This document shows, one piece after another, positions 1 to 64,000 of a DNA stretch of 64,000 nucleotides (position 1 is its first letter; each line of letters starts with the position of its first letter). The position numbers and the translations under genes are program-made. The notes beneath the pieces are model-generated. The model saw nothing but the letters and a program-made list of their open reading frames with translations, was not told the origin of the DNA and did no database searches. Source of the stretch: Gemmatimonadetes bacterium 2013_60CM_65_52 (GTDB lineage Bacteria; Gemmatimonadota; Gemmatimonadetes; Gemmatimonadales; Gemmatimonadaceae); assembly GCA_002215645.1 (NCBI GenBank), contig NGFI01000008.1, positions 124,001 through 188,000 of the forward strand, in the 5' to 3' direction.

Positions 1-2036
<2,036 letters not shown>

Positions 2037-2068
2037 GTCGAGTCTCCCGGGGCGTTGTCGCGGGCGGG

Positions 2069-2097
2069 ATGGTAGGCCGCTCCGGTTCCGTTGTCAA
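2069..2097 (-). promoter_or_regulatory. Sigma70-type promoter of the prolyl oligopeptidase gene
   Basis: On the minus strand TTGACA (2097-2092) is followed after exactly 17 nt by TACCAT (2074-2069). The -10 box lies 32 nt before the ATG at 2036, leaving a short leader that contains the GGGAG ribosome site. Confidence 0.7.
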
Positions 2098-2123
2098 ACG
2101 TTCACTTCATCCGCAAGGCACCC

Positions 2124-2471
2124 ATGAGCCCCGTCCATCAGTACGAAACGCCCTACGCCACCACCGGCCTCGAGATTCCGGGGTACCGTGTCACGCGAAC
2201 ACTTGGCGTGGTCCGCGGCATCACCGTGCGGTCACGTTCCGTCGTCGGCCGGATCGGCGTGGGGCTGCAGGCCTTCTTCGGCGGCAACATCACGTTGCTC
2301 GTCAATCTCTGCGAGCAGGCGCGCGCGGACGCCTTCCAGATCATGATCTCGCACGGCGCGGAGCTGGGCGGCAACGCGGTCATCGGGCTGCGGTACGATG
2401 CCACGGAGCTCATGCCGGGAATCACGGAAGTGCTGTGCTACGGCACGGCGGTGGTCATCGAGCCGGTGTGA
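2124..2471 (+). CDS. YbjQ/UPF0145 family protein
   Basis: Protein of 115 residues of the YbjQ (heavy-metal-binding-domain-like, UPF0145) family. Family hallmarks are visible: LEIPGYRVTRTLGVVRGIT at the N terminus, an aromatic/glycine loop (LQAFFGGN), then HGAELGGNAVIGLRYDAT and a C-terminal strand CYGTAVVIEPV. The family forms pentameric beta-rich rings of unknown function. I chose the ATG at 2124, preceded by AAGG; a TTG 33 nt upstream is in frame but falls inside the divergent promoter region. No partner gene indicates a role. Confidence 0.85.
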   Translation: MSPVHQYETPYATTGLEIPGYRVTRTLGVVRGITVRSRSVVGRIGVGLQAFFGGNITLLVNLCEQARADAFQIMISHGAELGGNAVIGLRYDATELMPGITEVLCYGTAVVIEPV

Positions 2472-2543
2472 CGAGTCGGTGATTGCGTTTCGCGGGATCG
2501 GGCCGCAGACTCTGGCGGCACTCACGCGAACGGACATCGACAC

Positions 2544-3305
2544 ATGAGCGACGAAATGGGCGGTGGCAGTGTGCGTGCGGGGGATGGAGAAGCCCCCGCG
2601 CCCGAGAAACCGGCGTCGGTGTGGGAAGACTTCATCGACATCTTCTACGCGCCGTCCGCGGTATTCGCGCGGCGCGCGCGCGCGGGCTTCGGCATTCCGA
2701 TGCTCGTCGTGACCGTATTGATCGGCGTGATTTTCCTCGCGAGCTTCGGCGCCATGCAACCGGTGCTGGACGCGGAGTTCACGCGCTCGATGACGCAGGC
2801 GATGAAGAACAACCCGAACTTCACGCCGGAAATGGCGCAGAAGGCGCGCGGCATCGGCGAATCCTTCACGAAGATCGGCGCATTCGTGTTCGTGCCCGTG
2901 GGAATCTTTCTCACGGGTCTCGTTCTGTGGGGGCTGGGCAAGCTCGTGGACGCGACCGCGACGCTCGGTCAGGCGTTGATGGTCGCGTCCTATTCGTTCG
3001 TGCCCAGGGTGGCGGAATCGGTGCTCAACGCGCTCCAGACACTCGTCCTGGATCCGTCATCGTTGAACGGGCGGTTGCGCCTGTCCCTCGGCGTCGGCCG
3101 ATTCCTCGATCCGGATACGACGTCGCCGCTCGTGCTCGCGATCGTCGGACGATTGGACGTGTTCACGATCTGGGTGACCGTGCTCCTCGTGATCGGGCTG
3201 TCGGTGACGGGGAAGATTCCGCGCAACAAGGCGGCGCTCATCGGTGTTCCGATGTGGCTCGCCGGCGGTCTCGTGGCCATCCTTGGCGCGCTCAGAAACG
3301 GCTGA
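2544..3305 (+). CDS. Yip1-domain integral membrane protein
   Basis: Protein of 253 residues with a cytoplasmic N terminus rich in Gly, Ala and Pro, followed by the Yip1-like entry segment WEDFIDIFYAPSAVFARRA. About five hydrophobic segments follow: residues ~50-70, ~112-132, ~140-160, ~195-225 and ~230-250. Bacterial Yip1 proteins have no defined reaction and are sometimes linked to membrane or secretion genes. The ATG at 2544 has no strong ribosome site; a second in-frame Met lies four codons on. The stop is followed closely by the repeat island at 3333. Confidence 0.75.
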   Translation: MSDEMGGGSVRAGDGEAPAPEKPASVWEDFIDIFYAPSAVFARRARAGFGIPMLVVTVLIGVIFLASFGAMQPVLDAEFTRSMTQAMKNNPNFTPEMAQKARGIGESFTKIGAFVFVPVGIFLTGLVLWGLGKLVDATATLGQALMVASYSFVPRVAESVLNALQTLVLDPSSLNGRLRLSLGVGRFLDPDTTSPLVLAIVGRLDVFTIWVTVLLVIGLSVTGKIPRNKAALIGVPMWLAGGLVAILGALRNG

Positions 3306-3332
3306 GCCGGTAGAGAAGGCGAGAACTGCCGA

Positions 3333-3428
3333 GAAAACCACAACAACAGAAAACCACAACAACAGAAAACCACAACAACAGAGAATCACAACAACAGAGA
3401 ATCACAACAACAGAGAATCACAACAACA
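3333..3428. repeat. Six tandem 16-bp units (A/C-rich)
   Basis: Three copies of GAAAACCACAACAACA (3333-3380) are followed without a gap by three copies of GAGAATCACAACAACA (3381-3428). Copies within each triplet are identical. The strand is almost free of T and strongly A-rich, unlike the GC-rich surroundings. The array lies 27 bp after the Yip1-like gene stop and runs through an A-rich linker into the hairpin at 3446. The unspaced units exclude a CRISPR array. Confidence 0.95.
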
Positions 3429-3445
3429 AAAAAACAAAATGAACG

Positions 3446-3517
3446 AGCCACAGAGGGCACAGAGGCACAGAGAACTACATAACCGTAGTTCTCTGTGCCT
3501 CTGTGCCCTCTGTGGCT
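3446..3517. repeat. Perfect 33-bp inverted repeat, 6-nt loop (CACAGAG family)
   Basis: Bases 3446-3478 and 3485-3517 are exact reverse complements with loop ATAACC. The arms are built from CACAGAG-type short repeats. A diverged relative sits at 23511-23604. Between the Yip1-like gene and the convergent small gene it could act as a bidirectional terminator, but the length and perfection of the stem go beyond what termination needs, so it is better described as a dispersed palindromic element. Confidence 0.92.
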
Positions 3518-3520
3518 AAT

Positions 3521-3590
3521 TGCCGTTGCCGTAGTTGCGAATTGCCCTTGCCGTCGTAGCTGTGCTTTTGCGCCGTTGCCGTAGTTGGGA
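3521..3590. repeat. Degenerate repeat of a GCCGTTGCCGTAGTTG motif
   Basis: The 16-mer GCCGTTGCCGTAGTTG occurs at 3522-3537 and again at 3572-3587, with a diverged copy (TTGCCCTTGCCGTCGTAG) between them. It completes the repeat island that fills the gene-free stretch 3306-3637. I see no coding potential in this interval. Confidence 0.6.
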
Positions 3591-3637
3591 GTCGCTCTCG
3601 CTGTACGCAAATGTGCCGGACGCGCAGCCACCGCGCC

Positions 3638-3841
3638 TCACTCCGGCGGAAGGACCCGTTCGACGACCGGAACCGGAGGGCACGTGCCGCGATGCACGAT
3701 CCGCTGCACATGCAGGCGGACGTCGGCCTCCTCGAACGACTCGATGCGCCGACCGCAGCGATGACACTTCGGAAAAAGCGCGAAGGTGTCGCGTGCGATC
3801 TGCTCGAGGATGGGATCGTCGATGCGGCTCGACAGGGGCAT
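3638..3841 (-). CDS. Small CxxC-containing protein, hypothetical
   Basis: Possible protein of 67 residues. A single CxxC (KCHRCGRRI) is followed by an acidic/basic helix and a third cysteine in HRGTCPPVP, a layout that could bind zinc. I do not recognise the family. The ATG at 3841 has no ribosome site; an in-frame TTG at 3889 would add 16 hydrophobic residues and bring the gene within 17 nt of the upstream pqqD-like stop. Position and strand make it a likely partner of that gene. Confidence 0.45.
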   Translation of the reverse strand: MPLSSRIDDPILEQIARDTFALFPKCHRCGRRIESFEEADVRLHVQRIVHRGTCPPVPVVERVLPPE

Positions 3842-3906
3842 GGCGGGGGCGCGAAAAAGGATCGTTAGAAAGACGAGCGAGCCGCCCAATCAGGCACGGA
3901 TTGCCC

Positions 3907-4194
3907 TCATCCCTCGAGAACCTCGCGCACCAGCCGTCGCTCGGCAAGCCGCTCCAGTAGCGGAAGGAGGTCCTGCTCGCACCGGTCGGCCTCGACGTCG
4001 AAGTCGGCGGTGATGGCGGCCACCAGCTCCGATACACGACGGGGCGCGCGCAGCAGCTCCCACAGGCGTGAGCCGACGTGCTCCAGGCCATAGTACACGC
4101 CGTCGTGCATGCCGAGGATGACGACCTCCTCTCCGACCGTGGTCGAGACCTGATCGTCGCTTGCCACGACGACCGAGTTACGCGACAGCGGCAT
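3907..4194 (-). CDS. PqqD-like protein (RiPP recognition element fold)
   Basis: Protein of 95 residues of the PqqD family. It has the typical N-terminal beta-hairpin (NSVVVASDDQVSTTVGEEVVIL), the motif HDGVYYGLEHVGSRLWELL, then the helical half starting PRRVSELVAAITADFDVE. In known systems this winged-helix fold binds leader peptides of ribosomally made, modified peptides. Here no radical-SAM enzyme, lasso cyclase or precursor is adjacent, so it is an orphan. ATG 4194 is chosen because GGAG lies 7 nt upstream. It is divergent from the GGDEF/EAL gene and upstream of the small CxxC gene. Confidence 0.8.
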   Translation of the reverse strand: MPLSRNSVVVASDDQVSTTVGEEVVILGMHDGVYYGLEHVGSRLWELLRAPRRVSELVAAITADFDVEADRCEQDLLPLLERLAERRLVREVLEG

Positions 4195-4361
4195 CGGGTG
4201 TCTCCATAAAGTGGCGCTCTCGCCAGCCGGGCGATGGTGTCCTACCTTACTGGATTGAGTCACCCTGCCGCAACGGCCGACGACGGCCCGCCAGACGCGA
4301 AACCGTCCGAGCCACCGACGCATTGCCCGTCCTTTCCAGTCCGACTCGGTACACCCTCTGA

Positions 4362-6425
4362 ATGACGCAGCCCACCCTGCTTTCCGTCGTTGGATTGCTC
4401 GCGCAATCCGGCGTCGCGGTCCTGATTGCGGTCGTATTTGGTGGCCTGTTGCGGCGCTACTGGCGTCCGTATCTCCGCCACTGGACCTATAGCTGGATCG
4501 GCCTCGCGGTCCACGCCGGCGCCGGCGGCATCGCGATCCTGCTTTCCCAATGGTTCCCGGTCACGCACCCGGCGCGATTCGCGTTGGCGCTGGCGGCCGG
4601 CATCGCGGGATACCTCCAGATCGCCTGGCTCGTGCTCGGCACGGGGGAGCTGACGGCCGGACGAGCACTCCGTCCCAGAACGTCGCGACTCCTCTTGGCG
4701 GGCCTCACGCTGCTCGGCGCGGCGCTCGTCGTCGCGTATGGTTGGGATGCGAGCCGCTCCGATCTCCTTTTCACCTTGCGCGTGACGGTGCGCCGGCTCG
4801 CCGTGGCGCTCGCGTTCGGCGTCGGCGGCACCTTGATCTCTCGCGCACCACGGATCGCGAGGGGTATCGGGCGTCGCGTCGTGATGGCTTCGTTTCTCGG
4901 CCTGGGAGTCCAACAGCTCCTGTTCGTCTCGCTGACGATCACACCTTCACTTCGGGCGAGCTTCGGTCCCTATGTGGCGGCGCTGGGCCTCGTGGACCTG
5001 GTGCTGTACGTCGGGCTCGCGCTCGGCCTCGTCATCTGGCTGTTGGAGGAAGAACGGCAGGCGACGATGGACGCCGCCGCGCGCATCGAGCGCATCGCTT
5101 ATCACGATGGCCTCACGGGCCTGCCCAACCGGCAGTTGTTCATCAATCAGCTCGGCATGGCGCTCCATCATGCCCGCCGCAACGACACGATGTGCGCGGT
5201 CCTCTTTCTCGATCTCGACCGCTTCAAGATCGTGAACGATTCACTCGGTCACGCCGCCGGCGACGTGTTGCTTCAAACGGTGGCGGAACGCATCCGCTCT
5301 ACCGTGCGCGGCGAGGACTCCGTGACGCGGCTCGGCGGCGACGAGTTCGCCGTCTGCGCCACCGACGTACAGAGTCCGGACGACGCGGTGCAGCTCGCGG
5401 AGCGCATCATCACCGCGGTCAAGCGTCCCATCGTGATCGATGGGCAGGAGCTCTTCGTCACCACGAGCCTCGGAATCAGTCTCTTTCCGCAGGACGCGAA
5501 CGTCCCCGAGGATTTGCTCAAGACCGCGGACGCCGCGATGTACCGCGCCAAGGCGCAGGGGCGTGACGTCGTCGAGCGATACGTTCCCGAGGCGGATCAG
5601 GGCGCGCTCGATCAGCTCGACCTCGAGAGCAACCTGCAGCATGCCGTCGAGCTCGATCAGCTCATGCTGTTCTACCAGCCCATCGTGCAGTCGAGCACGG
5701 GTGGGATCACGGGCATCGAGGCGATGTTGCGCTGGAATCACCCCACGCGCGGCCTGCTCATGCCGGACGAGTTCATTTCGCTGGCCGAGGCGACGGGCGC
5801 CATCGTACCGATGGGTTTGTGGGTGCTTCGTACGGCATGCGCGCAAGTTCAGGAATGGCGCGACCGCGGCCAGGATCAGCTTCGTGCGGCCGTCAACCTG
5901 TCGGTGCGGCAGCTACAGCACCCGGATCTCGTGGGGCATGTCGAACAGATTCTCGCGGAGACGCGGCTTCCCGCCGCGTCCCTCGAGCTGGAGATCACCG
6001 AAAGCATCGCCATGCGCTCGAGTGGACGGGCGGTGGACAGCCTTCGCGCGTTGAAGGCGCGGGGCGTGCGCGTCTCGATCGACGATCTGGGCACGGGCTA
6101 TTCGTCATTGAGCGCGCTTCGGCTCTTCCCCATCGACACGTTGAAGATCGACCGCAGCTTCGTTCGCGGCGTGCCGGAGAACACCGACGACAGCGCCATC
6201 GCGGCGGCGGTCATCACACTCGGCAATACGCTCGGGGTAAACGTGGTCGCCGAAGGTGTGGAGCGGCCCGAGCAGTTGCAATTCTTCATCGAGCAGCGCT
6301 GTGCGGAGTGGCAGGGCTACCTACTTGTGCGCCCCGTCACCGCCATGGAGTGCGAGAAGTTGCTCTTCGACAACTCGAGCGACGAGCCGTCGACTTTGCC
6401 TGCAGCCCACTCTGCCGCGTTGTGA
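4362..6425 (+). CDS. Membrane GGDEF-EAL protein (cyclic di-GMP metabolism)
   Basis: Protein of 687 residues. Residues ~5-230 form about seven hydrophobic segments, a possible membrane sensor. The GGDEF domain (~240-405) keeps GGDEF at 325-329 and an RxxD inhibitory site (R316-D319) at the usual distance, so diguanylate cyclase activity is plausible. The EAL domain (~415-670) reads EAM at 453-455 instead of EAL but keeps the glutamate; downstream signatures NLSVRQL, ELEITES, IDDLGTGYSS, KIDRSFV and VAEGVE are intact, so phosphodiesterase activity is also plausible. The sensed signal is unknown. It is not linked to an obvious target gene. Confidence 0.93.
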   Translation: MTQPTLLSVVGLLAQSGVAVLIAVVFGGLLRRYWRPYLRHWTYSWIGLAVHAGAGGIAILLSQWFPVTHPARFALALAAGIAGYLQIAWLVLGTGELTAGRALRPRTSRLLLAGLTLLGAALVVAYGWDASRSDLLFTLRVTVRRLAVALAFGVGGTLISRAPRIARGIGRRVVMASFLGLGVQQLLFVSLTITPSLRASFGPYVAALGLVDLVLYVGLALGLVIWLLEEERQATMDAAARIERIAYHDGLTGLPNRQLFINQLGMALHHARRNDTMCAVLFLDLDRFKIVNDSLGHAAGDVLLQTVAERIRSTVRGEDSVTRLGGDEFAVCATDVQSPDDAVQLAERIITAVKRPIVIDGQELFVTTSLGISLFPQDANVPEDLLKTADAAMYRAKAQGRDVVERYVPEADQGALDQLDLESNLQHAVELDQLMLFYQPIVQSSTGGITGIEAMLRWNHPTRGLLMPDEFISLAEATGAIVPMGLWVLRTACAQVQEWRDRGQDQLRAAVNLSVRQLQHPDLVGHVEQILAETRLPAASLELEITESIAMRSSGRAVDSLRALKARGVRVSIDDLGTGYSSLSALRLFPIDTLKIDRSFVRGVPENTDDSAIAAAVITLGNTLGVNVVAEGVERPEQLQFFIEQRCAEWQGYLLVRPVTAMECEKLLFDNSSDEPSTLPAAHSAAL

Positions 6426-6617
6426 TCCGCGCCTCGGCACTCGATAGTGACGGCCGCTACCATATGGAGGCGGACGACTGACCGCCGCGGAACCACACAC
6501 CTGCGGCGGGTTAAACATCATGGAATCGGGGTTGCATCGTTCTGGCGTGTCTCATTCGTACGCCTTGTCGTGACCGGTGGGTCTTCGATTTCTCATTCAC
6601 TGCGCCCAATCACACGA

Positions 6618-8363
6618 ATGCTCGTCCCCCTGTCACCACGCATGATCTCGTGCGCGCTGCTCGCCATTGGCGTGTTGTCCGCCTGCAAGAGCGACGCGCC
6701 GACGCAGAGCACAGATACGACGAAGATCCCCAATCCGACGGGACAGTTGAACGTCGGTGACTTGACCTCGGTGAACGTGAACGTGAACGATGCGTGCACG
6801 AACGGCATCTTTCACGCGGCACGCGTCGTCGCTGTCGGCACGAAGTCCATCATCCTGAACGACACGCTCAATCCGAAGACCGGATTCACCGCCGCGGACT
6901 TTCAGCGGTTCTCGGCGAAGTTCGACACGCTGATCTATCCGATGGACGTCGCCAACTTCGGCGAGCCCACGGACATCGACGGCAACGGCCGCGTCGCGAT
7001 CATTTTCACGCGTGCGGTGAACGAGCTGACGCCGGCGCGATCCACGTCGTACGTGGGAGGCCTGGCCTTTTCGCGCGACCTGTTTCCGCGCACGGGTACC
7101 GCGCGCGCCACCGGGTGCGCCGCCAGCAATCAAGGCGAGTACTTCTACGCCCTGACGCCCGATCCTACCGGTACCGTCAATCAGAACGTACGCACGGCGG
7201 GCTTTGTGGATTCGGTCGTCCCTTCGGTGCTCGCGCACGAACTCCAGCATCTCATCAACGCGTCGCGACGGCTCTATGTCACGAATGCGACTGCCTTCGA
7301 GGAAAAGTGGTTAGATGAGGGGCTCGCTCACAGCGCGGAGGAGCTGTTGTTCTATCGCGAATCGGGGCTGTCGCCGCGCATGAACCTCGATGTCACCGCC
7401 ATTCGCTCCACGAGCACGATCCGCACGGCCTTCAATCTCGACATGATCGGCAATACCTCGCGCTACAAATCGTATCTGATGGCGCCGCCGAGCAGCTCGC
7501 CGTATCGTTTCGACGACTCGCTGTCGACGCGCGGCGCCATCTGGTCATTCCTGCGGTATTCGGTCGATCGACTGAATGCGACGGACAACTTTACCGCCGG
7601 CAACGGCACATCGGTGAGCGGCGCGGGCGACATCACGCTGACATCCGGCGGAACACCGGCCGAATACATCGCCACCGTTGTGAACATGACGGTGCAGACG
7701 AGCGGATCCATCTTGTACACGCTCAAGACCACGAGTGCAACTGGTGACCAGGTCCCGCTCGGCAGCACGGTGCCCGCGTATCTGCGCGTGTCGTCCTCCG
7801 ACGAGGATGCAGGTCCGCGCCGCGACTACGCCGTCGAGTCCCGCGTACGTCAGCAGGAACGCGTCGTGCTGACGCCGATGATGGCGGGTGCACGCGAATG
7901 GTACGCCGCGCAGGGCGGGTCGCACGGACTCTCTCCGCTCCGGTCCACGTCGTCGCTCTCCTCACTCGCCGATCCCGACGCGGCGTTCTTCTTCAAGTTG
8001 GTGAACAACACGAGCAACGGGCTGACCAACCTGCAGAGCGCAGTCGGTGACGTATCGAGCTTCGTGAAGGATTGGTCGGTCTCGCACGCAATCGATGACG
8101 TCGCCGCGCTCACCACGCAGTACCAGCAACGAAGCTGGAACTTTCACAGCATTTTTCCGGCGCTCGGCTCGGGTGGAAATCCGTATCCGCTGGTCGTGAA
8201 CCCGTTGACCAACAACGCCACGACCTCGGGCACCGTGATCTCGGGTGGTGCCGCCTACTTCCAGTTGTCGTTGCCGGTGAATGCCAGTGTCACGGTGAGT
8301 CTCGGCGCGTCGAATGGCGCGGTGAACAGCGCTCTCCAACTGATCGCGGTCAGGACGAAGTGA
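6618..8363 (+). CDS. M30-like zinc metalloprotease lipoprotein (paralogue A)
   Basis: About 581 residues. Start ATG 6618 gives a compact lipoprotein signal ending in the lipobox LSAC; the longer upstream in-frame extension lacks signal character. The zinc motif HELQH is at residues 207-211, followed by WLDEGLAHSAEELL, which supplies the further glutamate typical of M30 (hyicolysin-like) peptidases. A Ca-site-like DIDGNGRV segment precedes it. The remainder is a beta-rich C-terminal region. It shares its core and its C-terminal ending (IAVRTK) with the next gene. The stop TGA overlaps the next ATG by one base. Probably surface or periplasmic, degrading protein. Confidence 0.8.
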   Translation: MLVPLSPRMISCALLAIGVLSACKSDAPTQSTDTTKIPNPTGQLNVGDLTSVNVNVNDACTNGIFHAARVVAVGTKSIILNDTLNPKTGFTAADFQRFSAKFDTLIYPMDVANFGEPTDIDGNGRVAIIFTRAVNELTPARSTSYVGGLAFSRDLFPRTGTARATGCAASNQGEYFYALTPDPTGTVNQNVRTAGFVDSVVPSVLAHELQHLINASRRLYVTNATAFEEKWLDEGLAHSAEELLFYRESGLSPRMNLDVTAIRSTSTIRTAFNLDMIGNTSRYKSYLMAPPSSSPYRFDDSLSTRGAIWSFLRYSVDRLNATDNFTAGNGTSVSGAGDITLTSGGTPAEYIATVVNMTVQTSGSILYTLKTTSATGDQVPLGSTVPAYLRVSSSDEDAGPRRDYAVESRVRQQERVVLTPMMAGAREWYAAQGGSHGLSPLRSTSSLSSLADPDAAFFFKLVNNTSNGLTNLQSAVGDVSSFVKDWSVSHAIDDVAALTTQYQQRSWNFHSIFPALGSGGNPYPLVVNPLTNNATTSGTVISGGAAYFQLSLPVNASVTVSLGASNGAVNSALQLIAVRTK

Positions 8364-10690
8364 TGACCATCTCCGTACGCCGACTCGTTGCCCTTGTGGC
8401 CGTCGCTCTCACGGCCGTGGGATGCGGCTCCGATTCTTCGACCGGAGCCAACAAGCCAGGTCCGGCCACTCGCCTCGAGCTGCTGACGTCGCCGTCTGCC
8501 ACGGCCGCCGCGGCGTCGTCTGCCGGATCGTTCACCGTCAAGGTGTCGGATTCGAAGGGCGTTCCTGTACCCGGCGTGACGGTGTCCTTCACGGCCACGG
8601 GCGCGGTGACGGCCAGTCCGGCCTCCGTGGTGACGGACGCGAACGGACAGGCGACAGCGCAGATCACGTCGGGCACCATTGCCGGAAGCGCATCCGTGTC
8701 CGCCAGCGTCACCGGCATTCCGGTCGTGGTCAGTGCCACCGTGACGGTCATTGCCGGCGCGGCGACGAAGATCACGGTGACCCCCAAGACGCTGCGATTC
8801 GCCAATGTCGGCGACACGGCACGCATCTCGGCGTCCGCGCTCGATCAGTTCGGAAACGCCGCCGCGGCGAACGCCATTACCTTCACGGTCGTCGATCCAT
8901 CTCTGGTGAGCGTGGACCAAGCTGGCCTCGTGAGAGTGCTGCGACTCGGCGGAACGACCTTCGTCATCGCGACCTCCGGCCCCAAGGCCGATACCACGGT
9001 CGTCAACGTTCTCGCCGCCGGCATGTCCATCTGCACCGGACTCGCCACGGCGTCGCAGATGAAAGTTGGTGACGTCCAGATCTTTTCGGGCTCGCAGTAC
9101 GCGTGCCTCTCCGGCAGCACGGCAGGCGCGGAATACACGCTCCTCGCCTTCAACGGCTCCACGGATCAGGTGAACTCGCTGAGCGCCTCGATTCTAGGGC
9201 AGGGGCTTGCCGCTGCGCCGAGTCCGTACAAGGCGCCCATCCCGGGCCCGATGCTCATGCGCTCGTCGCTCGGCACGGCTGGCGCCGTTCCGCCGGAACC
9301 TGATGAACGGTTCCACACGCAATTGCTCCAGCGTGCGAACGACGAGCTCAGTGGCCGCATCGCTCGCACGCGGGATGCACGCCGCGCAGCGATCTCGAGA
9401 TCGACCTTCGGCGCGGCCAGCGCGACGCAGGCCGCGGTCGGCGTGATCCCTGCCACCGTCCAGGTCGGCGACCTGATCACGATGAACGTGAGCGCCGCCA
9501 TCTGCACCAACCCCGTGTACCACGCCATGCGCGTGACCGCGGTCGGCTCCAAGTCGATCGTCCTCGCGGACACGTTGAATCCGACGCCGGGCTTCAGTGC
9601 CACAGACTATCTGCGCTTTGCCGCGAACTTCGACACACTCGTCTACGCGATGGACGTCGCCGCCTTCGGTGCGCCGAGCGACTTCGATCAGAACGGCCGC
9701 GTCGGGATTCTCTTTACGCGCACGGTCAACGAGCTCGTGAACGCCAGCTCGGGATACTTCGTCGGCGGATTCTTCAATCCGCGCGACCTGTTTCCGAAAA
9801 AGGGCGCGACGGCTGCTGATGACTGCCCCGGCAGCAACGAAGGCGAGATGTTCTACATGGTGGTGCCCGCACCAGCGCCAGGCATCAACGGCGTCACGCA
9901 TACCACCGGATTCGTGGACAGCCTCACGACGGGCGTTCTGGCGCACGAGTTCCAGCATCTCATCAACGCCGGCCGCCGCATGTACGTGAACAGCGCGGCG
10001 CAGGACTTCGAGGAAGTGTGGCTCAACGAGGGGCTGAGTCACATGGCCGAGGAGCTGTTGTATTACCGGCAGAGCGGATTCACGCCGCGCTCGAACCTGA
10101 ACGACTCGACCATCCGGTTGGTGAATCCGTCGGTGTACCCGTACTTCAAGAACGACGCAGCTTCGAACTTCTCGCGGCTCCTCGCGTACCTGCGCGATCC
10201 GGCGAACAATTCGCCTTTCGCGCCCAACGATGATTTGGCGACGCGCGGCGCCACGTGGTCCTTCTTGCGGTATCTCGCCGACCGGCTGGGACCCACGGAC
10301 GGCACCATCTGGCAGAAGTTCGACAACGCGACCGTCACCGGGCTGGCCAACATCACGTCGGTGATCGGCCAGGATCCGATGCCATTCTTCCGCGATTGGG
10401 CCATTGCGAACTACATGGACGACGATGGCGTGAGTGTCCTGGCGCAATACACCCATCCGAGCTGGAACTTCAGAAACATCTATACGACGACGTTCCTGAA
10501 CATTCCCACGTATCCGCTCAAGGTCGCGCTGATGAGCGACAACATCAAAGCCGATGTCCAGGTGCGCGGCGGCTCGGCGAGCTACCTGCGGCTTGCGGCG
10601 TCGGCGTCGAAGGATGTGCTCCTGACGTTCACCTCTGGCGGTGGTGCGCCGAGTGCGCCGCTGCAGTTCATCGCGGTAAGAACAAAGTAG
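8363..10690 (+). CDS. M30-like zinc metalloprotease lipoprotein with Ig-like N terminus (paralogue B)
   Basis: About 775 residues, starting at ATG 8363 in the TGATG overlap with paralogue A. The signal peptide ends with a lipobox cysteine (AVGCGSDS). Residues ~35-140 look like a bacterial Ig-like (Big-1/invasin) domain, with a second beta domain to ~220. The peptidase domain has HEFQH at 528-532 and WLNEGLSHMAEELL downstream. A Ca-site-like segment DFDQNGRVGILFTR parallels paralogue A. The extra N-terminal domains are the main difference between the two copies. The TAG stop lies inside the inverted repeat at 10685. Confidence 0.82.
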   Translation: MTISVRRLVALVAVALTAVGCGSDSSTGANKPGPATRLELLTSPSATAAAASSAGSFTVKVSDSKGVPVPGVTVSFTATGAVTASPASVVTDANGQATAQITSGTIAGSASVSASVTGIPVVVSATVTVIAGAATKITVTPKTLRFANVGDTARISASALDQFGNAAAANAITFTVVDPSLVSVDQAGLVRVLRLGGTTFVIATSGPKADTTVVNVLAAGMSICTGLATASQMKVGDVQIFSGSQYACLSGSTAGAEYTLLAFNGSTDQVNSLSASILGQGLAAAPSPYKAPIPGPMLMRSSLGTAGAVPPEPDERFHTQLLQRANDELSGRIARTRDARRAAISRSTFGAASATQAAVGVIPATVQVGDLITMNVSAAICTNPVYHAMRVTAVGSKSIVLADTLNPTPGFSATDYLRFAANFDTLVYAMDVAAFGAPSDFDQNGRVGILFTRTVNELVNASSGYFVGGFFNPRDLFPKKGATAADDCPGSNEGEMFYMVVPAPAPGINGVTHTTGFVDSLTTGVLAHEFQHLINAGRRMYVNSAAQDFEEVWLNEGLSHMAEELLYYRQSGFTPRSNLNDSTIRLVNPSVYPYFKNDAASNFSRLLAYLRDPANNSPFAPNDDLATRGATWSFLRYLADRLGPTDGTIWQKFDNATVTGLANITSVIGQDPMPFFRDWAIANYMDDDGVSVLAQYTHPSWNFRNIYTTTFLNIPTYPLKVALMSDNIKADVQVRGGSASYLRLAASASKDVLLTFTSGGGAPSAPLQFIAVRTK

Positions 10691-10741
10691 GACAGTAGGA
10701 CCGTAGGACGGCAACCTCAAAACGACGTTGCCGTCCTACTT
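10685..10741. repeat. GTAGGAC-type inverted repeat at the end of paralogue B
   Basis: Three spaced GTAGGAC units precede a perfect 13-bp inverted repeat (10703-10715 with 10727-10739). The element begins at the stop codon of the upstream gene, so it contributes the codon's bases. It probably acts as a terminator or mRNA-end hairpin; a related element follows the TonB receptor gene at 13631. Confidence 0.8.
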
Positions 10742-10852
10742 GGTTTTGTGCGTCTGGCAGCCAAATGCGCCGGCATGTACCCTAAGAGGTAACGGTCCCA
10801 CCGACCGCCTCTCCGCCGCACCCGCGGATCCCACCCACTGGAGCGCAGACGC

Positions 10853-13633
10853 ATGACCCACCTTCGTGCCGCCGCATTCTTGGTCGCGGCAAGTGTATTC
10901 ATCCCGACCGCTCTGTCAGCACAAGCTTCCACAGGCTCGGTGACCGGTCGTGTGACCGCCGCCGGTGAAGGCGTCTCCGGCGCCGCGGTGCTTGCCACCG
11001 GCACGGGCCGCGGCGTGCAGACGCGGCAGGACGGCAGCTATCGTCTCGTTCTTCCGCCAGGACGCTATGAGCTTCGCGCTCGTGCCGTCGGCTACACGTC
11101 GGCGCGCGATTCGATAATCGTCGCGGCCGGGGGAACGTACCTGATGAACTTCGCGCTCGAAAAGAGCATCACCTCGCTCGAGGCGGTGTCAACCCTCGGG
11201 ACGCGCGGCGAGGCTCGCACGGTCATCGATGCACCCGCCCCCATCGACGTGCTCTCCGCCGCCGACATCAAGGCGACCGGCCGCACCGAGACGGCGCAGA
11301 TGATTCAGGCGGTGGCGCCAAGCTTCAACTTTCCGCGCACGTCGATTGGCGACGGCACGGATCACGTGCGACCGGCAACGCTGCGCGGACTCGCGCCCGA
11401 TCAGACCCTCGTGCTCGTGAACGGCAAGCGCAGGCACAATAGCGCGCTCGTCAACGTCAACGGCTTCGTGGGACGCGGCTCGGCGCCGGTGGACCTCAAC
11501 GCCATTCCGGCGAGCATGATCGATCACATCGAAATTCTGCGCGATGGTGCGGCGGCGCAGTATGGCTCCGACGCGATTTCGGGTGTGGTGAACATCGTGC
11601 TCAAGTCGGGCACGGACGGTGAGGCGCGCGCGATGGTTGGAGAGTCATTCACTACATACAACCGGGCGGACAATCTGACGCCGTGGCCGATCCAGGTTGG
11701 CGAGCGCCAGGCGCGCGATGGCAAGGTGTTTCAGACGGCGCTCGACCGCGGCTGGACATTCGCTCAGAACGGGTTCCTGCATCTGGGAGGCGAGCTGCGC
11801 GATCGCGGCTACACGAATCGCTCGCTGCCCGATCCGCGGCAGCAATATTTTGCCGGCGATCCTCGTGAGGCGGATCCGGCGCTTCCGTCTCCCGACGGTC
11901 GCCTGAATCACCGACAGGGCGATGCGGCAACGCACGACTTGCAGGGATTCTGGAACGCCGGCACATCACTTGGCGTGGCGGATCTGTACAGCTTTGGCGG
12001 TGTGAGCAAGCGTCATGGCGAGGCCACGGGTTTCTGGCGGCGGCCGTTCGACGATCGAACGCTTCGCAACGTCTTCCCCAATGGATTCCTCCCCGTCATC
12101 GCGTCTGACATCTGGGACGCGTCGGGCTCCGTGGGCGCGAAGGGTCTTCTCTCGGGCTGGACGTACGATCTCGGAACCGTCTATGGGCGCAATCAGTTCG
12201 GCTTCACGATCAAGACCAGCGAGAACGCATCCGTTGGGCCGACGTCTCCGACACAGTTTGACGCGGGCAAGCTTCGCTTTCAGCAGAGTACCACGAGCCT
12301 GGATCTGAATCGCGACATCCGAGGCCTGCTGCCCGTTCCGCTCAACGTCGCGGGTGGTGCTGAATTCCGATACGACAATTACGAGATCGTGAGCGGCGAG
12401 TACGATTCGTGGCGCAATGGTGGCTTCAAGGTTCTCGGCCCCGATGGCGTGACGTACACGTCGCGACTCGCCGCACCGGGATCGCAAGTCTTCCCGGGCT
12501 TCAAGGGGGACAGCGGTACGAAAAAGGGCGACGCAGGGTCGCACTCGCGCAACAATGCCGCCGTGTACGCGGACCTGTCGTCGGACCTCACGAAGGAGCT
12601 GCTGGTCGACGTGGCCGGCCGATACGAGCACTACAGCGACTTCGGTTCGACGACCACGGGCAAGTTCTCCTCGCGATATCAGATCATCCCCGGCCTCGCG
12701 CTGCGTGGTGCGGTGAGCACCGGGTTTCGGGCGCCGTCGCTCATGCAGGAGTTCTTCTCGTCCACGGCCACCAACTTCGTGTTGGGCGTGCCGCTCGACA
12801 TCAAGACCTTTCCCGCCAGCTCCGCCGAGGCGGCCGCACTCGGCGCGCGTCCGCTCAAGGCAGAGAAGTCGCACAACTACGGCATCGGTTTCGCAGCCGA
12901 GCCGGTAAAGAGTCTCTCGTTTACGGTGGACTACTACTACATCGAGGTGGCCGACCGGATCGTGCTGTCGAACAACTTCACCGGTGCCGCAGCCTCCGCG
13001 GCGCTCGCGAACATCGGCATCACGGGCGTGCAGGGTGGGCGCTACTTCACCAACGCGATCGATACCAAGACGCACGGCTACGACGCGATCGCCAACTACG
13101 GGTGGACGATGTCCACATCGAGCGTGCTTCGTCTCACGGCGGCGTACAATCACAACACTACACGCGTCACTCGCGTCGACACACTTCCGACCAACTTGTC
13201 GGGGCTCAAGAGCTCTCTTTTCGATCGTGTCGAGCAGGCACGCATCGAGCTCGGCAACCCCGAGAACAATCTCATCCTCACGGCGAACTATTCACTCGAC
13301 AAGCTCGGTCTGATGGCGCGTACGCAGCGTTTCGGCCAGGTGACCTCGTACAGCACGGCGGCATCGAACGCGTTCGGTCCCCTTGACCAGACGTTCTCGC
13401 CGAAGTGGATCACCGATCTCAGCGCCTCGTACGAGGTACGCCGCGCCACCGTGAGCATCGGTGCGGACAACGTGTTCGACGTGTACCCCGATCGGAACAA
13501 CAACAACGGCAACATCGTGCCGACGGCGGAGAATGGTGGGACATCCAATTTCGGCATCTTTCCGTATGCGGGTATCACGCCATTCGGCTTTAACGGACGG
13601 TTCGTGTATGCCAAGCTGGCCGTGGGGCTGTAG
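10853..13633 (+). CDS. TonB-dependent outer-membrane receptor
   Basis: Protein of 926 residues. Signal peptide (residues 1-22, ending ALSAQA), a carboxypeptidase-regulatory-like beta domain (~25-108) with the TRQDGSYRL motif, a plug domain (~125-245; LRGLAPDQTLVLVNGKRRH, then IEILRDGAAAQYGSDAISG), then a 22-strand-type barrel to the C terminus. The plug and barrel resemble siderophore/vitamin-type receptors, without a SusD partner. The substrate is unknown. It stands alone, 162 bp after paralogue B, and its TAG stop opens the next GTAGGAC repeat. Confidence 0.92.
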   Translation: MTHLRAAAFLVAASVFIPTALSAQASTGSVTGRVTAAGEGVSGAAVLATGTGRGVQTRQDGSYRLVLPPGRYELRARAVGYTSARDSIIVAAGGTYLMNFALEKSITSLEAVSTLGTRGEARTVIDAPAPIDVLSAADIKATGRTETAQMIQAVAPSFNFPRTSIGDGTDHVRPATLRGLAPDQTLVLVNGKRRHNSALVNVNGFVGRGSAPVDLNAIPASMIDHIEILRDGAAAQYGSDAISGVVNIVLKSGTDGEARAMVGESFTTYNRADNLTPWPIQVGERQARDGKVFQTALDRGWTFAQNGFLHLGGELRDRGYTNRSLPDPRQQYFAGDPREADPALPSPDGRLNHRQGDAATHDLQGFWNAGTSLGVADLYSFGGVSKRHGEATGFWRRPFDDRTLRNVFPNGFLPVIASDIWDASGSVGAKGLLSGWTYDLGTVYGRNQFGFTIKTSENASVGPTSPTQFDAGKLRFQQSTTSLDLNRDIRGLLPVPLNVAGGAEFRYDNYEIVSGEYDSWRNGGFKVLGPDGVTYTSRLAAPGSQVFPGFKGDSGTKKGDAGSHSRNNAAVYADLSSDLTKELLVDVAGRYEHYSDFGSTTTGKFSSRYQIIPGLALRGAVSTGFRAPSLMQEFFSSTATNFVLGVPLDIKTFPASSAEAAALGARPLKAEKSHNYGIGFAAEPVKSLSFTVDYYYIEVADRIVLSNNFTGAAASAALANIGITGVQGGRYFTNAIDTKTHGYDAIANYGWTMSTSSVLRLTAAYNHNTTRVTRVDTLPTNLSGLKSSLFDRVEQARIELGNPENNLILTANYSLDKLGLMARTQRFGQVTSYSTAASNAFGPLDQTFSPKWITDLSASYEVRRATVSIGADNVFDVYPDRNNNNGNIVPTAENGGTSNFGIFPYAGITPFGFNGRFVYAKLAVGL

Positions 13634-13703
13634 GCCAGTAGGACAGTAGGACAGTAACGGCGTTGGCCTGTCCTACCGGCCAACCGTCCTACTGTCCTAC
13701 TTT
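13631..13703. repeat. Nested GTAGGAC inverted repeat after the TonB receptor gene
   Basis: Outer arms AGTAGGACAGTAGGAC (13637-13652) and its exact reverse complement (13686-13701) enclose inner arms GTTGGCC (13662-13668) and GGCCAAC (13678-13684). The element starts at the receptor stop codon and ends 8 bp before the GTG of the AACS gene, so a terminator plus start-region role is possible. It is the same family as 10685-10741. Confidence 0.85.
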
Positions 13704-13710
13704 TCGGGCC

Positions 13711-15729
13711 GTGACCGCCTCCATTCCATTGTGGCAGCCGACCGCCAGAGATCTCGAGCGCGCCAACCTCACCCGGTTCATCGCGCAGCTCGCCGTTCCG
13801 GACGTGACGGACTCACCGTCACTGTACCGGTTTTCCATCGCGCATCCTGAGAAATTCTGGGCGCACGTCTGGCGTTTCTGCGGCGTCATCGCTGACGAGC
13901 ACTCGATAGGCGAACCCTGGGACGCAGTGCTCGAGGGTGGCGAACGCATGGCGCCGCCGGACCCGCGACTCGGTCCTCGCTGGTTCACTGGCTCGCGACT
14001 GAATTTCGCGGAAAATCTTCTTCGCTGCCGAGACGATCGAGAGGCGATCGTCTCGTGGACGGAGCAGGGACCCGGTCGCCGGCTCACGTTTCGCCAGTTG
14101 AATGAGGCCGTCGCGCAGTGTGCGGCCTTCCTGCGAGCGGAAGGTGTCGCGCAAGGCGATCGCGTCGCCGGATTCATGCCGAACATTCCGGAAACCGTCG
14201 TGGCGATGCTGGCCACGGCGTCGCTCGGCGCGGTCTGGTCCTCATGCTCGCCCGACTTCGGGCCCGGCGGCGTTGTCGACCGTTTTGGACAAATTGTACC
14301 AAAAGTACTGATCGTGGTGGACGGCTACCGCTACGCCGGCAGGAACATCGATTCCCTCGCACGAGCTGCCGAGTTTCTGCCGGAGTTGACCAGCGTTCAG
14401 CGCGTGGTCGTGGTGCCGCACCGGGCGATGAATGGAGCTGCTGCTCCGCCGGAAGCCGCTGCGGTCGACAACATTCCGAACGCAGTCTGGTGGCCGGACG
14501 CGCTCGCGGCGCACGCCGGGGCGGAGCACCAATTCGCGCGGCTGCCCTTCGATCATCCGCTGTACATCATGTACTCATCGGGAACGACGGGGCTGCCGAA
14601 GTGCATGGTGCACGGCGCGGGCGGCACACTCATTCAGCACCTCAAGGAGCTGGTGCTGCACACCGATCTCCAGCGTGACGATCGGATCTTCTACTTCACC
14701 ACGTGCGGCTGGATGATGTGGAACTGGCTCGTGTCGTCCCTTGCCGTGGGCAGCACGGTCGTTCTCTATGACGGCGCTCCCGTCCTGCGTGGCAAGCCGA
14801 TTCTCTGGGACATGGCCGAGCGGGAGGGTGTCTCCGTGTTCGGAACGAGCGCGAAGTGGCTGGCCCTGGTCGAGAAGGAGGGCAGTGAGCCGCGCCGCAC
14901 GCACGATCTCTCCGCACTGCGCGTCATTCTTTCGACGGGCAGTCCGCTCGCCGATCATGGCTTCGACTACGTGTACGACAAGGTGAAGCCGGACGTCCGC
15001 CTCAGCAGCATCAGTGGAGGGACGGACATCATTTCCTGCTTTGCGTTGGGTGACCCGACGCTGCCGGTCCATCGTGGTGAATTGCAGACGCGCGGGTTCG
15101 GGATGCGTGTGGAGATCTGGAACGAGGAGGGACACTCCGTGACGGATGAAGCCGGAGAGCTCGTCTGTACTGCGCCCTTTCCCAGCATGCCCGTCTCGTT
15201 CTGGAACGACCCGGACGGAAGCAAGTACCGATCGGCGTACTTCGACATATTTCCGGACGTCTGGCGCCACGGCGATTGGGCAAAGCTGACGCCGCGCGGA
15301 GGCATGGTCATCTACGGGAGGAGCGACGCCACGTTGAATCCCGGCGGCGTCCGCATCGGTACGGCGGAGATCTACCGGCAGGTGGAACAGCTCGACGAAG
15401 TGGTCGAGTGTCTCGTGATCGGGCAGGACGTCGTGAGCAAGGGAGCGCCCGACGTGCGTGTCGTTCTCTTCGTCCGCCTGGCCGCGGGAGCTCGGCTCGA
15501 TGACGCGTTGCGCGAGAAGATCCGCTCGAGAATTCGCGATCGCGTCACGCCGCATCATGTGCCGAAGAAGATCATTCAGGTGGCCGACATTCCGCGCACC
15601 ATCAGCGGCAAGATCACCGAGCTCGCCGTTCGCGACGTCGTGCATGGGCGGCCGGTGAAGAACCGCGATGCTCTCGCGAACCCCGAGGCACTGGAGCTCT
15701 ATCGGGACCTGCCGGAGCTACGGAGCTGA
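13711..15729 (+). CDS. acsA: Acetoacetyl-CoA synthetase
   Basis: About 672 residues, adenylate-forming enzyme that activates acetoacetate with ATP and CoA. It has the AMP-binding P-loop [15 protein letters not shown], the AACS-typical [16 protein letters not shown], the motif [20 protein letters not shown] and a C-terminal [12 protein letters not shown] with the catalytic lysine. The N-terminal AACS segment includes [13 protein letters not shown]. The GTG at 13711 is chosen because upstream in-frame codons lie in the repeat. It precedes hppD by 70 bp and would recover the acetoacetate made by homogentisate breakdown. The symbol acsA is used for this enzyme in some bacteria; the function is surer than the symbol. 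Confidence 0.9.
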
Positions 15730-15799
15730 CCGCCTGCGGGCGGCAGGTCGGCGGCCTCGCCTCGTGTTAATATCAGGAGCACACCGGAGGCGGATGACT

Positions 15800-16939
15800 A
15801 TGGCAACGGCGACGCTCGAAACGACGGCCCCCGTGCGGGACACGTTCCCGATCAACGGCACCGACTACATCGAGTTCTACGTGGGAAACGCGCGACAGGC
15901 GGCGCACTACTACCGCGCCGCGTTCGGATTCCAGCTCATCGGGTACAGGGGGCCGGAAACCGGCACGCGCGACCGGGCCAGCTATCTGCTCCAGCAGGGG
16001 AAGATTCGCTTCGTGCTCACCACCGCCATCCGAGCGGACCTGAGTCCCGAGGCACGGCGAATCGCCGAGCATGTGGAGATGCATGGCGACGGCGTGCGCG
16101 ACATTGCGCTGTGGGTCGATGACGCGCGCGATGCATTCCAGAAGGCCGTGGAGCGTGGTGCGGTGCCGGAACGCGAGCCCATCGTGGCACGCGACGACGA
16201 TGGCGAGGTGGTGATCGCGTCCTTCAGGATCTACGGCGACACCATTCACTCCCTGGTGGAACGGAAGAACTATCGCGGATTGTTCATGCCGGGATTCCGC
16301 GCGACGGCGCCGCACTTCGCGCCATCGGACGTCGGGCTGAAATACGTGGATCACTGCGTGGGCAACGTCGAGCTCGGCAAGATGAACGACTGGGTCGACT
16401 TCTACGCACGCGTGATGGGATTTCGGAACATGCTCACGTTCGACGACAAGACCATCAGCACCGAGTATTCGTCGCTGATGTCCAAGGTGATGGCAAACGG
16501 CAACGATCGCATCAAGTTCCCCATCAACGAGCCGGCCAAGGGGAAGAAGAAGTCGCAGATCGACGAATACCTCGAGTTCTACAAGGGGCCGGGCGTGCAG
16601 CACATGGCGCTCGCGACGGACGACATCATCCGCAGCGTGACGGCGCTGCGCGACCGCGGCGTGGAATTCCTGAGCGTGCCGACGACGTACTACGATGAAT
16701 TGCAGGGGCGCGTCGGCCGCATCGACGAACCGGTGGATACCCTCGCGTCGCTCGGCATTCTGGTTGACCGCGACCCGGACGGTTATCTGTTACAGATCTT
16801 CACGCGCCCCGTGGAGGACCGCCCAACCGTGTTCTACGAGATCATTCAACGGAAGGGCGCGCGAAGCTTCGGCGCCGGCAACTTCAAGGCGCTGTTCGAG
16901 GCCATCGAGCGCGAGCAGGAACTGCGCGGCAACCTGTAA
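15800..16939 (+). CDS. hppD: 4-hydroxyphenylpyruvate dioxygenase
   Basis: About 379 residues; Fe(II) enzyme converting 4-hydroxyphenylpyruvate to homogentisate. Two vicinal-oxygen-chelate domains are visible (from ~15 and ~175). The iron ligands are readable as His in [11 protein letters not shown], His in GPGVQHMAL and Glu in [10 protein letters not shown]; the C-terminal helix [19 protein letters not shown] closes the active site. GGAGG at 15786-15790 lies 9 nt before ATG 15800; another in-frame ATG at 15794 is too close to it. hmgA follows after 8 nt, so the two are one unit. Confidence 0.96.
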
Positions 16940-16947
16940 GGCGCGCG

Positions 16948-18141
16948 ATGCCCTTCTATCACACGCTCGGACAGATTCCCCGAAAGCGCCACATCGCGTT
17001 TCGCCGGCCGGATGGCGGCTTGTATTCCGAGCAGCTCGTCGGTCACGAAGGCTTTACGGGAACGTCGGCCCTCCTGTATCACATTCATCCGCCGACCACC
17101 GTGAAGTCCGTGCGGCGCCTGCGTGAGGAATGCATCGAGGCCGATCCCGACGAGACGCTCCGCCACCGGCATTTCCGCACGTCGCGCATCTCGGCCAAGG
17201 GAAGCCCGACGCTCGATCGCGTGCCGTTGCTCTTCAATGCAGACGTCACGATGCACTACGTCGAGCCCGACAAGGCCGACGAGCACTTCTATCGCAACGC
17301 GCAGGCTGACGAGATCGTGTACGTCTCGAAGGGGACGGGCACGGTCGAGACGCAATACGGTGACCTCTCGTTCCGCGAGGGCGATTACGTCGTGCTGCAT
17401 CGCGGCATCATGCACCGGTATCGCTTCGATGCGTCTGGCGGTCAGCCGAAGCTGCTCATCATCGAGGGAAAGGGGCACACGCGGCCTCCGAAGCGCTACA
17501 GAAACGAGTACGGCCAGCTCATCGAGGGCGCTCCGTATTCCGAGCGCGACATCCGCGTTCCGCGCGAGTTGCGAACCTTCGACCAGATGGGCGATTTCCC
17601 GATTGTCGTGAAACAGTACGACGGACTGAACGAGATCGTGCTCGATCACGATCCGCGTGACGTCGTGGGATGGGACGGCCAGTTCTATCCCTGGGCGTTC
17701 AACATCATGGACTTCGAGCCAATCGTAGGACGCGTGCACCAGCCTCCGCCGGTGCATCAGACGTTTCAGGGCGACGGCTTCGTGGTGTGCTCCTTCTGTC
17801 CGCGCCCCTACGATTTCCATCCGGAAGCCGTTCCGGCGCCGTACAACCACAGCAACGTGGATTCGGACGAGGTGCTCTACTACGCGTCGAGCGAATTCAT
17901 GAGCCGGAAGGGCATCGAGTTCGGCTCGATCACGCTGCATCCGGACGGCATTCCGCACGGTCCGCATCCGGGCCGCGCAGAGGCGTCGATCGGCGCGAAA
18001 TACACCGACGAGCTGGCCGTCATGATGGACACCTTCCGCCCACTCAAGGTGGCGAAACGTGCGCTGCCCATCGAGGATCCGGCGTATCACCGAAGCTGGA
18101 TCGACGCGCAGCATGCCGCGTTCAATCCGCCCACGAGCTGA
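16948..18141 (+). CDS. hmgA: Homogentisate 1,2-dioxygenase
   Basis: Protein of 397 residues, the shorter bacterial form. It opens the homogentisate ring to maleylacetoacetate using Fe(II). The cupin core carries the probable metal region: His in PYNHSNVDSDEVLYY with its downstream Glu, and a later His in GIPHGPHPG. The family signature FDQMGDFPIVVKQYDGLNEI is also present. It starts 8 nt after hppD. The next pathway enzymes, maleylacetoacetate isomerase and fumarylacetoacetase, are not in the window. The stop is separated by only 3 nt from the convergent enoyl-CoA hydratase gene. Confidence 0.94.
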   Translation: MPFYHTLGQIPRKRHIAFRRPDGGLYSEQLVGHEGFTGTSALLYHIHPPTTVKSVRRLREECIEADPDETLRHRHFRTSRISAKGSPTLDRVPLLFNADVTMHYVEPDKADEHFYRNAQADEIVYVSKGTGTVETQYGDLSFREGDYVVLHRGIMHRYRFDASGGQPKLLIIEGKGHTRPPKRYRNEYGQLIEGAPYSERDIRVPRELRTFDQMGDFPIVVKQYDGLNEIVLDHDPRDVVGWDGQFYPWAFNIMDFEPIVGRVHQPPPVHQTFQGDGFVVCSFCPRPYDFHPEAVPAPYNHSNVDSDEVLYYASSEFMSRKGIEFGSITLHPDGIPHGPHPGRAEASIGAKYTDELAVMMDTFRPLKVAKRALPIEDPAYHRSWIDAQHAAFNPPTS

Positions 18142-18144
18142 GTC

Positions 18145-18936
18145 CTAGCCGCGGGACCTGAACTTCGCGATCGCGGCGCGCGTGAAGTCCGAGAGGACCA
18201 GCGTGCCCGACATCCGCGCGCGTTCGGCGAGCAGCGCGTCCCACGATTCCGTGCCCTGCCAGAAGATCGTCTTCATGGCGCGCATTGCGTCGGGGTTGGA
18301 TGCGGCGAGCGTACCAGCGAGCGCGTTGATGGCGGCATCCATCGTGGCTACGTCGTCGAACACCTGCGCGTACAGCGCATGCCGCTCGCCCCATGCTGCG
18401 TCACGCCAGTCGGCATCGACGGCCATCGCCGCGAAGGGACCGTCCCCGATCCGGCGGCGGATGACGGGTCCGACAACGAACGGGCCGATTCCGACGGCGA
18501 GCTCGCTCAACTTCGCTGACGCGGACTTCACCGCGAACGTATAGTCGCCGGCCGCGGCGATGCCGACACCGCCGCCGGCCGTGCGGCCATGCACGCGCAC
18601 CAGCACGAGCTTCGGCGCGCGGATCATCGCGAGAATGACGCGGGCAAATCCACTGAAGAACTCCTCGCCCTGTTCGACGCTCGCGATGTCCACGAGCTCG
18701 TCGAAGGATGCGCCGGCGCAGAACGGGCCGGTCCCGCCGCTCCGCAGCACGATCACGCGCGCCGCGGGATCCTTGCCCACCCACGTGATGGCCTCCGCGA
18801 GGCGGCGCAGCAGTGCGGCCGGAAGGGAGTTGCTCTTCGGATGCGAGAAGGTGATCGTGCCGATGCCGTCGCCAAGCGCGACGGAAACGTCGCCTCCGGC
18901 GACACCGGTACCGGGAACGGCGGGCCTCGTCAGCAT
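18145..18936 (-). CDS. Enoyl-CoA hydratase/isomerase family protein (crotonase fold)
   Basis: Protein of 263 residues with the crotonase fold. Oxyanion-hole segments are FCAGASFDEL and GRTAGGGVGIAAAGD. The position of the first catalytic Glu of standard hydratases reads Gly (GGGVGIA), while the second, in KLSELAVGIGPF, is kept. This pattern occurs in some methylglutaconyl-CoA hydratase-like and isomerase-like members, so the reaction is uncertain; a PaaF-type 2,3-dehydroadipyl-CoA hydratase is possible but less likely. Divergent from paaABCD, convergent with hmgA. A TATCTT box lies 5 nt before the ATG and there is no ribosome site. Confidence 0.82.
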   Translation of the reverse strand: MLTRPAVPGTGVAGGDVSVALGDGIGTITFSHPKSNSLPAALLRRLAEAITWVGKDPAARVIVLRSGGTGPFCAGASFDELVDIASVEQGEEFFSGFARVILAMIRAPKLVLVRVHGRTAGGGVGIAAAGDYTFAVKSASAKLSELAVGIGPFVVGPVIRRRIGDGPFAAMAVDADWRDAAWGERHALYAQVFDDVATMDAAINALAGTLAASNPDAMRAMKTIFWQGTESWDALLAERARMSGTLVLSDFTRAAIAKFRSRG

Positions 18937-18941
18937 ACCGG

Positions 18942-18947
18942 AAGATA
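18942..18947 (-). promoter_or_regulatory. -10-like TATCTT 5 nt before the start codon
   Basis: On the minus strand TATCTT is followed by five bases and then the ATG at 18936. A transcript starting at the usual distance from this box would begin at or next to the start codon, so it is a candidate leaderless promoter. Confidence 0.4.
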
Positions 18948-18971
18948 AGGAAGCGCGTCGGGGAACGTCGA

Positions 18972-19001
18972 TTGTCCGTCCTCCCGCCGCAGGTGTAGAT
19001 T
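18972..19001 (+). promoter_or_regulatory. Possible promoter of paaABCD
   Basis: TTGTCC (18972-18977) and TAGATT (18996-19001) are separated by 18 bp and lie 75 bp before the paaA ATG, inside the 140-bp divergent spacer. No clear operator palindrome is visible. Confidence 0.35.
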
Positions 19002-19076
19002 CAGGCGCTACCCAAGGTATTACGGCGCTTCACCTTCGCTCGTTCGGTCGCGGGTGCGGCCGCCCGGAGACGGGAC

Positions 19077-20045
19077 ATGACGCAGACACGATCCACGCCG
19101 CAGAGCGACGATCCGGCCCGTGTGGCCGCCTTCGAGGCTCGCATTGCCGCGGGCGAAAGCATCGAGCCGAAGGACTGGATGCCGGACAAGTACCGCCGGC
19201 AGCTCATCCGGATGATGTCCCAGCATGCACACTCCGAGATCGTCGGAATGCTGCCGGAGGGCAACTGGATCACGCGCGCCCCGTCGCTGCGACGAAAGAT
19301 TGCGCTGATTGCCAAAGTGCAGGACGAAGCCGGCCACGGCCTCTACATCTACTGTGGCACCGAAACGCTCGGCGTCGACCGCGGCGAGCTCATCCAACAA
19401 CTCCTCGACGGCACCGCGAAGTACTCGAGCATCTTCAACTACCCGACGCTGTCGTGGGCCGATATCGGCGTCATTGGCTGGTTCGTCGACGGCGCGGCCA
19501 TCGTCAATCAGACCATTCTGGCGAAGGCCTCCTATGGCCCGTACGCGCGCGCGATGGTGCGCGTGTGCAAGGAGGAGAACTTCCACAAGCGACAAGGCTA
19601 TGAGATCGTGGCCACCCTCGCGAACGGGACGCCGGCGCAGAAGGCGATGGTGCAAGATGCGGTAAACCGGTGGTGGTGGCCATCGCTCATGATGTTCGGG
19701 CCGAGTGACACCGATTCACCGAATACGGCGGAGCTGATCCGCTGGAAGGTGAAGCGGAAGACGAACGACGAGCTGCGCCAGCGATTCGTGAATCTCACCG
19801 TACCGCAGGCGGCAGCCGTGCAGCTCACGCTGCCGGATCCTTCACTCGCGTATGACGCGACGTCGGAGAACTGGCACTTCGGCCCAATCGACTGGGACGA
19901 GTTCACCCAGGTGATCCGCGGTAATGGACCCTGCAATCGTGAGCGACTCGAGGCGCGCCGCAAGGCGCACGACGACGGTGCGTGGGTGCGCGAGGCAGCG
20001 GCCGTCCACGCGGCCAAGCAGCGCGCGGCCTCCGCGGCGGCGTGA
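19077..20045 (+). CDS. paaA: 1,2-phenylacetyl-CoA epoxidase, catalytic subunit A
   Basis: Protein of 322 residues; the diiron oxygenase subunit that epoxidises the ring of phenylacetyl-CoA with O2. Metal-binding motifs are visible as DEAGHG (Glu84, His87) and KEENFHKRQ, each an ExxH element of the ferritin-like four-helix bundle, with further carboxylates between. PaaA pairs with PaaC and PaaB and takes electrons from PaaE. First gene of paaABCD; the stop is followed by one base and then paaB. Confidence 0.96.
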
Positions 20046-20046
20046 C

Positions 20047-20388
20047 ATGGCCAGTACCGTGACGAATCAGGAGGTCGTCGCGGAGCAGGCGGCCGCCGTC
20101 GCACCCGACGGACAGTGGCCGTTATGGGAGGTCTTTACACAGAGCGAGCAGGGTGCGCCGCACGAGCACGCGGGATCACTCCACGCCGTGGACGCCGAAC
20201 ATGCGCTGCAGAATGCGCGCGACGTGTATGCGCGTCGCGGTGGAGTGATCTCGCTGTGGGTCGTTCCGGCCGGCGCCATCACTGCGTCCGCTCCGGGCGA
20301 TGCCGGCCCGTTCTTCGATCCCGGCGCGGACAAGGCATACCGCCACCCGCAGTTCTACAAGGTGCCGAGAGGCGTGCGCGGCGTGTGA
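20047..20388 (+). CDS. paaB: 1,2-phenylacetyl-CoA epoxidase subunit B
   Basis: Protein of 113 residues, structural subunit that bridges PaaAC units. The family core is visible: WPLWEVFTQSEQGAPHEHAG, then HAVDAEHALQNARDVYARR and LWVVPAGAI. The ~20-residue Ala/Val-rich N-terminal tail is longer than in E. coli PaaB. ATG 20047 lies one base after the paaA stop. The paaC GTG overlaps the paaB stop by four bases. Confidence 0.94.
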   Translation: MASTVTNQEVVAEQAAAVAPDGQWPLWEVFTQSEQGAPHEHAGSLHAVDAEHALQNARDVYARRGGVISLWVVPAGAITASAPGDAGPFFDPGADKAYRHPQFYKVPRGVRGV

Positions 20389-21182
20389 GCGAAGCATCCG
20401 TGGTTCCCGCGCCGCCGTCCAGGCCGAATGTGCTCTTCGAGTACCTGCTTCGCTGCGGCGATGACCGGCTCGTGCTCGGACACCGATTGAGCGAATGGTG
20501 TGGACACGGTCCCATTCTCGAGGAAGACATCGCGCTCGCGAACATCTCGCTCGACCTGCTCGGTCACTCGACGATGTTCCTGCGTCTCGCAGGCGAGGTG
20601 GAAGGCAAGGGCCGCGACGAGGACGCGCTGGCCTATTTCCGCGAAGCGGTGGAATTCCGCAACTGTCAGATGGTCGAGCTGCCCGTCGGCGACTTTGGCT
20701 TTACGATGACCCGGCAGTTTCTGTTCGACGCATACGACATCGTCCTTCTCGACGCGCTGTCATCGAGCACACATGCGGAGCTCGCCGCGATCGCGACGAA
20801 AGCGCTCAAGGAAGCCCGGTATCACATCCGCCACAGCGGAGAGTGGATGCTCAAGCTTGGCGACGGCACCGAGGAAAGTCATCGTCGCACGCAACGGGCG
20901 CTCGATGAGCTCTGGCGCTTTACTCCGGAGCTCTTCACCGCGGACGCGATCGACATGGAACTGCATGCCGCGGGGGTGGCGCCCGATCTGCCGGCGCTCC
21001 GGCCAGCCTGGGAGTCCATCGTGCGCGACGTGGCGGACCGTGCCACGCTGACGATCCCCCACGCCGCGCCGCGCGCCGCGAGCACACGCGACGGCCGCAG
21101 CGGCGCACATACGGAAGCACTCGGCCACATGCTGGCTGAGATGCAGATCGTCGCGCGGTCGCATCCGGGGGCTTCGTGGTGA
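20385..21182 (+). CDS. paaC: 1,2-phenylacetyl-CoA epoxidase subunit C
   Basis: About 265 residues. PaaC is the ferritin-like partner of PaaA that lacks the catalytic iron and builds the complex. Family segments visible are RLVLGHRLSEWCGHGPILEEDIALAN, LDLLGHSTMFL, FRNCQMVELPVGDF and ARYHIRHSGEWMLKLGDGT (quoted in parts). The GTG at 20385 forms a GTGA overlap with the paaB stop and is the only sensible start after the paaB end. The stop overlaps the paaD GTG in the same way. Confidence 0.94.
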   Translation: MSEASVVPAPPSRPNVLFEYLLRCGDDRLVLGHRLSEWCGHGPILEEDIALANISLDLLGHSTMFLRLAGEVEGKGRDEDALAYFREAVEFRNCQMVELPVGDFGFTMTRQFLFDAYDIVLLDALSSSTHAELAAIATKALKEARYHIRHSGEWMLKLGDGTEESHRRTQRALDELWRFTPELFTADAIDMELHAAGVAPDLPALRPAWESIVRDVADRATLTIPHAAPRAASTRDGRSGAHTEALGHMLAEMQIVARSHPGASW

Positions 21183-21679
21183 CGCCGATCGCTGCGCGAG
21201 ATGACGTGCTGCGGATCCTCGATGGGGTGATGGACCCTGAAGTTCCGGTGCTGAGCGTGCGCGAACTTGGCATCGTGCGCGACGTCATCGTGGATGACGC
21301 AGGCGCCGTCACCGTGGTGGTCACACCGACCTACTCGGGGTGCCCCGCAATTCGCGTCATCGAAGAAGACATCGTCGCCGCGCTGACAAACGGCGGGATT
21401 CCGAACGCCCGCATCCGGACGACGTACGCACCGGCGTGGACCTCCGACTGGATTCCGGCTGAAGCCCGCGAGAAACTGCGCGCCGCCGGCATCGCGCCGC
21501 CGGAGTCGGCCGAGAGTGGCGCGCTCGTTCAGTTGGTGCGCGAACGCGCCGCGGTGGAGTGTCCCTGGTGTGGCTCCAGGGACACCGAAGTGCGAAGCGA
21601 ATTCGGATCGACGGCGTGCAAGTCGCTGTGCGTATGTCGCGCCTGCCTGCAGCCGTTCGAGCTGTTCAAGTCGATCTGA
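21179..21679 (+). CDS. paaD: PaaD, Fe-S/metal maturation factor of the PAA epoxidase
   Basis: About 166 residues. The N-terminal MIP18/DUF59 domain (DGVMDPEVPVLSVRELGIV; TPTYSGCPAIRVIEEDI) is fused to a C-terminal cysteine-rich tail (CPWCGS, then CKSLCVCRACLQPF) that can bind zinc or an Fe-S cluster. PaaD is needed for PaaE/PaaABC function. The start is GTG 21179 in a GTGA overlap with paaC; an adjacent GTG at 21176 is equivalent. paaE, which normally follows, is absent; the next gene is on the other strand. Confidence 0.93.
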   Translation: MTPIAARDDVLRILDGVMDPEVPVLSVRELGIVRDVIVDDAGAVTVVVTPTYSGCPAIRVIEEDIVAALTNGGIPNARIRTTYAPAWTSDWIPAEAREKLRAAGIAPPESAESGALVQLVRERAAVECPWCGSRDTEVRSEFGSTACKSLCVCRACLQPFELFKSI

Positions 21680-21685
21680 GCTGCC

Positions 21686-23113
21686 CTACACGATCTTTCT
21701 CTTCCATACGCCTTTTCTGAACATCCACGCGCTGATCACTGCGAGCATCGAGAAGCAGAGCGTGATCGCGTAGAAGAGTCCCTGTGGTCCGAAGCCCGCC
21801 ACATCCGCCAGGAACCACGCGAGTGGCAGCTCGAGCATCCAGAACACGATCAGATTGATCACCGTCGGCGTGCGTGTGTCTCCCGCGCCGTTGAACGACT
21901 GCGTGACCACCATGCCATAGGCGTATAGCGGGAAGCCGAACGCCACCGTTCGCAGCGTGCCGATGCCATACCGCGCGACCGCGGGATCCGACGTGAATCC
22001 ATTCACGATCTGAGTCGCGAAAAGAATGAACAACAGTCCCACGAATCCAAGAAACGCCGCGCTGTAGGCACCGGCCGTCCAGACCGCGCGCTCCGCCCGG
22101 TCAGGCTTTCTGGCGCCGAGCGCCTGGCCAACCATCGTTGCGGCGGCGTTGGCCAACCCGAATGACGGGAGCAGTGCGAAGATGACGATTCGAATGCCAA
22201 TCGTGTAGCCCGCGAGCGCCGCGCTGCCGAATCCCGAAAGAATCCGTACAAGTCCGATCCAACTCGCCATCCCGACGAACACCTGGAACGTCGCCGCGCC
22301 GGAGAGACGAAGCACGCGCGCAATCAGCGCGGGATCGAAGGCGAAATGCCGACGCTCGATATGCACGCGCTGTCCGGGACGCAGCAGTGTGCTGATGGCG
22401 AAGACAGCGCCCACGCTGCGGCCGATCGTGGTCCCGATGGCCGCTCCCGCAATGCCAAGCTTGGGAAACGGCCCCCAACCAAACACCAGCGAGGGCGCCA
22501 GCGCGATGTTGATCGCGTTGGCCACCCAGAGCACCCGCATGGCGATTGCGGCATCGCCGCTGCTGCGCAACACGGAGTTGGCGAGAAACAACATCACCAC
22601 GCTGGCGTTGCAGCCAAGCATGATGCGCGAGAACGTGATGTTACGGAGCACTCCCTCGGAGCCGCCCATGATTCGCAGCAGACTCGGCGCGGCCAACGAA
22701 AAGATGACGCCGAACGTCACTGCGCCCGCAAAGCCGAAGAGGAGCACCTGTGCGGCCGTGTGTGCTGCACCCTCGTGGTCCTTCTCGCCGATGCGGCGCG
22801 CGATCATCGCGCCGGCGCCGATGCTCACACCCATCGCAAGCGCATAGATCAGCGTCATGAACGATTCCGTGAGTCCAACGGTCGCAACGGCGTCGGCACC
22901 GAGGTGCGCGACGACGAACACGTCGACGACGGCGAAGACGCTCTCCATCACCATCTCGAGCACCATCGGAACGGCCAGAATGAAGATGGCTCGGCCAATG
23001 GGTCCCTCGGTAAAGTCGCGACCATGCGCGCCCGCGAGGGCCTCGCGAATGGCGGACCACACCGAGGGCGATCGTTGCGCGACAGCAGGTGCGGTTTCTA
23101 CAGAGCTGTCCAT
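21686..23113 (-). CDS. MATE family multidrug/Na+ antiporter
   Basis: About 475 residues with 12 hydrophobic segments in two MatE halves. Typical motifs include GPIGRAIFILAVPMVLEMVM in the first helix, the VGLTESFMTLIYALAMGVS segment and QSFNGAGDTRTPTVIN in the second half. It probably exports drugs or toxic metabolites by ion antiport. Start ATG 23113 is chosen over an upstream non-ATG extension. The stop sits 6 nt from the convergent paaD stop, so it is not part of the paa operon although it splits the locus. Confidence 0.9.
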   Translation of the reverse strand: MDSSVETAPAVAQRSPSVWSAIREALAGAHGRDFTEGPIGRAIFILAVPMVLEMVMESVFAVVDVFVVAHLGADAVATVGLTESFMTLIYALAMGVSIGAGAMIARRIGEKDHEGAAHTAAQVLLFGFAGAVTFGVIFSLAAPSLLRIMGGSEGVLRNITFSRIMLGCNASVVMLFLANSVLRSSGDAAIAMRVLWVANAINIALAPSLVFGWGPFPKLGIAGAAIGTTIGRSVGAVFAISTLLRPGQRVHIERRHFAFDPALIARVLRLSGAATFQVFVGMASWIGLVRILSGFGSAALAGYTIGIRIVIFALLPSFGLANAAATMVGQALGARKPDRAERAVWTAGAYSAAFLGFVGLLFILFATQIVNGFTSDPAVARYGIGTLRTVAFGFPLYAYGMVVTQSFNGAGDTRTPTVINLIVFWMLELPLAWFLADVAGFGPQGLFYAITLCFSMLAVISAWMFRKGVWKRKIV

Positions 23114-23169
23114 GTGAATGACGTGCGAAAAAAGTGAGCCGCCGGGCGGCAACGATGCGGAATGCAGAT

Positions 23170-23201
23170 CGCCCCGCCTGCGGCAGTGCGCAGGCGGGGC
23201 G
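23170..23201. repeat. 13-bp perfect inverted repeat, 6-nt loop
   Basis: CGCCCCGCCTGCG (23170-23182) and its exact reverse complement (23189-23201) flank GCAGTG. It lies in the 493-bp gene-poor stretch between the MATE and E1 genes and has no T-tract, so termination is possible but not shown. Confidence 0.7.
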
Positions 23202-23232
23202 AGGAGTTGGCTCCGAAGGTACGGAGCGAGCG

Positions 23233-23397
23233 CTACATCGCTGGAGTGCCTACGCAGTGGACATTCGTGCCCGCGTCCGCCGTGGACCGACGGGTGTCGG
23301 CTACGGGCGGGACAACGGCAACGAACGCGTGGACGGCAAGGCGCACCAGCAGGCTCCAGAAGAGGAAGCTCAGGAACCTATCCAGGCCGGTTCCCAT
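23233..23397 (-). CDS. Possible small single-span membrane protein
   Basis: Candidate protein of 54 residues: a short basic N terminus, one hydrophobic segment (LSFLFWSLLVRLAVHAFVAV), then a polar tail. No family is recognised and no ribosome site precedes the ATG at 23397. It is the only plausible gene between 23114 and 23606; the rest of that stretch holds the inverted repeats at 23170 and 23511. It could be a chance frame. Confidence 0.3.
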   Translation of the reverse strand: MGTGLDRFLSFLFWSLLVRLAVHAFVAVVPPVADTRRSTADAGTNVHCVGTPAM

Positions 23398-23510
23398 GCG
23401 CAACGGCCGCTGCAAACAAATGATAAGAGGGTGGAACGATTGCCGACCGACGTACCGATTTCATTTCTGAGGACAGCAATACAACGCGATCGGCGTAATT
23501 AGCGGGATGA

Positions 23511-23604
23511 ACCACAGAGAGCACAGAGAGCACAGAGAGCACAAGTACCTTCGTTTCTCCCCTTTGTGTTTCGAGTCCCTCTGTGTGCTCGTGCTCTCTG
23601 TGGT
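23511..23604. repeat. CACAGAG-family inverted repeat with three 9-bp tandem units
   Basis: Three copies of CACAGAGAG (23513-23539) form the left arm; the perfect outer 14-bp arms are 23511-23524 and 23591-23604, with partial pairing inside. It directly follows the E1 gene stop (minus strand), so it would be at that mRNA's 3' end. It is a diverged relative of the hairpin at 3446-3517. Confidence 0.8.
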
Positions 23605-23606
23605 AA

Positions 23607-25742
23607 TTAGCTGTTGAGCAGCGCGTCCATACGTTCCCCAATACGCTCCGAATCGGGCAACACCGCATTGAGCAGCACAGGGTTGTAAGGCATGGGTACA
23701 TCCTCGACCGCAAGCCGATCGACCGGCGCATCGAGGTGCCAGAAGGCCTCGCGCGCGACCACGGCGGCGATCTCCGCACCGAAGCCCGCGGTCTGTGTGT
23801 CCTCGTGCACGATGAGGCATCGACCTGTCCGTCGGACGGAGCTCAACACGGCATCCCGATCCCACGGCATGACCGTGCGCAGGTCGAGGAGATCGACGTC
23901 GCCCGAGCGAGCATCCGCCGCCTCGAGGCATCGATGCACCATCGCGCCCCACGTGACGAGCGTCATGCCGTCACCTTCACGGAGACGAGTAGCCCGTCCG
24001 AATGGAAGCACGTAGTCATCCCCGGGATAGCGCGCGCTTCCGTCGCTGGTCATCAGCAGCGCCCGGTGCTCGAAGAAGATCGTGGGATTGGAGCCGCGCA
24101 TCGCGGCGCGCAGAAGACCGACCGCATCCACCGCATTGGACGGCATCGCCACCTGCCATCCAAGGGCATGCGCCCACGTCACTTCAGCTGTGACCGAGTG
24201 CCAGGGGTCTCCCACGTCCTTGCCAAAACCGCCCGGCATCCGCACGACGATCGGAGCCGCGAACCGGTTGGCCGTGCGCCAGCGCATCGTCCCACAGTTG
24301 TTGAGCTGCTCGTGTGCGGGATCGGCGTACTTCCGAAACTGAATCTCCGCCACGGGGACGAGACCGTTCAGCGCCATTCCAACCGCGCGGCCGATGATGC
24401 CCTCCTCCGAGAGGCTCGTGTCGAACACACGCTCGGCGCCGAATCGCTTTTGCAGCCCCTCCGTGACCAGATGCACGCCACCCTTTCGGCCAACGTCCTC
24501 GCCAAAGACGAGGACCTTGGGATTGCGCTTGAGCTCCACGGCCAGCGTGCGGCGAACGGCTTCGGCAAAACGCACCACGTCGCCTTCGTCAGCCGGCTGC
24601 TCCGTCCCGCCCAGCGTCTCGCGTTCCTCCTGCGTCAGACCGCCAAATGCAGGGATCTCGTCTCCGCGCAATGGTTCGGCATAGATGAAACGTTTCACGT
24701 TGGCCGGATCGGGCGCAGGTCGCGCTCTTGCCACGTCCGCGCCTTCGGTGACTTCGCGCGACACATCCGCTTCGATCGCGCTCCACTCACGCTCCGAGAT
24801 CACGGCCGGCACCACTTGCTGCCGGAGCTTTACGAGCGGATCGCGGGCGACATCCGCGGCGATCTCCTCACCGGTACGGTAGCCCTTCTGGTTGTCCGGT
24901 CCCGAATGACTGCTGAGTCGCGGTACGGTGAGCCGCAGCAGCGCCGGCCCCGTGGCCCGCGCGTGATCCACGCACTCCGCGATGAGCGTGGCCGCTCCTG
25001 CCGGATCGCAACCGTCACCATCACGGACGAACAGTCCGCTGAAGGACGCGAGATTGGCCGCGATGTTCCCACCCGGTGTCTGCATCTCGCCCTTGACCGA
25101 GATGCCGAGCCCATTGTCCTCGATGTAGAACAGCATCGGGAGACGCAGCGTGGTCGCGATGGTGAGCGCCGACCAGAAGCCGTTCGTCGCCACGCTCGCC
25201 TCACCACCGAGTGCGACGCCGAGTGCGCCGGTCCATTCGCTTTCGTCGAGCGTGCTTCTGCGGTGGCGCGCGGCTTGGGCCCATCCTGTCGTCGGGGTAA
25301 ACTGCGACCCGACGTCGCCCGACATGGGCAGCACGGTGGGACCGTTCCACCCGGGCATGTTGCACACGACCCCGATATCGCGTCCGTCGCTGAATCCGCC
25401 CGCGCGGCCGAGTGGACTCCCTAACGCGTCCGCGATCGGCAGGCCGAGCGAGAGGAGGAGCGGGCGCGATCGATAGTATGCTCCGATGCCGTCGTGACGG
25501 TGCGTGAGCTGCGAGCCGAGAATGCTCTGGCAGACGTCGTGGCCCCGCGCGGAGAACTGGTAGAGGACCAGATGCTCGCGCGGCACGGACGCGCGATTCC
25601 TGTTGGTCGTCTCTTCCAGGTCATCGAGCGCGCGTGACACGAGGACGTCGTGGACGATGCGCCGCCAATCGAACCGCGGATCGGACAACGATCCCGGGGC
25701 GGCGGCGCGCTGTTTTGCGGAAGCGGCATGAGTGGGCGACAT
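23607..25742 (-). CDS. Fused E1 alpha-beta of a branched-chain-type 2-oxoacid dehydrogenase
   Basis: About 711 residues. The N-terminal half is an E1-alpha domain (RHDGIGAYYRSRP, then a TPP region GGEASVATNGFW ... EDNGLGIS, with GGE where the usual GDG stands). The C-terminal half is E1-beta (VLVFGEDVGRKGGVHLVTEGL, LSEEGIIGRAVGMALNG, LIVHEDTQTAGFGAEIA). Such fusions oxidatively decarboxylate branched-chain or related 2-oxoacids with TPP and pass the acyl group to an E2. No E2 or E3 is in the window. ATG 25742 is chosen over upstream codons in the divergent spacer. Divergent from paaG, inserted between the two paa blocks. Confidence 0.88.
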   Translation of the reverse strand: MSPTHAASAKQRAAAPGSLSDPRFDWRRIVHDVLVSRALDDLEETTNRNRASVPREHLVLYQFSARGHDVCQSILGSQLTHRHDGIGAYYRSRPLLLSLGLPIADALGSPLGRAGGFSDGRDIGVVCNMPGWNGPTVLPMSGDVGSQFTPTTGWAQAARHRRSTLDESEWTGALGVALGGEASVATNGFWSALTIATTLRLPMLFYIEDNGLGISVKGEMQTPGGNIAANLASFSGLFVRDGDGCDPAGAATLIAECVDHARATGPALLRLTVPRLSSHSGPDNQKGYRTGEEIAADVARDPLVKLRQQVVPAVISEREWSAIEADVSREVTEGADVARARPAPDPANVKRFIYAEPLRGDEIPAFGGLTQEERETLGGTEQPADEGDVVRFAEAVRRTLAVELKRNPKVLVFGEDVGRKGGVHLVTEGLQKRFGAERVFDTSLSEEGIIGRAVGMALNGLVPVAEIQFRKYADPAHEQLNNCGTMRWRTANRFAAPIVVRMPGGFGKDVGDPWHSVTAEVTWAHALGWQVAMPSNAVDAVGLLRAAMRGSNPTIFFEHRALLMTSDGSARYPGDDYVLPFGRATRLREGDGMTLVTWGAMVHRCLEAADARSGDVDLLDLRTVMPWDRDAVLSSVRRTGRCLIVHEDTQTAGFGAEIAAVVAREAFWHLDAPVDRLAVEDVPMPYNPVLLNAVLPDSERIGERMDALLNS

Positions 25743-25805
25743 CGCGTCAAATGTGATGCGTGTCAACGGCCATGTGAACCCGGCGCCCCGGTCACGCTCG
25801 GGCGG

Positions 25806-25811
25806 TATATT
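25806..25811 (+). promoter_or_regulatory. -10-like TATATT 7 nt before paaG
   Basis: TATATT ends 7 nt before the ATG at 25819, without a Shine-Dalgarno sequence between. This would give a leaderless or almost leaderless transcript for the paaGHIJYZ block. No convincing -35 is seen. Confidence 0.4.
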
Positions 25812-25818
25812 CACGGCC

Positions 25819-26598
25819 ATGATCCTGACCGACCTGCGAGACGGCGTCCTCAGTATCACGCTGAACCGTCCTGACAAGCTGAACAGCTTCAATCAAGCGA
25901 TGGCGGATGCGCTGCTCGAGGCGCTCGGCCGGGCGGCAGATGACGGTGCAGTCCGCGCCGTGCTGCTCACGGGTGCGGGGCGCGCGTTTTGTGCGGGGCA
26001 GGATCTCGCCGCGGTCAAACCGGTCGAGGGTCGCGCCGCGCCCGATCTCGGCGACGTCGTTCGGCGACAGTACACGCCCATCATCAAAGGCATCCGCACG
26101 ATCGAGAAGCCCGTGGTGTGTGCGGTGAATGGGGTGGCCGCGGGCGCGGGCGCGAACATCGCCTTTGCGTGCGACATCACCATCGCGTCCGAGAAAGCCT
26201 CCTTCATTCAATCGTTCGCGAAGATCGGGTTGATTCCCGACAGCGGCGGCACCTTCTTCTTGCCGCGTCTCGTCGGCCCGCAGCGAGCGGCGGCACTCAC
26301 GATGCTCGGCGACACGTTGCCGGCCGACCGGGCGAAGGAGCTCGGCCTCGTGATGGACGTGGTGCCCGGTGAACGGCTTGCCGAGGTGTCGTTCGAGCTG
26401 GCCGCGCGCCTTGCCGCGATGCCGACGCGTGCGTTGGGCCTCACCAAGCGCGCGTTCAACGCCGGAATGGGAAACGATCTCGACGCGCAGCTCGCACTCG
26501 AGGAGACGCTCCAGCGCGCGGCGGGCGGCACGGCGGATTACGCGGAAGGCATCCGTGCCTTCATCGAGAAGCGTCCGCCCGTCTTCGAGGGACGATGA
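25819..26598 (+). CDS. paaG: 1,2-epoxyphenylacetyl-CoA isomerase
   Basis: About 259 residues, crotonase fold. It isomerises the ring epoxide to oxepin-CoA. The oxyanion segments FCAGQDL and NGVAAGAGANIAFACD carry the PaaG-type AGAN (Asn at the usual first-Glu position), and the motif FAKIGLIPDSGGTFFLPR contains the PaaG-specific aspartate. ATG 25819 is chosen because a long upstream in-frame extension runs into the divergent E1 promoter. First gene of paaGHIJYZ; its stop overlaps the paaH ATG by four bases. Confidence 0.93.
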   Translation: MILTDLRDGVLSITLNRPDKLNSFNQAMADALLEALGRAADDGAVRAVLLTGAGRAFCAGQDLAAVKPVEGRAAPDLGDVVRRQYTPIIKGIRTIEKPVVCAVNGVAAGAGANIAFACDITIASEKASFIQSFAKIGLIPDSGGTFFLPRLVGPQRAAALTMLGDTLPADRAKELGLVMDVVPGERLAEVSFELAARLAAMPTRALGLTKRAFNAGMGNDLDAQLALEETLQRAAGGTADYAEGIRAFIEKRPPVFEGR

Positions 26599-27785
26599 GC
26601 GTGGAGTCTGCCGACATCGTGGTCGGAGTCGTGGGAGCCGGCGCGATGGGAACGGGCATCGCGCAGGTCGCGGCTGCGGCGGGCCACCAGGTCATCCTCG
26701 GCGATTTGGCCACGGACGCGGTCGCGAACGCGAAAACGGCGGTCGCAACTGCACTCGCGCGCGAGGTCGCCAAGGGGAAGCGCGAGCGTGCAGATGCGGA
26801 TGCCATTCTCGCACGCGTTCGCGATGCCGGCGACCTCTCCGCCGGCTTTGCCGCATATGCCGATTGCGGAATCGTGATCGAGGCTGTGCGCGAAGACTTG
26901 CAAACGAAGGAGAGGCTTTTCGCCGCGCTGGATGGCGTCGTGGACGACAAATGTGTGCTCGCCACCAACACGTCGTCGCTCTCCATCGCTGCCATTGCGG
27001 GGGGCACGGCGCATCCAGATCGTGTCGTCGGCATGCATTTCTTCAATCCCGCGCCAGTGATGCCGCTCGTGGAGATCATTCCCGCGATCACCACGCATGC
27101 CGAGGTGGCGGGGCGCGCGTTGTCACTTGCTACGCGGTGGAAGAAATCGGCCGTGCTCGCGTCGGACACACCAGGATTCATCGTCAACCGCATTGCGCGC
27201 CCATTCTACGGCGAGTCGCTCCGGCAGCTCGAGGAGCATGTGGCCGACGTCGCCACCATCGACTGGGCGATGCGAGAGATCGGCGGTTTCCGCATGGGCC
27301 CGTTCGAGCTGATGGATTTCATCGGGAACGACGTGAATTACGCTGTATCGCTGAGCGTCTACGAGGGACTCTTTCACGATCCCCGGTACCGTCCCTCGGT
27401 CATTCAACGGCGGCTGGTGGAAGCAGGGCTGTACGGGAGAAAGCGCGGCCGTGGGTACTACGACTATGCCGACGGTGTCGGGGCGCCCGCACCGCGTTAC
27501 GAGCAGGCCCTCGGAGAGGCCATCGTGAATCGCACGCTGACGATGCTCATCAACGAAGCGGTGGACGCTGTCCACCTGCACGTGGCGTCGGCTACCGACG
27601 TCGAGATCGCGATGACGCGAGGCGTGAACTATCCGCGTGGTTTGCTCGCCTGGGGCGACCAGATCGGCGCGCCTGTCGTGCTGGAGCGTCTCGACGCACT
27701 GCACACCGAGTATGGTGACGACCGCTATCGCGCGAGCGCGCTACTGCGTCGCCGGGTGAAGGAAGGACGCGGGCTCCTCGAATGA
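26595..27785 (+). CDS. paaH: 3-hydroxyadipyl-CoA dehydrogenase
   Basis: Protein of 396 residues. An N-terminal Rossmann domain begins VGVVGAGAMGTGIAQVAA (NAD site); the catalytic segment contains GMHFFNPAPVMPLVEI with the active-site His. Two consecutive C-terminal 3HCDH domains follow (DTPGFIVNRIARPF, and RTLTMLINEAVDAV near the end). The length is shorter than E. coli PaaH but has the same order. It oxidises 3-hydroxyadipyl-CoA to 3-oxoadipyl-CoA. ATGA overlaps tie it to paaG upstream and paaI downstream. Confidence 0.92.
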   Translation: MSVESADIVVGVVGAGAMGTGIAQVAAAAGHQVILGDLATDAVANAKTAVATALAREVAKGKRERADADAILARVRDAGDLSAGFAAYADCGIVIEAVREDLQTKERLFAALDGVVDDKCVLATNTSSLSIAAIAGGTAHPDRVVGMHFFNPAPVMPLVEIIPAITTHAEVAGRALSLATRWKKSAVLASDTPGFIVNRIARPFYGESLRQLEEHVADVATIDWAMREIGGFRMGPFELMDFIGNDVNYAVSLSVYEGLFHDPRYRPSVIQRRLVEAGLYGRKRGRGYYDYADGVGAPAPRYEQALGEAIVNRTLTMLINEAVDAVHLHVASATDVEIAMTRGVNYPRGLLAWGDQIGAPVVLERLDALHTEYGDDRYRASALLRRRVKEGRGLLE

Positions 27786-28231
27786 CGCGCATTTCCAGCA
27801 CCTCGAGCGCGCAATCGGCGCGCAACGTGGCGACGATGCTCGAGCTCGACGCATTCACGCGATGGCTCGGCGCCGAGCTCGTGGAAGCGAGCCCGGGCCG
27901 GTGCACGTTGCAGTTGCGTGTTCGCGAGGACATGCTCAACGGATTCGGCGTTTCGCATGGCGGCATCGTGTTCTCGCTCGCCGACAGTGCGATGGCGTTC
28001 GCCTGCAATGGAGGGCCGGACGTCACCGTCGCGTTGGAGAATGCCATCTCGTATTCGGCAGCCGTGCGCGCGGGCGACGAGCTGATTGCCGTCGCACAGG
28101 AGGAGACGGCCACGAACCGGCATGCCTTCTATAGGGTGACCGTGCGGCGCCGCGACAACGTGGTGGTCGCGCTCTTTCGGGGCACCGTCTATCGCACACA
28201 ACAACAGCACGCTCATCACGACGATGACTGA
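27782..28231 (+). CDS. paaI: PaaI hydroxyphenylacetyl-CoA thioesterase
   Basis: Protein of 149 residues with the hot-dog fold. The PaaI signature NGFGVSHGGIVFSLADSAMAFACN includes the HGG turn and the conserved Asp (quoted across its core). PaaI hydrolyses dead-end CoA esters that would otherwise trap CoA during phenylacetate breakdown. The C-terminal tail is His/Asp-rich (QQQHAHHDDD). It overlaps paaH by 4 nt and paaJ by 8 nt. Confidence 0.92.
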   Translation: MTRISSTSSAQSARNVATMLELDAFTRWLGAELVEASPGRCTLQLRVREDMLNGFGVSHGGIVFSLADSAMAFACNGGPDVTVALENAISYSAAVRAGDELIAVAQEETATNRHAFYRVTVRRRDNVVVALFRGTVYRTQQQHAHHDDD

Positions 28232-29438
28232 CGCATACATCCTCGACGGCGTCCGCACCGCCGTGGGCAACATCGGTGGACAGCTCGCCGGCGTGCGCGC
28301 CGACGACATGGCAGCGCATGTCATCTCGAGCCTGCTGAAGCGGCATTCATCGCTCGATCCAGCGCGCATCACCGATGTGATACTCGGCTGCGCCAATCAG
28401 GCCGGCGAGGACAACCGCAACGTGGCGCGCATGGCGCTGCTCCTCGCGGGACTTCCGGTGAGCGTGCCTGGCGAGACCGTCAATCGCCTGTGTGCCTCCG
28501 GCATGAGTGCGGTGGCCAACGCCGCGCGCGGCGTGCGCCTCGGGGACGGTGAGGTCTATGTCGCCGGAGGTGTGGAGAGCATGACCCGGGCGCCGTACGT
28601 CATGAGCAAAGCCAGCCGCCCATTCGCGCGCGACATCGAGATGTTCGACACGAGCCTCGGCTGGCGATTCATCAATCCCGTGCTTCGCGACCGCTACGGC
28701 GTGGACACGATGGGACAGACGGCGGAGAATGTCGCGGAACAATACGGTGTGAGCCGAGAGGATCAGGATCTCTTTGCCATGCGCTCACAGCAGAAAGCCG
28801 CATCGGCGCGCGCGGCTGGACGATTCGCAGTGGAGATTGCGCCCATCGATCTGCCTCAGAAGGCGGGCGACTCGAAGACCGTCGATACGGATGAATTCAT
28901 TCGGCCGGGGACAACCACCGAAACGCTGGCGAAGCTCAAGTGCGTTTTCCGCGAGGACGGCCGGGGAACCGTAACCGCGGGCAATTCATCGGGGCTGAAC
29001 GATGGCGCCGCCGCCATTCTCGTCGCATGCAAGGAAGTGGCGCGATCGATCGGCGTGACGCCGATGACGCGCATCGTGTGCACGGCGGTCGTGGGTGTCG
29101 AGCCCCGCTACATGGGGATCGGTCCCGTGCCCGCTACCGAGCTTGCCCTCGGACGCGCAGGCCTCACTCTCGAGCAGATGGACGTCATCGAGCTGAACGA
29201 GGCATTTGCCGCGCAGTCGCTCGCCTGCACGCGCCAGCTCGGTCTCGCCGACGACGATCCACGCGTGAACCCCAACGGCGGCGCAATCGCGCTCGGGCAT
29301 CCACTGGGTATGAGCGGCGCCCGTCTGCTGTTGACCGCGTCGCACGAGCTTGCGCGTACCGGAGGGCGGTATGCACTGGCCACGATGTGTGTCGGCGTGG
29401 GGCAGGGCATGGCCACCATTCTCGAACGCGCGACGTGA
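28224..29438 (+). CDS. paaJ: 3-oxoadipyl-CoA / 3-oxo-5,6-dehydrosuberyl-CoA thiolase
   Basis: Protein of 404 residues. Thiolase active-site residues are visible: nucleophilic Cys in VNRLCASGMSAV, the NEAFAAQ segment, His in GGAIALGHPLG and the second Cys in ATMCVGVGQG. It releases acetyl-CoA and succinyl-CoA at the end of the pathway and also acts on the C8 intermediate. The ATG at 28224 lies inside the end of paaI. paaY begins one base after its stop. Confidence 0.94.
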   Translation: MTDAYILDGVRTAVGNIGGQLAGVRADDMAAHVISSLLKRHSSLDPARITDVILGCANQAGEDNRNVARMALLLAGLPVSVPGETVNRLCASGMSAVANAARGVRLGDGEVYVAGGVESMTRAPYVMSKASRPFARDIEMFDTSLGWRFINPVLRDRYGVDTMGQTAENVAEQYGVSREDQDLFAMRSQQKAASARAAGRFAVEIAPIDLPQKAGDSKTVDTDEFIRPGTTTETLAKLKCVFREDGRGTVTAGNSSGLNDGAAAILVACKEVARSIGVTPMTRIVCTAVVGVEPRYMGIGPVPATELALGRAGLTLEQMDVIELNEAFAAQSLACTRQLGLADDDPRVNPNGGAIALGHPLGMSGARLLLTASHELARTGGRYALATMCVGVGQGMATILERAT

Positions 29439-29439
29439 C

Positions 29440-30039
29440 ATGGCGAACATCTTCGAGTTCGACGGGTTCATTCCGGTCGTGCATGAATCGGCGTTCGTGC
29501 ATCCCAATGCCACCGTCACCGGGAATGTCGTCATCGGGATGAACGTGTATGTCGGTCCGGGCGCCGCGCTGCGCGGCGATTGGGGCGCCATCATCATCGA
29601 GGATGGCTGCAACGTTCAGGAGAGCTGCACCATCCACATGTTCCCCGGCGTCACCGTCGTGCTCGAGAAGGGCGCGCACATGGGACACGGATCCGTGGTG
29701 CACGGCGCGCACATCGGCGAGAATGCGCTCATCGGCATGAATGCCGTCATCATGGACAACGCCATGGTCGGCGCGGGGTCAATCATCGGCGCGCTCACGA
29801 TGGTTCCGGCAGAGATGCAGATTCCGCCGCGCAAGGTCGTGGTCGGCAACCCCGCGAAGATCGTGAAGGACGTCAGCGACGAGATGCTCGCGTGGAAGAC
29901 GGACGGAACGGCGCTCTATCAGGCGCTTCCCGCATTGCTTCACGGTTCGCTGCGTGCCACGGAGCCGCTGCGCGAGATTCCACCCGACCAGGCAACGCGC
30001 GAGATGAGCTATCGCACGTGGAAACAGACCAGATCGTGA
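29440..30039 (+). CDS. paaY: PaaY, hexapeptide-repeat thioesterase/carbonic-anhydrase-like protein
   Basis: About 199 residues with left-handed beta-helix repeats (HPNATVTGNVVIGMNVYVGPGA and onward) and a C-terminal helical extension. Metal-site histidines are placed as in gamma carbonic anhydrases (MGHGSVVHGAHIGEN). PaaY hydrolyses ring-1,2-epoxide or related CoA dead-end products. The ATG at 29440 is one base after the paaJ stop; its own stop overlaps the paaZ GTG. Confidence 0.92.
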   Translation: MANIFEFDGFIPVVHESAFVHPNATVTGNVVIGMNVYVGPGAALRGDWGAIIIEDGCNVQESCTIHMFPGVTVVLEKGAHMGHGSVVHGAHIGENALIGMNAVIMDNAMVGAGSIIGALTMVPAEMQIPPRKVVVGNPAKIVKDVSDEMLAWKTDGTALYQALPALLHGSLRATEPLREIPPDQATREMSYRTWKQTRS

Positions 30040-32075
30040 TACGCCTCCGCAACTATGCACTCGGCGAGTGGGTCGAGGGAGCCGGCGCGGGGACGCCGCT
30101 GTATCATGCCGTCACCGGCGACGAAGTCGCCCGCGCGTCGAGTGAAGGGCTCGACTTTGCCGCGATGGCGGCATATGGCCGCACCGTTGGTGGTCCGTCC
30201 CTCCGCGCGCTCACCTTTCATCAGCGCGCCCGAATTCTCAAGGCGCTCGCACAGTATCTCACGGCGAGAAAGGACGAATTCTACCGCATCTCCGCGTGGA
30301 CCGGCGCCACGAAGGGCGACACGTGGATCGACGTGGACGGGGGAATCGGGACCCTGTTTGCGTATGCGAGTCGCGGCCGACGGGAGTTTCCCGACGAGAC
30401 GTACTATGTGGATGGCGCGCCCGAGGCACTGAGCAAGGGCGGGACATTCATCGGACGACACATCTGCGTGCCGATGGAAGGCGTCGCCGTGCAGATCAAT
30501 GCGTTCAACTTTCCCGTGTGGGGGATGCTCGAGAAGCTCTCGACGTCGTTCCTTGCCGGTGTGCCAAGCGTCGTGAAGCCCGCGACCGTGACCAGCTATC
30601 TCACCGAGTCCGTCGCGCGCGCGATCGTTGAATCCGGACTGCTGCCGCCTGGCACCCTCCAGCTCATCTGCGGCAGTGCGGGCGACCTGCTCGATCATCT
30701 CGCCGAACAGGATTCGGTGGCGTTCACCGGCTCCGCCGCGACCGCTCTCACGCTGCGGAGCAACAGCGCGATTCTGCACCACAACGTCCGCTTCAACCAG
30801 GAAGCCGACTCGCTCAACTTCTCGATGCTTGGTCCCGACGCCGCACCCGGATCAGAGGAGTTCGACCTCTTCATCCGCGAAGTGACGAGAGAGATGAGGG
30901 TGAAAGCCGGCCAGAAATGCACGGCCATCAGGCGCACGCTCGTTCCCGAAGCAATGACCGATGCCGTGATTGCGGCGCTCAGAGAGCGATTGTCGAAGAT
31001 CAGCATCGGCGATCCGTCGGTGGAGGGCGTTCGTATGGGACCGCTTGTGGGCAAGACGCAGGTGAAGGAGGTCGAGCGCAGCGTGGAGAAGCTGCGTCAG
31101 GCTGCGGAACTCGTCTCCGGTGGACACGAGACCCTCGACGTCGTCGGCGCCGATCCCGAGCAGGGCGCGTTCTACCCCACCGTGCTCCTCTACGACGACC
31201 GTCCCTTCGAGCGCACCGAGCCGCACGACGTCGAAGCCTTCGGTCCCGTGAACACGGTCATGCCCTATCGCACCGTGGACGACGCGATTGCGCTTGCGCG
31301 CCTGGGGAAGGGAAGTCTCGTCGGATCATTGTTCACCGCCAAGGACGACACTGCGCGACAGGTGGCGCTGGGCACGGCGGCGTACCACGGCCGGCTCATG
31401 CTCGTGAATCGCTACAGCGCGAAGGAGTCCACGGGCCACGGATCACCCATGCCGCATCTCGTGCACGGCGGCCCGGGTCGCGCCGGCGGTGGTGAGGAGA
31501 TGGGCGGCGTCCGCGGCGTGTTGCACTACATGCAGCGCACCGCCATTCAGGGGTCGCCTCAAACGGTCACGTCGGTGACGCGGGAATGGAGCCGAGGCGC
31601 GGATCAGCTCCGCGATCTTGTGCATCCATTTCGGAAACACTTCGAGGAGCTCGTCATCGGCGAGACGTACATCACGCATCGCCGCACGATCACGGAGGCC
31701 GACGTCGTCGCGTTCGCGGGCCTCTCCGGCGACTTCTTCTACGCGCACATGGACGACGTCGCCGCGCGCGAGTCGATCTTCGAGAAGCGTGTGGCCCATG
31801 GATACTTCGTGCTGTCGGCGGCCGCGGGACTGTTCGTCGACCCAGCGCCCGGCCCCGTGCTCGCGAATTACGGACTCGAGGGGCTCCGCTTCGTGAAGCC
31901 GGTGTACATCGGGGACACCATCCAGGTGCGCCTCACGTGCAAGCAGAAGACGGCGAAGGAGGATCGCGAGGGGCAGATCCCCCAAGGCGTGGTGCACTGG
32001 GATGTGGAAGTCACCAATCAGGATGACGAGCCGGTGGCGGTGTACACCATTCTGACGCTGGTGAGGCGGCGGTAG
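30036..32075 (+). CDS. paaZ: Oxepin-CoA hydrolase / 3-oxo-5,6-dehydrosuberyl-CoA semialdehyde dehydrogenase
   Basis: Fusion of about 679 residues. The N-terminal aldehyde dehydrogenase domain has the general base Glu256 (RFNQEADSLNF) and nucleophile Cys295 (AGQKCTAIRR), at the same numbers known for E. coli PaaZ. The C-terminal MaoC-like hydratase domain (~540-679) has ITEADVVAFAGLSGDFFYAH with catalytic Asp and His. It hydrolyses the oxepin ring and oxidises the resulting aldehyde. The GTG at 30036 forms a GTGA overlap with paaY. Last gene of the block. Confidence 0.95.
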   Translation: MIRLRNYALGEWVEGAGAGTPLYHAVTGDEVARASSEGLDFAAMAAYGRTVGGPSLRALTFHQRARILKALAQYLTARKDEFYRISAWTGATKGDTWIDVDGGIGTLFAYASRGRREFPDETYYVDGAPEALSKGGTFIGRHICVPMEGVAVQINAFNFPVWGMLEKLSTSFLAGVPSVVKPATVTSYLTESVARAIVESGLLPPGTLQLICGSAGDLLDHLAEQDSVAFTGSAATALTLRSNSAILHHNVRFNQEADSLNFSMLGPDAAPGSEEFDLFIREVTREMRVKAGQKCTAIRRTLVPEAMTDAVIAALRERLSKISIGDPSVEGVRMGPLVGKTQVKEVERSVEKLRQAAELVSGGHETLDVVGADPEQGAFYPTVLLYDDRPFERTEPHDVEAFGPVNTVMPYRTVDDAIALARLGKGSLVGSLFTAKDDTARQVALGTAAYHGRLMLVNRYSAKESTGHGSPMPHLVHGGPGRAGGGEEMGGVRGVLHYMQRTAIQGSPQTVTSVTREWSRGADQLRDLVHPFRKHFEELVIGETYITHRRTITEADVVAFAGLSGDFFYAHMDDVAARESIFEKRVAHGYFVLSAAAGLFVDPAPGPVLANYGLEGLRFVKPVYIGDTIQVRLTCKQKTAKEDREGQIPQGVVHWDVEVTNQDDEPVAVYTILTLVRRR

Positions 32076-32148
32076 CACCGGGGAACAAACAGACGGTGGT
32101 TGGGACTGGTACTCGATCGAAAGGCCCGTCCCAATTCCCGGAGGATTC

Positions 32149-32742
32149 GTGCTGGTCCGTATTGCCGCTGCCCTGCTGCTGCTTCCCACGCTCCGTGTCA
32201 CCGCCAGCGCACAGAAAACGCCCGCCGTCTGGACCATCGACAAGACGCATTCAAACGTCGGGTTCCAGATCCGCCATTTTGTCAGCAGGGTTCCCGGGCG
32301 GTTCAAGGAAGTGAAGGGCACCATATCGGCCGACCCGGATTCCTGGCAGAATGCGGCCATCGAGGTCGAGATCCAGACGGCCAGCGTCAGCACCAATAAT
32401 GACGGGCGCGACGCCGATCTCCGCTCGAACAATTTCTTCGCCGCCGACAGCTTCCCGGTCATCACCTTCCGGAGCACGAAGGTCGAGCGGAGCGGGGACG
32501 ACGCGAAGATCTACGGCGACCTGACCATCCGGGGCGTCACGAAGGCCGTGGTGCTCGATGGGCACTACAACGGCATCCAGCCCGGCTCCCGTTTGGAACG
32601 CGTCGGTTTCGACGCCACCACGACCATCAACCGCCTGGACTTCGGCGTGAAGTGGAATCGGGCGGTTGAGGGGGGCGGGGTGATGCTCGGCGACGAGGTG
32701 AAGATCGAGATCAACGTCGAGGCCGTGCACCAGAAGGGGTGA
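32149..32742 (+). CDS. YceI-family lipid-binding protein, exported
   Basis: Protein of 197 residues with a signal peptide (ending VTASAQ) and a lipocalin-like YceI barrel beginning WTIDKTHSNVGFQIRH. Conserved YceI segments are DADLRSNNFFAADSFPVITF and GDLTIRGVTKAVVLDG. The family binds isoprenoid-like lipids in the periplasm; the true ligand is unknown. The GTG start has GGAGG (32140-32144) 4 nt upstream. A 7-bp inverted repeat (32100-32106/32128-32134) lies in its leader. Confidence 0.9.
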   Translation: MLVRIAAALLLLPTLRVTASAQKTPAVWTIDKTHSNVGFQIRHFVSRVPGRFKEVKGTISADPDSWQNAAIEVEIQTASVSTNNDGRDADLRSNNFFAADSFPVITFRSTKVERSGDDAKIYGDLTIRGVTKAVVLDGHYNGIQPGSRLERVGFDATTTINRLDFGVKWNRAVEGGGVMLGDEVKIEINVEAVHQKG

Positions 32743-32761
32743 GCGGTAACCGGCCTGACCC

Positions 32762-32789
32762 TTGACGCCCGTTAGTTTAGGCCTAAAAT
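32762..32789 (+). promoter_or_regulatory. Strong sigma70-like promoter of the SusC/SusD operon
   Basis: TTGACG (32762-32767) and TAAAAT (32784-32789) are separated by 16 bp, within an AT-richer patch. The start codon of the SusC gene is about 150 nt downstream, so the mRNA should have a long leader. The leader contains a small hairpin (CCGGAC 32889-32894 with GTCCGG 32901-32906) before the GGAGG ribosome site. Confidence 0.6.
32776..32787. promoter_or_regulatory. 12-bp perfect palindrome overlapping the -10 region (candidate operator)
   Basis: TTTAGGCCTAAA reads the same on both strands and overlaps the spacer and the first four bases of the -10 box. The position suits a repressor-binding site for the SusCD operon. 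No regulator gene is adjacent. Confidence 0.5.
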
Positions 32790-32937
32790 AAAGACCGAAA
32801 GACGGGCTCGTCCGCCTGGTTTGTAAAGAATTAACGACCTTGCATGTGGCGGCGGAGCCCTGAATAGGGTCCACTCAGGCATCGGCGACCGGACACCTCC
32901 GTCCGGCCGCCACACCATATCGTTCTTTGGAGGCGAT

Positions 32938-35907
32938 GTGCGGAAGTTCGGAATGTGGTTTTGCGCGCTTCTCCTGACGGTCCTCGTCAGCGCGGAAGCC
33001 TCGGCGCAGCGCCGCGTTACCGGTCGTGTCACCAGCACCACCGGTGAAGCGATCGCGAGCGCAAGCGTCAATGTGCAGGGTACCACCATCGGCGCCTATA
33101 CGGCGGAGGATGGACGCTTCACCCTCAATAACGTCCCTGGGGGCGCTCAAGTGCTGGTCGTCCGGCGGATCGGATACCGGCGCATCAATCAGCCCCTTGC
33201 CGCGACTTCGGATCAGGTGGACATCCGCCTCGTGAAGGACGTCCTGGAGCTCGAGCGGCAAGTGATCACGGGCACGACGACCACCGTGTCCTCGGCGAAC
33301 TCGGCCAACGCGGTCGCGTCGGTCAGCGGCGATCAGCTGAACAAGGCGCCAACCCCGACCATCGAGAACGCGCTGCAGGGCAAGGTTCCGGGCGCCGTGA
33401 TCTCGCAGAATTCGGGCGCGCCGGGCGGCGGATCGCAGGTGCAGCTCCGCGGTGTGACGTCGATCAATGCGACCTCGAGCCCGCTCTACGTCGTGGATGG
33501 CGTCCTGGTCAGCAACACGTCGATCTCGAACGGCCTCAACTCGATCACGGCGGCTGGCGGCGGCATTACCAGCAGCCAGGATCAGCAGGTTAACCGTATC
33601 GCAGATCTGAATCCCGCGGACATCGAGAACATCGAAGTCCTCAAGGGTGCGTCGGCTGGCGCGATCTACGGCTCGAAGGCCTCCAACGGCGTCATCATCA
33701 TCACCACGCGCCGCGGATCCAACGGGCGTCCGTCGGCGAATGTGACGCAGCGGGTCGGTCAGTTCTCGCTCTCACACAAGCTCGGGCTGCGTTGCTTCGG
33801 TTCCGCTGCCGAGGTGACCTCGGCGTTCGATGCCGGCACCGCGGCGGATTGGCAGGCGGCCGGTGGCGCGTGCCACGATTTCGAGCAGGAGTTCTACAGC
33901 GGCAATCCCCTCTCGTACGAGAGCGATCTGTCGCTACGCGGCGGTTCGGGCGGCACGTCGTACTTCGTCAGCGGATTGGCGAAGCGTGACAACGCCATCC
34001 AGCTCAACAGCTACTATCAGAAGCAGTCGGTCACGGCGAACCTGAGCCAGCTCGTCGGCTCGCGCCTCACGGTGCGCTCCAACAACGAGTTCGTGCACTC
34101 GCTCACGGACCGAGGCATCTCAGGCAATGACAACGTCGACATCGTGTCGCCTGGCGACGTCTTCGCATCAGTGCCGACGTGGGTGGACCTCAAGTCGCGC
34201 ATCAGAACCCCTGCGGCGTGGCTACCATCCGGCTCCAATCCTTTCCAGAACGCCGATCTCGTCAAGATCCCCGAAGACGTCTATCGCTACATCGGAAGTG
34301 TGAACACCACACTCTCGGCGTACGGTTCTCAGCGGCAGACGCTCGACTTCACGTTCATCGGCGGCGTCGACGCGTTCTCGTACAACTCGAAGATCGTCTC
34401 GCCACCCGAGGCCTATTTCGAGTCCAACGACGGCCTGCCTGGCACGATCGTCATCAACAAGTCGCAGAACGTGAATGCGAACCTGAATTTCTCCGGCGCG
34501 CACAAGCTCATCACCAACTCGGCGACGGCCACGACTTCATTCGGCCTGCGTCAGGAGCGCCGCCAGATCAGCAGCATCGTGAATCAGGGGCGCAACATCC
34601 CGTCCGGCGTCACGAACGTGAACTTCGGCGTCGTGCAGGCGGTGGGTGAGAGCCAGTTCCTGGTCAAGGACCTCGGGTACTATGCGCAGGAAGAAGTGCT
34701 GGCGCTCAACGAGCGGCTGCTGCTGACGGGCGCGGTGAACGCCGAGCGCTCCAGTGTGAACGGCGATGATCAGAAATACTATACGTATCCGAAGGCGGCG
34801 ATCTCTTATCGCCTCCCGATGCTGCCGAAGTTCACGGACGAACTGAAGCTGCGCCTCGCCTACGGCAAGGCCGGTAACCAGCCGCCCTATGGCTTCAAGT
34901 TCACGACCCTCCCGGTGTCGGTGTACGGCGGGCAGCTGGCGGCTCGTCCGTCCACGATTGCCGGTGCGCCGAACATCAAACCGGAGACCTCGACGGAGCT
35001 CGAGGGCGGTTTCGATGCGCAGTTTCTCGGTGGCCGCGCGGCTGTCGACCTGAGTCTCTTCAAGAAGAACGTCACGGATCTCATTCTGTCCGCGGCAGTG
35101 GCGAACACCTCGGGTTTCGGTACCAAGTACGTCAACGCGGGCCAGCTGCAGAACACCGGCACCGAGGTGGGGTTGAACCTTACGCCGATCCAGCGCGACA
35201 ACTTGAGCTGGATTTCGCGCACGACGTTCGCGAAGGTCTCGGGACGTATCACGAGCCTAGGCGGGCTGCCCTGCTTCAACGGGGGCTCGTTCTTCTCGAC
35301 GAAGTACGGTGCACCGTACGTGTGTGAAGGGTACTCGCCGTCCACCGTGCAGGCGCGTAACGGCTACGACACCACCTTCAACGTGGACGGCAGTTTCAAG
35401 AGCCGCGCCCGCCGCATCACGGCGTACGAAAGCGCCCCGAATTTCAACATGGGCTTTTCGAACGAGTTCACCGTGGGCAACTTCCGCCTCTACGGCCTGC
35501 TCGATTGGCGCAGCGGTGGCAAGGTGGCCAACCTGACGAATGCGTACTTCGATCCCGTGACGGGCGACAACACGGGCTTCCTGGCGGACACCGCCGCGGC
35601 ACACGCCCGCAACACGTACGTCAACACGATGGGCGGCACCTATCTCGAGAACGCCGGCTTCCTGAAGCTTCGCGAGATCTCCGTGTCGTACACGCTCCCG
35701 CGTTCCATTACGCAGAGCATCTTCTCGTCGGTCACGCAGGATGTGCGCCTCGAGGTGAGCGGCCGGAACCTGAAGACCTGGACGCCTTACACGGGATACG
35801 ATCCCGAGGTGTCCAACTTCTCGAACCAGAACATCGGCCGGTTCCAGGACGTCACTCCATATCCGCCGAGCCGCAGCGTGTTCGTTTCGCTGAGCGCCAA
35901 CTTCTAA
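32938..35907 (+). CDS. SusC/RagA-family TonB-linked outer-membrane protein
   Basis: Protein of 989 residues. Signal peptide (ending EASAQ), carboxypeptidase-regulatory-like domain (VTGRVTSTTGEAIASASVNV), a plug domain with LQGKVPGAVISQNSGAPGGG and SSPLYVVDGVLV, the SusC-typical IEVLKGASAGAIYGSKASNG, then the barrel. It forms a pedal-bin transporter with its SusD lipoprotein and is energised by TonB. The GTG start has GGAGG (32929-32933) 4 nt upstream. The substrate is unknown; no polysaccharide-degrading enzyme is adjacent. Confidence 0.95.
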   Translation: MRKFGMWFCALLLTVLVSAEASAQRRVTGRVTSTTGEAIASASVNVQGTTIGAYTAEDGRFTLNNVPGGAQVLVVRRIGYRRINQPLAATSDQVDIRLVKDVLELERQVITGTTTTVSSANSANAVASVSGDQLNKAPTPTIENALQGKVPGAVISQNSGAPGGGSQVQLRGVTSINATSSPLYVVDGVLVSNTSISNGLNSITAAGGGITSSQDQQVNRIADLNPADIENIEVLKGASAGAIYGSKASNGVIIITTRRGSNGRPSANVTQRVGQFSLSHKLGLRCFGSAAEVTSAFDAGTAADWQAAGGACHDFEQEFYSGNPLSYESDLSLRGGSGGTSYFVSGLAKRDNAIQLNSYYQKQSVTANLSQLVGSRLTVRSNNEFVHSLTDRGISGNDNVDIVSPGDVFASVPTWVDLKSRIRTPAAWLPSGSNPFQNADLVKIPEDVYRYIGSVNTTLSAYGSQRQTLDFTFIGGVDAFSYNSKIVSPPEAYFESNDGLPGTIVINKSQNVNANLNFSGAHKLITNSATATTSFGLRQERRQISSIVNQGRNIPSGVTNVNFGVVQAVGESQFLVKDLGYYAQEEVLALNERLLLTGAVNAERSSVNGDDQKYYTYPKAAISYRLPMLPKFTDELKLRLAYGKAGNQPPYGFKFTTLPVSVYGGQLAARPSTIAGAPNIKPETSTELEGGFDAQFLGGRAAVDLSLFKKNVTDLILSAAVANTSGFGTKYVNAGQLQNTGTEVGLNLTPIQRDNLSWISRTTFAKVSGRITSLGGLPCFNGGSFFSTKYGAPYVCEGYSPSTVQARNGYDTTFNVDGSFKSRARRITAYESAPNFNMGFSNEFTVGNFRLYGLLDWRSGGKVANLTNAYFDPVTGDNTGFLADTAAAHARNTYVNTMGGTYLENAGFLKLREISVSYTLPRSITQSIFSSVTQDVRLEVSGRNLKTWTPYTGYDPEVSNFSNQNIGRFQDVTPYPPSRSVFVSLSANF

Positions 35908-35938
35908 CATGACCATCCACTCAGGGATGATGCATCAC

Positions 35939-37327
35939 ATGCATAAGCGAACTCTGGCGCTCATTGCCGGGATGGGTCTTGCCGCCATGGCGTGCAAGGA
36001 CTCGCCGTCGGTGACCGACCTGAACAACGTGTCGGCGGAGGCGGTGTCCGGCGCCCTCACGCCCGCGTCCAATCAATTGCTCGTCACCGGACTGCTCAAC
36101 GGCATTCGGGGCGATCTCGACGGACGGTACCTCGTCTTCGGCGAGACGCTTGCGCGGGACTTCTATCGTCTCGACAACGCGGAAAACCGCTACATCACCG
36201 AGACACTCGGCGGCCTCGCGGACTACTCCGGCTTTCTGGGCGGGGGTGCCTTCTCGCAGTTCTACTTCACCGTGCGTGCGGGCAACACGGTCCTGAATGC
36301 GTTGCCAAGCGCAACAGGCCTGTCCACCAGCGACGTGTCGGGCACGCGCGGATTGGTACGCACGTTCAACGCGCTCTCGCTGTATCGCGCGCTCGAGCTG
36401 CGCGACTCGCTCGGCATCGCGATCGACGTCAACCACGCGATCGACGACCCACCGGCGGCGTTCGTCTGCAAGCCGAACGCGCTGGCATCCATCTCCTCGT
36501 CGCTCGACAGTGCGGCGACGGACCTGGCTGCCGGTGGTACGGCGTTTCCCTTCACGCTTCCGCCGGGCTTCACGCTCAACGGCAGCTTTAACACGCCGGC
36601 GGCGTTCCTTCGCTTCAACCGCGGACTGAAGGGCAAGGTGGAGCTGTATCGCGCGCTCGAGCATTCGAAGCCGAATGCCGGGAGCCTGGCAACCGCGCTC
36701 ACCGCGCTCAACTCGGCGATCGGCGCCGACCCGACGACGAAGGCGGGTCTCGCCGCGGGTGTCTGGAGCACGTACAGCACCGCGCCGGGCGAGACGAAAC
36801 AGCCCATCGCGGACGCGAACATCTACCTGAACCCTTCGGTGGGTGACAGCATTCTCGCAGGCGACGCGCGCGCCTCGAAGATCGTGACGGTTACGACGCG
36901 AACGCTCTTTGGCGTGTCGACCAAGTACAAGTCGCCGCTCACGGATCCGGCCAACCTGACTCAGGTGACGCCGGTGATGACGGTGGCGGAAATGGTGCTC
37001 CTGCGTGCGCAGGTCAAGATCGAGCAGGGTGACCTTGTCGGCGCCGCGTCGGACATCAACATCGTCCATACGATCAGCGGCGGTCTTCCTCCGATCGCCG
37101 TACCCGCGAGCAAGTCCGCAGCGATCAGCGCGGTGCTTTACGAGAAGCGGTACGAGCTGCTGGCTACGAGCGCGCACCGGCTGGTGGATCTCCGTGCATA
37201 CAGCCGCCTGAATGGTACCTGGCTCAAGAAGGAGTTGGCGGGCGACGTGTTCCAGGCCGCGCTTCCGATTCCGAAGCGCGAGCTGGATACGCGCGGCGTC
37301 ACCTCCATCACTCCAACGTGTTCGTAA
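35939..37327 (+). CDS. SusD/RagB-family substrate-binding lipoprotein
   Basis: About 462 residues. The lipoprotein signal ends with the lipobox AAMAC. SusD features include the helical TPR-like N-terminal half and the C-terminal EKRYELLATSAHRLVDLRAYSRL segment followed by LPIPKRELD. It caps the SusC channel and binds the substrate. ATG 35939 gives the most compact signal peptide; in-frame ATGs at 35909 and 35927 are alternatives. It follows SusC by about 30 nt and ends before a clear terminator. Confidence 0.92.
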   Translation: MHKRTLALIAGMGLAAMACKDSPSVTDLNNVSAEAVSGALTPASNQLLVTGLLNGIRGDLDGRYLVFGETLARDFYRLDNAENRYITETLGGLADYSGFLGGGAFSQFYFTVRAGNTVLNALPSATGLSTSDVSGTRGLVRTFNALSLYRALELRDSLGIAIDVNHAIDDPPAAFVCKPNALASISSSLDSAATDLAAGGTAFPFTLPPGFTLNGSFNTPAAFLRFNRGLKGKVELYRALEHSKPNAGSLATALTALNSAIGADPTTKAGLAAGVWSTYSTAPGETKQPIADANIYLNPSVGDSILAGDARASKIVTVTTRTLFGVSTKYKSPLTDPANLTQVTPVMTVAEMVLLRAQVKIEQGDLVGAASDINIVHTISGGLPPIAVPASKSAAISAVLYEKRYELLATSAHRLVDLRAYSRLNGTWLKKELAGDVFQAALPIPKRELDTRGVTSITPTCS

Positions 37328-37353
37328 CGCTGGGGTAGCAACTCGGCAGGAAA

Positions 37354-37386
37354 CGAACGACCCCGGCACGTTGCCGGGGTCGTTCG
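37354..37386 (+). terminator. Terminator hairpin after the SusC/SusD operon
   Basis: Perfect 15-bp stem (37354-37368 with 37372-37386) and a 3-nt loop, 27 nt after the SusD stop. The stem is GC-rich, but the following bases are only moderately T-rich. Confidence 0.75.
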
Positions 37387-37416
37387 CTCTTCGGACCCCA
37401 CACGGAGGGCACGATC

Positions 37417-37809
37417 ATGTTTCGCCGCCTCACCTGTGCGTTCGCAGTCCTTGTGATCGTAGTCGCTTGTCACCAACAATCGGCTGAGCAGGGCGCGGGT
37501 CACTCCGTCCGCAATGTCATCACCCAGGACGAGATCGACTCGACCAGTGCGACCAACGTCTACGATCTGATCGCACGCCTGCGCGGCGATTTTCTCAAGG
37601 ATCGCGGAAGGGTCTCCATCAAGAGCAACACGCACGCACGTGCGGTCGTCTTCCTCAACGACCAGGAGTACGGCATCCTGGAGACGATGCGCAACATTCC
37701 CGTGAGTCGCATCGCGGAGGTGCGCTTCTATCCGGGGACGGACGCCGTGATCCGATACGGGTCGCAGTATGGCGGCGGTGTCGTGCTCCTGATTTCGCGT
37801 ACGCAGTAG
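37417..37809 (+). CDS. Small lipoprotein with a solitary TonB-plug-like domain
   Basis: Protein of 130 residues. The signal peptide ends at a lipobox-type Cys (VIVVACHQQ). The remainder resembles a TonB-receptor plug without a barrel: ITQDEIDSTSATNVYDLIARL, then VFLNDQEYGILETMRNIPV, RIAEVRFYPGTDAVIRYGSQ and a final strand GGVVLLIS. Such stand-alone plugs have no defined role. GGAGGG precedes the ATG. It follows the SusCD operon but lies beyond its terminator, so the link is positional only. Confidence 0.75.
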   Translation: MFRRLTCAFAVLVIVVACHQQSAEQGAGHSVRNVITQDEIDSTSATNVYDLIARLRGDFLKDRGRVSIKSNTHARAVVFLNDQEYGILETMRNIPVSRIAEVRFYPGTDAVIRYGSQYGGGVVLLISRTQ

Positions 37810-37886
37810 CCACTCCCCCCTAGTCCGTCAGCGGCAAACTTGGTACGGCGAGAACATCCAGCGTTCGCGTGTCGCTGTTCATGCGC

Positions 37887-38288
37887 CTAGTGCGTTGGCC
37901 ACAGCGCTCCCGCCACTGCTCCAAGAATGGCGCCGGCCACCATGGCCATTGCCAGTATTTGCGCCTTCAGTATGGGGCAAAGGCCAGGGGTTTCGCCTGA
38001 AGGGCCGCTGCAGGTTCCAGGATGAATCACGTCCAACACGATCACCGCGGCCACGCCGATTGCCGCGCCGACCATCACATGGTGGGCTCGCGAGCTGTTG
38101 CTACTATCGGAAGACGCTAACGCACGAGCTTCTGTAGAATCGGCGAGGCGAGGTCGATGACTGGCTTCACTCCGCACCAACGCCTGCGCGAAGGCGCCGT
38201 GAGGAGTCCCGAGGAAGCACAACGACATTGTGACTGCAGCCAGCTCCGCTATTGCTAACGCTCGCGGTTGCCACCGCCGCATCCACAT
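37887..38288 (-). CDS. Hypothetical exported/membrane protein with atypical codon use
   Basis: Protein of 133 residues, family not recognised. An N-terminal signal-like helix (to AFAQA) is followed by a Ser/Ala-rich linker, a hydrophobic segment (VGAAIGVAAVIVLDVI), a Cys-flanked loop (GTCSGPSGETPGLC) and a second hydrophobic segment (ILAMAMVAGAILGAVAGAL). The ATG at 38288 has a GGAGGG ribosome site 4 nt upstream, which supports the gene. TTA and ATA codons and other AT-ending codons are used more than in neighbouring genes, a possible sign of transfer. Confidence 0.7.
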   Translation of the reverse strand: MWMRRWQPRALAIAELAAVTMSLCFLGTPHGAFAQALVRSEASHRPRLADSTEARALASSDSSNSSRAHHVMVGAAIGVAAVIVLDVIHPGTCSGPSGETPGLCPILKAQILAMAMVAGAILGAVAGALWPTH

Positions 38289-38333
38289 AGGCCCTCCAGA
38301 GTCACTCGTTCAAGCGTGAACGCGTGATGCAGT

Positions 38334-40235
38334 CTAGCGATAACCCGCCGCTTGCATCTCGAAGAGCTCGGCATACAGGCCGCCGGCCGTTGCAAGGCTC
38401 TCGTGCGTGCCCTCCTCGAGCACTCGCCCCTGGCTCAACACCACAATGCGATCCGCCATACGCACGGTCGAGAAGCGATGTGAGATCACCACCGCCATGC
38501 GGCCCGCCATGAGCTGGTTGAACCGCACGAACACCTCGTACTCCGCGCGTGCGTCGAGGGCCGCGGTCGGCTCGTCGAGAATGAGCAGTTGCGCCGAGCG
38601 CATGTACGCTCGTGCGAGCGCGACCTTCTGCCACTCTCCACCGGAGAGATCCACGCCGTCGTCGAAGCGCCGCCCGAGCATCTGCCGATAACCGCCGGTG
38701 AAGCGCGGCAACAGCGACGATGCCAGCGACCGTTCGGCCGCCGTCACGATGCCTGCCGGTGGCTCCGCGACGGACTGCGCTTCGGCCTCGCGCACGCGCG
38801 CAAAATACTCGGCGACACCGTCGATTTCCCCGACGCCGACGTTCTCGTCGAAGCGCATGTCGTACCGCACGAAATCCTGAAAGATCACGCCGATGGCCTG
38901 GCGGAGCGACGCAAGGTCGTACTCGCGCAGATCCATGCCGTCGAGAAGGATGCGCCCCTCGGAAGGGTCGTAAAGACGCGCCAGCAGCTTCGTGATGGTC
39001 GTCTTGCCGGCACCGTTCTCACCGACGAGAGCCAGTCGTTCTCCCGGCGCGATCGCAAGGTTCACGTGGCGAATTGCCCACCGCTCGCTGCCCGGATATT
39101 GAAAGCCGACGTCCTCGAAGACGAAGCCGCTCTCGATCCGGATCGGCACGGGCCGCGCACCAGGCTTCGAGCGGATGGCAGGCTCCATCTCGAAGAACAC
39201 GAACAGATCCTTCAGGTAGAGACTCTGCTCGTAGATGTCGCTTGCCGAGAGCAGGAGCCGTTGAATGAGATCGCGGCTGCGGCTGAACGCGGCGGCCAGA
39301 AACGTGAGTGTGCCGAGACTGATCGCGCCCGCGACCGCTCCGATGAGGATCGTGGCGTACGCGGCGTAATAACCGAGCGTTCCGACGAGCGAAAGGAGCG
39401 CGCTGACCACGCTCTTGCGGACACTCAGCGCCTTGTTCTCGTCGTAGTAGCGCTGGGCGAGAGCGGCATACCGATCCGTAAGCCATCCGGCGAGACCGAA
39501 CATCTGCACTTCTTTCGCCGTCTTGTCGCTCGCGCCGACGAAACGCAGATAGTCGAGCTCGCGCCGCTCCGGCGTGCGCTTGAACAGCAGCGAGTAGCTG
39601 AGCGCGGCGAAGTGCGTCTCGCCGACGAAGCTCGGCAGAATGGCAACGGTGAGGAGCAGCAGGAGCCACGGATTGTGTACCACGAGAGCGGCGCCCATCG
39701 TGGCGAGCGTAAGCGTATCCTGGCTCATGGACAACAGCATGGCGATGAGACCGATGCGGGCCGTCGTCTGCCGGCGCGCGCGCTCGAGATGGTCGTAGAA
39801 CTCCGGGTCCTCGAACTGCGCGAGATCCAGCGTCGCGGCGTGGCGCATGAGCCGGACGCTGATGTGATTGGAGAAGAGGTCGCCGAGGAGCGATTCGACG
39901 AGCGCGGATGCGCGCGCGAGGATCTCGCCGAGGACGACGATGCCCAGCTCGAGGGCGACGACACGCCAGAGTGTGGTCCGAGATGCGCCCGGCGTGCGGG
40001 CCAGGAGGACGACCTGGTCGATGATCAGCTTCGCTGTCCATAGTGCCGCTACGGGAACGATGCCCCGGAGCAGCCGCAGCGCGATCATCGCGGTCGTGTA
40101 GGCGCGATGCGTCTGCCACACCAGACGCAGCAGTTTTGGCAGGTAGCGCAGTGCCGCGAGGCGCGCACGCCATGTTCGTGGCCGCTCGTCCTCCGGCAAC
40201 TTGACGCCGGGCATGGCCCGCATGGAAACGGCCAT
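38334..40235 (-). CDS. ABC transporter, fused permease-ATPase (exporter type)
   Basis: Protein of 633 residues. An N-terminal domain with about six membrane segments (~45-345) is fused to a nucleotide-binding domain with Walker A GENGAGKTT, signature LSGGEWQK, Walker B LLILDEPTAALD and switch His in VISHRFST. It functions as a dimer; the substrate is unknown. It lies 13 nt downstream of the amidohydrolase gene on the same strand, so the two are probably cotranscribed. Confidence 0.92.
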   Translation of the reverse strand: MAVSMRAMPGVKLPEDERPRTWRARLAALRYLPKLLRLVWQTHRAYTTAMIALRLLRGIVPVAALWTAKLIIDQVVLLARTPGASRTTLWRVVALELGIVVLGEILARASALVESLLGDLFSNHISVRLMRHAATLDLAQFEDPEFYDHLERARRQTTARIGLIAMLLSMSQDTLTLATMGAALVVHNPWLLLLLTVAILPSFVGETHFAALSYSLLFKRTPERRELDYLRFVGASDKTAKEVQMFGLAGWLTDRYAALAQRYYDENKALSVRKSVVSALLSLVGTLGYYAAYATILIGAVAGAISLGTLTFLAAAFSRSRDLIQRLLLSASDIYEQSLYLKDLFVFFEMEPAIRSKPGARPVPIRIESGFVFEDVGFQYPGSERWAIRHVNLAIAPGERLALVGENGAGKTTITKLLARLYDPSEGRILLDGMDLREYDLASLRQAIGVIFQDFVRYDMRFDENVGVGEIDGVAEYFARVREAEAQSVAEPPAGIVTAAERSLASSLLPRFTGGYRQMLGRRFDDGVDLSGGEWQKVALARAYMRSAQLLILDEPTAALDARAEYEVFVRFNQLMAGRMAVVISHRFSTVRMADRIVVLSQGRVLEEGTHESLATAGGLYAELFEMQAAGYR

Positions 40236-40248
40236 CAGCTCGGGCTCT

Positions 40249-41541
40249 TTACGGCGACCGGAATACGACGCCTCCCTTCATCACGAATACCACGTCGCGT
40301 ACGGCGTGGATGTCGCGCGTCGGATCGCCGCGCACGGCGACCAGGTCGGCCAGCAGGCCGGGACGTACGGTCCCGATCTGATCCTCCATGTGAAGCAGTC
40401 TCGCGTTCGTGCTCGTCGCGGCGCGGAGGGCCTGCACCGGCGACGTTCCGTAGTCGACGAGGAGCTCGAGCTCCCTGCCATTTTCGCCATGCGTGAACAC
40501 GCCGACGTCGCTTCCGTTGCAGAGCGTCACGCCTGCGTCGAGTGCCGCTTTCATGCTCACACGTTTTTCGGCAATACGCGAAGGCTCGGCGTCGCCTCGC
40601 TTGAAGCCGCGATACCGCGAGATGGCGTCGCCGGCGGCCACCGTGGGGCAGAACGCGACGTTGTGCTCCTTCATGAGGCGGAACACCTCCGGCGTGCCGG
40701 CGTCGCCGTGTTCGATAGTCTCCACGCCGGCGAGAATGGCGCGACGCATTCCTTCGGGGGTCGTGGCATGCGCGACGACCGGACGGCCGGAGCTCCGCGC
40801 AACGTCGACGATCGTGCGCAGCTCCTCGAGCGTGAAGGTGGGACGCGTCTCTCCGTTCGGACCCCAGCGATAGTCGGCGTACACCTTGATCCAATCCGCT
40901 CCACGGCCGATCTGATCCCGCACGACACGGGGAAGCGTGCTCAGATCGGCTTCCTCGGCGCCCTGCGGAACGTCCATGTCGGGGGTGAATCCGCGCGGAC
41001 CGTAGCTCCCGGTGGCCACGATGGCGCGCGTGGTCACGAACATGCGCGGTCCCGGGATGATGCCCTGCGCTATGGCCCGCTTGAGTCCCACGTCAGCGTA
41101 ACCGGCGCCTTCGGTGCCGAGATCGCGCACGGTGGTGAAGCCGTTGCGGAGCGTCTCCCGGGCATGATTGGTTGCGCGTGCCACTCGCAGCGCGAGCGGT
41201 TCGTGCAACACCTGATCGTCCCACGACGTCTCGTTGTACGGGTGCAGCAGGAGATGCGAGTGCATCTCGATGAGACCCGGCATGAGCGTGGTGCCGGGAA
41301 GTGTCACCCGCGTCGAGCCGGCGGGCGCGCCGATCGTGCTGGCTGGACCGGCCGAGACGATGCGGTCGCCGCGCACGACCACACTCCAGGCCTCGTGCAT
41401 CTCCATGCCGTCGAAGACGCGCGCCGGCGCGATCACGGTGTACGACGTGTCCGCCAAGCGCGCGGCACTCTGCGCCCGGATGGCAACGGACCTGCCGGCG
41501 ACGGACGCGCCGGCGAGCACGAATAACGTGAGGAGACGCAT
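40249..41541 (-). CDS. Exported metal-dependent amidohydrolase (imidazolonepropionase-like subtype)
   Basis: Protein of 430 residues with a signal peptide ending near AIRAQ. Metal-site residues are visible in order: HSH in [12 protein letters not shown], Lys in DWIKVYADY (likely carboxylated), His in RPVVAHATT, His in TIEHGDAG and Asp in CNGSDVGVF. This arrangement is typical of secreted Xaa-Pro dipeptidase or prolidase-like amidohydrolases, so a peptide substrate is possible. It heads the unit that continues with the ABC exporter. Confidence 0.85.
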
Positions 41542-41606
41542 TTCTGATCGCGCAGGAGGTGGGAGCGTATGAGATGTCGGAACTTAGACGCTACCCCGGC
41601 ACCTGC

Positions 41607-42893
41607 CTATTCCCGCGCGATGGCATCGATGGGACTGAGCATTGCGGCGCGGCGCGCGGGGTACGTTCCAAACGCGATCCCCACAGTCACCGCGGCTCCT
41701 ACGGCGAACAACGCCGTCGATGCGCGGAGCACCGGGTAGATGGGCGCACCGGCCCACTGACGAAACACGGCCGTGCCGCCGGCCGCCAACAACAGCCCCG
41801 CCACGAACCCGATGACACTACCGAGACCCGTGACGGTGACTGACTCAACGAGGAACTGCACCTGGATGTCCGTGCGCCGCGCGCCAACCGCCTTGCGAAT
41901 GCCGATCTCGCGCATCCGTTCCACCACCGATGCGAGCAGCACGTTCATGATGCCGATGCCGCCCACGGCGAGGATGAGACCGGACAGAAGTCCAAGGAGA
42001 AGCTTCGAGAGCAACATGGCCTGTCTGGTGTTCTCCAGACGCTCCGTACCAACGGAGATGTCCAACTTCTCGACGTGACGTCCGTAACGCTCCGCGAGCC
42101 AGTTCACCGTCGCGGCTCGGAGCGTGTCCACCGCCTCGACGCTGCGCGCTTTGAGGCGGAGCGTGGCCACCCGGGCCCTCGGTGTCGGCGCGAGGAGATC
42201 GGCGCCGCCGCGCAGTGGAGCGAACGCGACGAGGTCGGGTTCGTCGCCACTTCGGGTTGGCGCGATCACGCCAATCACCTCGCGGCGCTCCCCGCCAAGG
42301 TGGATCGTGCGCCCCACGAGCCAGAATGCGTCGTGCGCACCCGCTAGCTCCTGTGCGAGGCGCCGTCCGAGCACGACGACCGGCGCACCGTGCAACTCCT
42401 CCGACGTCGTGAAGAATCGTCCCGCGCCAAGCTCGAGGCCCGCGAAATCGGCGAGACTGGCCGACGCAATCGTCAGCTGCACCACCGCGCGCTGCCCGAG
42501 GAATTCCGCGGTCGAGGTTCCAGTGAGCATGACGGTGTGCCGAAGCACGCCAGGTACTTCGGCGGCCGCCCGCTCGGCGTCCTCGCTCGACAGCACCGGG
42601 TAGCCATGCACTGGCACGATCCGCCCGCGAATCGTCTCGCGAGTGCGCGGCGTAATGGCCACGTCCTGTACGCTGCTCTCGCGAGTGATGAGGGCACGAG
42701 ACCAGACCTCCACGCCGTCCGTGATCGCGAACGCGGCGACCAGTGCCGCGACACCGATGATCACGCCGGTCGTGGCAAGCACGGTCCGGGTGGGATTCGC
42801 GCGCAGCGAGTCCGCTCCGACGCGCGCACATTCGAGAAGGGTCGAAAAATTGTGTCGCGGCATGCGTGAGCGTGGGTGTGGGTTCTCCTCCAT
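41607..42893 (-). CDS. MacB-like ABC transporter permease (FtsX family)
   Basis: About 428 residues. One membrane helix near the N terminus (TVLATTGVIIGVAALVAAFA), a periplasmic MacB-PCD domain (~60-260) and three C-terminal helices of the FtsX domain, including GGIGIMNVLLASVVERMREIGIRKA (quoted in parts), the hallmark of this family. It normally needs a separate ATPase; none of the MacB type is adjacent. ATG 42893 is chosen, with 42863 as an alternative; codons further upstream collide with the divergent ATPase start. Confidence 0.88.
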   Translation of the reverse strand: MEENPHPRSRMPRHNFSTLLECARVGADSLRANPTRTVLATTGVIIGVAALVAAFAITDGVEVWSRALITRESSVQDVAITPRTRETIRGRIVPVHGYPVLSSEDAERAAAEVPGVLRHTVMLTGTSTAEFLGQRAVVQLTIASASLADFAGLELGAGRFFTTSEELHGAPVVVLGRRLAQELAGAHDAFWLVGRTIHLGGERREVIGVIAPTRSGDEPDLVAFAPLRGGADLLAPTPRARVATLRLKARSVEAVDTLRAATVNWLAERYGRHVEKLDISVGTERLENTRQAMLLSKLLLGLLSGLILAVGGIGIMNVLLASVVERMREIGIRKAVGARRTDIQVQFLVESVTVTGLGSVIGFVAGLLLAAGGTAVFRQWAGAPIYPVLRASTALFAVGAAVTVGIAFGTYPARRAAMLSPIDAIARE

Positions 42894-42946
42894 ACGAGCC
42901 TGCAATGCGGCGGGTGTCGCGCCCTCGCGCACCAGTGCACCACCGA

Positions 42947-42952
42947 TAGATT
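42947..42952 (+). promoter_or_regulatory. -10-like TAGATT 7 nt before the ABC-2 ATPase start
   Basis: TAGATT is followed by seven bases and the GTG at 42960, with no ribosome site between. It is a candidate leaderless promoter. Confidence 0.4.
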
Positions 42953-42959
42953 CTCCCAC

Positions 42960-43976
42960 GTGCCAGCCATCGTCACTCGCGGGTTACGAAAGGTCTATCC
43001 CATCTCTGCGCCTAAGCGGCAGGTGGGCTCATTTGCTCCGCCCCCGGGCTCCGGGCCGCCGGCTGCCATGCCGGCCGGCGTGAAGGAGCTGGTGGCGTTG
43101 CACGGCCTCGACCTCGACGTGGGCGAAGGTGAGTTCTTCGGCCTGCTCGGCCCCAACGGAGCGGGCAAGACGACGACGCTCGGCATTCTCACCACGCGCG
43201 TTCTCGCGACTGCGGGGCAAGCCACCGTCGCGGGCGCGGACGTCATCAACGACCCGGTGGGCGTTCGGCGCCGCATCGGCGTGGTGCCGCAGCGTGCGAA
43301 TCCGGACCGGGGGCTGAACGTCCTCGAGAACCTCGTGTTTCATGCCGCCTATTTCGGCATCCCCCGCGGCGAAGCGATCCGGCGGGGCATGGAGCATCTC
43401 GAACGGCTCGGCATGCAGGACAAGGCGGACGAGAAGGTGGACGCGCTGTCAGGCGGGCAGCAGCAGCGGCTGATGATCGCGCGCGCGCTCATCCACGAGC
43501 CCGAGGTGCTGTTTCTCGACGAACCCACCGTGGGGCTGGATCCGCAGGCGAGGCTCTCTCTGTGGGAGCTGCTGCGCGAGATGCACCGCCAGGGACGCAC
43601 GATCGTGATGACCACGCATTACATGCAGGAAGCAGATGAGCTCTGCGACCGCCTGGCGATCATCGACCGGGGCAAGCTGCTGGCGCTCGATGCCACCGCG
43701 ACGCTCAAGGCCAAGGCGCCAGGCGGCACGCTCATCGAGCTCGAGCTGGATGGCCCGCCCGGAGCAGCGCTCGACCTGGCCCGCGGTCTCGAGCACGTGA
43801 CCGGAGCGGACGCGACGGACAGCGTCCTCCGCGTGCAGAGTGCAGCGGGTGGACGAATCATCTCCGCGCTCATCGACACCGTCGAACGAAACGGATGCCA
43901 TGTGAAGAACATCTCGCTCACAGAGCCGAGTCTCGAGACGCTCTTCATTTCGCTGACGGGGAGGAAACTGGATTGA
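42960..43976 (+). CDS. ABC-2 type transporter ATPase
   Basis: About 338 residues. Walker A LLGPNGAGKTTTLG, signature LSGGQQQRLMIARAL, Walker B VLFLDEPTVGLDP and the switch His in VMTTHYMQEADEL. The C-terminal region resembles drug-export (DrrA-like) ATPases, with an extra Pro/Gly-rich insert before Walker A. It works with the overlapping permease gene. The GTG at 42960 is chosen because it begins the conserved segment VTRGLRKVYPI. Confidence 0.92.
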   Translation: MPAIVTRGLRKVYPISAPKRQVGSFAPPPGSGPPAAMPAGVKELVALHGLDLDVGEGEFFGLLGPNGAGKTTTLGILTTRVLATAGQATVAGADVINDPVGVRRRIGVVPQRANPDRGLNVLENLVFHAAYFGIPRGEAIRRGMEHLERLGMQDKADEKVDALSGGQQQRLMIARALIHEPEVLFLDEPTVGLDPQARLSLWELLREMHRQGRTIVMTTHYMQEADELCDRLAIIDRGKLLALDATATLKAKAPGGTLIELELDGPPGAALDLARGLEHVTGADATDSVLRVQSAAGGRIISALIDTVERNGCHVKNISLTEPSLETLFISLTGRKLD

Positions 43977-44764
43977 GCTCGAGCACGCCGGTCTCGTCGT
44001 CCACGGTCTTCTACGCGCTGCTACGGCGCGACGTCCGCGTAGCGCGCAAGGAGTTGCCGTTCTTCTTGGTGCGGACCATCATGCAGCCCGTGTTGTTCCT
44101 CATCGTATTCGGCTTTCTGCTGCCGAAGATGGGATTCATGCGCGGCGGCTATCAGACCGCGTTGCTGCCTGGAATTCTCGCCGTGAGCCTTGCGCTCTCG
44201 GCCATCCAGTCCGTCGCGCTGCCCATGGTGCAGGACTTCGGATGGACGAAGGAGATCGAGGATCGCCTCCTCGCACCGGTGCCGACGTGGGTCGTTGCGG
44301 CGGAGAAGATCGCCGCGGGCGTGCTCCAGGGTGTCATCGCCGCCTTGTTCGTGCTGCCGCTCGCGCGGCTCATCATGGGCCCGATACCGAACCTCACGTT
44401 CGTGCACGCGGGGAGCGTGCTCGTGATCACGGTGCTCGGCGCAACCGCGTTCTCGGCGCTCGGCATGTGGTTGGGCACGGGCATCGCGCCGCAGCAGATC
44501 GGACTGATGTTCAGCGTCATCATTGCCCCGATGATGTTCTTCGGCTGCGCGTACTATCCGTGGCGCGGGCTCGACGCGGTGCCCGTGCTCAAGTACCTCG
44601 TGCTCGTGAACCCGCTGGTCTACGTCGCCGAGGGAATGCGGGCGGCGCTGACGCCGGAGGTGCCGCACATGCCATTTCTGGCGACCGTCGCCGCGCTGTT
44701 GCTCGTCACCGCGATTTTCTGGCAGGCCGGCCTCCGAAGCTTTCACAAGCGGGCCATCGGATGA
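43973..44764 (+). CDS. ABC-2 type transporter permease
   Basis: About 263 residues with six hydrophobic segments and the ABC-2 motif near the C terminus (APMMFFGCAYYPWRGLD ... YLVLVNPLVYVAEGMR). The TTG at 43973 forms a TTGA overlap with the ATPase stop and has GGGGAGG 8 nt upstream, which strongly supports it. It forms an exporter of unknown substrate with the upstream ATPase. Its stop overlaps the pdxH ATG by four bases. Confidence 0.9.
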   Translation: MSSSTPVSSSTVFYALLRRDVRVARKELPFFLVRTIMQPVLFLIVFGFLLPKMGFMRGGYQTALLPGILAVSLALSAIQSVALPMVQDFGWTKEIEDRLLAPVPTWVVAAEKIAAGVLQGVIAALFVLPLARLIMGPIPNLTFVHAGSVLVITVLGATAFSALGMWLGTGIAPQQIGLMFSVIIAPMMFFGCAYYPWRGLDAVPVLKYLVLVNPLVYVAEGMRAALTPEVPHMPFLATVAALLLVTAIFWQAGLRSFHKRAIG

Positions 44765-45363
44765 GTGGTGTCGCGCCGCTCGGCGAGCCCTTCGCAAAAT
44801 TCGACGAGCTGCTCGCCGCGGCCAACGCGGTTCCACGGTCCGTGCTGCCGGAACCGACGGCGTTCTCGTTCGGCACCGTGAGCGCCGAAGGGCAGCCGTC
44901 CGTGCGGACGCTGCTGCTCAAGCATGCGGACGAGCGTGGATTCGTGTTCTACACGAACTACGAGAGCCGGAAGGGACGCGATCTGCTCGGCAACGCGCGC
45001 GCGGCGATGTGCTTCCATTGGCAGGCGCTCGAGCGGCAGGTGCGCATCGAGGGCATCGTGTCGCCCGTCACTCACGAGGAGGCGGATGCGTATTTCGCGA
45101 GCCGCGTGCGCAGCAGTCAGATCGGTGCGTGGGCATCGCTCCAGAGCCGGCCCATCGGCGCGCCCGGCGATCTCGCCTCGCGCGTCAAGGAGATGGAAGC
45201 GCGATTTACCGGCAAGGAAGTCCCGCGCCCGCCCCATTGGTCCGGATTCCGTCTCTCGCCGCAGCGTATGGAATTCTGGCGCAGCATGCCGAGCCGGCTG
45301 CACGAGCGGCTCGCGTACGTTCGGGACGGCGATCGGTGGCGCACTGAAACGCTGTATCCCTGA
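44761..45363 (+). CDS. pdxH: Pyridoxamine/pyridoxine 5'-phosphate oxidase
   Basis: Protein of 200 residues; FMN enzyme that makes pyridoxal 5'-phosphate. Family motifs visible are SVRTLLLKHADERGFVFYTNY, SRKGRDLLGNARAAMCFHW, SRVRSSQIGAWAS and the C-terminal PPHWSGFRLSPQRMEFW with RLHERLAYVRDGDRW. The length is that of the family. It is translationally coupled to the ABC-2 permease by an ATGA overlap. PLP is the cofactor of the arginine decarboxylase that follows, though that link may be chance. Confidence 0.95.
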   Translation: MSGVAPLGEPFAKFDELLAAANAVPRSVLPEPTAFSFGTVSAEGQPSVRTLLLKHADERGFVFYTNYESRKGRDLLGNARAAMCFHWQALERQVRIEGIVSPVTHEEADAYFASRVRSSQIGAWASLQSRPIGAPGDLASRVKEMEARFTGKEVPRPPHWSGFRLSPQRMEFWRSMPSRLHERLAYVRDGDRWRTETLYP

Positions 45364-45374
45364 CACGCGGGCGC

Positions 45375-45380
45375 TATCTT
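45375..45380 (+). promoter_or_regulatory. -10-like TATCTT 6 nt before speA
   Basis: TATCTT ends 6 nt before the ATG at 45387 in a 23-bp intergenic gap. No ribosome site is visible, so it is a candidate leaderless promoter. Confidence 0.4.
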
Positions 45381-45386
45381 ACCGCG

Positions 45387-47345
45387 ATGGCAACGATCTC
45401 GGCAGAAGCGGAAAAGACGGCGGCCGCACCGCCTGACTGGACCATCGAAAAGGCGCGCGCGCTCTACAACATCGAGGGTTGGGGTGCCGGGTTCTTCGAC
45501 ATCGACGAGCGCGGGCATGTGGTCGTTCGGCCGGACGCCGATCACCCGGACCGGCAGCTCAGCCTTCACGAGCTTGCGTGCGACCTCGAGGAGCAGGGCG
45601 TTCAACTCCCCGTGCTGTTACGGTTCTCCGACATCCTCCGCTCGCGCATCGAGTCCCTGAGCGAGCGGTTCGTGAATGCCATCACGGAATACGAGTACAC
45701 GGGTGGCTACACCACCGTGTATCCGATCAAGGTCAACCAGCAGCGCCACGTGGTCGAGGAGATCGTGCAGTTCGGCGCGAAGCACGGCGTCGGCCTCGAG
45801 TGCGGCTCGAAACCCGAGCTTCAGGCCGTGCTCGGTCTCTCCGAGAGCACGGAGCATCTCATCATCTGCAACGGGTACAAGGACGACGAGTTCATGCGCC
45901 TGGCGCTCATGGGCCAGAAGCTCGGACATCAGGTATTCATCGTCGTCGAGCAGTTGAGCGAGATCGACGTGCTGCTCACCGCGGCGGAGGAGCTCGGTGT
46001 CACGCCCACGGCCGGCATCCGAATCAAGCTGGCGTCCACCGGATTCGGGCGATGGAAGGAGAGCGGCGGTGAGAAGTCCAAGTTCGGACTCAACGCCGCG
46101 CAGCTCATGGAGGCGGTGGAGCGTCTTCGCGCAGCGGGCCGCCTCGACATCGTGAAGCTCATCCACTTCCACCTCGGCTCGCAGATCACCGACATCCGCT
46201 ACATCAAGTCGGGCCTCCAGGAGGTGGCGCGCTTTTACGCCGAGCTGCGCAAGCTGGGCGTGGACATCACGCATGTGGACGTCGGCGGCGGACTCGGTGT
46301 GGATTACGACGGCACAAATTCCACGTCAGACGCCAGCGTGAACTACTCGCTCCAGGAGTACGCGAACGACGTCATCTACACGCTGGCGGAAGCCTGCCGC
46401 GAGGACGACCTCCCCATGCCGCACGTCATCAGCGAGTCGGGGCGCGCGCTCACGGCGCATCATGCGCTGCTGCTGCTCAAGGTGATCGACGTCGAGTCCG
46501 TGTCGGATCTGCCGGTTCCGAAGCTCACGGACGACGATCACGCGGTGTTGCACGAGATGGCGGAGGAGCTCGCGGCCGTCACGAAGGCCAAGGTGTCGCG
46601 GCGCAAGGTGAAGGAGGTCTTTCACGATCTCACCTTCGACAAGGAGCGCGCGCAGCAGCTCTTTGCCAGCGGCGTGCTCTCGCTGCGGGAGCGGGCTCTG
46701 GCCGAACAGATGTATCACGCCACCATCGGCGTCATCACGCGCATCGTAATGCACGACCGCGACGAATACGAGGACATCGTCGCGGATCTCGACTCCGTGC
46801 TGGTGGACCGCTACTTCTGCAACTTCTCCCTTTTCCAGTCCCTGCCGGACAGTTGGGCCATCGATCAGCTCTTCCCGATCATGCCGATCCACCGGCTGAA
46901 GGAGGAGCCCACGCGCCGAGGCACGCTTCAGGACATCACGTGCGATTCGGACGGCAAGATCGACCGGTTCGTCGGTGAAAAGGGGGGCGATCCCTCGCTC
47001 GCGCTGCACGAGTGGCGGGACGGCGACGCCTACATGCTGGGCGTCTTTCTCACAGGCGCATATCAGGAGATCCTGGGCGATCTCCACAATCTGTTCGGCG
47101 ACACGAACGCCGTGCACATCCGCCTAACGGACCCGGGCTACGAGATCACCGATCTCGTACACGGCGACACCGTGACTGAAGTGTTGAACTACGTACAGTT
47201 TCGCGCCTCCGACCTGCTCCAGACGTTCCGCCGCAAGGTGACGCAGACGAGCCACCTCACGCGCGCGGAGGCCAACGCGTTCATCGCGGATTATGTCGCC
47301 GGCCTCGAGGGATATACCTATCTCGAGGGTGAAGCGGCGCAGTAG
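45387..47345 (+). CDS. speA: Biosynthetic arginine decarboxylase
   Basis: Protein of 652 residues, close to the ~630-660 usual for SpeA. It decarboxylates arginine to agmatine, the first step of polyamine synthesis. The PLP lysine lies in VYPIKVNQQRHVVEE (Lys115); the HFHLGSQITDIR and VDVGGGLGVDYDG segments bind the cofactor phosphate, and an insert with CNFSLFQSLPDSWAIDQ is typical. Agmatine-processing genes are not adjacent. A hairpin at 47352 separates it from the convergent sod gene. Confidence 0.96.
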   Translation: MATISAEAEKTAAAPPDWTIEKARALYNIEGWGAGFFDIDERGHVVVRPDADHPDRQLSLHELACDLEEQGVQLPVLLRFSDILRSRIESLSERFVNAITEYEYTGGYTTVYPIKVNQQRHVVEEIVQFGAKHGVGLECGSKPELQAVLGLSESTEHLIICNGYKDDEFMRLALMGQKLGHQVFIVVEQLSEIDVLLTAAEELGVTPTAGIRIKLASTGFGRWKESGGEKSKFGLNAAQLMEAVERLRAAGRLDIVKLIHFHLGSQITDIRYIKSGLQEVARFYAELRKLGVDITHVDVGGGLGVDYDGTNSTSDASVNYSLQEYANDVIYTLAEACREDDLPMPHVISESGRALTAHHALLLLKVIDVESVSDLPVPKLTDDDHAVLHEMAEELAAVTKAKVSRRKVKEVFHDLTFDKERAQQLFASGVLSLRERALAEQMYHATIGVITRIVMHDRDEYEDIVADLDSVLVDRYFCNFSLFQSLPDSWAIDQLFPIMPIHRLKEEPTRRGTLQDITCDSDGKIDRFVGEKGGDPSLALHEWRDGDAYMLGVFLTGAYQEILGDLHNLFGDTNAVHIRLTDPGYEITDLVHGDTVTEVLNYVQFRASDLLQTFRRKVTQTSHLTRAEANAFIADYVAGLEGYTYLEGEAAQ

Positions 47346-47351
47346 TGGACA

Positions 47352-47371
47352 CCGTCCGCCGCCGGACGGTT
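47352..47371. terminator. Terminator hairpin between convergent speA and sod
   Basis: Stem ACCGTCCG (47352-47359) with CGGACGGT (47364-47371) and loop CCGC, in the 54-bp gap between the two convergent stops. It could serve both strands; there is no strong T-tract. Confidence 0.55.
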
Positions 47372-47399
47372 CGTGCGGATCGAGCCCAGGCCGAAGCCG

Positions 47400-48011
47400 T
47401 CAACCCTGCTTGTCGAAACGCTTGGCCACCTCGGTCCAGTTGACGACGTTCCACCACGCCTTCATGTAGTCGGGCCGGCGGTTCTGATACTTGAGGTAGT
47501 AGGCGTGCTCCCACACGTCGAGGCCGAGAATCGGGGCCGCCTTTCCATCCATCAGCGGGTTGTCCTGATTGGGCGTGCTCGAGATGGAAAGCGCGCGGCC
47601 GTCGCTGTTGAGCCACACCCAGCCTGAGCCGAAGCGGCCGGCGCCCGCGGCCTGGAATTGCTCCTTGAACTTCTCGAAGTCGCCGAACGCGGCCTTGATC
47701 GCGTCGGCGAGCTTGCCGGACGGCGCGCCACCCGCGTTGGGCGCCATCCATTGCCAGAACTGCGAGTGATTCCAGTGTCCGCCGCCGTTGTTGCGCACGG
47801 CGGGGCGGATGGCCTCGGGCACCGAGTTGAGATCGCGGAGCAGCGCGTCGAGCGACTTGGCCGCCAGATCGGGCGCCTTCTCCAGCGCCGCATTCAGGTT
47901 CGTCACGTAGGTGTTGTGATGCTTCCCGTGATGGATTTCCATCGTCTGCGCGTCGATGTGCGGCTCGAGCGCGTTCGAAGCGTACGGAAGCGGCGGAAGC
48001 GTGTGCGCCAT
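47400..48011 (-). CDS. Superoxide dismutase, Fe/Mn family
   Basis: Protein of 203 residues. Metal ligands are readable: His in MEIHHGKHH, His in HWNHSQFW, then Asp and His in [16 protein letters not shown]. The [11 protein letters not shown] segment and overall pattern lean towards the manganese form, but metal choice cannot be fixed from sequence. No signal peptide, so cytoplasmic. GGAG lies 8 nt before the ATG at 48011. Downstream of the DedA-type gene is a separate unit on the same strand. Confidence 0.95.
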
Positions 48012-48053
48012 GACTGGTCTCCGGTGTGGTTCAGGCCGACGGAATCGCGCGAC

Positions 48054-48689
48054 TCATGCAGCCTTCGCGCGGGAGCGCTCGCGCTGCCACGAGATGAGCC
48101 CGGGCAGCAGGGAGAGAAAGATCACGAGCAGGATGACTTTGGTGACGTGATGCTCGATGCCCGGGATGTACCGGCCGAGGAAGTAACCCACGAACAGCAT
48201 CGACCAGATCCAGAGTACCGCGCCCAGCACGTTGTAGGCCGTGTAGACGCGAAGCTCCATGTCGGCAAGACCGGCCACCACCGGCACGAACGTGCGCACG
48301 ATGGGCATGAAACGCGCAAGGATGAGCGTCTTGCCGCCGTGATGATCGTAGAAGGCCTTGGCGCGGAACAGGTGTTTCTTCTTGAAGAGCAGCGAGTCGT
48401 CGCGCGTAAAGAGGCGCGGACCCGTGTACCAGCCGATTGCGTACCCGAGCGTGTTGCCGACGATGGCCGCCGCCGTGAGAAGCACGCCGAGCAGCGCGAC
48501 ATTCAGGCCGAAGCCCGGCTGCGTGGAGAGCAGGCCGGCCGTCACCAGCAGTGAATCGCCGGGAAGGAAGAAGCCGAACAACAGGCCGGTCTCGGCAAAA
48601 ATGATCGCCGTGAGGCCGATGTAGCCGCCGGCCTGCACGAGCAGTCGCGGATCCTTCAGCTCACGAAAAAAATCGAGTAGCGAATGCAT
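48054..48689 (-). CDS. DedA-family membrane protein
   Basis: About 211 residues with five or six hydrophobic segments. DedA hallmarks: FAETGLLFGFFLPGDSLLVTAG, then the conserved loop GKTLILARFMPIVRTFVPVVAG with the family's essential Arg residues. DedA proteins act in lipid-carrier (undecaprenyl phosphate) flipping and membrane homeostasis. ATG 48689 is the natural start; the frame continues upstream without DedA character. The sod gene lies 42 bp beyond its stop in the opposite direction of reading order. Confidence 0.9.
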   Translation of the reverse strand: MHSLLDFFRELKDPRLLVQAGGYIGLTAIIFAETGLLFGFFLPGDSLLVTAGLLSTQPGFGLNVALLGVLLTAAAIVGNTLGYAIGWYTGPRLFTRDDSLLFKKKHLFRAKAFYDHHGGKTLILARFMPIVRTFVPVVAGLADMELRVYTAYNVLGAVLWIWSMLFVGYFLGRYIPGIEHHVTKVILLVIFLSLLPGLISWQRERSRAKAA

Positions 48690-48738
48690 GCAGGGCGGTG
48701 AGGTAGACGATGAGCGCGACGGAAGTTCGGCACCTGCC

Positions 48739-49821
48739 ATGGATGGGTCAACGGCCTTGCGCCGCGACCGCATCGTGACACGCGTCGGCGCGGCGGCGCT
48801 CATGCTGCTCGGCGCCGGTTGGATGTGGGCCATCGGCACCGGACGCAACCGGCCCGCGATGGCGGCGGAGCCGACCGCGACGGCGCGCCTCTCCACGTCG
48901 CTCACGAGCGCGGATGCGCCGACCACAGCATATCTCACCGACGCATCGCTGCGCGCGCTGTCGGGCGAGTTGCGGGGCACCAGTGGAAAGCTGCGCGCGC
49001 AGATCCGACCTGCCGGCGCCGCAATAGGTGCCGGTAGCTCCGGCGGCACGATGGTGGCGCTGACCGAGTCGCTCAAGTCGGGCTCGGAAGCCGCGCCGTC
49101 CGCCGGCATCTGGAAGCTTGCGGTCGCCATCGGCAGCGTCATCAAGCCGATCGCCGATTTCAACCTGATCAGCACACGCTCAGCGAGCGACAAGCGCAAC
49201 GGGCGCCTCGGCCTTTACTACATCGGCAATTGGCCCGGAGAGGGCGGCGCCGTCAGCGCGCCATCGAAGGCGCCGGCCGAACGGTATCGTCCGCCGTCGG
49301 GCTTCATCGAAGTGACGCAGGAGAACGCCGACACGCGCGTGTCGGAGCACTTCACGCTCCGCGATTTTCTCACGCACGATCAGCCGAACGTGTGGCCGAA
49401 GTACCTCGTGCTCGAGATGCGCAACGTGGACAAATTGGAGCTCGTGCTGAGCGATCTCGAGGCGCACGGGATTCGCGTCGACGGTGTGCACGTGATGAGC
49501 GGATTCCGCACGCCGCAGTACAACAGAAGCGGTGGCGATCCATCCGGTCGAGCCGGTCTCAGCCGACACATGTACGGCGACGCGGCGGACATCTTCATCG
49601 ACAATGACGGCAATGGCGTCATGGACGACCTCAACCATGACGGGCGCGTCGACATCCAGGACGCCCGGGTCATCGCAGCGGCAGTCGATCGTGTCGAGGC
49701 CGCTCATCCGGAGATGATTGGGGGTGCGGGCGTGTATCCGGCTGAGTCCGGGCACGGACCTTTCATACACATCGACTCGCGCGGCTATCGGGCGCGGTGG
49801 GTCGGCTCCGGGGGAGGATAA
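48739..49821 (+). CDS. M15-like peptidase (D-Ala-D-Ala/L-Ala-D-Glu carboxypeptidase type)
   Basis: About 360 residues. An N-terminal membrane/signal helix (VGAALMLLGAGWMW region), a low-complexity spacer, then an M15/DUF882-type domain (~200-360). Zinc-site motifs are SRHMYGDAAD (His...Asp) and GHGPFIHIDSRG (His). Between them is a Ca-site-like DNDGNGVMDDLNHDGRVD resembling paired EF-hand/dockerin loops. It likely trims peptidoglycan peptides in the periplasm. ATG 48739 is preferred; the in-frame ATG at 48688 collides with the divergent DedA start. Confidence 0.78.
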   Translation: MDGSTALRRDRIVTRVGAAALMLLGAGWMWAIGTGRNRPAMAAEPTATARLSTSLTSADAPTTAYLTDASLRALSGELRGTSGKLRAQIRPAGAAIGAGSSGGTMVALTESLKSGSEAAPSAGIWKLAVAIGSVIKPIADFNLISTRSASDKRNGRLGLYYIGNWPGEGGAVSAPSKAPAERYRPPSGFIEVTQENADTRVSEHFTLRDFLTHDQPNVWPKYLVLEMRNVDKLELVLSDLEAHGIRVDGVHVMSGFRTPQYNRSGGDPSGRAGLSRHMYGDAADIFIDNDGNGVMDDLNHDGRVDIQDARVIAAAVDRVEAAHPEMIGGAGVYPAESGHGPFIHIDSRGYRARWVGSGGG

Positions 49822-50262
49822 ATGACTGAACTACGGCGAGTAGAAGACGGCTCCAGCGAGGCTCCGACGCGTGGGCCGATCGACCGGTTGGGGCGAGTGC
49901 TCAAGGCGGATGACGCTCCGATCGAGATTCCTGGCATCCGGCAGAGTGATCTCGAGCCGTACGTCGGCCTCAGATACCTCTCGAAGCTCTTCAAGCTGAT
50001 GGGAGTGATTCTCGGCCTGCTCCTGATCGCAGAAGTGATTACGGGGGTGATGGCACAGGGCAGCGCGGCGGTGCCGACGCTCCTTGGCGAAGCGAGTCGG
50101 CTCATCGTATTGGCCGGCCTGCTCTGGGGCGTGGGCGATCTGGCAATCCTGTTGATCGACGTGGGCCATGACGTGCGCGCCGCGCGCATCATGCTGGCGC
50201 GACAGACGCGTGCTCTCCACGGTCCATCAGCGGAGACGGAATTGCCCGGCTCGCCTCGATAG
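49822..50262 (+). CDS. Hypothetical two-span membrane protein
   Basis: Protein of 146 residues, family not recognised. A charged N-terminal ~55 residues is followed by two hydrophobic segments (FKLMGVILGLLLIAEVITGVM and LIVLAGLLWGVGDLAILLI, each about 20 residues) and a basic tail. It starts directly after the M15-like gene stop (no gap), so the two are probably cotranscribed. Confidence 0.7.
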   Translation: MTELRRVEDGSSEAPTRGPIDRLGRVLKADDAPIEIPGIRQSDLEPYVGLRYLSKLFKLMGVILGLLLIAEVITGVMAQGSAAVPTLLGEASRLIVLAGLLWGVGDLAILLIDVGHDVRAARIMLARQTRALHGPSAETELPGSPR

Positions 50263-50363
50263 CTCAGGCGGCGTACGGGGGCGCAAATGACGTCGGGTAC
50301 GAACGTTGCTTTTCGTCTTGCTCGCAACGCGGAATCTCACTCCGGACGCGAGGGACGGACCAC

Positions 50364-50516
50364 ATGCTCTTCACGATTGCGCTCATTCTCTTCATTCTCT
50401 GGGCGCTGGGATTCTTCGTCGTCCATGTGGGCGGCGGGATCATCCATGCGCTGCTCGTCATCGCGCTCATCATCATCATCTTCCGCCTGATCACCGGGCG
50501 GCGTCCGGTGGTCTGA
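50364..50516 (+). CDS. lmo0937/DUF5670-like 50-residue membrane protein
   Basis: Short gene of 50 codons plus TGA. The protein has two hydrophobic segments: FTIALILFILWALGFFVV, then the HVGGGIIHALLVIALIII turn and helix, ending FRLITGRRPVV. This pattern (LILWxLGF, HVGGxIH) matches the small lmo0937/DUF5670 membrane proteins that many bacteria carry; their role is unknown. A GAGGGA ribosome site lies about 8 nt before the ATG. Confidence 0.75.
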   Translation: MLFTIALILFILWALGFFVVHVGGGIIHALLVIALIIIIFRLITGRRPVV

Positions 50517-50539
50517 GCTGCGGCAGAGAGTGAACCAGG

Positions 50540-50565
50540 CGCCGTGATCCCCCAGGGTCACGGCG
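50540..50565 (+). terminator. Terminator-like hairpin before the alpha-mannosidase gene
   Basis: An 11-bp stem with one wobble pair (50540-50550 with 50555-50565) and a 4-nt loop, 23 nt after the small membrane gene and before the GH38 gene. The bases after it are moderately T-containing. Confidence 0.5.
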
Positions 50566-50583
50566 TCGTTCGTTGCGGCGTGA

Positions 50584-50589
50584 TAGTAT
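50584..50589 (+). promoter_or_regulatory. -10-like TAGTAT 7 nt before the GH38 gene
   Basis: TAGTAT is followed by seven bases and ATG 50597, with no ribosome site. It lies just after the hairpin at 50540, where a new transcript would be expected. Candidate leaderless promoter. Confidence 0.45.
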
Positions 50590-50596
50590 TGCGCGC

Positions 50597-53200
50597 ATGC
50601 CGGCACTCACGGACGTGCTCGTCGTCGCGCACACGCACTGGGATCGCGAGTGGTACCACACGGTGGACGAATTCCGCCTGCGCCTCGTGCGGCTCATCGA
50701 TGACCTGCTCGACGCCCCTCCTGAGCCGGGCAAGGCTTTTCTGCTCGATGGCCAGGCGATCGTGCTCGAGGACTATCTCGCCGTGCGGCCGGAGCGCGCA
50801 TCGGACGTCGCCGCCCTGTTGCGCGACGGACGCATCGAAGCGGGTCCATGGTACGTACTCGGCGACGAACTGATTCCCGGCGGTGAGGCGCAGATCCGGA
50901 ACCTTCTGATCGGGCGCGAGATGGTACGTCGCCTGAGGGGACACACGCCGCCGGTGCTGTACTGTCCCGATTCGTTTGGTCATCCGGCAGCACTTCCTGC
51001 GCTGGCTCACGGATTTGGATGCGCGCTCATCGTCCTCTGGAGGGGACTGGGCGGCCGCCGATGGCCCGCCGGCGACACGATGTGGTGGCGCGCTCCGGAC
51101 GGCACGCGTGTGCTCGTCCATCATTTACCGCCTCAGGGATACGAGGTCGGGAACACGCTGCCAACGGAGAATTCGTCGGAGCGATGGACGCACTTGCGCG
51201 ACGCGCTCGCTCCGCGCGCACGGACGGGCTTGTCGCTGCTTCTCAGTGGCGCGGACCACCACGCGCGGCAGCGTGATCTGGCCGCTGCAATCGACGCGTT
51301 GTCCGAGAGCGCCGCTCCGGTGCGCGTCCGCCACCTGTCGCTCACCGCGGCGGCCGCGGAGATCGTGGAGGCCGCCAGCCACGCGTCGCTCGACGAAATT
51401 CAGGGCGAACTCCGCGACTCTTACGGCTACACCTGGACGCTCGGCGGCACTCTGTCATCGCGCGCGGCACAGAAGCGGGGGAATGCGCACGCCGAGCGGC
51501 TGCTGGTGCGCGACACAGAGCCGTGGCTGGCGCTTGGCAACGCGGACGCGGCGGCGCGCGCGCTGCTCCAGGCCGCGTGGCGCACGCTGCTTCAGGCACA
51601 TCCGCACGACACGCTGTGCGGCACGTCGATCGACGAAGTTGCGGCCGCGATGGACGCACGTCTTCGCTCCGCCCGCGAGCAGGCACGGTCGCTGCGGACC
51701 GAAGCGCTCCACCGCCTCGTGGGTCACGACGCGGAGATAGCGCGCACCGCGTCCGAGCGCTGGAAGCCATGTGTCGTCGTGCGAAACAGCGCGGCGCGTG
51801 AACGCGGCGGCATCATGGAGCTTGTGCTGACGACGAAACTGGCCGACGTCGCCGTGGGACCCGGTTCCGCACTTCGTCAGGGCGCGGCGCAGAAGGCGCG
51901 GCGCTTTGGGATCACCGGCGTTCCGTTACAGGTCCTCTCGCGGCGCGAAGCGTACGAGCTCACGGAATCACCTCGCGCATATCCCGATGCAGACCGTGTA
52001 GAAGAGTTGACAGCGCTGGGCTGGGTTCCGCCCATGGCGGGGTATTCGGTGCGCACGTTCCTCGAAGGGGCTACGCCGACCTCGCGAAAGGTGCCCTCTC
52101 CTGTCGAAGCGAAAGGGTTCGGCCTCGACAACGGCAGACTGCATGTCGAGGTGTCCGAGCTCGGCGAGGTATCGATCACCGACCACGAAAGCGGCCACGT
52201 CGTGCGCGACGTCGTGCGCTTCGAGCGCCACGCGGATTTCGGCGACCTGTATACGCCGGCCATTCGGGAGACCCTTCCTCCGCCCGCGTTCTCGCGGCGA
52301 CGATTGGTCCATCGCGGGCCATTGCGCGGAGCCATCGGCGCGGAATTTCGTTTGCAGGGACGCGCCGGAGGACGCTGCCGCGTCACGATCGAGCTCGACG
52401 CGAATGCCAGTTTTGTGCGCCTCGCGCTCCGCGGTGACAATCGCGAGCAGGATCAGCGGCTGCGTGTCGTCTTCGCGACGGGCGTTGATGGAGGACGCAC
52501 GATTGCCGACGCTGCGTTTGGCCCTGTGCGTCGCGAGCCTCTCACGATCTCATCCGAAGACGATGACATGGAGCGCGTGGTGCCGACGGCACCGCTGCAC
52601 CGTTGGGTCGCGCGCTGGAACGGCGACACCGGCGGCGTCGTGCTCGTCTCCGACGGGCTCGCGGAGTACGAGAGCATGGATGATGGGCGGGTTGCCGTGA
52701 CGCTCGTGCGCTCGGTGGGCGAGTTGTCGCGTCCGAATCTTCGCGAACGGCCGGGCCACGCGGGATGGCCGGCCGCTACGCCGACCGCTCAGAGCATCGG
52801 GCCGTACGAAGCGAAGTTTGCGATTCGGTTTCTCTCTGGCGGCGCCGAGCTGCCCGTGGGTGACATCGAGTCGCTCGCTGATGATGTCCTCCAGCCGCTG
52901 GTTGGAGCATCTTTGCGCTCGAACCCCAACGAGCCGGTTTCCACAACCGGTCTCGAGTTGATCGGCGACGGTCTCGCGTTCAGCGCAGCGATGCCCGCGG
53001 CGGAGCAGGGATGGATGGTCCTCCGATGCGTGAACCTGCGCGACGTCGTGGTGCAGGGTGCGTGGCGCGTTGGCAACGGTGTCAGCGAGGCCCTTCGTGC
53101 GCGTCTCGACGGGACGCGCTTGTCGCCGCTCGAGATCACGGATGACACCATCGGGTTCAGCGCCGGACCGCGAGAGATCATTACGATACTCGCGCGGTGA
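50597..53200 (+). CDS. Alpha-mannosidase, glycoside hydrolase family 38
   Basis: About 867 residues, a usual GH38 length. The N-terminal motif VAHTHWDREWY supplies zinc ligands; the nucleophile is Asp125 in LYCPDSFGHPA; a helical bundle (AWRTLLQAHPHDTLCGTSIDE) and C-terminal beta domains follow. There is no signal peptide, so it acts in the cytoplasm on imported alpha-mannosides. It ends tail-to-tail with the DppC-like gene, overlapping by 20 bp. Confidence 0.93.
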   Translation: MPALTDVLVVAHTHWDREWYHTVDEFRLRLVRLIDDLLDAPPEPGKAFLLDGQAIVLEDYLAVRPERASDVAALLRDGRIEAGPWYVLGDELIPGGEAQIRNLLIGREMVRRLRGHTPPVLYCPDSFGHPAALPALAHGFGCALIVLWRGLGGRRWPAGDTMWWRAPDGTRVLVHHLPPQGYEVGNTLPTENSSERWTHLRDALAPRARTGLSLLLSGADHHARQRDLAAAIDALSESAAPVRVRHLSLTAAAAEIVEAASHASLDEIQGELRDSYGYTWTLGGTLSSRAAQKRGNAHAERLLVRDTEPWLALGNADAAARALLQAAWRTLLQAHPHDTLCGTSIDEVAAAMDARLRSAREQARSLRTEALHRLVGHDAEIARTASERWKPCVVVRNSAARERGGIMELVLTTKLADVAVGPGSALRQGAAQKARRFGITGVPLQVLSRREAYELTESPRAYPDADRVEELTALGWVPPMAGYSVRTFLEGATPTSRKVPSPVEAKGFGLDNGRLHVEVSELGEVSITDHESGHVVRDVVRFERHADFGDLYTPAIRETLPPPAFSRRRLVHRGPLRGAIGAEFRLQGRAGGRCRVTIELDANASFVRLALRGDNREQDQRLRVVFATGVDGGRTIADAAFGPVRREPLTISSEDDDMERVVPTAPLHRWVARWNGDTGGVVLVSDGLAEYESMDDGRVAVTLVRSVGELSRPNLRERPGHAGWPAATPTAQSIGPYEAKFAIRFLSGGAELPVGDIESLADDVLQPLVGASLRSNPNEPVSTTGLELIGDGLAFSAAMPAAEQGWMVLRCVNLRDVVVQGAWRVGNGVSEALRARLDGTRLSPLEITDDTIGFSAGPREIITILAR

Positions 53201-54038
53201 TCGATCGATCGCCTGCGAGACGGTCGCGCCACGCGTCGCCGAGCACCGTGGTGGCAAGGACAGTGACGACGAGTGCGGCGCCAGGTGCCAGCGACACCCA
53301 CGGCGCCACGACGAGCAGATCGCGTCCCCCCGCGATCATGTTGCCCCAGCTCGGCGCCGGCGGCTGGATACCGAGTCCGAGGAACGACAGCCCGCTCTCG
53401 AGAAGAATGGCATTTCCGACGCCGAGGGTGGTTGCCACGAGCGCTGGGCCCAGCGCGTTTGGAATCACGTGGCGGAACAGCAGCCGAGGCGCGCCGACGC
53501 CAAGCGCCGCCGCCGCGGAGATGAACGGCCGCGCGCGCACGGATATCACTTCGGCGCGCACGAGACGAGCGATGCCCATCCAGCCGGTGGCAACGAGGAC
53601 GACGATGATCGTCGTCAAACCGGGCTGCCACAGCGCAACGCCAACGAGAAGCAACACGAGGCGCGGAAGGGCCAGCAGAACGTCCGCCGCCGACGTCACC
53701 GTGCGATCCACGATACCGCCTCGCCATCCCGCGGCTGCGCCGAGTAGTGTGCCGACCACTGCGGCTACCACTGATCCCACGACGCCGACGAGGAGCGACA
53801 GCCGCCCCGCGAGCATCATGCGCACGAACAGGTCGCGGCCGAATCGATCGGTGCCGAGCAGATGCCAGGCACCCCGGTCATCCGTGGCGAAGGGCCGCAC
53901 GAGGCGCCGGGCGAGCACGTCGTCGATGCGCAATGGATCGTGCGACGCGAGCATCGGCACGATCACGACGGCAGCCGCCAGAAGCAGCAGTGTGCCGAGT
54001 GCCACACGCTCGCCGCCGGTCGAGCTGCGTCCGGCCAT
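53181..54038 (-). CDS. Dipeptide/oligosaccharide ABC importer permease, DppC type
   Basis: About 285 residues. N-terminal helix, an exported loop containing HLLGTDRFGRDLFVRMMLAGR (the DppC hallmark), five more helices and the EAA loop (FRHVIPNALGPALVATTLGVG with SGLSFLGLGIQPPAPSWG). The ATG at 54038 overlaps the DppB stop by one base. It forms the import channel with DppB. No DppD/DppF ATPases are in the window. Confidence 0.92.
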   Translation of the reverse strand: MAGRSSTGGERVALGTLLLLAAAVVIVPMLASHDPLRIDDVLARRLVRPFATDDRGAWHLLGTDRFGRDLFVRMMLAGRLSLLVGVVGSVVAAVVGTLLGAAAGWRGGIVDRTVTSAADVLLALPRLVLLLVGVALWQPGLTTIIVVLVATGWMGIARLVRAEVISVRARPFISAAAALGVGAPRLLFRHVIPNALGPALVATTLGVGNAILLESGLSFLGLGIQPPAPSWGNMIAGGRDLLVVAPWVSLAPGAALVVTVLATTVLGDAWRDRLAGDRSITARVS

Positions 54039-55036
54039 CACGCCCGAATCCGGGGGTCGGCCCAAGGCAGCAGCGCCTCCGCCAACAGATTCGCGATGAT
54101 GACCATCGCTGCGAACATCATCGTACAACCCATCACCACCGGGTAGTCGCGTGCCACGATCGACGCGACCATCAGCCGTCCGATTCCGGGCCATGCAAAG
54201 ATCGTCTCCACGAACACGGAGCCCGCCACCGTCCCCGGCACTGCAAGCGCGAAGAGCGTCAGGAGAGGCGCACGAAGGTTTGCCAGAAGGTGTCGACGAT
54301 AGAGTCGAAGTGCATCCGCACCCTTCGCACGCGCCGTACGCATCCAATCCGCACCGACCGCATCGAGTGCGCTGGTGCGGACGTACCGCGCCACGCCGCC
54401 CGCACCGATGGCCGACAGCAGACAGACCGGCAGAATCGCGTGGCGCACCAGATCGGCGAATCGCTGCACGCCGTGCAGGTCGGCGCCAGGCGTTGCAATG
54501 CCGATCGCGGGCAAGCGGAGCGCGAGCGGCAGACTCCATGATGAGGCGAGATACGTGAAGCACGCGATAGCGCCCAGCCCGAGCCAGTACGCGGGTGATG
54601 CGACGAGGACGACGCTCACCACGGTGAGGGCTGCATCCAGCCGTCCGCGCCGCGCCGCCTGTATCAGCCCCACGGCGATGCCGATCACGAAGGAGAGCAC
54701 AAGGGACGTGATGCCCAGCCCCAGCGAGATCGGCAGCGCGTCCGCGATGACGTCTCGCACGGCGCGCTGCGCCGCGAAGCTCGTCCCCATGTTGCCGCCG
54801 AGCGATTGGCCGAGCCAATGCGCATATTGCACGGCCATTGGCCGGTCGAGTCCGAGCTGCGTCCGAAGCCGCGCTACGTCGGCGGCGCTCGCACCCGGTG
54901 GAACCAGCAGCGACGCGGTGTCGCCCGGTGCCAATCGCAACAGAGCGAACGTGAGCGTGAGCACGCACCAGTACAGCAGGACGGCGCGCACGATTGCGCG
55001 AAGCAGAGCGGAGGCGGGCACGCGGTGATATCGCAT
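54038..55036 (-). CDS. Dipeptide/oligosaccharide ABC importer permease, DppB type
   Basis: Protein of 332 residues. The N-terminal helix is followed by the DppB-type LRLAPGDTASLLV and the RLRTQLGLDRPMAVQYAHWL periplasmic loop, six helices and an EAA loop (RTARAKGADALRLYRRHLLANL). The start ATG 55036 faces the solute-binding gene, whose candidate GTG overlaps this start region. Belongs with the DppC-like gene; imports peptides or oligosaccharides. Confidence 0.92.
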   Translation of the reverse strand: MRYHRVPASALLRAIVRAVLLYWCVLTLTFALLRLAPGDTASLLVPPGASAADVARLRTQLGLDRPMAVQYAHWLGQSLGGNMGTSFAAQRAVRDVIADALPISLGLGITSLVLSFVIGIAVGLIQAARRGRLDAALTVVSVVLVASPAYWLGLGAIACFTYLASSWSLPLALRLPAIGIATPGADLHGVQRFADLVRHAILPVCLLSAIGAGGVARYVRTSALDAVGADWMRTARAKGADALRLYRRHLLANLRAPLLTLFALAVPGTVAGSVFVETIFAWPGIGRLMVASIVARDYPVVMGCTMMFAAMVIIANLLAEALLPWADPRIRA

Positions 55037-56635
55037 CGAGCAGGGAGCCCGTCAACGTCGCGCACATCCGTCCGTTTCGCGCTTGAAGCCATGGCACTCG
55101 CCGCGTGCGCGTGCATCGCGCCGCAGCGCACGCCGGACGTCCTCGTCATGGCCTCTGGCGCGGATCTCGAGTCGGCGAATCCGCTCGTCACCGTCCACCC
55201 GTTGTCGCGCCAGGTACAGCGGTATGCGCTCTTCGTCACTCTGCTGCGCTACGATTCGCTCCTTCAGCCACAGCCGTACTTTGCGCGCCGTTGGAGTTGG
55301 GGCGACGGCGGACGCATCCTGACGTTGACGCTCGCGCGCGACCTCACCTGGCATGATGGCGTGCGCACCACGGCGCGCGATGCGGCGTTCACCTATCTGG
55401 CGGCCAGGGATCCGGCGACGGGATTTTCTCGCAGCGCGGAGCTCGCCAGGCTCGACACCGCGGTCGCGGCGGATGATACCACTCTGGTCCTCACGTTTCG
55501 CACGGCACCGCCGGGACTCCCGCCGCTGCTTGCCGAGCTGCCGATCGTTCCCGCACATCGGCTCGCATCTGTGCCGCGGTCCTCGATGCGCATTGCCGCG
55601 TTCAACGACGCGCCCCTGGGCAACGGCCCATTTCGTTTTGTATCGCGACATCGAGGCGCGCGCTGGACTTTCGCGCGCAACGAGAGTTTTCCCGCATCAC
55701 TTGGCGGGCCGCCGGCGCTCGCGGGATTCGTCGTCGCCGTGGTGGACGAGGCCACCACGAAGTTCGCGGGACTCGCGAGCGGAGAGCTCGACGTCGCGGG
55801 CATCTCGCCTACGATGTCGGACGTTGCGGCGCGAGACGCGACGCTCCGGATCGTGTCGTATCCCGTGTTGTTCGGCACGGCGCTCTGCTTCAATACCACG
55901 CGCGCGCCGTTCGACGACGCTCGCGTTCGGCGAGCGGTCGCATTGTCCATCCAGCGGCAGCGCATCGTTCAAGTGGCGCTCTCCGGGTTTGGACGCGCCG
56001 ACGCGTCGGCCATCTCGCCCGATAACCCGCTTCACCACCCGGCAGCCGGAGTCGATACGGGAAAGGCGGACGCGTTGCTCGACTCCGCGGGCTGGCGGCG
56101 CGGCAGCGGCGGTCGGCGTGTCAGGGGCGGGCGCGAGCTGGCCGTCGAGCTGCTTACCGTCGGCACCGGAGACAATGTCGTCGAGCAGCTCATCCAGAGC
56201 GATCTCGCGGCGCGCGGCATCGTCGTACGCGTTCGGCAGACCGAGATGGGTGCATTCCTCTTCGCGGCGCGCGCCAGGAACAAGGAGTTCGACATGCTGG
56301 TGGCAGGAATTCCGGGCGATCTGTCGCTGTCATACGTCAGTGCGATGTTCGCAAGCGCGCAGGCGGGCGGAACGCTCGACTACACTGGATTCCACTCGCG
56401 GCAACTCGACGAGTTGCTCACGCGCGCAGCAGACGCGCCCGCCGGCGACGCACAGCGCTTCGCGTGGCGCGATGTACAGGTTGCGCTCGACTCTCTCGCG
56501 CCCGCGACGTGGCTGTACCATTCAAGGGGACTTCAAGGACTTTCGCGCCGCGTCCGCGGCGTCCACATGGACCTGCGAGGTGAGTTGGTGACGCTGCACG
56601 ATTGGCACTTCGCGCACAGAGGGGATCGCTCGTGA
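55025..56635 (+). CDS. Solute-binding lipoprotein of the Dpp/Opp (SBP_bac_5) family
   Basis: About 536 residues. A GTG at 55025 gives a lipoprotein signal with lipobox LAAC (EAMALAACAC); the next Met (55091) would leave the signal too short. SBP family 5 segments: PQPYFARRWSWGDGGRILTL, LTWHDGVRTTARDAAF, then GNGPFRFVSRHRGARWTF. It captures the substrate for the DppBC permeases encoded on the other strand. The start is uncertain. Its stop forms a GTGA overlap with the heparinase-like gene. Confidence 0.85.
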   Translation: MISHRAGSPSTSRTSVRFALEAMALAACACIAPQRTPDVLVMASGADLESANPLVTVHPLSRQVQRYALFVTLLRYDSLLQPQPYFARRWSWGDGGRILTLTLARDLTWHDGVRTTARDAAFTYLAARDPATGFSRSAELARLDTAVAADDTTLVLTFRTAPPGLPPLLAELPIVPAHRLASVPRSSMRIAAFNDAPLGNGPFRFVSRHRGARWTFARNESFPASLGGPPALAGFVVAVVDEATTKFAGLASGELDVAGISPTMSDVAARDATLRIVSYPVLFGTALCFNTTRAPFDDARVRRAVALSIQRQRIVQVALSGFGRADASAISPDNPLHHPAAGVDTGKADALLDSAGWRRGSGGRRVRGGRELAVELLTVGTGDNVVEQLIQSDLAARGIVVRVRQTEMGAFLFAARARNKEFDMLVAGIPGDLSLSYVSAMFASAQAGGTLDYTGFHSRQLDELLTRAADAPAGDAQRFAWRDVQVALDSLAPATWLYHSRGLQGLSRRVRGVHMDLRGELVTLHDWHFAHRGDRS

Positions 56636-59334
56636 CGCTGCTCATCACGACGTCGCAGCTCGGAGCTCGCGCTGGCGTCGCGGCCCGAGAGCTCGCGCCT
56701 CTGGCGCAGGGCCTCCACCGGGAGCTGCGTCCGTTCCTCGAGTCGCCCCCGGAGGTGCCGCGCGAGAAGGCGTTGTTGAGCCGGCCCGGCGGACGGTGCA
56801 CCATCGACGGCGCAATGCTGCGCTTCGATCCCTACGATCCGCGCCACATCTGTCCGGTATGCAACCGCGAGTACGCCGGCGGTCTGCACGATCGATTCCG
56901 GCTGTACTGGTATCAGCTCTGGTTGGCCGAGCGTGTCCTGCATGCCGCGGTGTTGGGCGTGGTGCTGAATGACGCCCGATGTCGCGAGGTCGCCGCGCTC
57001 ATGCTGGAGCGCTGTGCGAACCAATATCTGCGCTATCCCAACGCGGACAACGTGCTCGGTCCCTCGCGGCCGTTCTTCAGCACGTACCTCGAGTCCATCT
57101 GGCTCCTCCAGCTCTGTCTCGCGCTCGACCTGCTCGAGACGACCACGCCCACGCCCGAAACGCTCACCGTCGGTGCGCGCGTGCGCGACCACCTGATCGC
57201 GCCGAGTGCCACGTTGATCGCCTCGTACGACGAGGGCATGTCCAACCGGCAGGTGTGGAACAACGCGGCACTGCTGGCCGCTTCGCGCCTGCTCGACGAT
57301 CGCGTGCGCTTCGACAAGGCGCTGCATGGTCCAAGCGGCCTGGAGGCACATCTCGGAACGGCCCTGCTGGCGGACGGCACGTGGTACGAGGGCGAGAACT
57401 ATCACCTGTTCGCGCATCGAGGTTTGTGGTACGGTGTGCGCCTCGCGGAAACGGCTGGCCACGCGCTGCCGCTCGAGCTGATGAATCGCATGCATGAAGG
57501 GTTCGCGGCCCCGTATCGGACGCTGCTGCCCGACCTCACCTATCCGGCGCGGCGTGACTCGCAGTACGGCGTGAGCGTGCGGCAGCCGCGTTTCGCCGAG
57601 TCGTGCGAGATCGGCATCGCGGACCGCGACGACGAGCGCCTGGTCAGCATGCTCGCGCGACTGTACGACCCCGTTGTGCCGCGTGGCGAGACGGGACGCT
57701 TTGCATCGTCCGCGGACGTCGAACGAAATCTGCCGGCCACGGGGCTCAGCAGAGCGGATCTCTCGTGGCGATCGCTGCTGTGCGCGCGCGCGACGCTGCC
57801 CGAGCTGACCGCCCTTCCGCTCACGTCGGACCTGCTGCCCGCGCAGGGGATCGGCGTGATCCGTCGTGAGGGTGGGCAGATCTACGTCTCGCTCGATTAC
57901 GGCGAGTCCGGTGGCGGACACGGTCACCCGGATCGTCTCAACCTCACGCTGTCGGACGGCGTCCACCGCTGGTTCGAGGACCCCGGCACGGGATCGTACG
58001 TCGACCCATCGCTGCACTGGTATCGCAGCACCCTGGCGCACAACGCGCCGCTCGTGGACGGTCTCTCGCAGCGGCGCGTAAATGGCGAGCTGGTGGCCTT
58101 CGCCGACGACGGCCGCGCCGGATGGATCACGGCGGAGGTCGAGCTGGCGCCCGGCATGCGCATGACGCGCACGGTCATCGCGCTGCACGACTATCTCGTG
58201 GACGAGTTGGCATGGTCGGGCGCGCAACCGCATGAAATCGCGTTGCCGTTTCACGGCGTCAACGCCTCGGGGCGCCGGTCGCGCCCTTCGGGCGCGGTCA
58301 GCGGTGGCACGCGGGCAGAGGACGGGTTCATCTACCTGTCCGATGTGCAACGCGTGCTCATTCCCCCCACTGGCGTGTTGGCCATGCGCGCGAGCGACGG
58401 CGGCGCAGTCCTGGATGGATGGCTCTTCGCGCCACCGGGCTCGATGGCCCTCTCAGCGTTCGCGCCCGCGCCGCCCGGCGTCGAGGGCACGCGCCCGATG
58501 GTCGTCGTGCGCCACACATCCGTGAGCGATCGCTTCGTCTCGGTGTGGAGCTGGCGAAACACCGTCCGCTCCGTCGAACGCGAGGGCGACAGCATCGTGG
58601 TGCATTGCCGCGACGGGTCGCGTCACAAGCACATGCGCACGGATGAACGGTGGTCCGTGGAATCCGAGTCGCCACAGGGCATCGACATTCACGAGCTCGA
58701 GGGGTTCATTGCGCGCGCGTCCGATGCAGGACACGCAACCGCCCAGCGCGCACGCGCCGCGCTCCCCGCAATGCCGCTCCCCGCCACGTTCGAGCTCGGC
58801 GAGCCGCACTATCGCCGTTCGGAGTTCACGTGGCAGGGCGCGGGCGCTCCACACGCCACGGTCTCCGTCTCGCGCCCAACCCCCGGGACAGTGCTCGTGC
58901 AGATCAACGTGCCGGCATCGCAGCGCCTGTTCGTGCCCGTCTTCACCGAGAACCAGCTCGACAACGATCCCGCGTCCATCCACGGCGATAGCGTCCAACT
59001 CTACGCCATTGCCGGAGATCGCAACGCGGGACTCCTGCTCGTTCCGGAGCCGAGCAGCGTCGCCATGCGGCAGATCGAGGGCTGGAACAACCAGCTCGCC
59101 GTGGACGCGCGGTGGCGCCCAACCTCATCCGGCTATCAACTCGACGCGACGCTGCACATTGACCATCGCACGCCGGAGTTCTTCCTCGACATCCTCGTCA
59201 ACGAGGTCGTTCCTGGCCGCGCCCGTCGCCGCGGCCAGCTCGTGATGTCCGGTGCCGCCGGAGAATTCGTCTATCTTCGGGGTGACCGGCATGAGCCACA
59301 CCGGCTGCTCCGATTCGTTCTCCCGCATGTCTGA
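56632..59334 (+). CDS. Heparinase II/III-like protein (polysaccharide-lyase fold)
   Basis: About 900 residues. A CPVC segment (HICPVCNREYAGG) is followed by the alpha-toroid (SYDEGMSNRQVWNNAALLAA; GTWYEGENYHLFAHR) and the beta-sandwich with the hallmark GGGHGHPDRLNLTL, then FEDPGTGSYVD and HNAPLVDGLSQ. Known members cleave uronic-acid-containing polysaccharides by beta-elimination. There is no signal peptide, so it acts on imported oligomers. The GTG at 56632 overlaps the upstream stop and has GAGGGG before it. Confidence 0.88.
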   Translation: MTLLITTSQLGARAGVAARELAPLAQGLHRELRPFLESPPEVPREKALLSRPGGRCTIDGAMLRFDPYDPRHICPVCNREYAGGLHDRFRLYWYQLWLAERVLHAAVLGVVLNDARCREVAALMLERCANQYLRYPNADNVLGPSRPFFSTYLESIWLLQLCLALDLLETTTPTPETLTVGARVRDHLIAPSATLIASYDEGMSNRQVWNNAALLAASRLLDDRVRFDKALHGPSGLEAHLGTALLADGTWYEGENYHLFAHRGLWYGVRLAETAGHALPLELMNRMHEGFAAPYRTLLPDLTYPARRDSQYGVSVRQPRFAESCEIGIADRDDERLVSMLARLYDPVVPRGETGRFASSADVERNLPATGLSRADLSWRSLLCARATLPELTALPLTSDLLPAQGIGVIRREGGQIYVSLDYGESGGGHGHPDRLNLTLSDGVHRWFEDPGTGSYVDPSLHWYRSTLAHNAPLVDGLSQRRVNGELVAFADDGRAGWITAEVELAPGMRMTRTVIALHDYLVDELAWSGAQPHEIALPFHGVNASGRRSRPSGAVSGGTRAEDGFIYLSDVQRVLIPPTGVLAMRASDGGAVLDGWLFAPPGSMALSAFAPAPPGVEGTRPMVVVRHTSVSDRFVSVWSWRNTVRSVEREGDSIVVHCRDGSRHKHMRTDERWSVESESPQGIDIHELEGFIARASDAGHATAQRARAALPAMPLPATFELGEPHYRRSEFTWQGAGAPHATVSVSRPTPGTVLVQINVPASQRLFVPVFTENQLDNDPASIHGDSVQLYAIAGDRNAGLLLVPEPSSVAMRQIEGWNNQLAVDARWRPTSSGYQLDATLHIDHRTPEFFLDILVNEVVPGRARRRGQLVMSGAAGEFVYLRGDRHEPHRLLRFVLPHV

Positions 59335-60145
59335 TTCGCGCCTCTCGCGCATCTCCGTCGTTCTCTTCGAGCCGCAGGATCCCGTCAACATCGCCGCGAC
59401 TGTCCGCGCGATGAAGAACATGGGCGTCACGTCGCTGCGACTCGTACGTCCCTGTGCCTATGATCCCGTGCGCCTCGAGGGCATTGCCCACGATACCTGG
59501 GACATCATTCACAACATCGAGCACTTCGACGACTTCGACGCGGCGGTGGCGGACTGCATTCGCCTGCTCGGCTACACCGCGCGGCGCCGTGCCGCCAAGT
59601 GGCGGCTGCTCGACCCCAAGGGTGCGGCGGACGACGCGCTGACCCATGCGGACGACGGCCGCGTCGGCATCGTGTTCGGACGCGAAGACAACGGGCTGCC
59701 GAACGAGATTCTCGACCGCATCCACGCGGCGGTCACCGTTCCCACCACCGAGCATGCGTCGTTGAATCTCGCGCAGGCCGTGCTCATCGCGCTGTACGAG
59801 CTGCACCTCGCGGCGGGTGACGCCACACGCGCCATCCGCGGCCCGCGCAAGGAAGCGCCGCCGCCCGCTACCGAGCTGCTCGAGCGGTATTTCGCGGAGA
59901 CGCACCAGGCCCTCGACGCCATCCAGTTCTTCAAGACGCGGTATCCCGAACACATCATGCGCTCCATTCGCGCGCTCACGTTCCGCGCCGAGCCGGATGA
60001 CCGTGAGCTGAGCCTGCTTCGAGCGATCTCTCTGGAGATTGTACGCTTCCTCGAGCGCACCGGCCGTGCGATGCCCGAGCGCCCCGAGGAGTCGTCACCG
60101 CGCCAGCCGCGACACATTACCGGCCGCGGCACGCGCGAGCATTGA
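59327..60145 (+). CDS. TrmJ-like RNA 2'-O-methyltransferase (SPOUT)
   Basis: About 272 residues. The SPOUT core is visible: ISVVLFEPQDPVNIAATVRAMKNMG, then GRVGIVFGREDNGLPNEIL and VPTTEHASLNLAQAVLIALYEL, the knot that binds S-adenosylmethionine. TrmJ methylates tRNA position 32. ATG 59327 is chosen (overlapping the heparinase-like stop); ATG 59291 is an alternative. A housekeeping RNA enzyme inside this operon is unexpected. Confidence 0.88.
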   Translation: MSDSRLSRISVVLFEPQDPVNIAATVRAMKNMGVTSLRLVRPCAYDPVRLEGIAHDTWDIIHNIEHFDDFDAAVADCIRLLGYTARRRAAKWRLLDPKGAADDALTHADDGRVGIVFGREDNGLPNEILDRIHAAVTVPTTEHASLNLAQAVLIALYELHLAAGDATRAIRGPRKEAPPPATELLERYFAETHQALDAIQFFKTRYPEHIMRSIRALTFRAEPDDRELSLLRAISLEIVRFLERTGRAMPERPEESSPRQPRHITGRGTREH

Positions 60146-60175
60146 CGCGGACGGGCGCCGCCACACCTTTTCGTC

Positions 60176-61498
60176 ATGCCACTCCCTCGCATCTTCGGCC
60201 GCGGCAAGACAGACGCGCCACCTACGTCGCAGGACGACGATAGGTCATCTGCCGAATCCGACGCCGCCGAGCGAGAGGCAGATCTCGAGACCGAGCCCGA
60301 AACGGCGGCTCACACTACCTGGCGTGAACGGGCCGAACGAATCATCCCGACTGGCGCCTCGACGGGGAGCAAGCGCGCAGCGTCGCTCTACGGCGACGCG
60401 GACGCTGACCTCCCGACGCATTTCGCCTCGGCACGTGGCGCCGTCCTCACCGACACCGACGGCACTGAATACCTCGACTGCACGATGGCACTCGGTGCAG
60501 TGGCACTCGGCTATCGCGAGCCGCGCGTCACCGAGGCGGTCGTCCAGGCGGCCACGCAGGGCAATGTCTCCGCCCTGTCGAGCTGGCGCGAAGTGGAGCT
60601 CGCTGAGCGGCTGCATGCGATCATCCCGTGCGCAGAGCGGGTGCTGTTCATGAAGACCGGCGCTGAAGCGGCGGCTGCCGCCGTGCGCCTGGCGCGCACG
60701 TACACGGCGCGCGAGCAGGTGATTGCCTGCGGCTATTTCGGCTGGCACGACTGGTGTTCCGACAGCGCCGGCGTGCCCGCCAGCGTACGTCGCACGGTGG
60801 ACTGGGTGCCCTTCGACGAGATCGGCGCGCTGGATCTGGCCGCCGCGGCTGCGGCCTCATCGCTGGCGGCAATTGTCCTCGAGCCGGTCATCGAGCATCT
60901 GCCGTCGGTGGAATGGTTGCAGCGCGCACGCGAAATCTGTGATGCTGTCGGTGCCGCACTCATCTTCGATGAATTGAAGACCGGCTTTCGCGTCGCGCCC
61001 GGCGGATACCAGGACGTGTGCGGCGTGACGCCCGATCTCGCCGTGTTCGGGAAAGCACTCGCCAACGGCTATCCGCTCGCAGCCGTTGTGGGGCGGGACG
61101 CACTCATGAGCGTTGCGTCCGAGACGTGGATCTCGTCCACGCTCGCGAGCGAGTCCACGGCGCTCGCGGCGGCGCTCGCGGTGCTCGACTGGCATGAGGA
61201 GGCTGACATCTGCGCCACGCTCGCCGAAACGGGCAGGGAAATGCGAGCCGCGGTGGACCGCGCCATTGCGGCGAGCGGTGTCGGCGGCGTCAGCACCGAG
61301 GGGATCGACCAGATGTGGCTCATGCGTTGGCGCGATCCCGCGCTCGAGTCGTTCTTCGTGGCGGAAGCGGCGCGAAACGGTGTGCTCTTCAAGCGGGGCG
61401 CATACAACTTCGCCGCCATCGCCCATGATGAATCGGCGCTGCGCGACATCGAGGCCGCCGCGAGTGCCGCACTGGTCGCCGTGCGCGAGCACTCGTGA
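60176..61498 (+). CDS. Class III aminotransferase (glutamate-1-semialdehyde aminomutase-like)
   Basis: Protein of 440 residues, PLP enzyme. A ~45-residue acidic N-terminal extension precedes the fold. Cofactor sites: FMKTGAEAAAAAVRLAR, the Asp in ALIFDELKTGFRV and Lys in LAVFGKALANGYPLAAVVG. It resembles HemL, but the lysine region lacks the GGGxP pattern of true HemL, and no tetrapyrrole genes are adjacent. It probably transaminates or isomerises an amino group on a catabolic intermediate. The stop overlaps the next gene. Confidence 0.85.
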   Translation: MPLPRIFGRGKTDAPPTSQDDDRSSAESDAAEREADLETEPETAAHTTWRERAERIIPTGASTGSKRAASLYGDADADLPTHFASARGAVLTDTDGTEYLDCTMALGAVALGYREPRVTEAVVQAATQGNVSALSSWREVELAERLHAIIPCAERVLFMKTGAEAAAAAVRLARTYTAREQVIACGYFGWHDWCSDSAGVPASVRRTVDWVPFDEIGALDLAAAAAASSLAAIVLEPVIEHLPSVEWLQRAREICDAVGAALIFDELKTGFRVAPGGYQDVCGVTPDLAVFGKALANGYPLAAVVGRDALMSVASETWISSTLASESTALAAALAVLDWHEEADICATLAETGREMRAAVDRAIAASGVGGVSTEGIDQMWLMRWRDPALESFFVAEAARNGVLFKRGAYNFAAIAHDESALRDIEAAASAALVAVREHS

Positions 61499-62349
61499 TG
61501 CCCGGTGTCGCGATGCGTGAGCTCCCACAGACCGCGCCGCTGATCGACGTTCATGCGCACTTCTACCACGAGGGCGCGGGGCGCAGCGACTGGGCCCGTC
61601 TCAATGACGCTCGCGTTCGCGCCGGCGACACCATCGGCGTCACCTATCACGTCGCAAGTGTGCTCGGCTCATATGGCCATACGTCGCCGACATATTTTCC
61701 GTCTCCCGCAGACGTCACGCGCGGCAACGACGCCATGGCGGCGCTCGCGGCGTCGCAAGCCGACCGCGTGCGCTGGTATGCAACCGTCAATCCCAATGAC
61801 ACCCGCCACGCTCTCGCGGAGATCGAGCGATGTGTTGCGCTGAGCGCCGTCGGTGTAAAGCTGCTCGCGAGCCGGCGCGCGGATGATCCGCTGGTGGATC
61901 CCATCTGTGAGCTCGCCGCGCGGCAACGGCTACCCGTGTTGCATCACATCTGGCAGCACCGCACACGCGACTGGCCGAATCAGGAGATCTCGGACGGACT
62001 CGATCTCGCGTGCCTCGCCGCGCGGCACCCCAAGGTGACCTTCATCCTCGCGCATCTCGGCGGCGGCGGTGACTGGGCACACACGCTTCCCGCCATTCGC
62101 GAGACGCCGAACGTTGTCGCCGATCTCTCCGGCAGCGGCGTGGATCGCGGCATGCTGGATCAGGCAGTCGAGATTCTCGGTGCACGCAGGCTGCTGTGGG
62201 CATGCGATCTGACCATGGAAACCGGCTTGGCGAAGTTGCGCGCGCTCGACGTCATCGGCCTCGCCGAGGGTGACGTGATGGACGTACGCTGGCGGAACGC
62301 GGCCCGCATCTTCGCCACCGGAACCTTTCCACGCTGCGAGCTCGCATGA
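61498..62349 (+). CDS. Amidohydrolase-2 family protein (metal-site intact)
   Basis: About 283 residues, TIM-barrel hydrolase/decarboxylase. Metal residues: HAH in LIDVHAHFYHEG, His in LPVLHHIWQH, His in FILAHLGGGGDW and Asp in LWACDLTMET. It starts in the TGATG overlap with the aminotransferase (GTG 61495 or ATG 61498). It is tightly paired with the following homologue, ATGA overlap. Substrate unknown. Confidence 0.82.
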   Translation: MPGVAMRELPQTAPLIDVHAHFYHEGAGRSDWARLNDARVRAGDTIGVTYHVASVLGSYGHTSPTYFPSPADVTRGNDAMAALAASQADRVRWYATVNPNDTRHALAEIERCVALSAVGVKLLASRRADDPLVDPICELAARQRLPVLHHIWQHRTRDWPNQEISDGLDLACLAARHPKVTFILAHLGGGGDWAHTLPAIRETPNVVADLSGSGVDRGMLDQAVEILGARRLLWACDLTMETGLAKLRALDVIGLAEGDVMDVRWRNAARIFATGTFPRCELA

Positions 62350-63128
62350 TCGATTGCGCGGCGTGGATCGGTCCGTATCCTTTTCGCGAAGTGCCGCATC
62401 CCGATCCGGCGACGCTCGTCCGGGTGCTCGAACGAGAGCGGCTGACCGGCGCGTGGGTCGGACATCTCCCATCGGCGTGGCATCGCGATCCTCGGCCGGG
62501 CAATGCCGCGCTCTTCGCAGCGCTCGCGCCATATCCCACCCTGCTTCCAGCCCCGATGATTCGTCCGGACTGGCCCGGCTGGGAGCAGATGCTCGCTGAC
62601 GTCGTCGCGAAGGGCGCCGTAGCCATTCGCGCGTATCCGCAGCACTGGGGCATTCAGCCTGGCGACTCACGCATGAACGCGCTGGCACGCGCGTGCGCGA
62701 CGTCCGCGAGACCGCTGTTGCTCACCGTCCGCTTCGAGGATCTCCGTCAGCGCTCACCGCTCGACGTGGCTGGCGACCTGAGTGCTGCGCACGTGCGTGC
62801 GCTCGCGCGCACCGGAGAGGACGTTTGTATCGTGGTCACAGGCGCGGGACGCGAGCTCATCGAGGAGACGCACTGGGGACTCACGCCAGTGGAGCGAGGC
62901 CGCGTCTACTGGGACTTCGCGTGGGTGTGGGGGCCTCCGGAGGAGCACTTCGCGCACCTCCTCCGCACGATGGGCGCGGAGCGATTCGTCTACGGAACGC
63001 ATTGGCCGTTGCGGTTGACGCAGAACTCGCGTGCGAATCTCGATCTGTTGCCAGCCGATCAGCGCGATCCCGGCATTACCGATGCAGGGTCGCTGAGCCC
63101 TCGCTTCGTAAGGGAAATGCCGACTTGA
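62346..63128 (+). CDS. Amidohydrolase-like partner with degenerate metal site
   Basis: Protein of 260 residues. It follows the same fold but begins IDCAAWIGPYPFREVPHPD, so the HxH metal motif is replaced and a PFR motif is present. Later segments include TGAGRELIEETHWGLTP and the final RFVYGTHWPLRLT. It probably works as a non-canonical or structural partner of the upstream protein. Start ATG 62346 overlaps the previous stop. Last gene of the unit, followed by a short hairpin. Confidence 0.7.
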   Translation: MIDCAAWIGPYPFREVPHPDPATLVRVLERERLTGAWVGHLPSAWHRDPRPGNAALFAALAPYPTLLPAPMIRPDWPGWEQMLADVVAKGAVAIRAYPQHWGIQPGDSRMNALARACATSARPLLLTVRFEDLRQRSPLDVAGDLSAAHVRALARTGEDVCIVVTGAGRELIEETHWGLTPVERGRVYWDFAWVWGPPEEHFAHLLRTMGAERFVYGTHWPLRLTQNSRANLDLLPADQRDPGITDAGSLSPRFVREMPT

Positions 63129-63140
63129 TCTTGTCCAATC

Positions 63141-63159
63141 GCGCTCGGCTTGCGAGCGC
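63141..63159. terminator. Small hairpin after the amidohydrolase pair
   Basis: GCGCTCG (63141-63147) and CGAGCGC (63153-63159) flank a 5-nt loop, 13 nt after the stop codon. No T-tract follows, so its role as a terminator is tentative. The rest of the 117-bp gap before the cytochrome gene shows no clear promoter. Confidence 0.4.
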
Positions 63160-63245
63160 AATGCCGTCCAGTCAAATTGCTGGCCAGAAATGGACCTTGT
63201 GAATTCGTTCACAAGCGCTCCCGGCTCTACCTCGACCCCAACCCG

Positions 63246-63995
63246 ATGACGCAGCAGAGGAAGTGGACCGCCATCCCGGGCCTGCTGGTGCTCGCGATCG
63301 GCGCGGTGGTGCTGTCCGCCTATAGTGGCGCTTCCTCCTCGCAGGGCAGCGCCCCGGATCAGCCCATCGCGTTCCCACACCCGAAGCACGCGGCCTCCGT
63401 CGAAAAGGGCGGACTCGGGCTCAACTGCCTCTACTGCCACAACAACGCGAACCGCTCCGCCGACGTCGGCATGCCCGCCGTGAACACGTGCATGGGATGC
63501 CACCAGTCCGTCATGGGCACCACGGCGGCCGGCAAGGCCGAGATCCAGAAGCTGTGGAAGTACGCGGACGTCGCGAACATGGGAAAGAACGCGCGTCCCG
63601 TCCCGTGGGTCCGCATCCACAAGGTGCCGGAGTACGTGCACTTCCCGCACGTGCGTCACGTGAACGCCGGCGTCACCTGCCAGACGTGCCACGGGCAGGT
63701 GCAGGGCATGCCGAAGGTGTATCAGGCGGCCTCGCTCAACATGGGCTGGTGCGTCAACTGCCATGTGAACGGCTACGATCCCAAGGAAGGCATGAAGGCC
63801 GCGGGCTACGACACGGTCACGCCGGCGCGCTACGCCGGCGGTGTCCCCTATGGCACGGCCGGCTCGGTCGCGGGCATCATGACCGCGCAAGTCTCCGCGA
63901 TCAGCCGCGACACCGAAGCTCGCGTTCATTCCGCCGCAACGCCGTCGTCGGAGCGCCGCCGCGCCCGGTACGACTGCGCCGCCTGTCACTACTAA
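63246..63995 (+). CDS. actA: Pentaheme c-type cytochrome, ActA-like (alternative complex III)
   Basis: About 249 residues. One N-terminal membrane anchor (IPGLLVLAIGAVVLSAYSG), then five CxxCH heme motifs: CLYCH, CMGCH, CQTCH, CVNCH and CAACH, the last two residues before the stop being His-Tyr. The number of hemes, the anchor and the segment FPHPKHA match ActA of alternative complex III, which passes quinol electrons to cytochrome c or oxidase. The act genes that should follow would be beyond the window edge. ATG 63246 is chosen; upstream in-frame codons lack signal character. Confidence 0.85.
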   Translation: MTQQRKWTAIPGLLVLAIGAVVLSAYSGASSSQGSAPDQPIAFPHPKHAASVEKGGLGLNCLYCHNNANRSADVGMPAVNTCMGCHQSVMGTTAAGKAEIQKLWKYADVANMGKNARPVPWVRIHKVPEYVHFPHVRHVNAGVTCQTCHGQVQGMPKVYQAASLNMGWCVNCHVNGYDPKEGMKAAGYDTVTPARYAGGVPYGTAGSVAGIMTAQVSAISRDTEARVHSAATPSSERRRARYDCAACHY

Positions 63996-64000
63996 AGGGC

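Follow-up and report, generated by a model that had tools for sequence, protein, structure and literature searches.

A dispersed CACAGAG palindrome in an island between two convergent genes of a Gemmatimonadota genome, and its putative role at transcript ends

The 3' ends of the convergent genes yip1 and orf83 are separated by 332 bp in which three different repeat types abut, which raises the question of what this island is, how it came to lie there and whether it serves either gene. The island was analysed within a window of 64,000 nucleotides (the whole stretch of DNA considered here), in the remainder of the 4.2-Mb genome, in relatives of the same genus and phylum, and in collections of bacterial, archaeal and viral sequences.

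Layout of the island and its absence from relatives

The upstream gene, yip1 (2544-3305, plus strand), encodes a 253-amino-acid membrane protein with a Yip1 domain (Pfam PF04893, E 1.3e-17) and orthologues in the genus, while the downstream gene, orf83 (3638-3889, minus strand), encodes a conserved small protein without a Pfam match that is found in the same place, with 65-79% identity, in seven same-genus relatives. The initial annotation had placed three abutting repeat types at 3333-3590. All three were recovered there, the third being short and imperfect, but relatives without the island put the limits of the foreign stretch wider, at about 3314-3636. The six 16-bp units form two triplets on the plus strand (3332-3427), namely three copies of AGAAAACCACAACAAC (3332-3379; starts at 3332, 3348 and 3364) and three of AGAGAATCACAACAAC (3380-3427; starts at 3380, 3396 and 3412), two substitutions apart and, as originally described, with no variation inside either triplet. 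An A-rich spacer (3428-3445, plus strand), which on the minus strand is a T-rich segment just past the hairpin, leads into the left arm of the hairpin (3446-3478), with CACAGAG at 3449-3455, 3458-3464 and 3466-3472. A 6-nt loop (3479-3484) separates it from the right arm (3485-3517), with CTCTGTG at 3491-3497, 3499-3505 and 3508-3514. The 33-nt arms are 100% complementary, in agreement with the initial annotation, and form the longest perfect inverted repeat reported for the window; the calculated RNA fold of 3446-3517 reached -74.7 kcal/mol (z = -13.9 against dinucleotide shuffles). The third repeat (3522-3604, plus strand) is a pair of segments, 3522-3554 and 3572-3604, that are 82% alike over 33 nt. 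The A-richness noted for this strand does set it apart from its surroundings, the window having 65% G+C.

Same-genus relatives share the order ybjQ, yip1, orf83 (on the opposite strand) and then a gene of the GGDEF-EAL type. Four of them have yip1-orf83 gaps of about 13, 20, 5 and 24 bp; the gap is longer in three more (about 58, 107 and 173 bp). In one relative (G005) the alignment runs straight from GAGCCGGTAG into the end of orf83, and CACAGAG was found at this locus in none of the same-genus relatives compared. At a second locus carrying the element, L096, a syntenic relative (G003) is likewise without it. Because same-genus gaps are mostly 5-25 bp, against 332 bp here, the island corresponds to an insertion of about 320 bp, with limits that are approximate since the proteins of the relatives are only about 60% identical. 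These alignments show that the island is absent from this site in the relatives.

The hairpin family and the tandem arrays beside it

The proposal that the island is a dispersed, recently copied element held for the hairpin only. The hairpin query gave 38 matches in the genome and a pattern of two adjacent heptamers gave 152, against one for the reversed control; reading of the DNA around the matches yielded a catalogue of at least 43 hairpin clusters. Polarity was uniform, all catalogued clusters opening with CACAGAG and closing with CTCTGTG. In a typical cluster each arm carries three heptamers set 1-2 nt apart, with a period of 8-9 bp; the outer edge is AAC/GTT, and the length of the centre between the arms varies greatly. 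Some arrays are expanded, such as those with ten (L072) or five (L082) copies of CTCTGTG. A second copy in the window (23513-23602) also lies between convergent genes. For the 16-mer, the genome held no second site with up to three mismatches allowed, and for the third repeat no other clear site; with a single genomic site each and no relatives found, neither is the dispersed element that had been suggested.

Two members of the family, at about 623.6 and 635.5 kb of contig C2, have flanks common to both copies, inverted and ~12 kb apart, which suggests that a larger segment was duplicated. Many copies in the same-genus relative G002 are CTCTGTG-first, for example at C24:4976-5052, C39:24188-24274 and C53:5992-6069. 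The window also contains two members of another tandem-heptamer palindrome family (10690-10742 and 13637-13701), built on the word GTAGGAC with a period of 8 and a 1-nt spacer; adjacent pairs of this word occur 26 times in the genome and never for the reversed control, and the word opens with a REP-like GTAG, yet the genome is without a Y1_Tnp transposase.

The pairing test covered 32 hairpins from this genome and 28 from other records, and in both samples the heptamers were constant and the spacers between them variable. Outer spacers were pairing-identical in 9 of 28 cases in the same genome (4.6 expected, p = 0.017) and in 8 of 27 in other records (3.2 expected, p = 0.006), and inner spacers were near chance (5 of 23, 3.1 expected). 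Because the spacers pair barely above chance, it is the heptamer word, and not the pairing, that is conserved in the family. Compensatory pairing of the spacers was rejected in view of this weak excess, for which copying of one arm from the other may account, so that any constraint on the RNA stem is weak. The active maintenance read from the perfect stem therefore finds no support across the family, most copies of which are mismatched at the inter-heptamer spacers. Perfect stems are the exception, found in a few copies, and the one at the island is compatible with recent formation or with homogenisation of its arms.

Within 120 bp of hairpins, 15 tandem arrays of period 11 bp or longer were found, against 3.3 expected from the same DNA elsewhere, or 12 when three doubtful arrays were dropped. 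Arrays comparable to the 16-mer, with units of 16-24 bp, flank several other hairpin copies: one copy (L108) has eight 19-bp units, each ending in AACCACA, and another (L079) is flanked on the left by 4.6 copies of TCACCACAGAGCAGCAT and on the right by a 24-bp unit repeated 3.2 times. Written in the phase AACCACAACAACAGAA, the 16-mer also contains AACCACA. The 16-mer and the third repeat are local tandem arrays adjoining the hairpin. We infer that replication slippage within sequence bordering the element gives rise to such arrays, the border being a putative origin of this particular 16-mer.

Distribution of the array over phyla, archaea and phages

The exact 24-base half-site AACCACAGAGNNCACAGAGNNCACAGAG was present in at least 116 stretches of the GTDB collection (one genome per species), where about 0.002 matches would be expected by chance with equal base use assumed. 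Among the matches listed, classified by record title, were Bacteroidota, Pseudomonadota, Planctomycetota, Acidobacteriota, Verrucomicrobiota, Chloroflexota and Chlamydiota, together with Cyanobacteria, Nitrospirota, Cloacimonadota, Omnitrophota, Neomarinimicrobiota, Desulfobacterota and Methanosarcinales archaea. The listed matches thus span a dozen or more phyla, many of the records being metagenome-assembled genomes in which contigs may be misbinned; they include isolates of Labilibaculum, Cuspidothrix, Alcanivorax and Chitiniphilus, and plasmid records of Bacteroides and Pseudoalteromonas also carry the half-site. By form, the matches listed comprised 68 single half-sites, 29 CACAGAG-first pairs and nine CTCTGTG-first pairs. 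Within the phylum itself, the three-heptamer form was detected in 10 of 298 genomes, with 1 to 45 matches each and none for the reversed control. Copies are also present on plasmid records of Gemmatirosa kalamazoonensis, a cultured relative.

The array also occurs in viral contigs, among the matches listed from a separate viral collection that includes proviruses and possibly some host DNA and in which the reversed pattern occurred 16 times overall. One and the same gap between two genes was compared in 80 related phage contigs. The array follows the stop codon immediately in 42 of them, with no flanking direct repeat; the others contain short unrelated sequence, another kind of repetitive spacer or hardly anything. 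Such variation marks the gap as a place of frequent replacement. Comparison of phage families with and without the array in the same gap makes the question of its spread directly testable.

Several side observations were made on these records. In related phages (contigs L371-L450) the content of one gap, about 20-70 bp before a shared gene, is swapped between a CACAGAG array, a TTCCGCC-type repeat, other short sequence and nothing. A sister word, CACRAAG, shows the same three-unit layout in viral contigs (L467-L544 among the matches listed), often as close inverted pairs. In Bacteroides finegoldii (L370, 2970-3034) a CACAGAT/ACACGGATT-type array directly adjoins a CACAGAG array, and small GC-rich palindromes lie within inter-heptamer spacers in Pseudoalteromonas and in a viral contig (L369, 2100-2140; L247, 4633-4760).

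Putative role, mode of spread and comparison with known systems

The 40 classified copies of the family lie at 20 convergent, 17 tandem and three divergent junctions, against a background of 67 convergent (19%), 215 tandem and 66 divergent junctions. The convergent excess is significant (Fisher p = 4.5e-5; p = 0.005 when compared only with spacers of at least 100 bp), although neutral insertion merely tolerated at such places predicts the same enrichment. Across the family the 30-nt left flank has 34-37% A and the right flank 34-36% T, compared with about 17% in the window. Moreover, GC-rich perfect hairpins occupy the corresponding position in two relatives, at the yip1-orf83 locus in G002 and at L096 in G003. 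As in a terminator, a stable GC-containing hairpin stands at the gene 3' end; a scan for consensus intrinsic terminators returned no site at the island hairpin because the T-tract starts more than 2 nt from the stem, the T-rich stretch on the minus strand beginning a few nucleotides past it.

On these sequence data our confidence is about evenly divided that the island is an inserted, non-autonomous, non-coding dispersed repeat whose hairpin is a putative two-way transcript end for yip1 and orf83. The CACAGAG palindrome is multicopy and intergenic and lies between the 3' ends of the two genes; transcription from either side would produce a very stable hairpin that could act as a terminator or as a protector of 3' ends for both. 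Such a role would account for the persistence of copies at convergent junctions and for their removal from promoter regions. The convergent excess, the A/T asymmetry of the flanks and the GC-rich hairpins in the slots of two relatives all fit this reading. Counting against it, the family in other phyla often takes the form of single half-sites, which fold into no such hairpin, and for this reason its spread cannot have begun because of a terminator role. A promoter or 5'-UTR role was rejected, given the lack of orientation bias in other genomes (35 versus 29 tandem copies) and the few divergent copies here. If the transcript-end role holds, a mobile repeat would have been taken into service as a transcript end at a position that a GC-rich hairpin occupies in relatives.

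Tolerated neutral insertion is a close rival to the transcript-end role. A neutral or selfish intergenic repeat, with purifying selection leaving harmless copies between 3' ends, is a distinct possibility that we rate somewhat below an even chance: exact three-heptamer matches range from 0 to about 45 per genome within one genus, with only the 10 phylum members mentioned above carrying any, spacers almost free to mispair speak for weak selection on a perfect stem, and the same intergenic slot of the phages holds the array, other sequence or no spacer at all. The A/T flank asymmetry and the GC-rich slot hairpins of two relatives are nevertheless better accounted for by functional replacement. 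In another reading the array (as CACAGAGNNCACAGAGNNCACAGAG) would be a set of putative protein-binding sites on double-stranded DNA, for instance nucleoid sites or phage-repressor operators, with the hairpin incidental; the patchy copy number speaks against a core regulatory role of this kind. Conservation of the heptamers on both arms but not of the spacers, the regular 8-9-bp period, the single half-sites common outside the genus and the frequent location of phage-contig arrays in short intergenic spacers all agree with binding; no partner protein was identified, nor any recurrent neighbour family in bacterial and archaeal loci, and we regard this explanation as unlikely.

As to how copies spread, a trans-acting machinery with sequence specificity for the heptamer array, other than a RAYT/IS200-type transposase, could be responsible. 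It is doubtful, though conceivable, that heptamer arrays are recognition sites or products of one machinery common to bacteria, archaea and phages, such as a sequence-specific recombinase or a polymerase adding short templated repeats, which would place CACAGAG, CACRAAG and GTAGGAC between genes under one set of rules. No protein family recurred beside the array across the 116 listed bacterial and archaeal loci of other genomes, and a partner gene encoded in cis was rejected, the largest neighbour clusters being related phages or apparently spurious frames. Movement of REP/REPIN elements by a REP-associated tyrosine transposase (RAYT) would also give multicopy intergenic palindromes in inverted pairs without target-site duplication, but we consider such an origin very improbable and largely refuted: Y1_Tnp is absent from this genome and from the motif-rich relatives G002, G024 and G047, and its presence over 60 relatives is unlinked to the motif (4 of 13 versus 17 of 47, p = 1). 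Nor does a 5' GTAG/GTGG tetranucleotide stand beside the palindrome, the edge being AAC|CACAGAG in nearly all copies, and the CACAGAG sequence is nearly constant across phyla, whereas REPs are lineage-specific and have a conserved 5' tetranucleotide of the GTAG/GTGG/GGAG type beside the palindrome (PMC3686654).

The family is intergenic, multicopy, palindromic and non-coding, with terminal inverted repeats, features it shares with REP/REPIN elements and MITEs. Rfam gave nothing at gathering score anywhere in the window, and sub-threshold matches to animal and plant microRNA hairpins were taken as chance, so that membership of a known RNA family was rejected. Open-access papers searched by sequence string and by phrase yielded no published description of the CACAGAG array, which is apparently undescribed in print. 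Like REP/REPIN/BIME elements, the hairpins are short intergenic palindromes in inverted arrangement with tens of copies per genome, but they differ in having no tetranucleotide tag, a stem of tandem heptamers, no RAYT and a word present in many phyla and in archaea. With MITEs they have in common a non-autonomous nature, inverted repeats around a variable centre and an insertion visible against relatives. They differ from these in that no parent transposon was found among the proteins neighbouring 116 loci of other genomes, single half-sites are common in other genomes and no target-site duplication was detected. Direct repeats of 4-8 bp were no more frequent at the edges than in shuffled pairs, and the flanks have diverged from those of relatives so far that a short duplication could escape notice. 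The AAC/GTT edge is suggestive of an integron attC-like site, but the RYYYAAC/GTTRRRY consensus was not matched on inspection and this candidate was rejected. Bidirectional intrinsic terminators resemble the island in their stable hairpin, A-rich 5' and T-rich 3' flanks and position at gene 3' ends; unlike them, it has a sequence common to unrelated loci and phyla, a T-tract set off the stem and a negative consensus scan. The hairpin family is best classed as a dispersed intergenic palindrome, a known kind, outside REP, MITEs and the Rfam families. Mycobacteriophage stoperators and start-associated sequences are, like CACAGAG, short conserved words in small intergenic gaps of phages, but they have other sequences, occur as one word per site with no tandem array and inverted partner, and belong to particular phage clusters. 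Known dispersed bacterial palindromes are each restricted to a lineage and depend on a transposase of their own; an exact 24-base array in distant phyla, archaea and phages, at very uneven copy number and with no transposase in sight, would point instead to an unknown cross-domain mobilising system or to a widespread binding protein that keeps the word.
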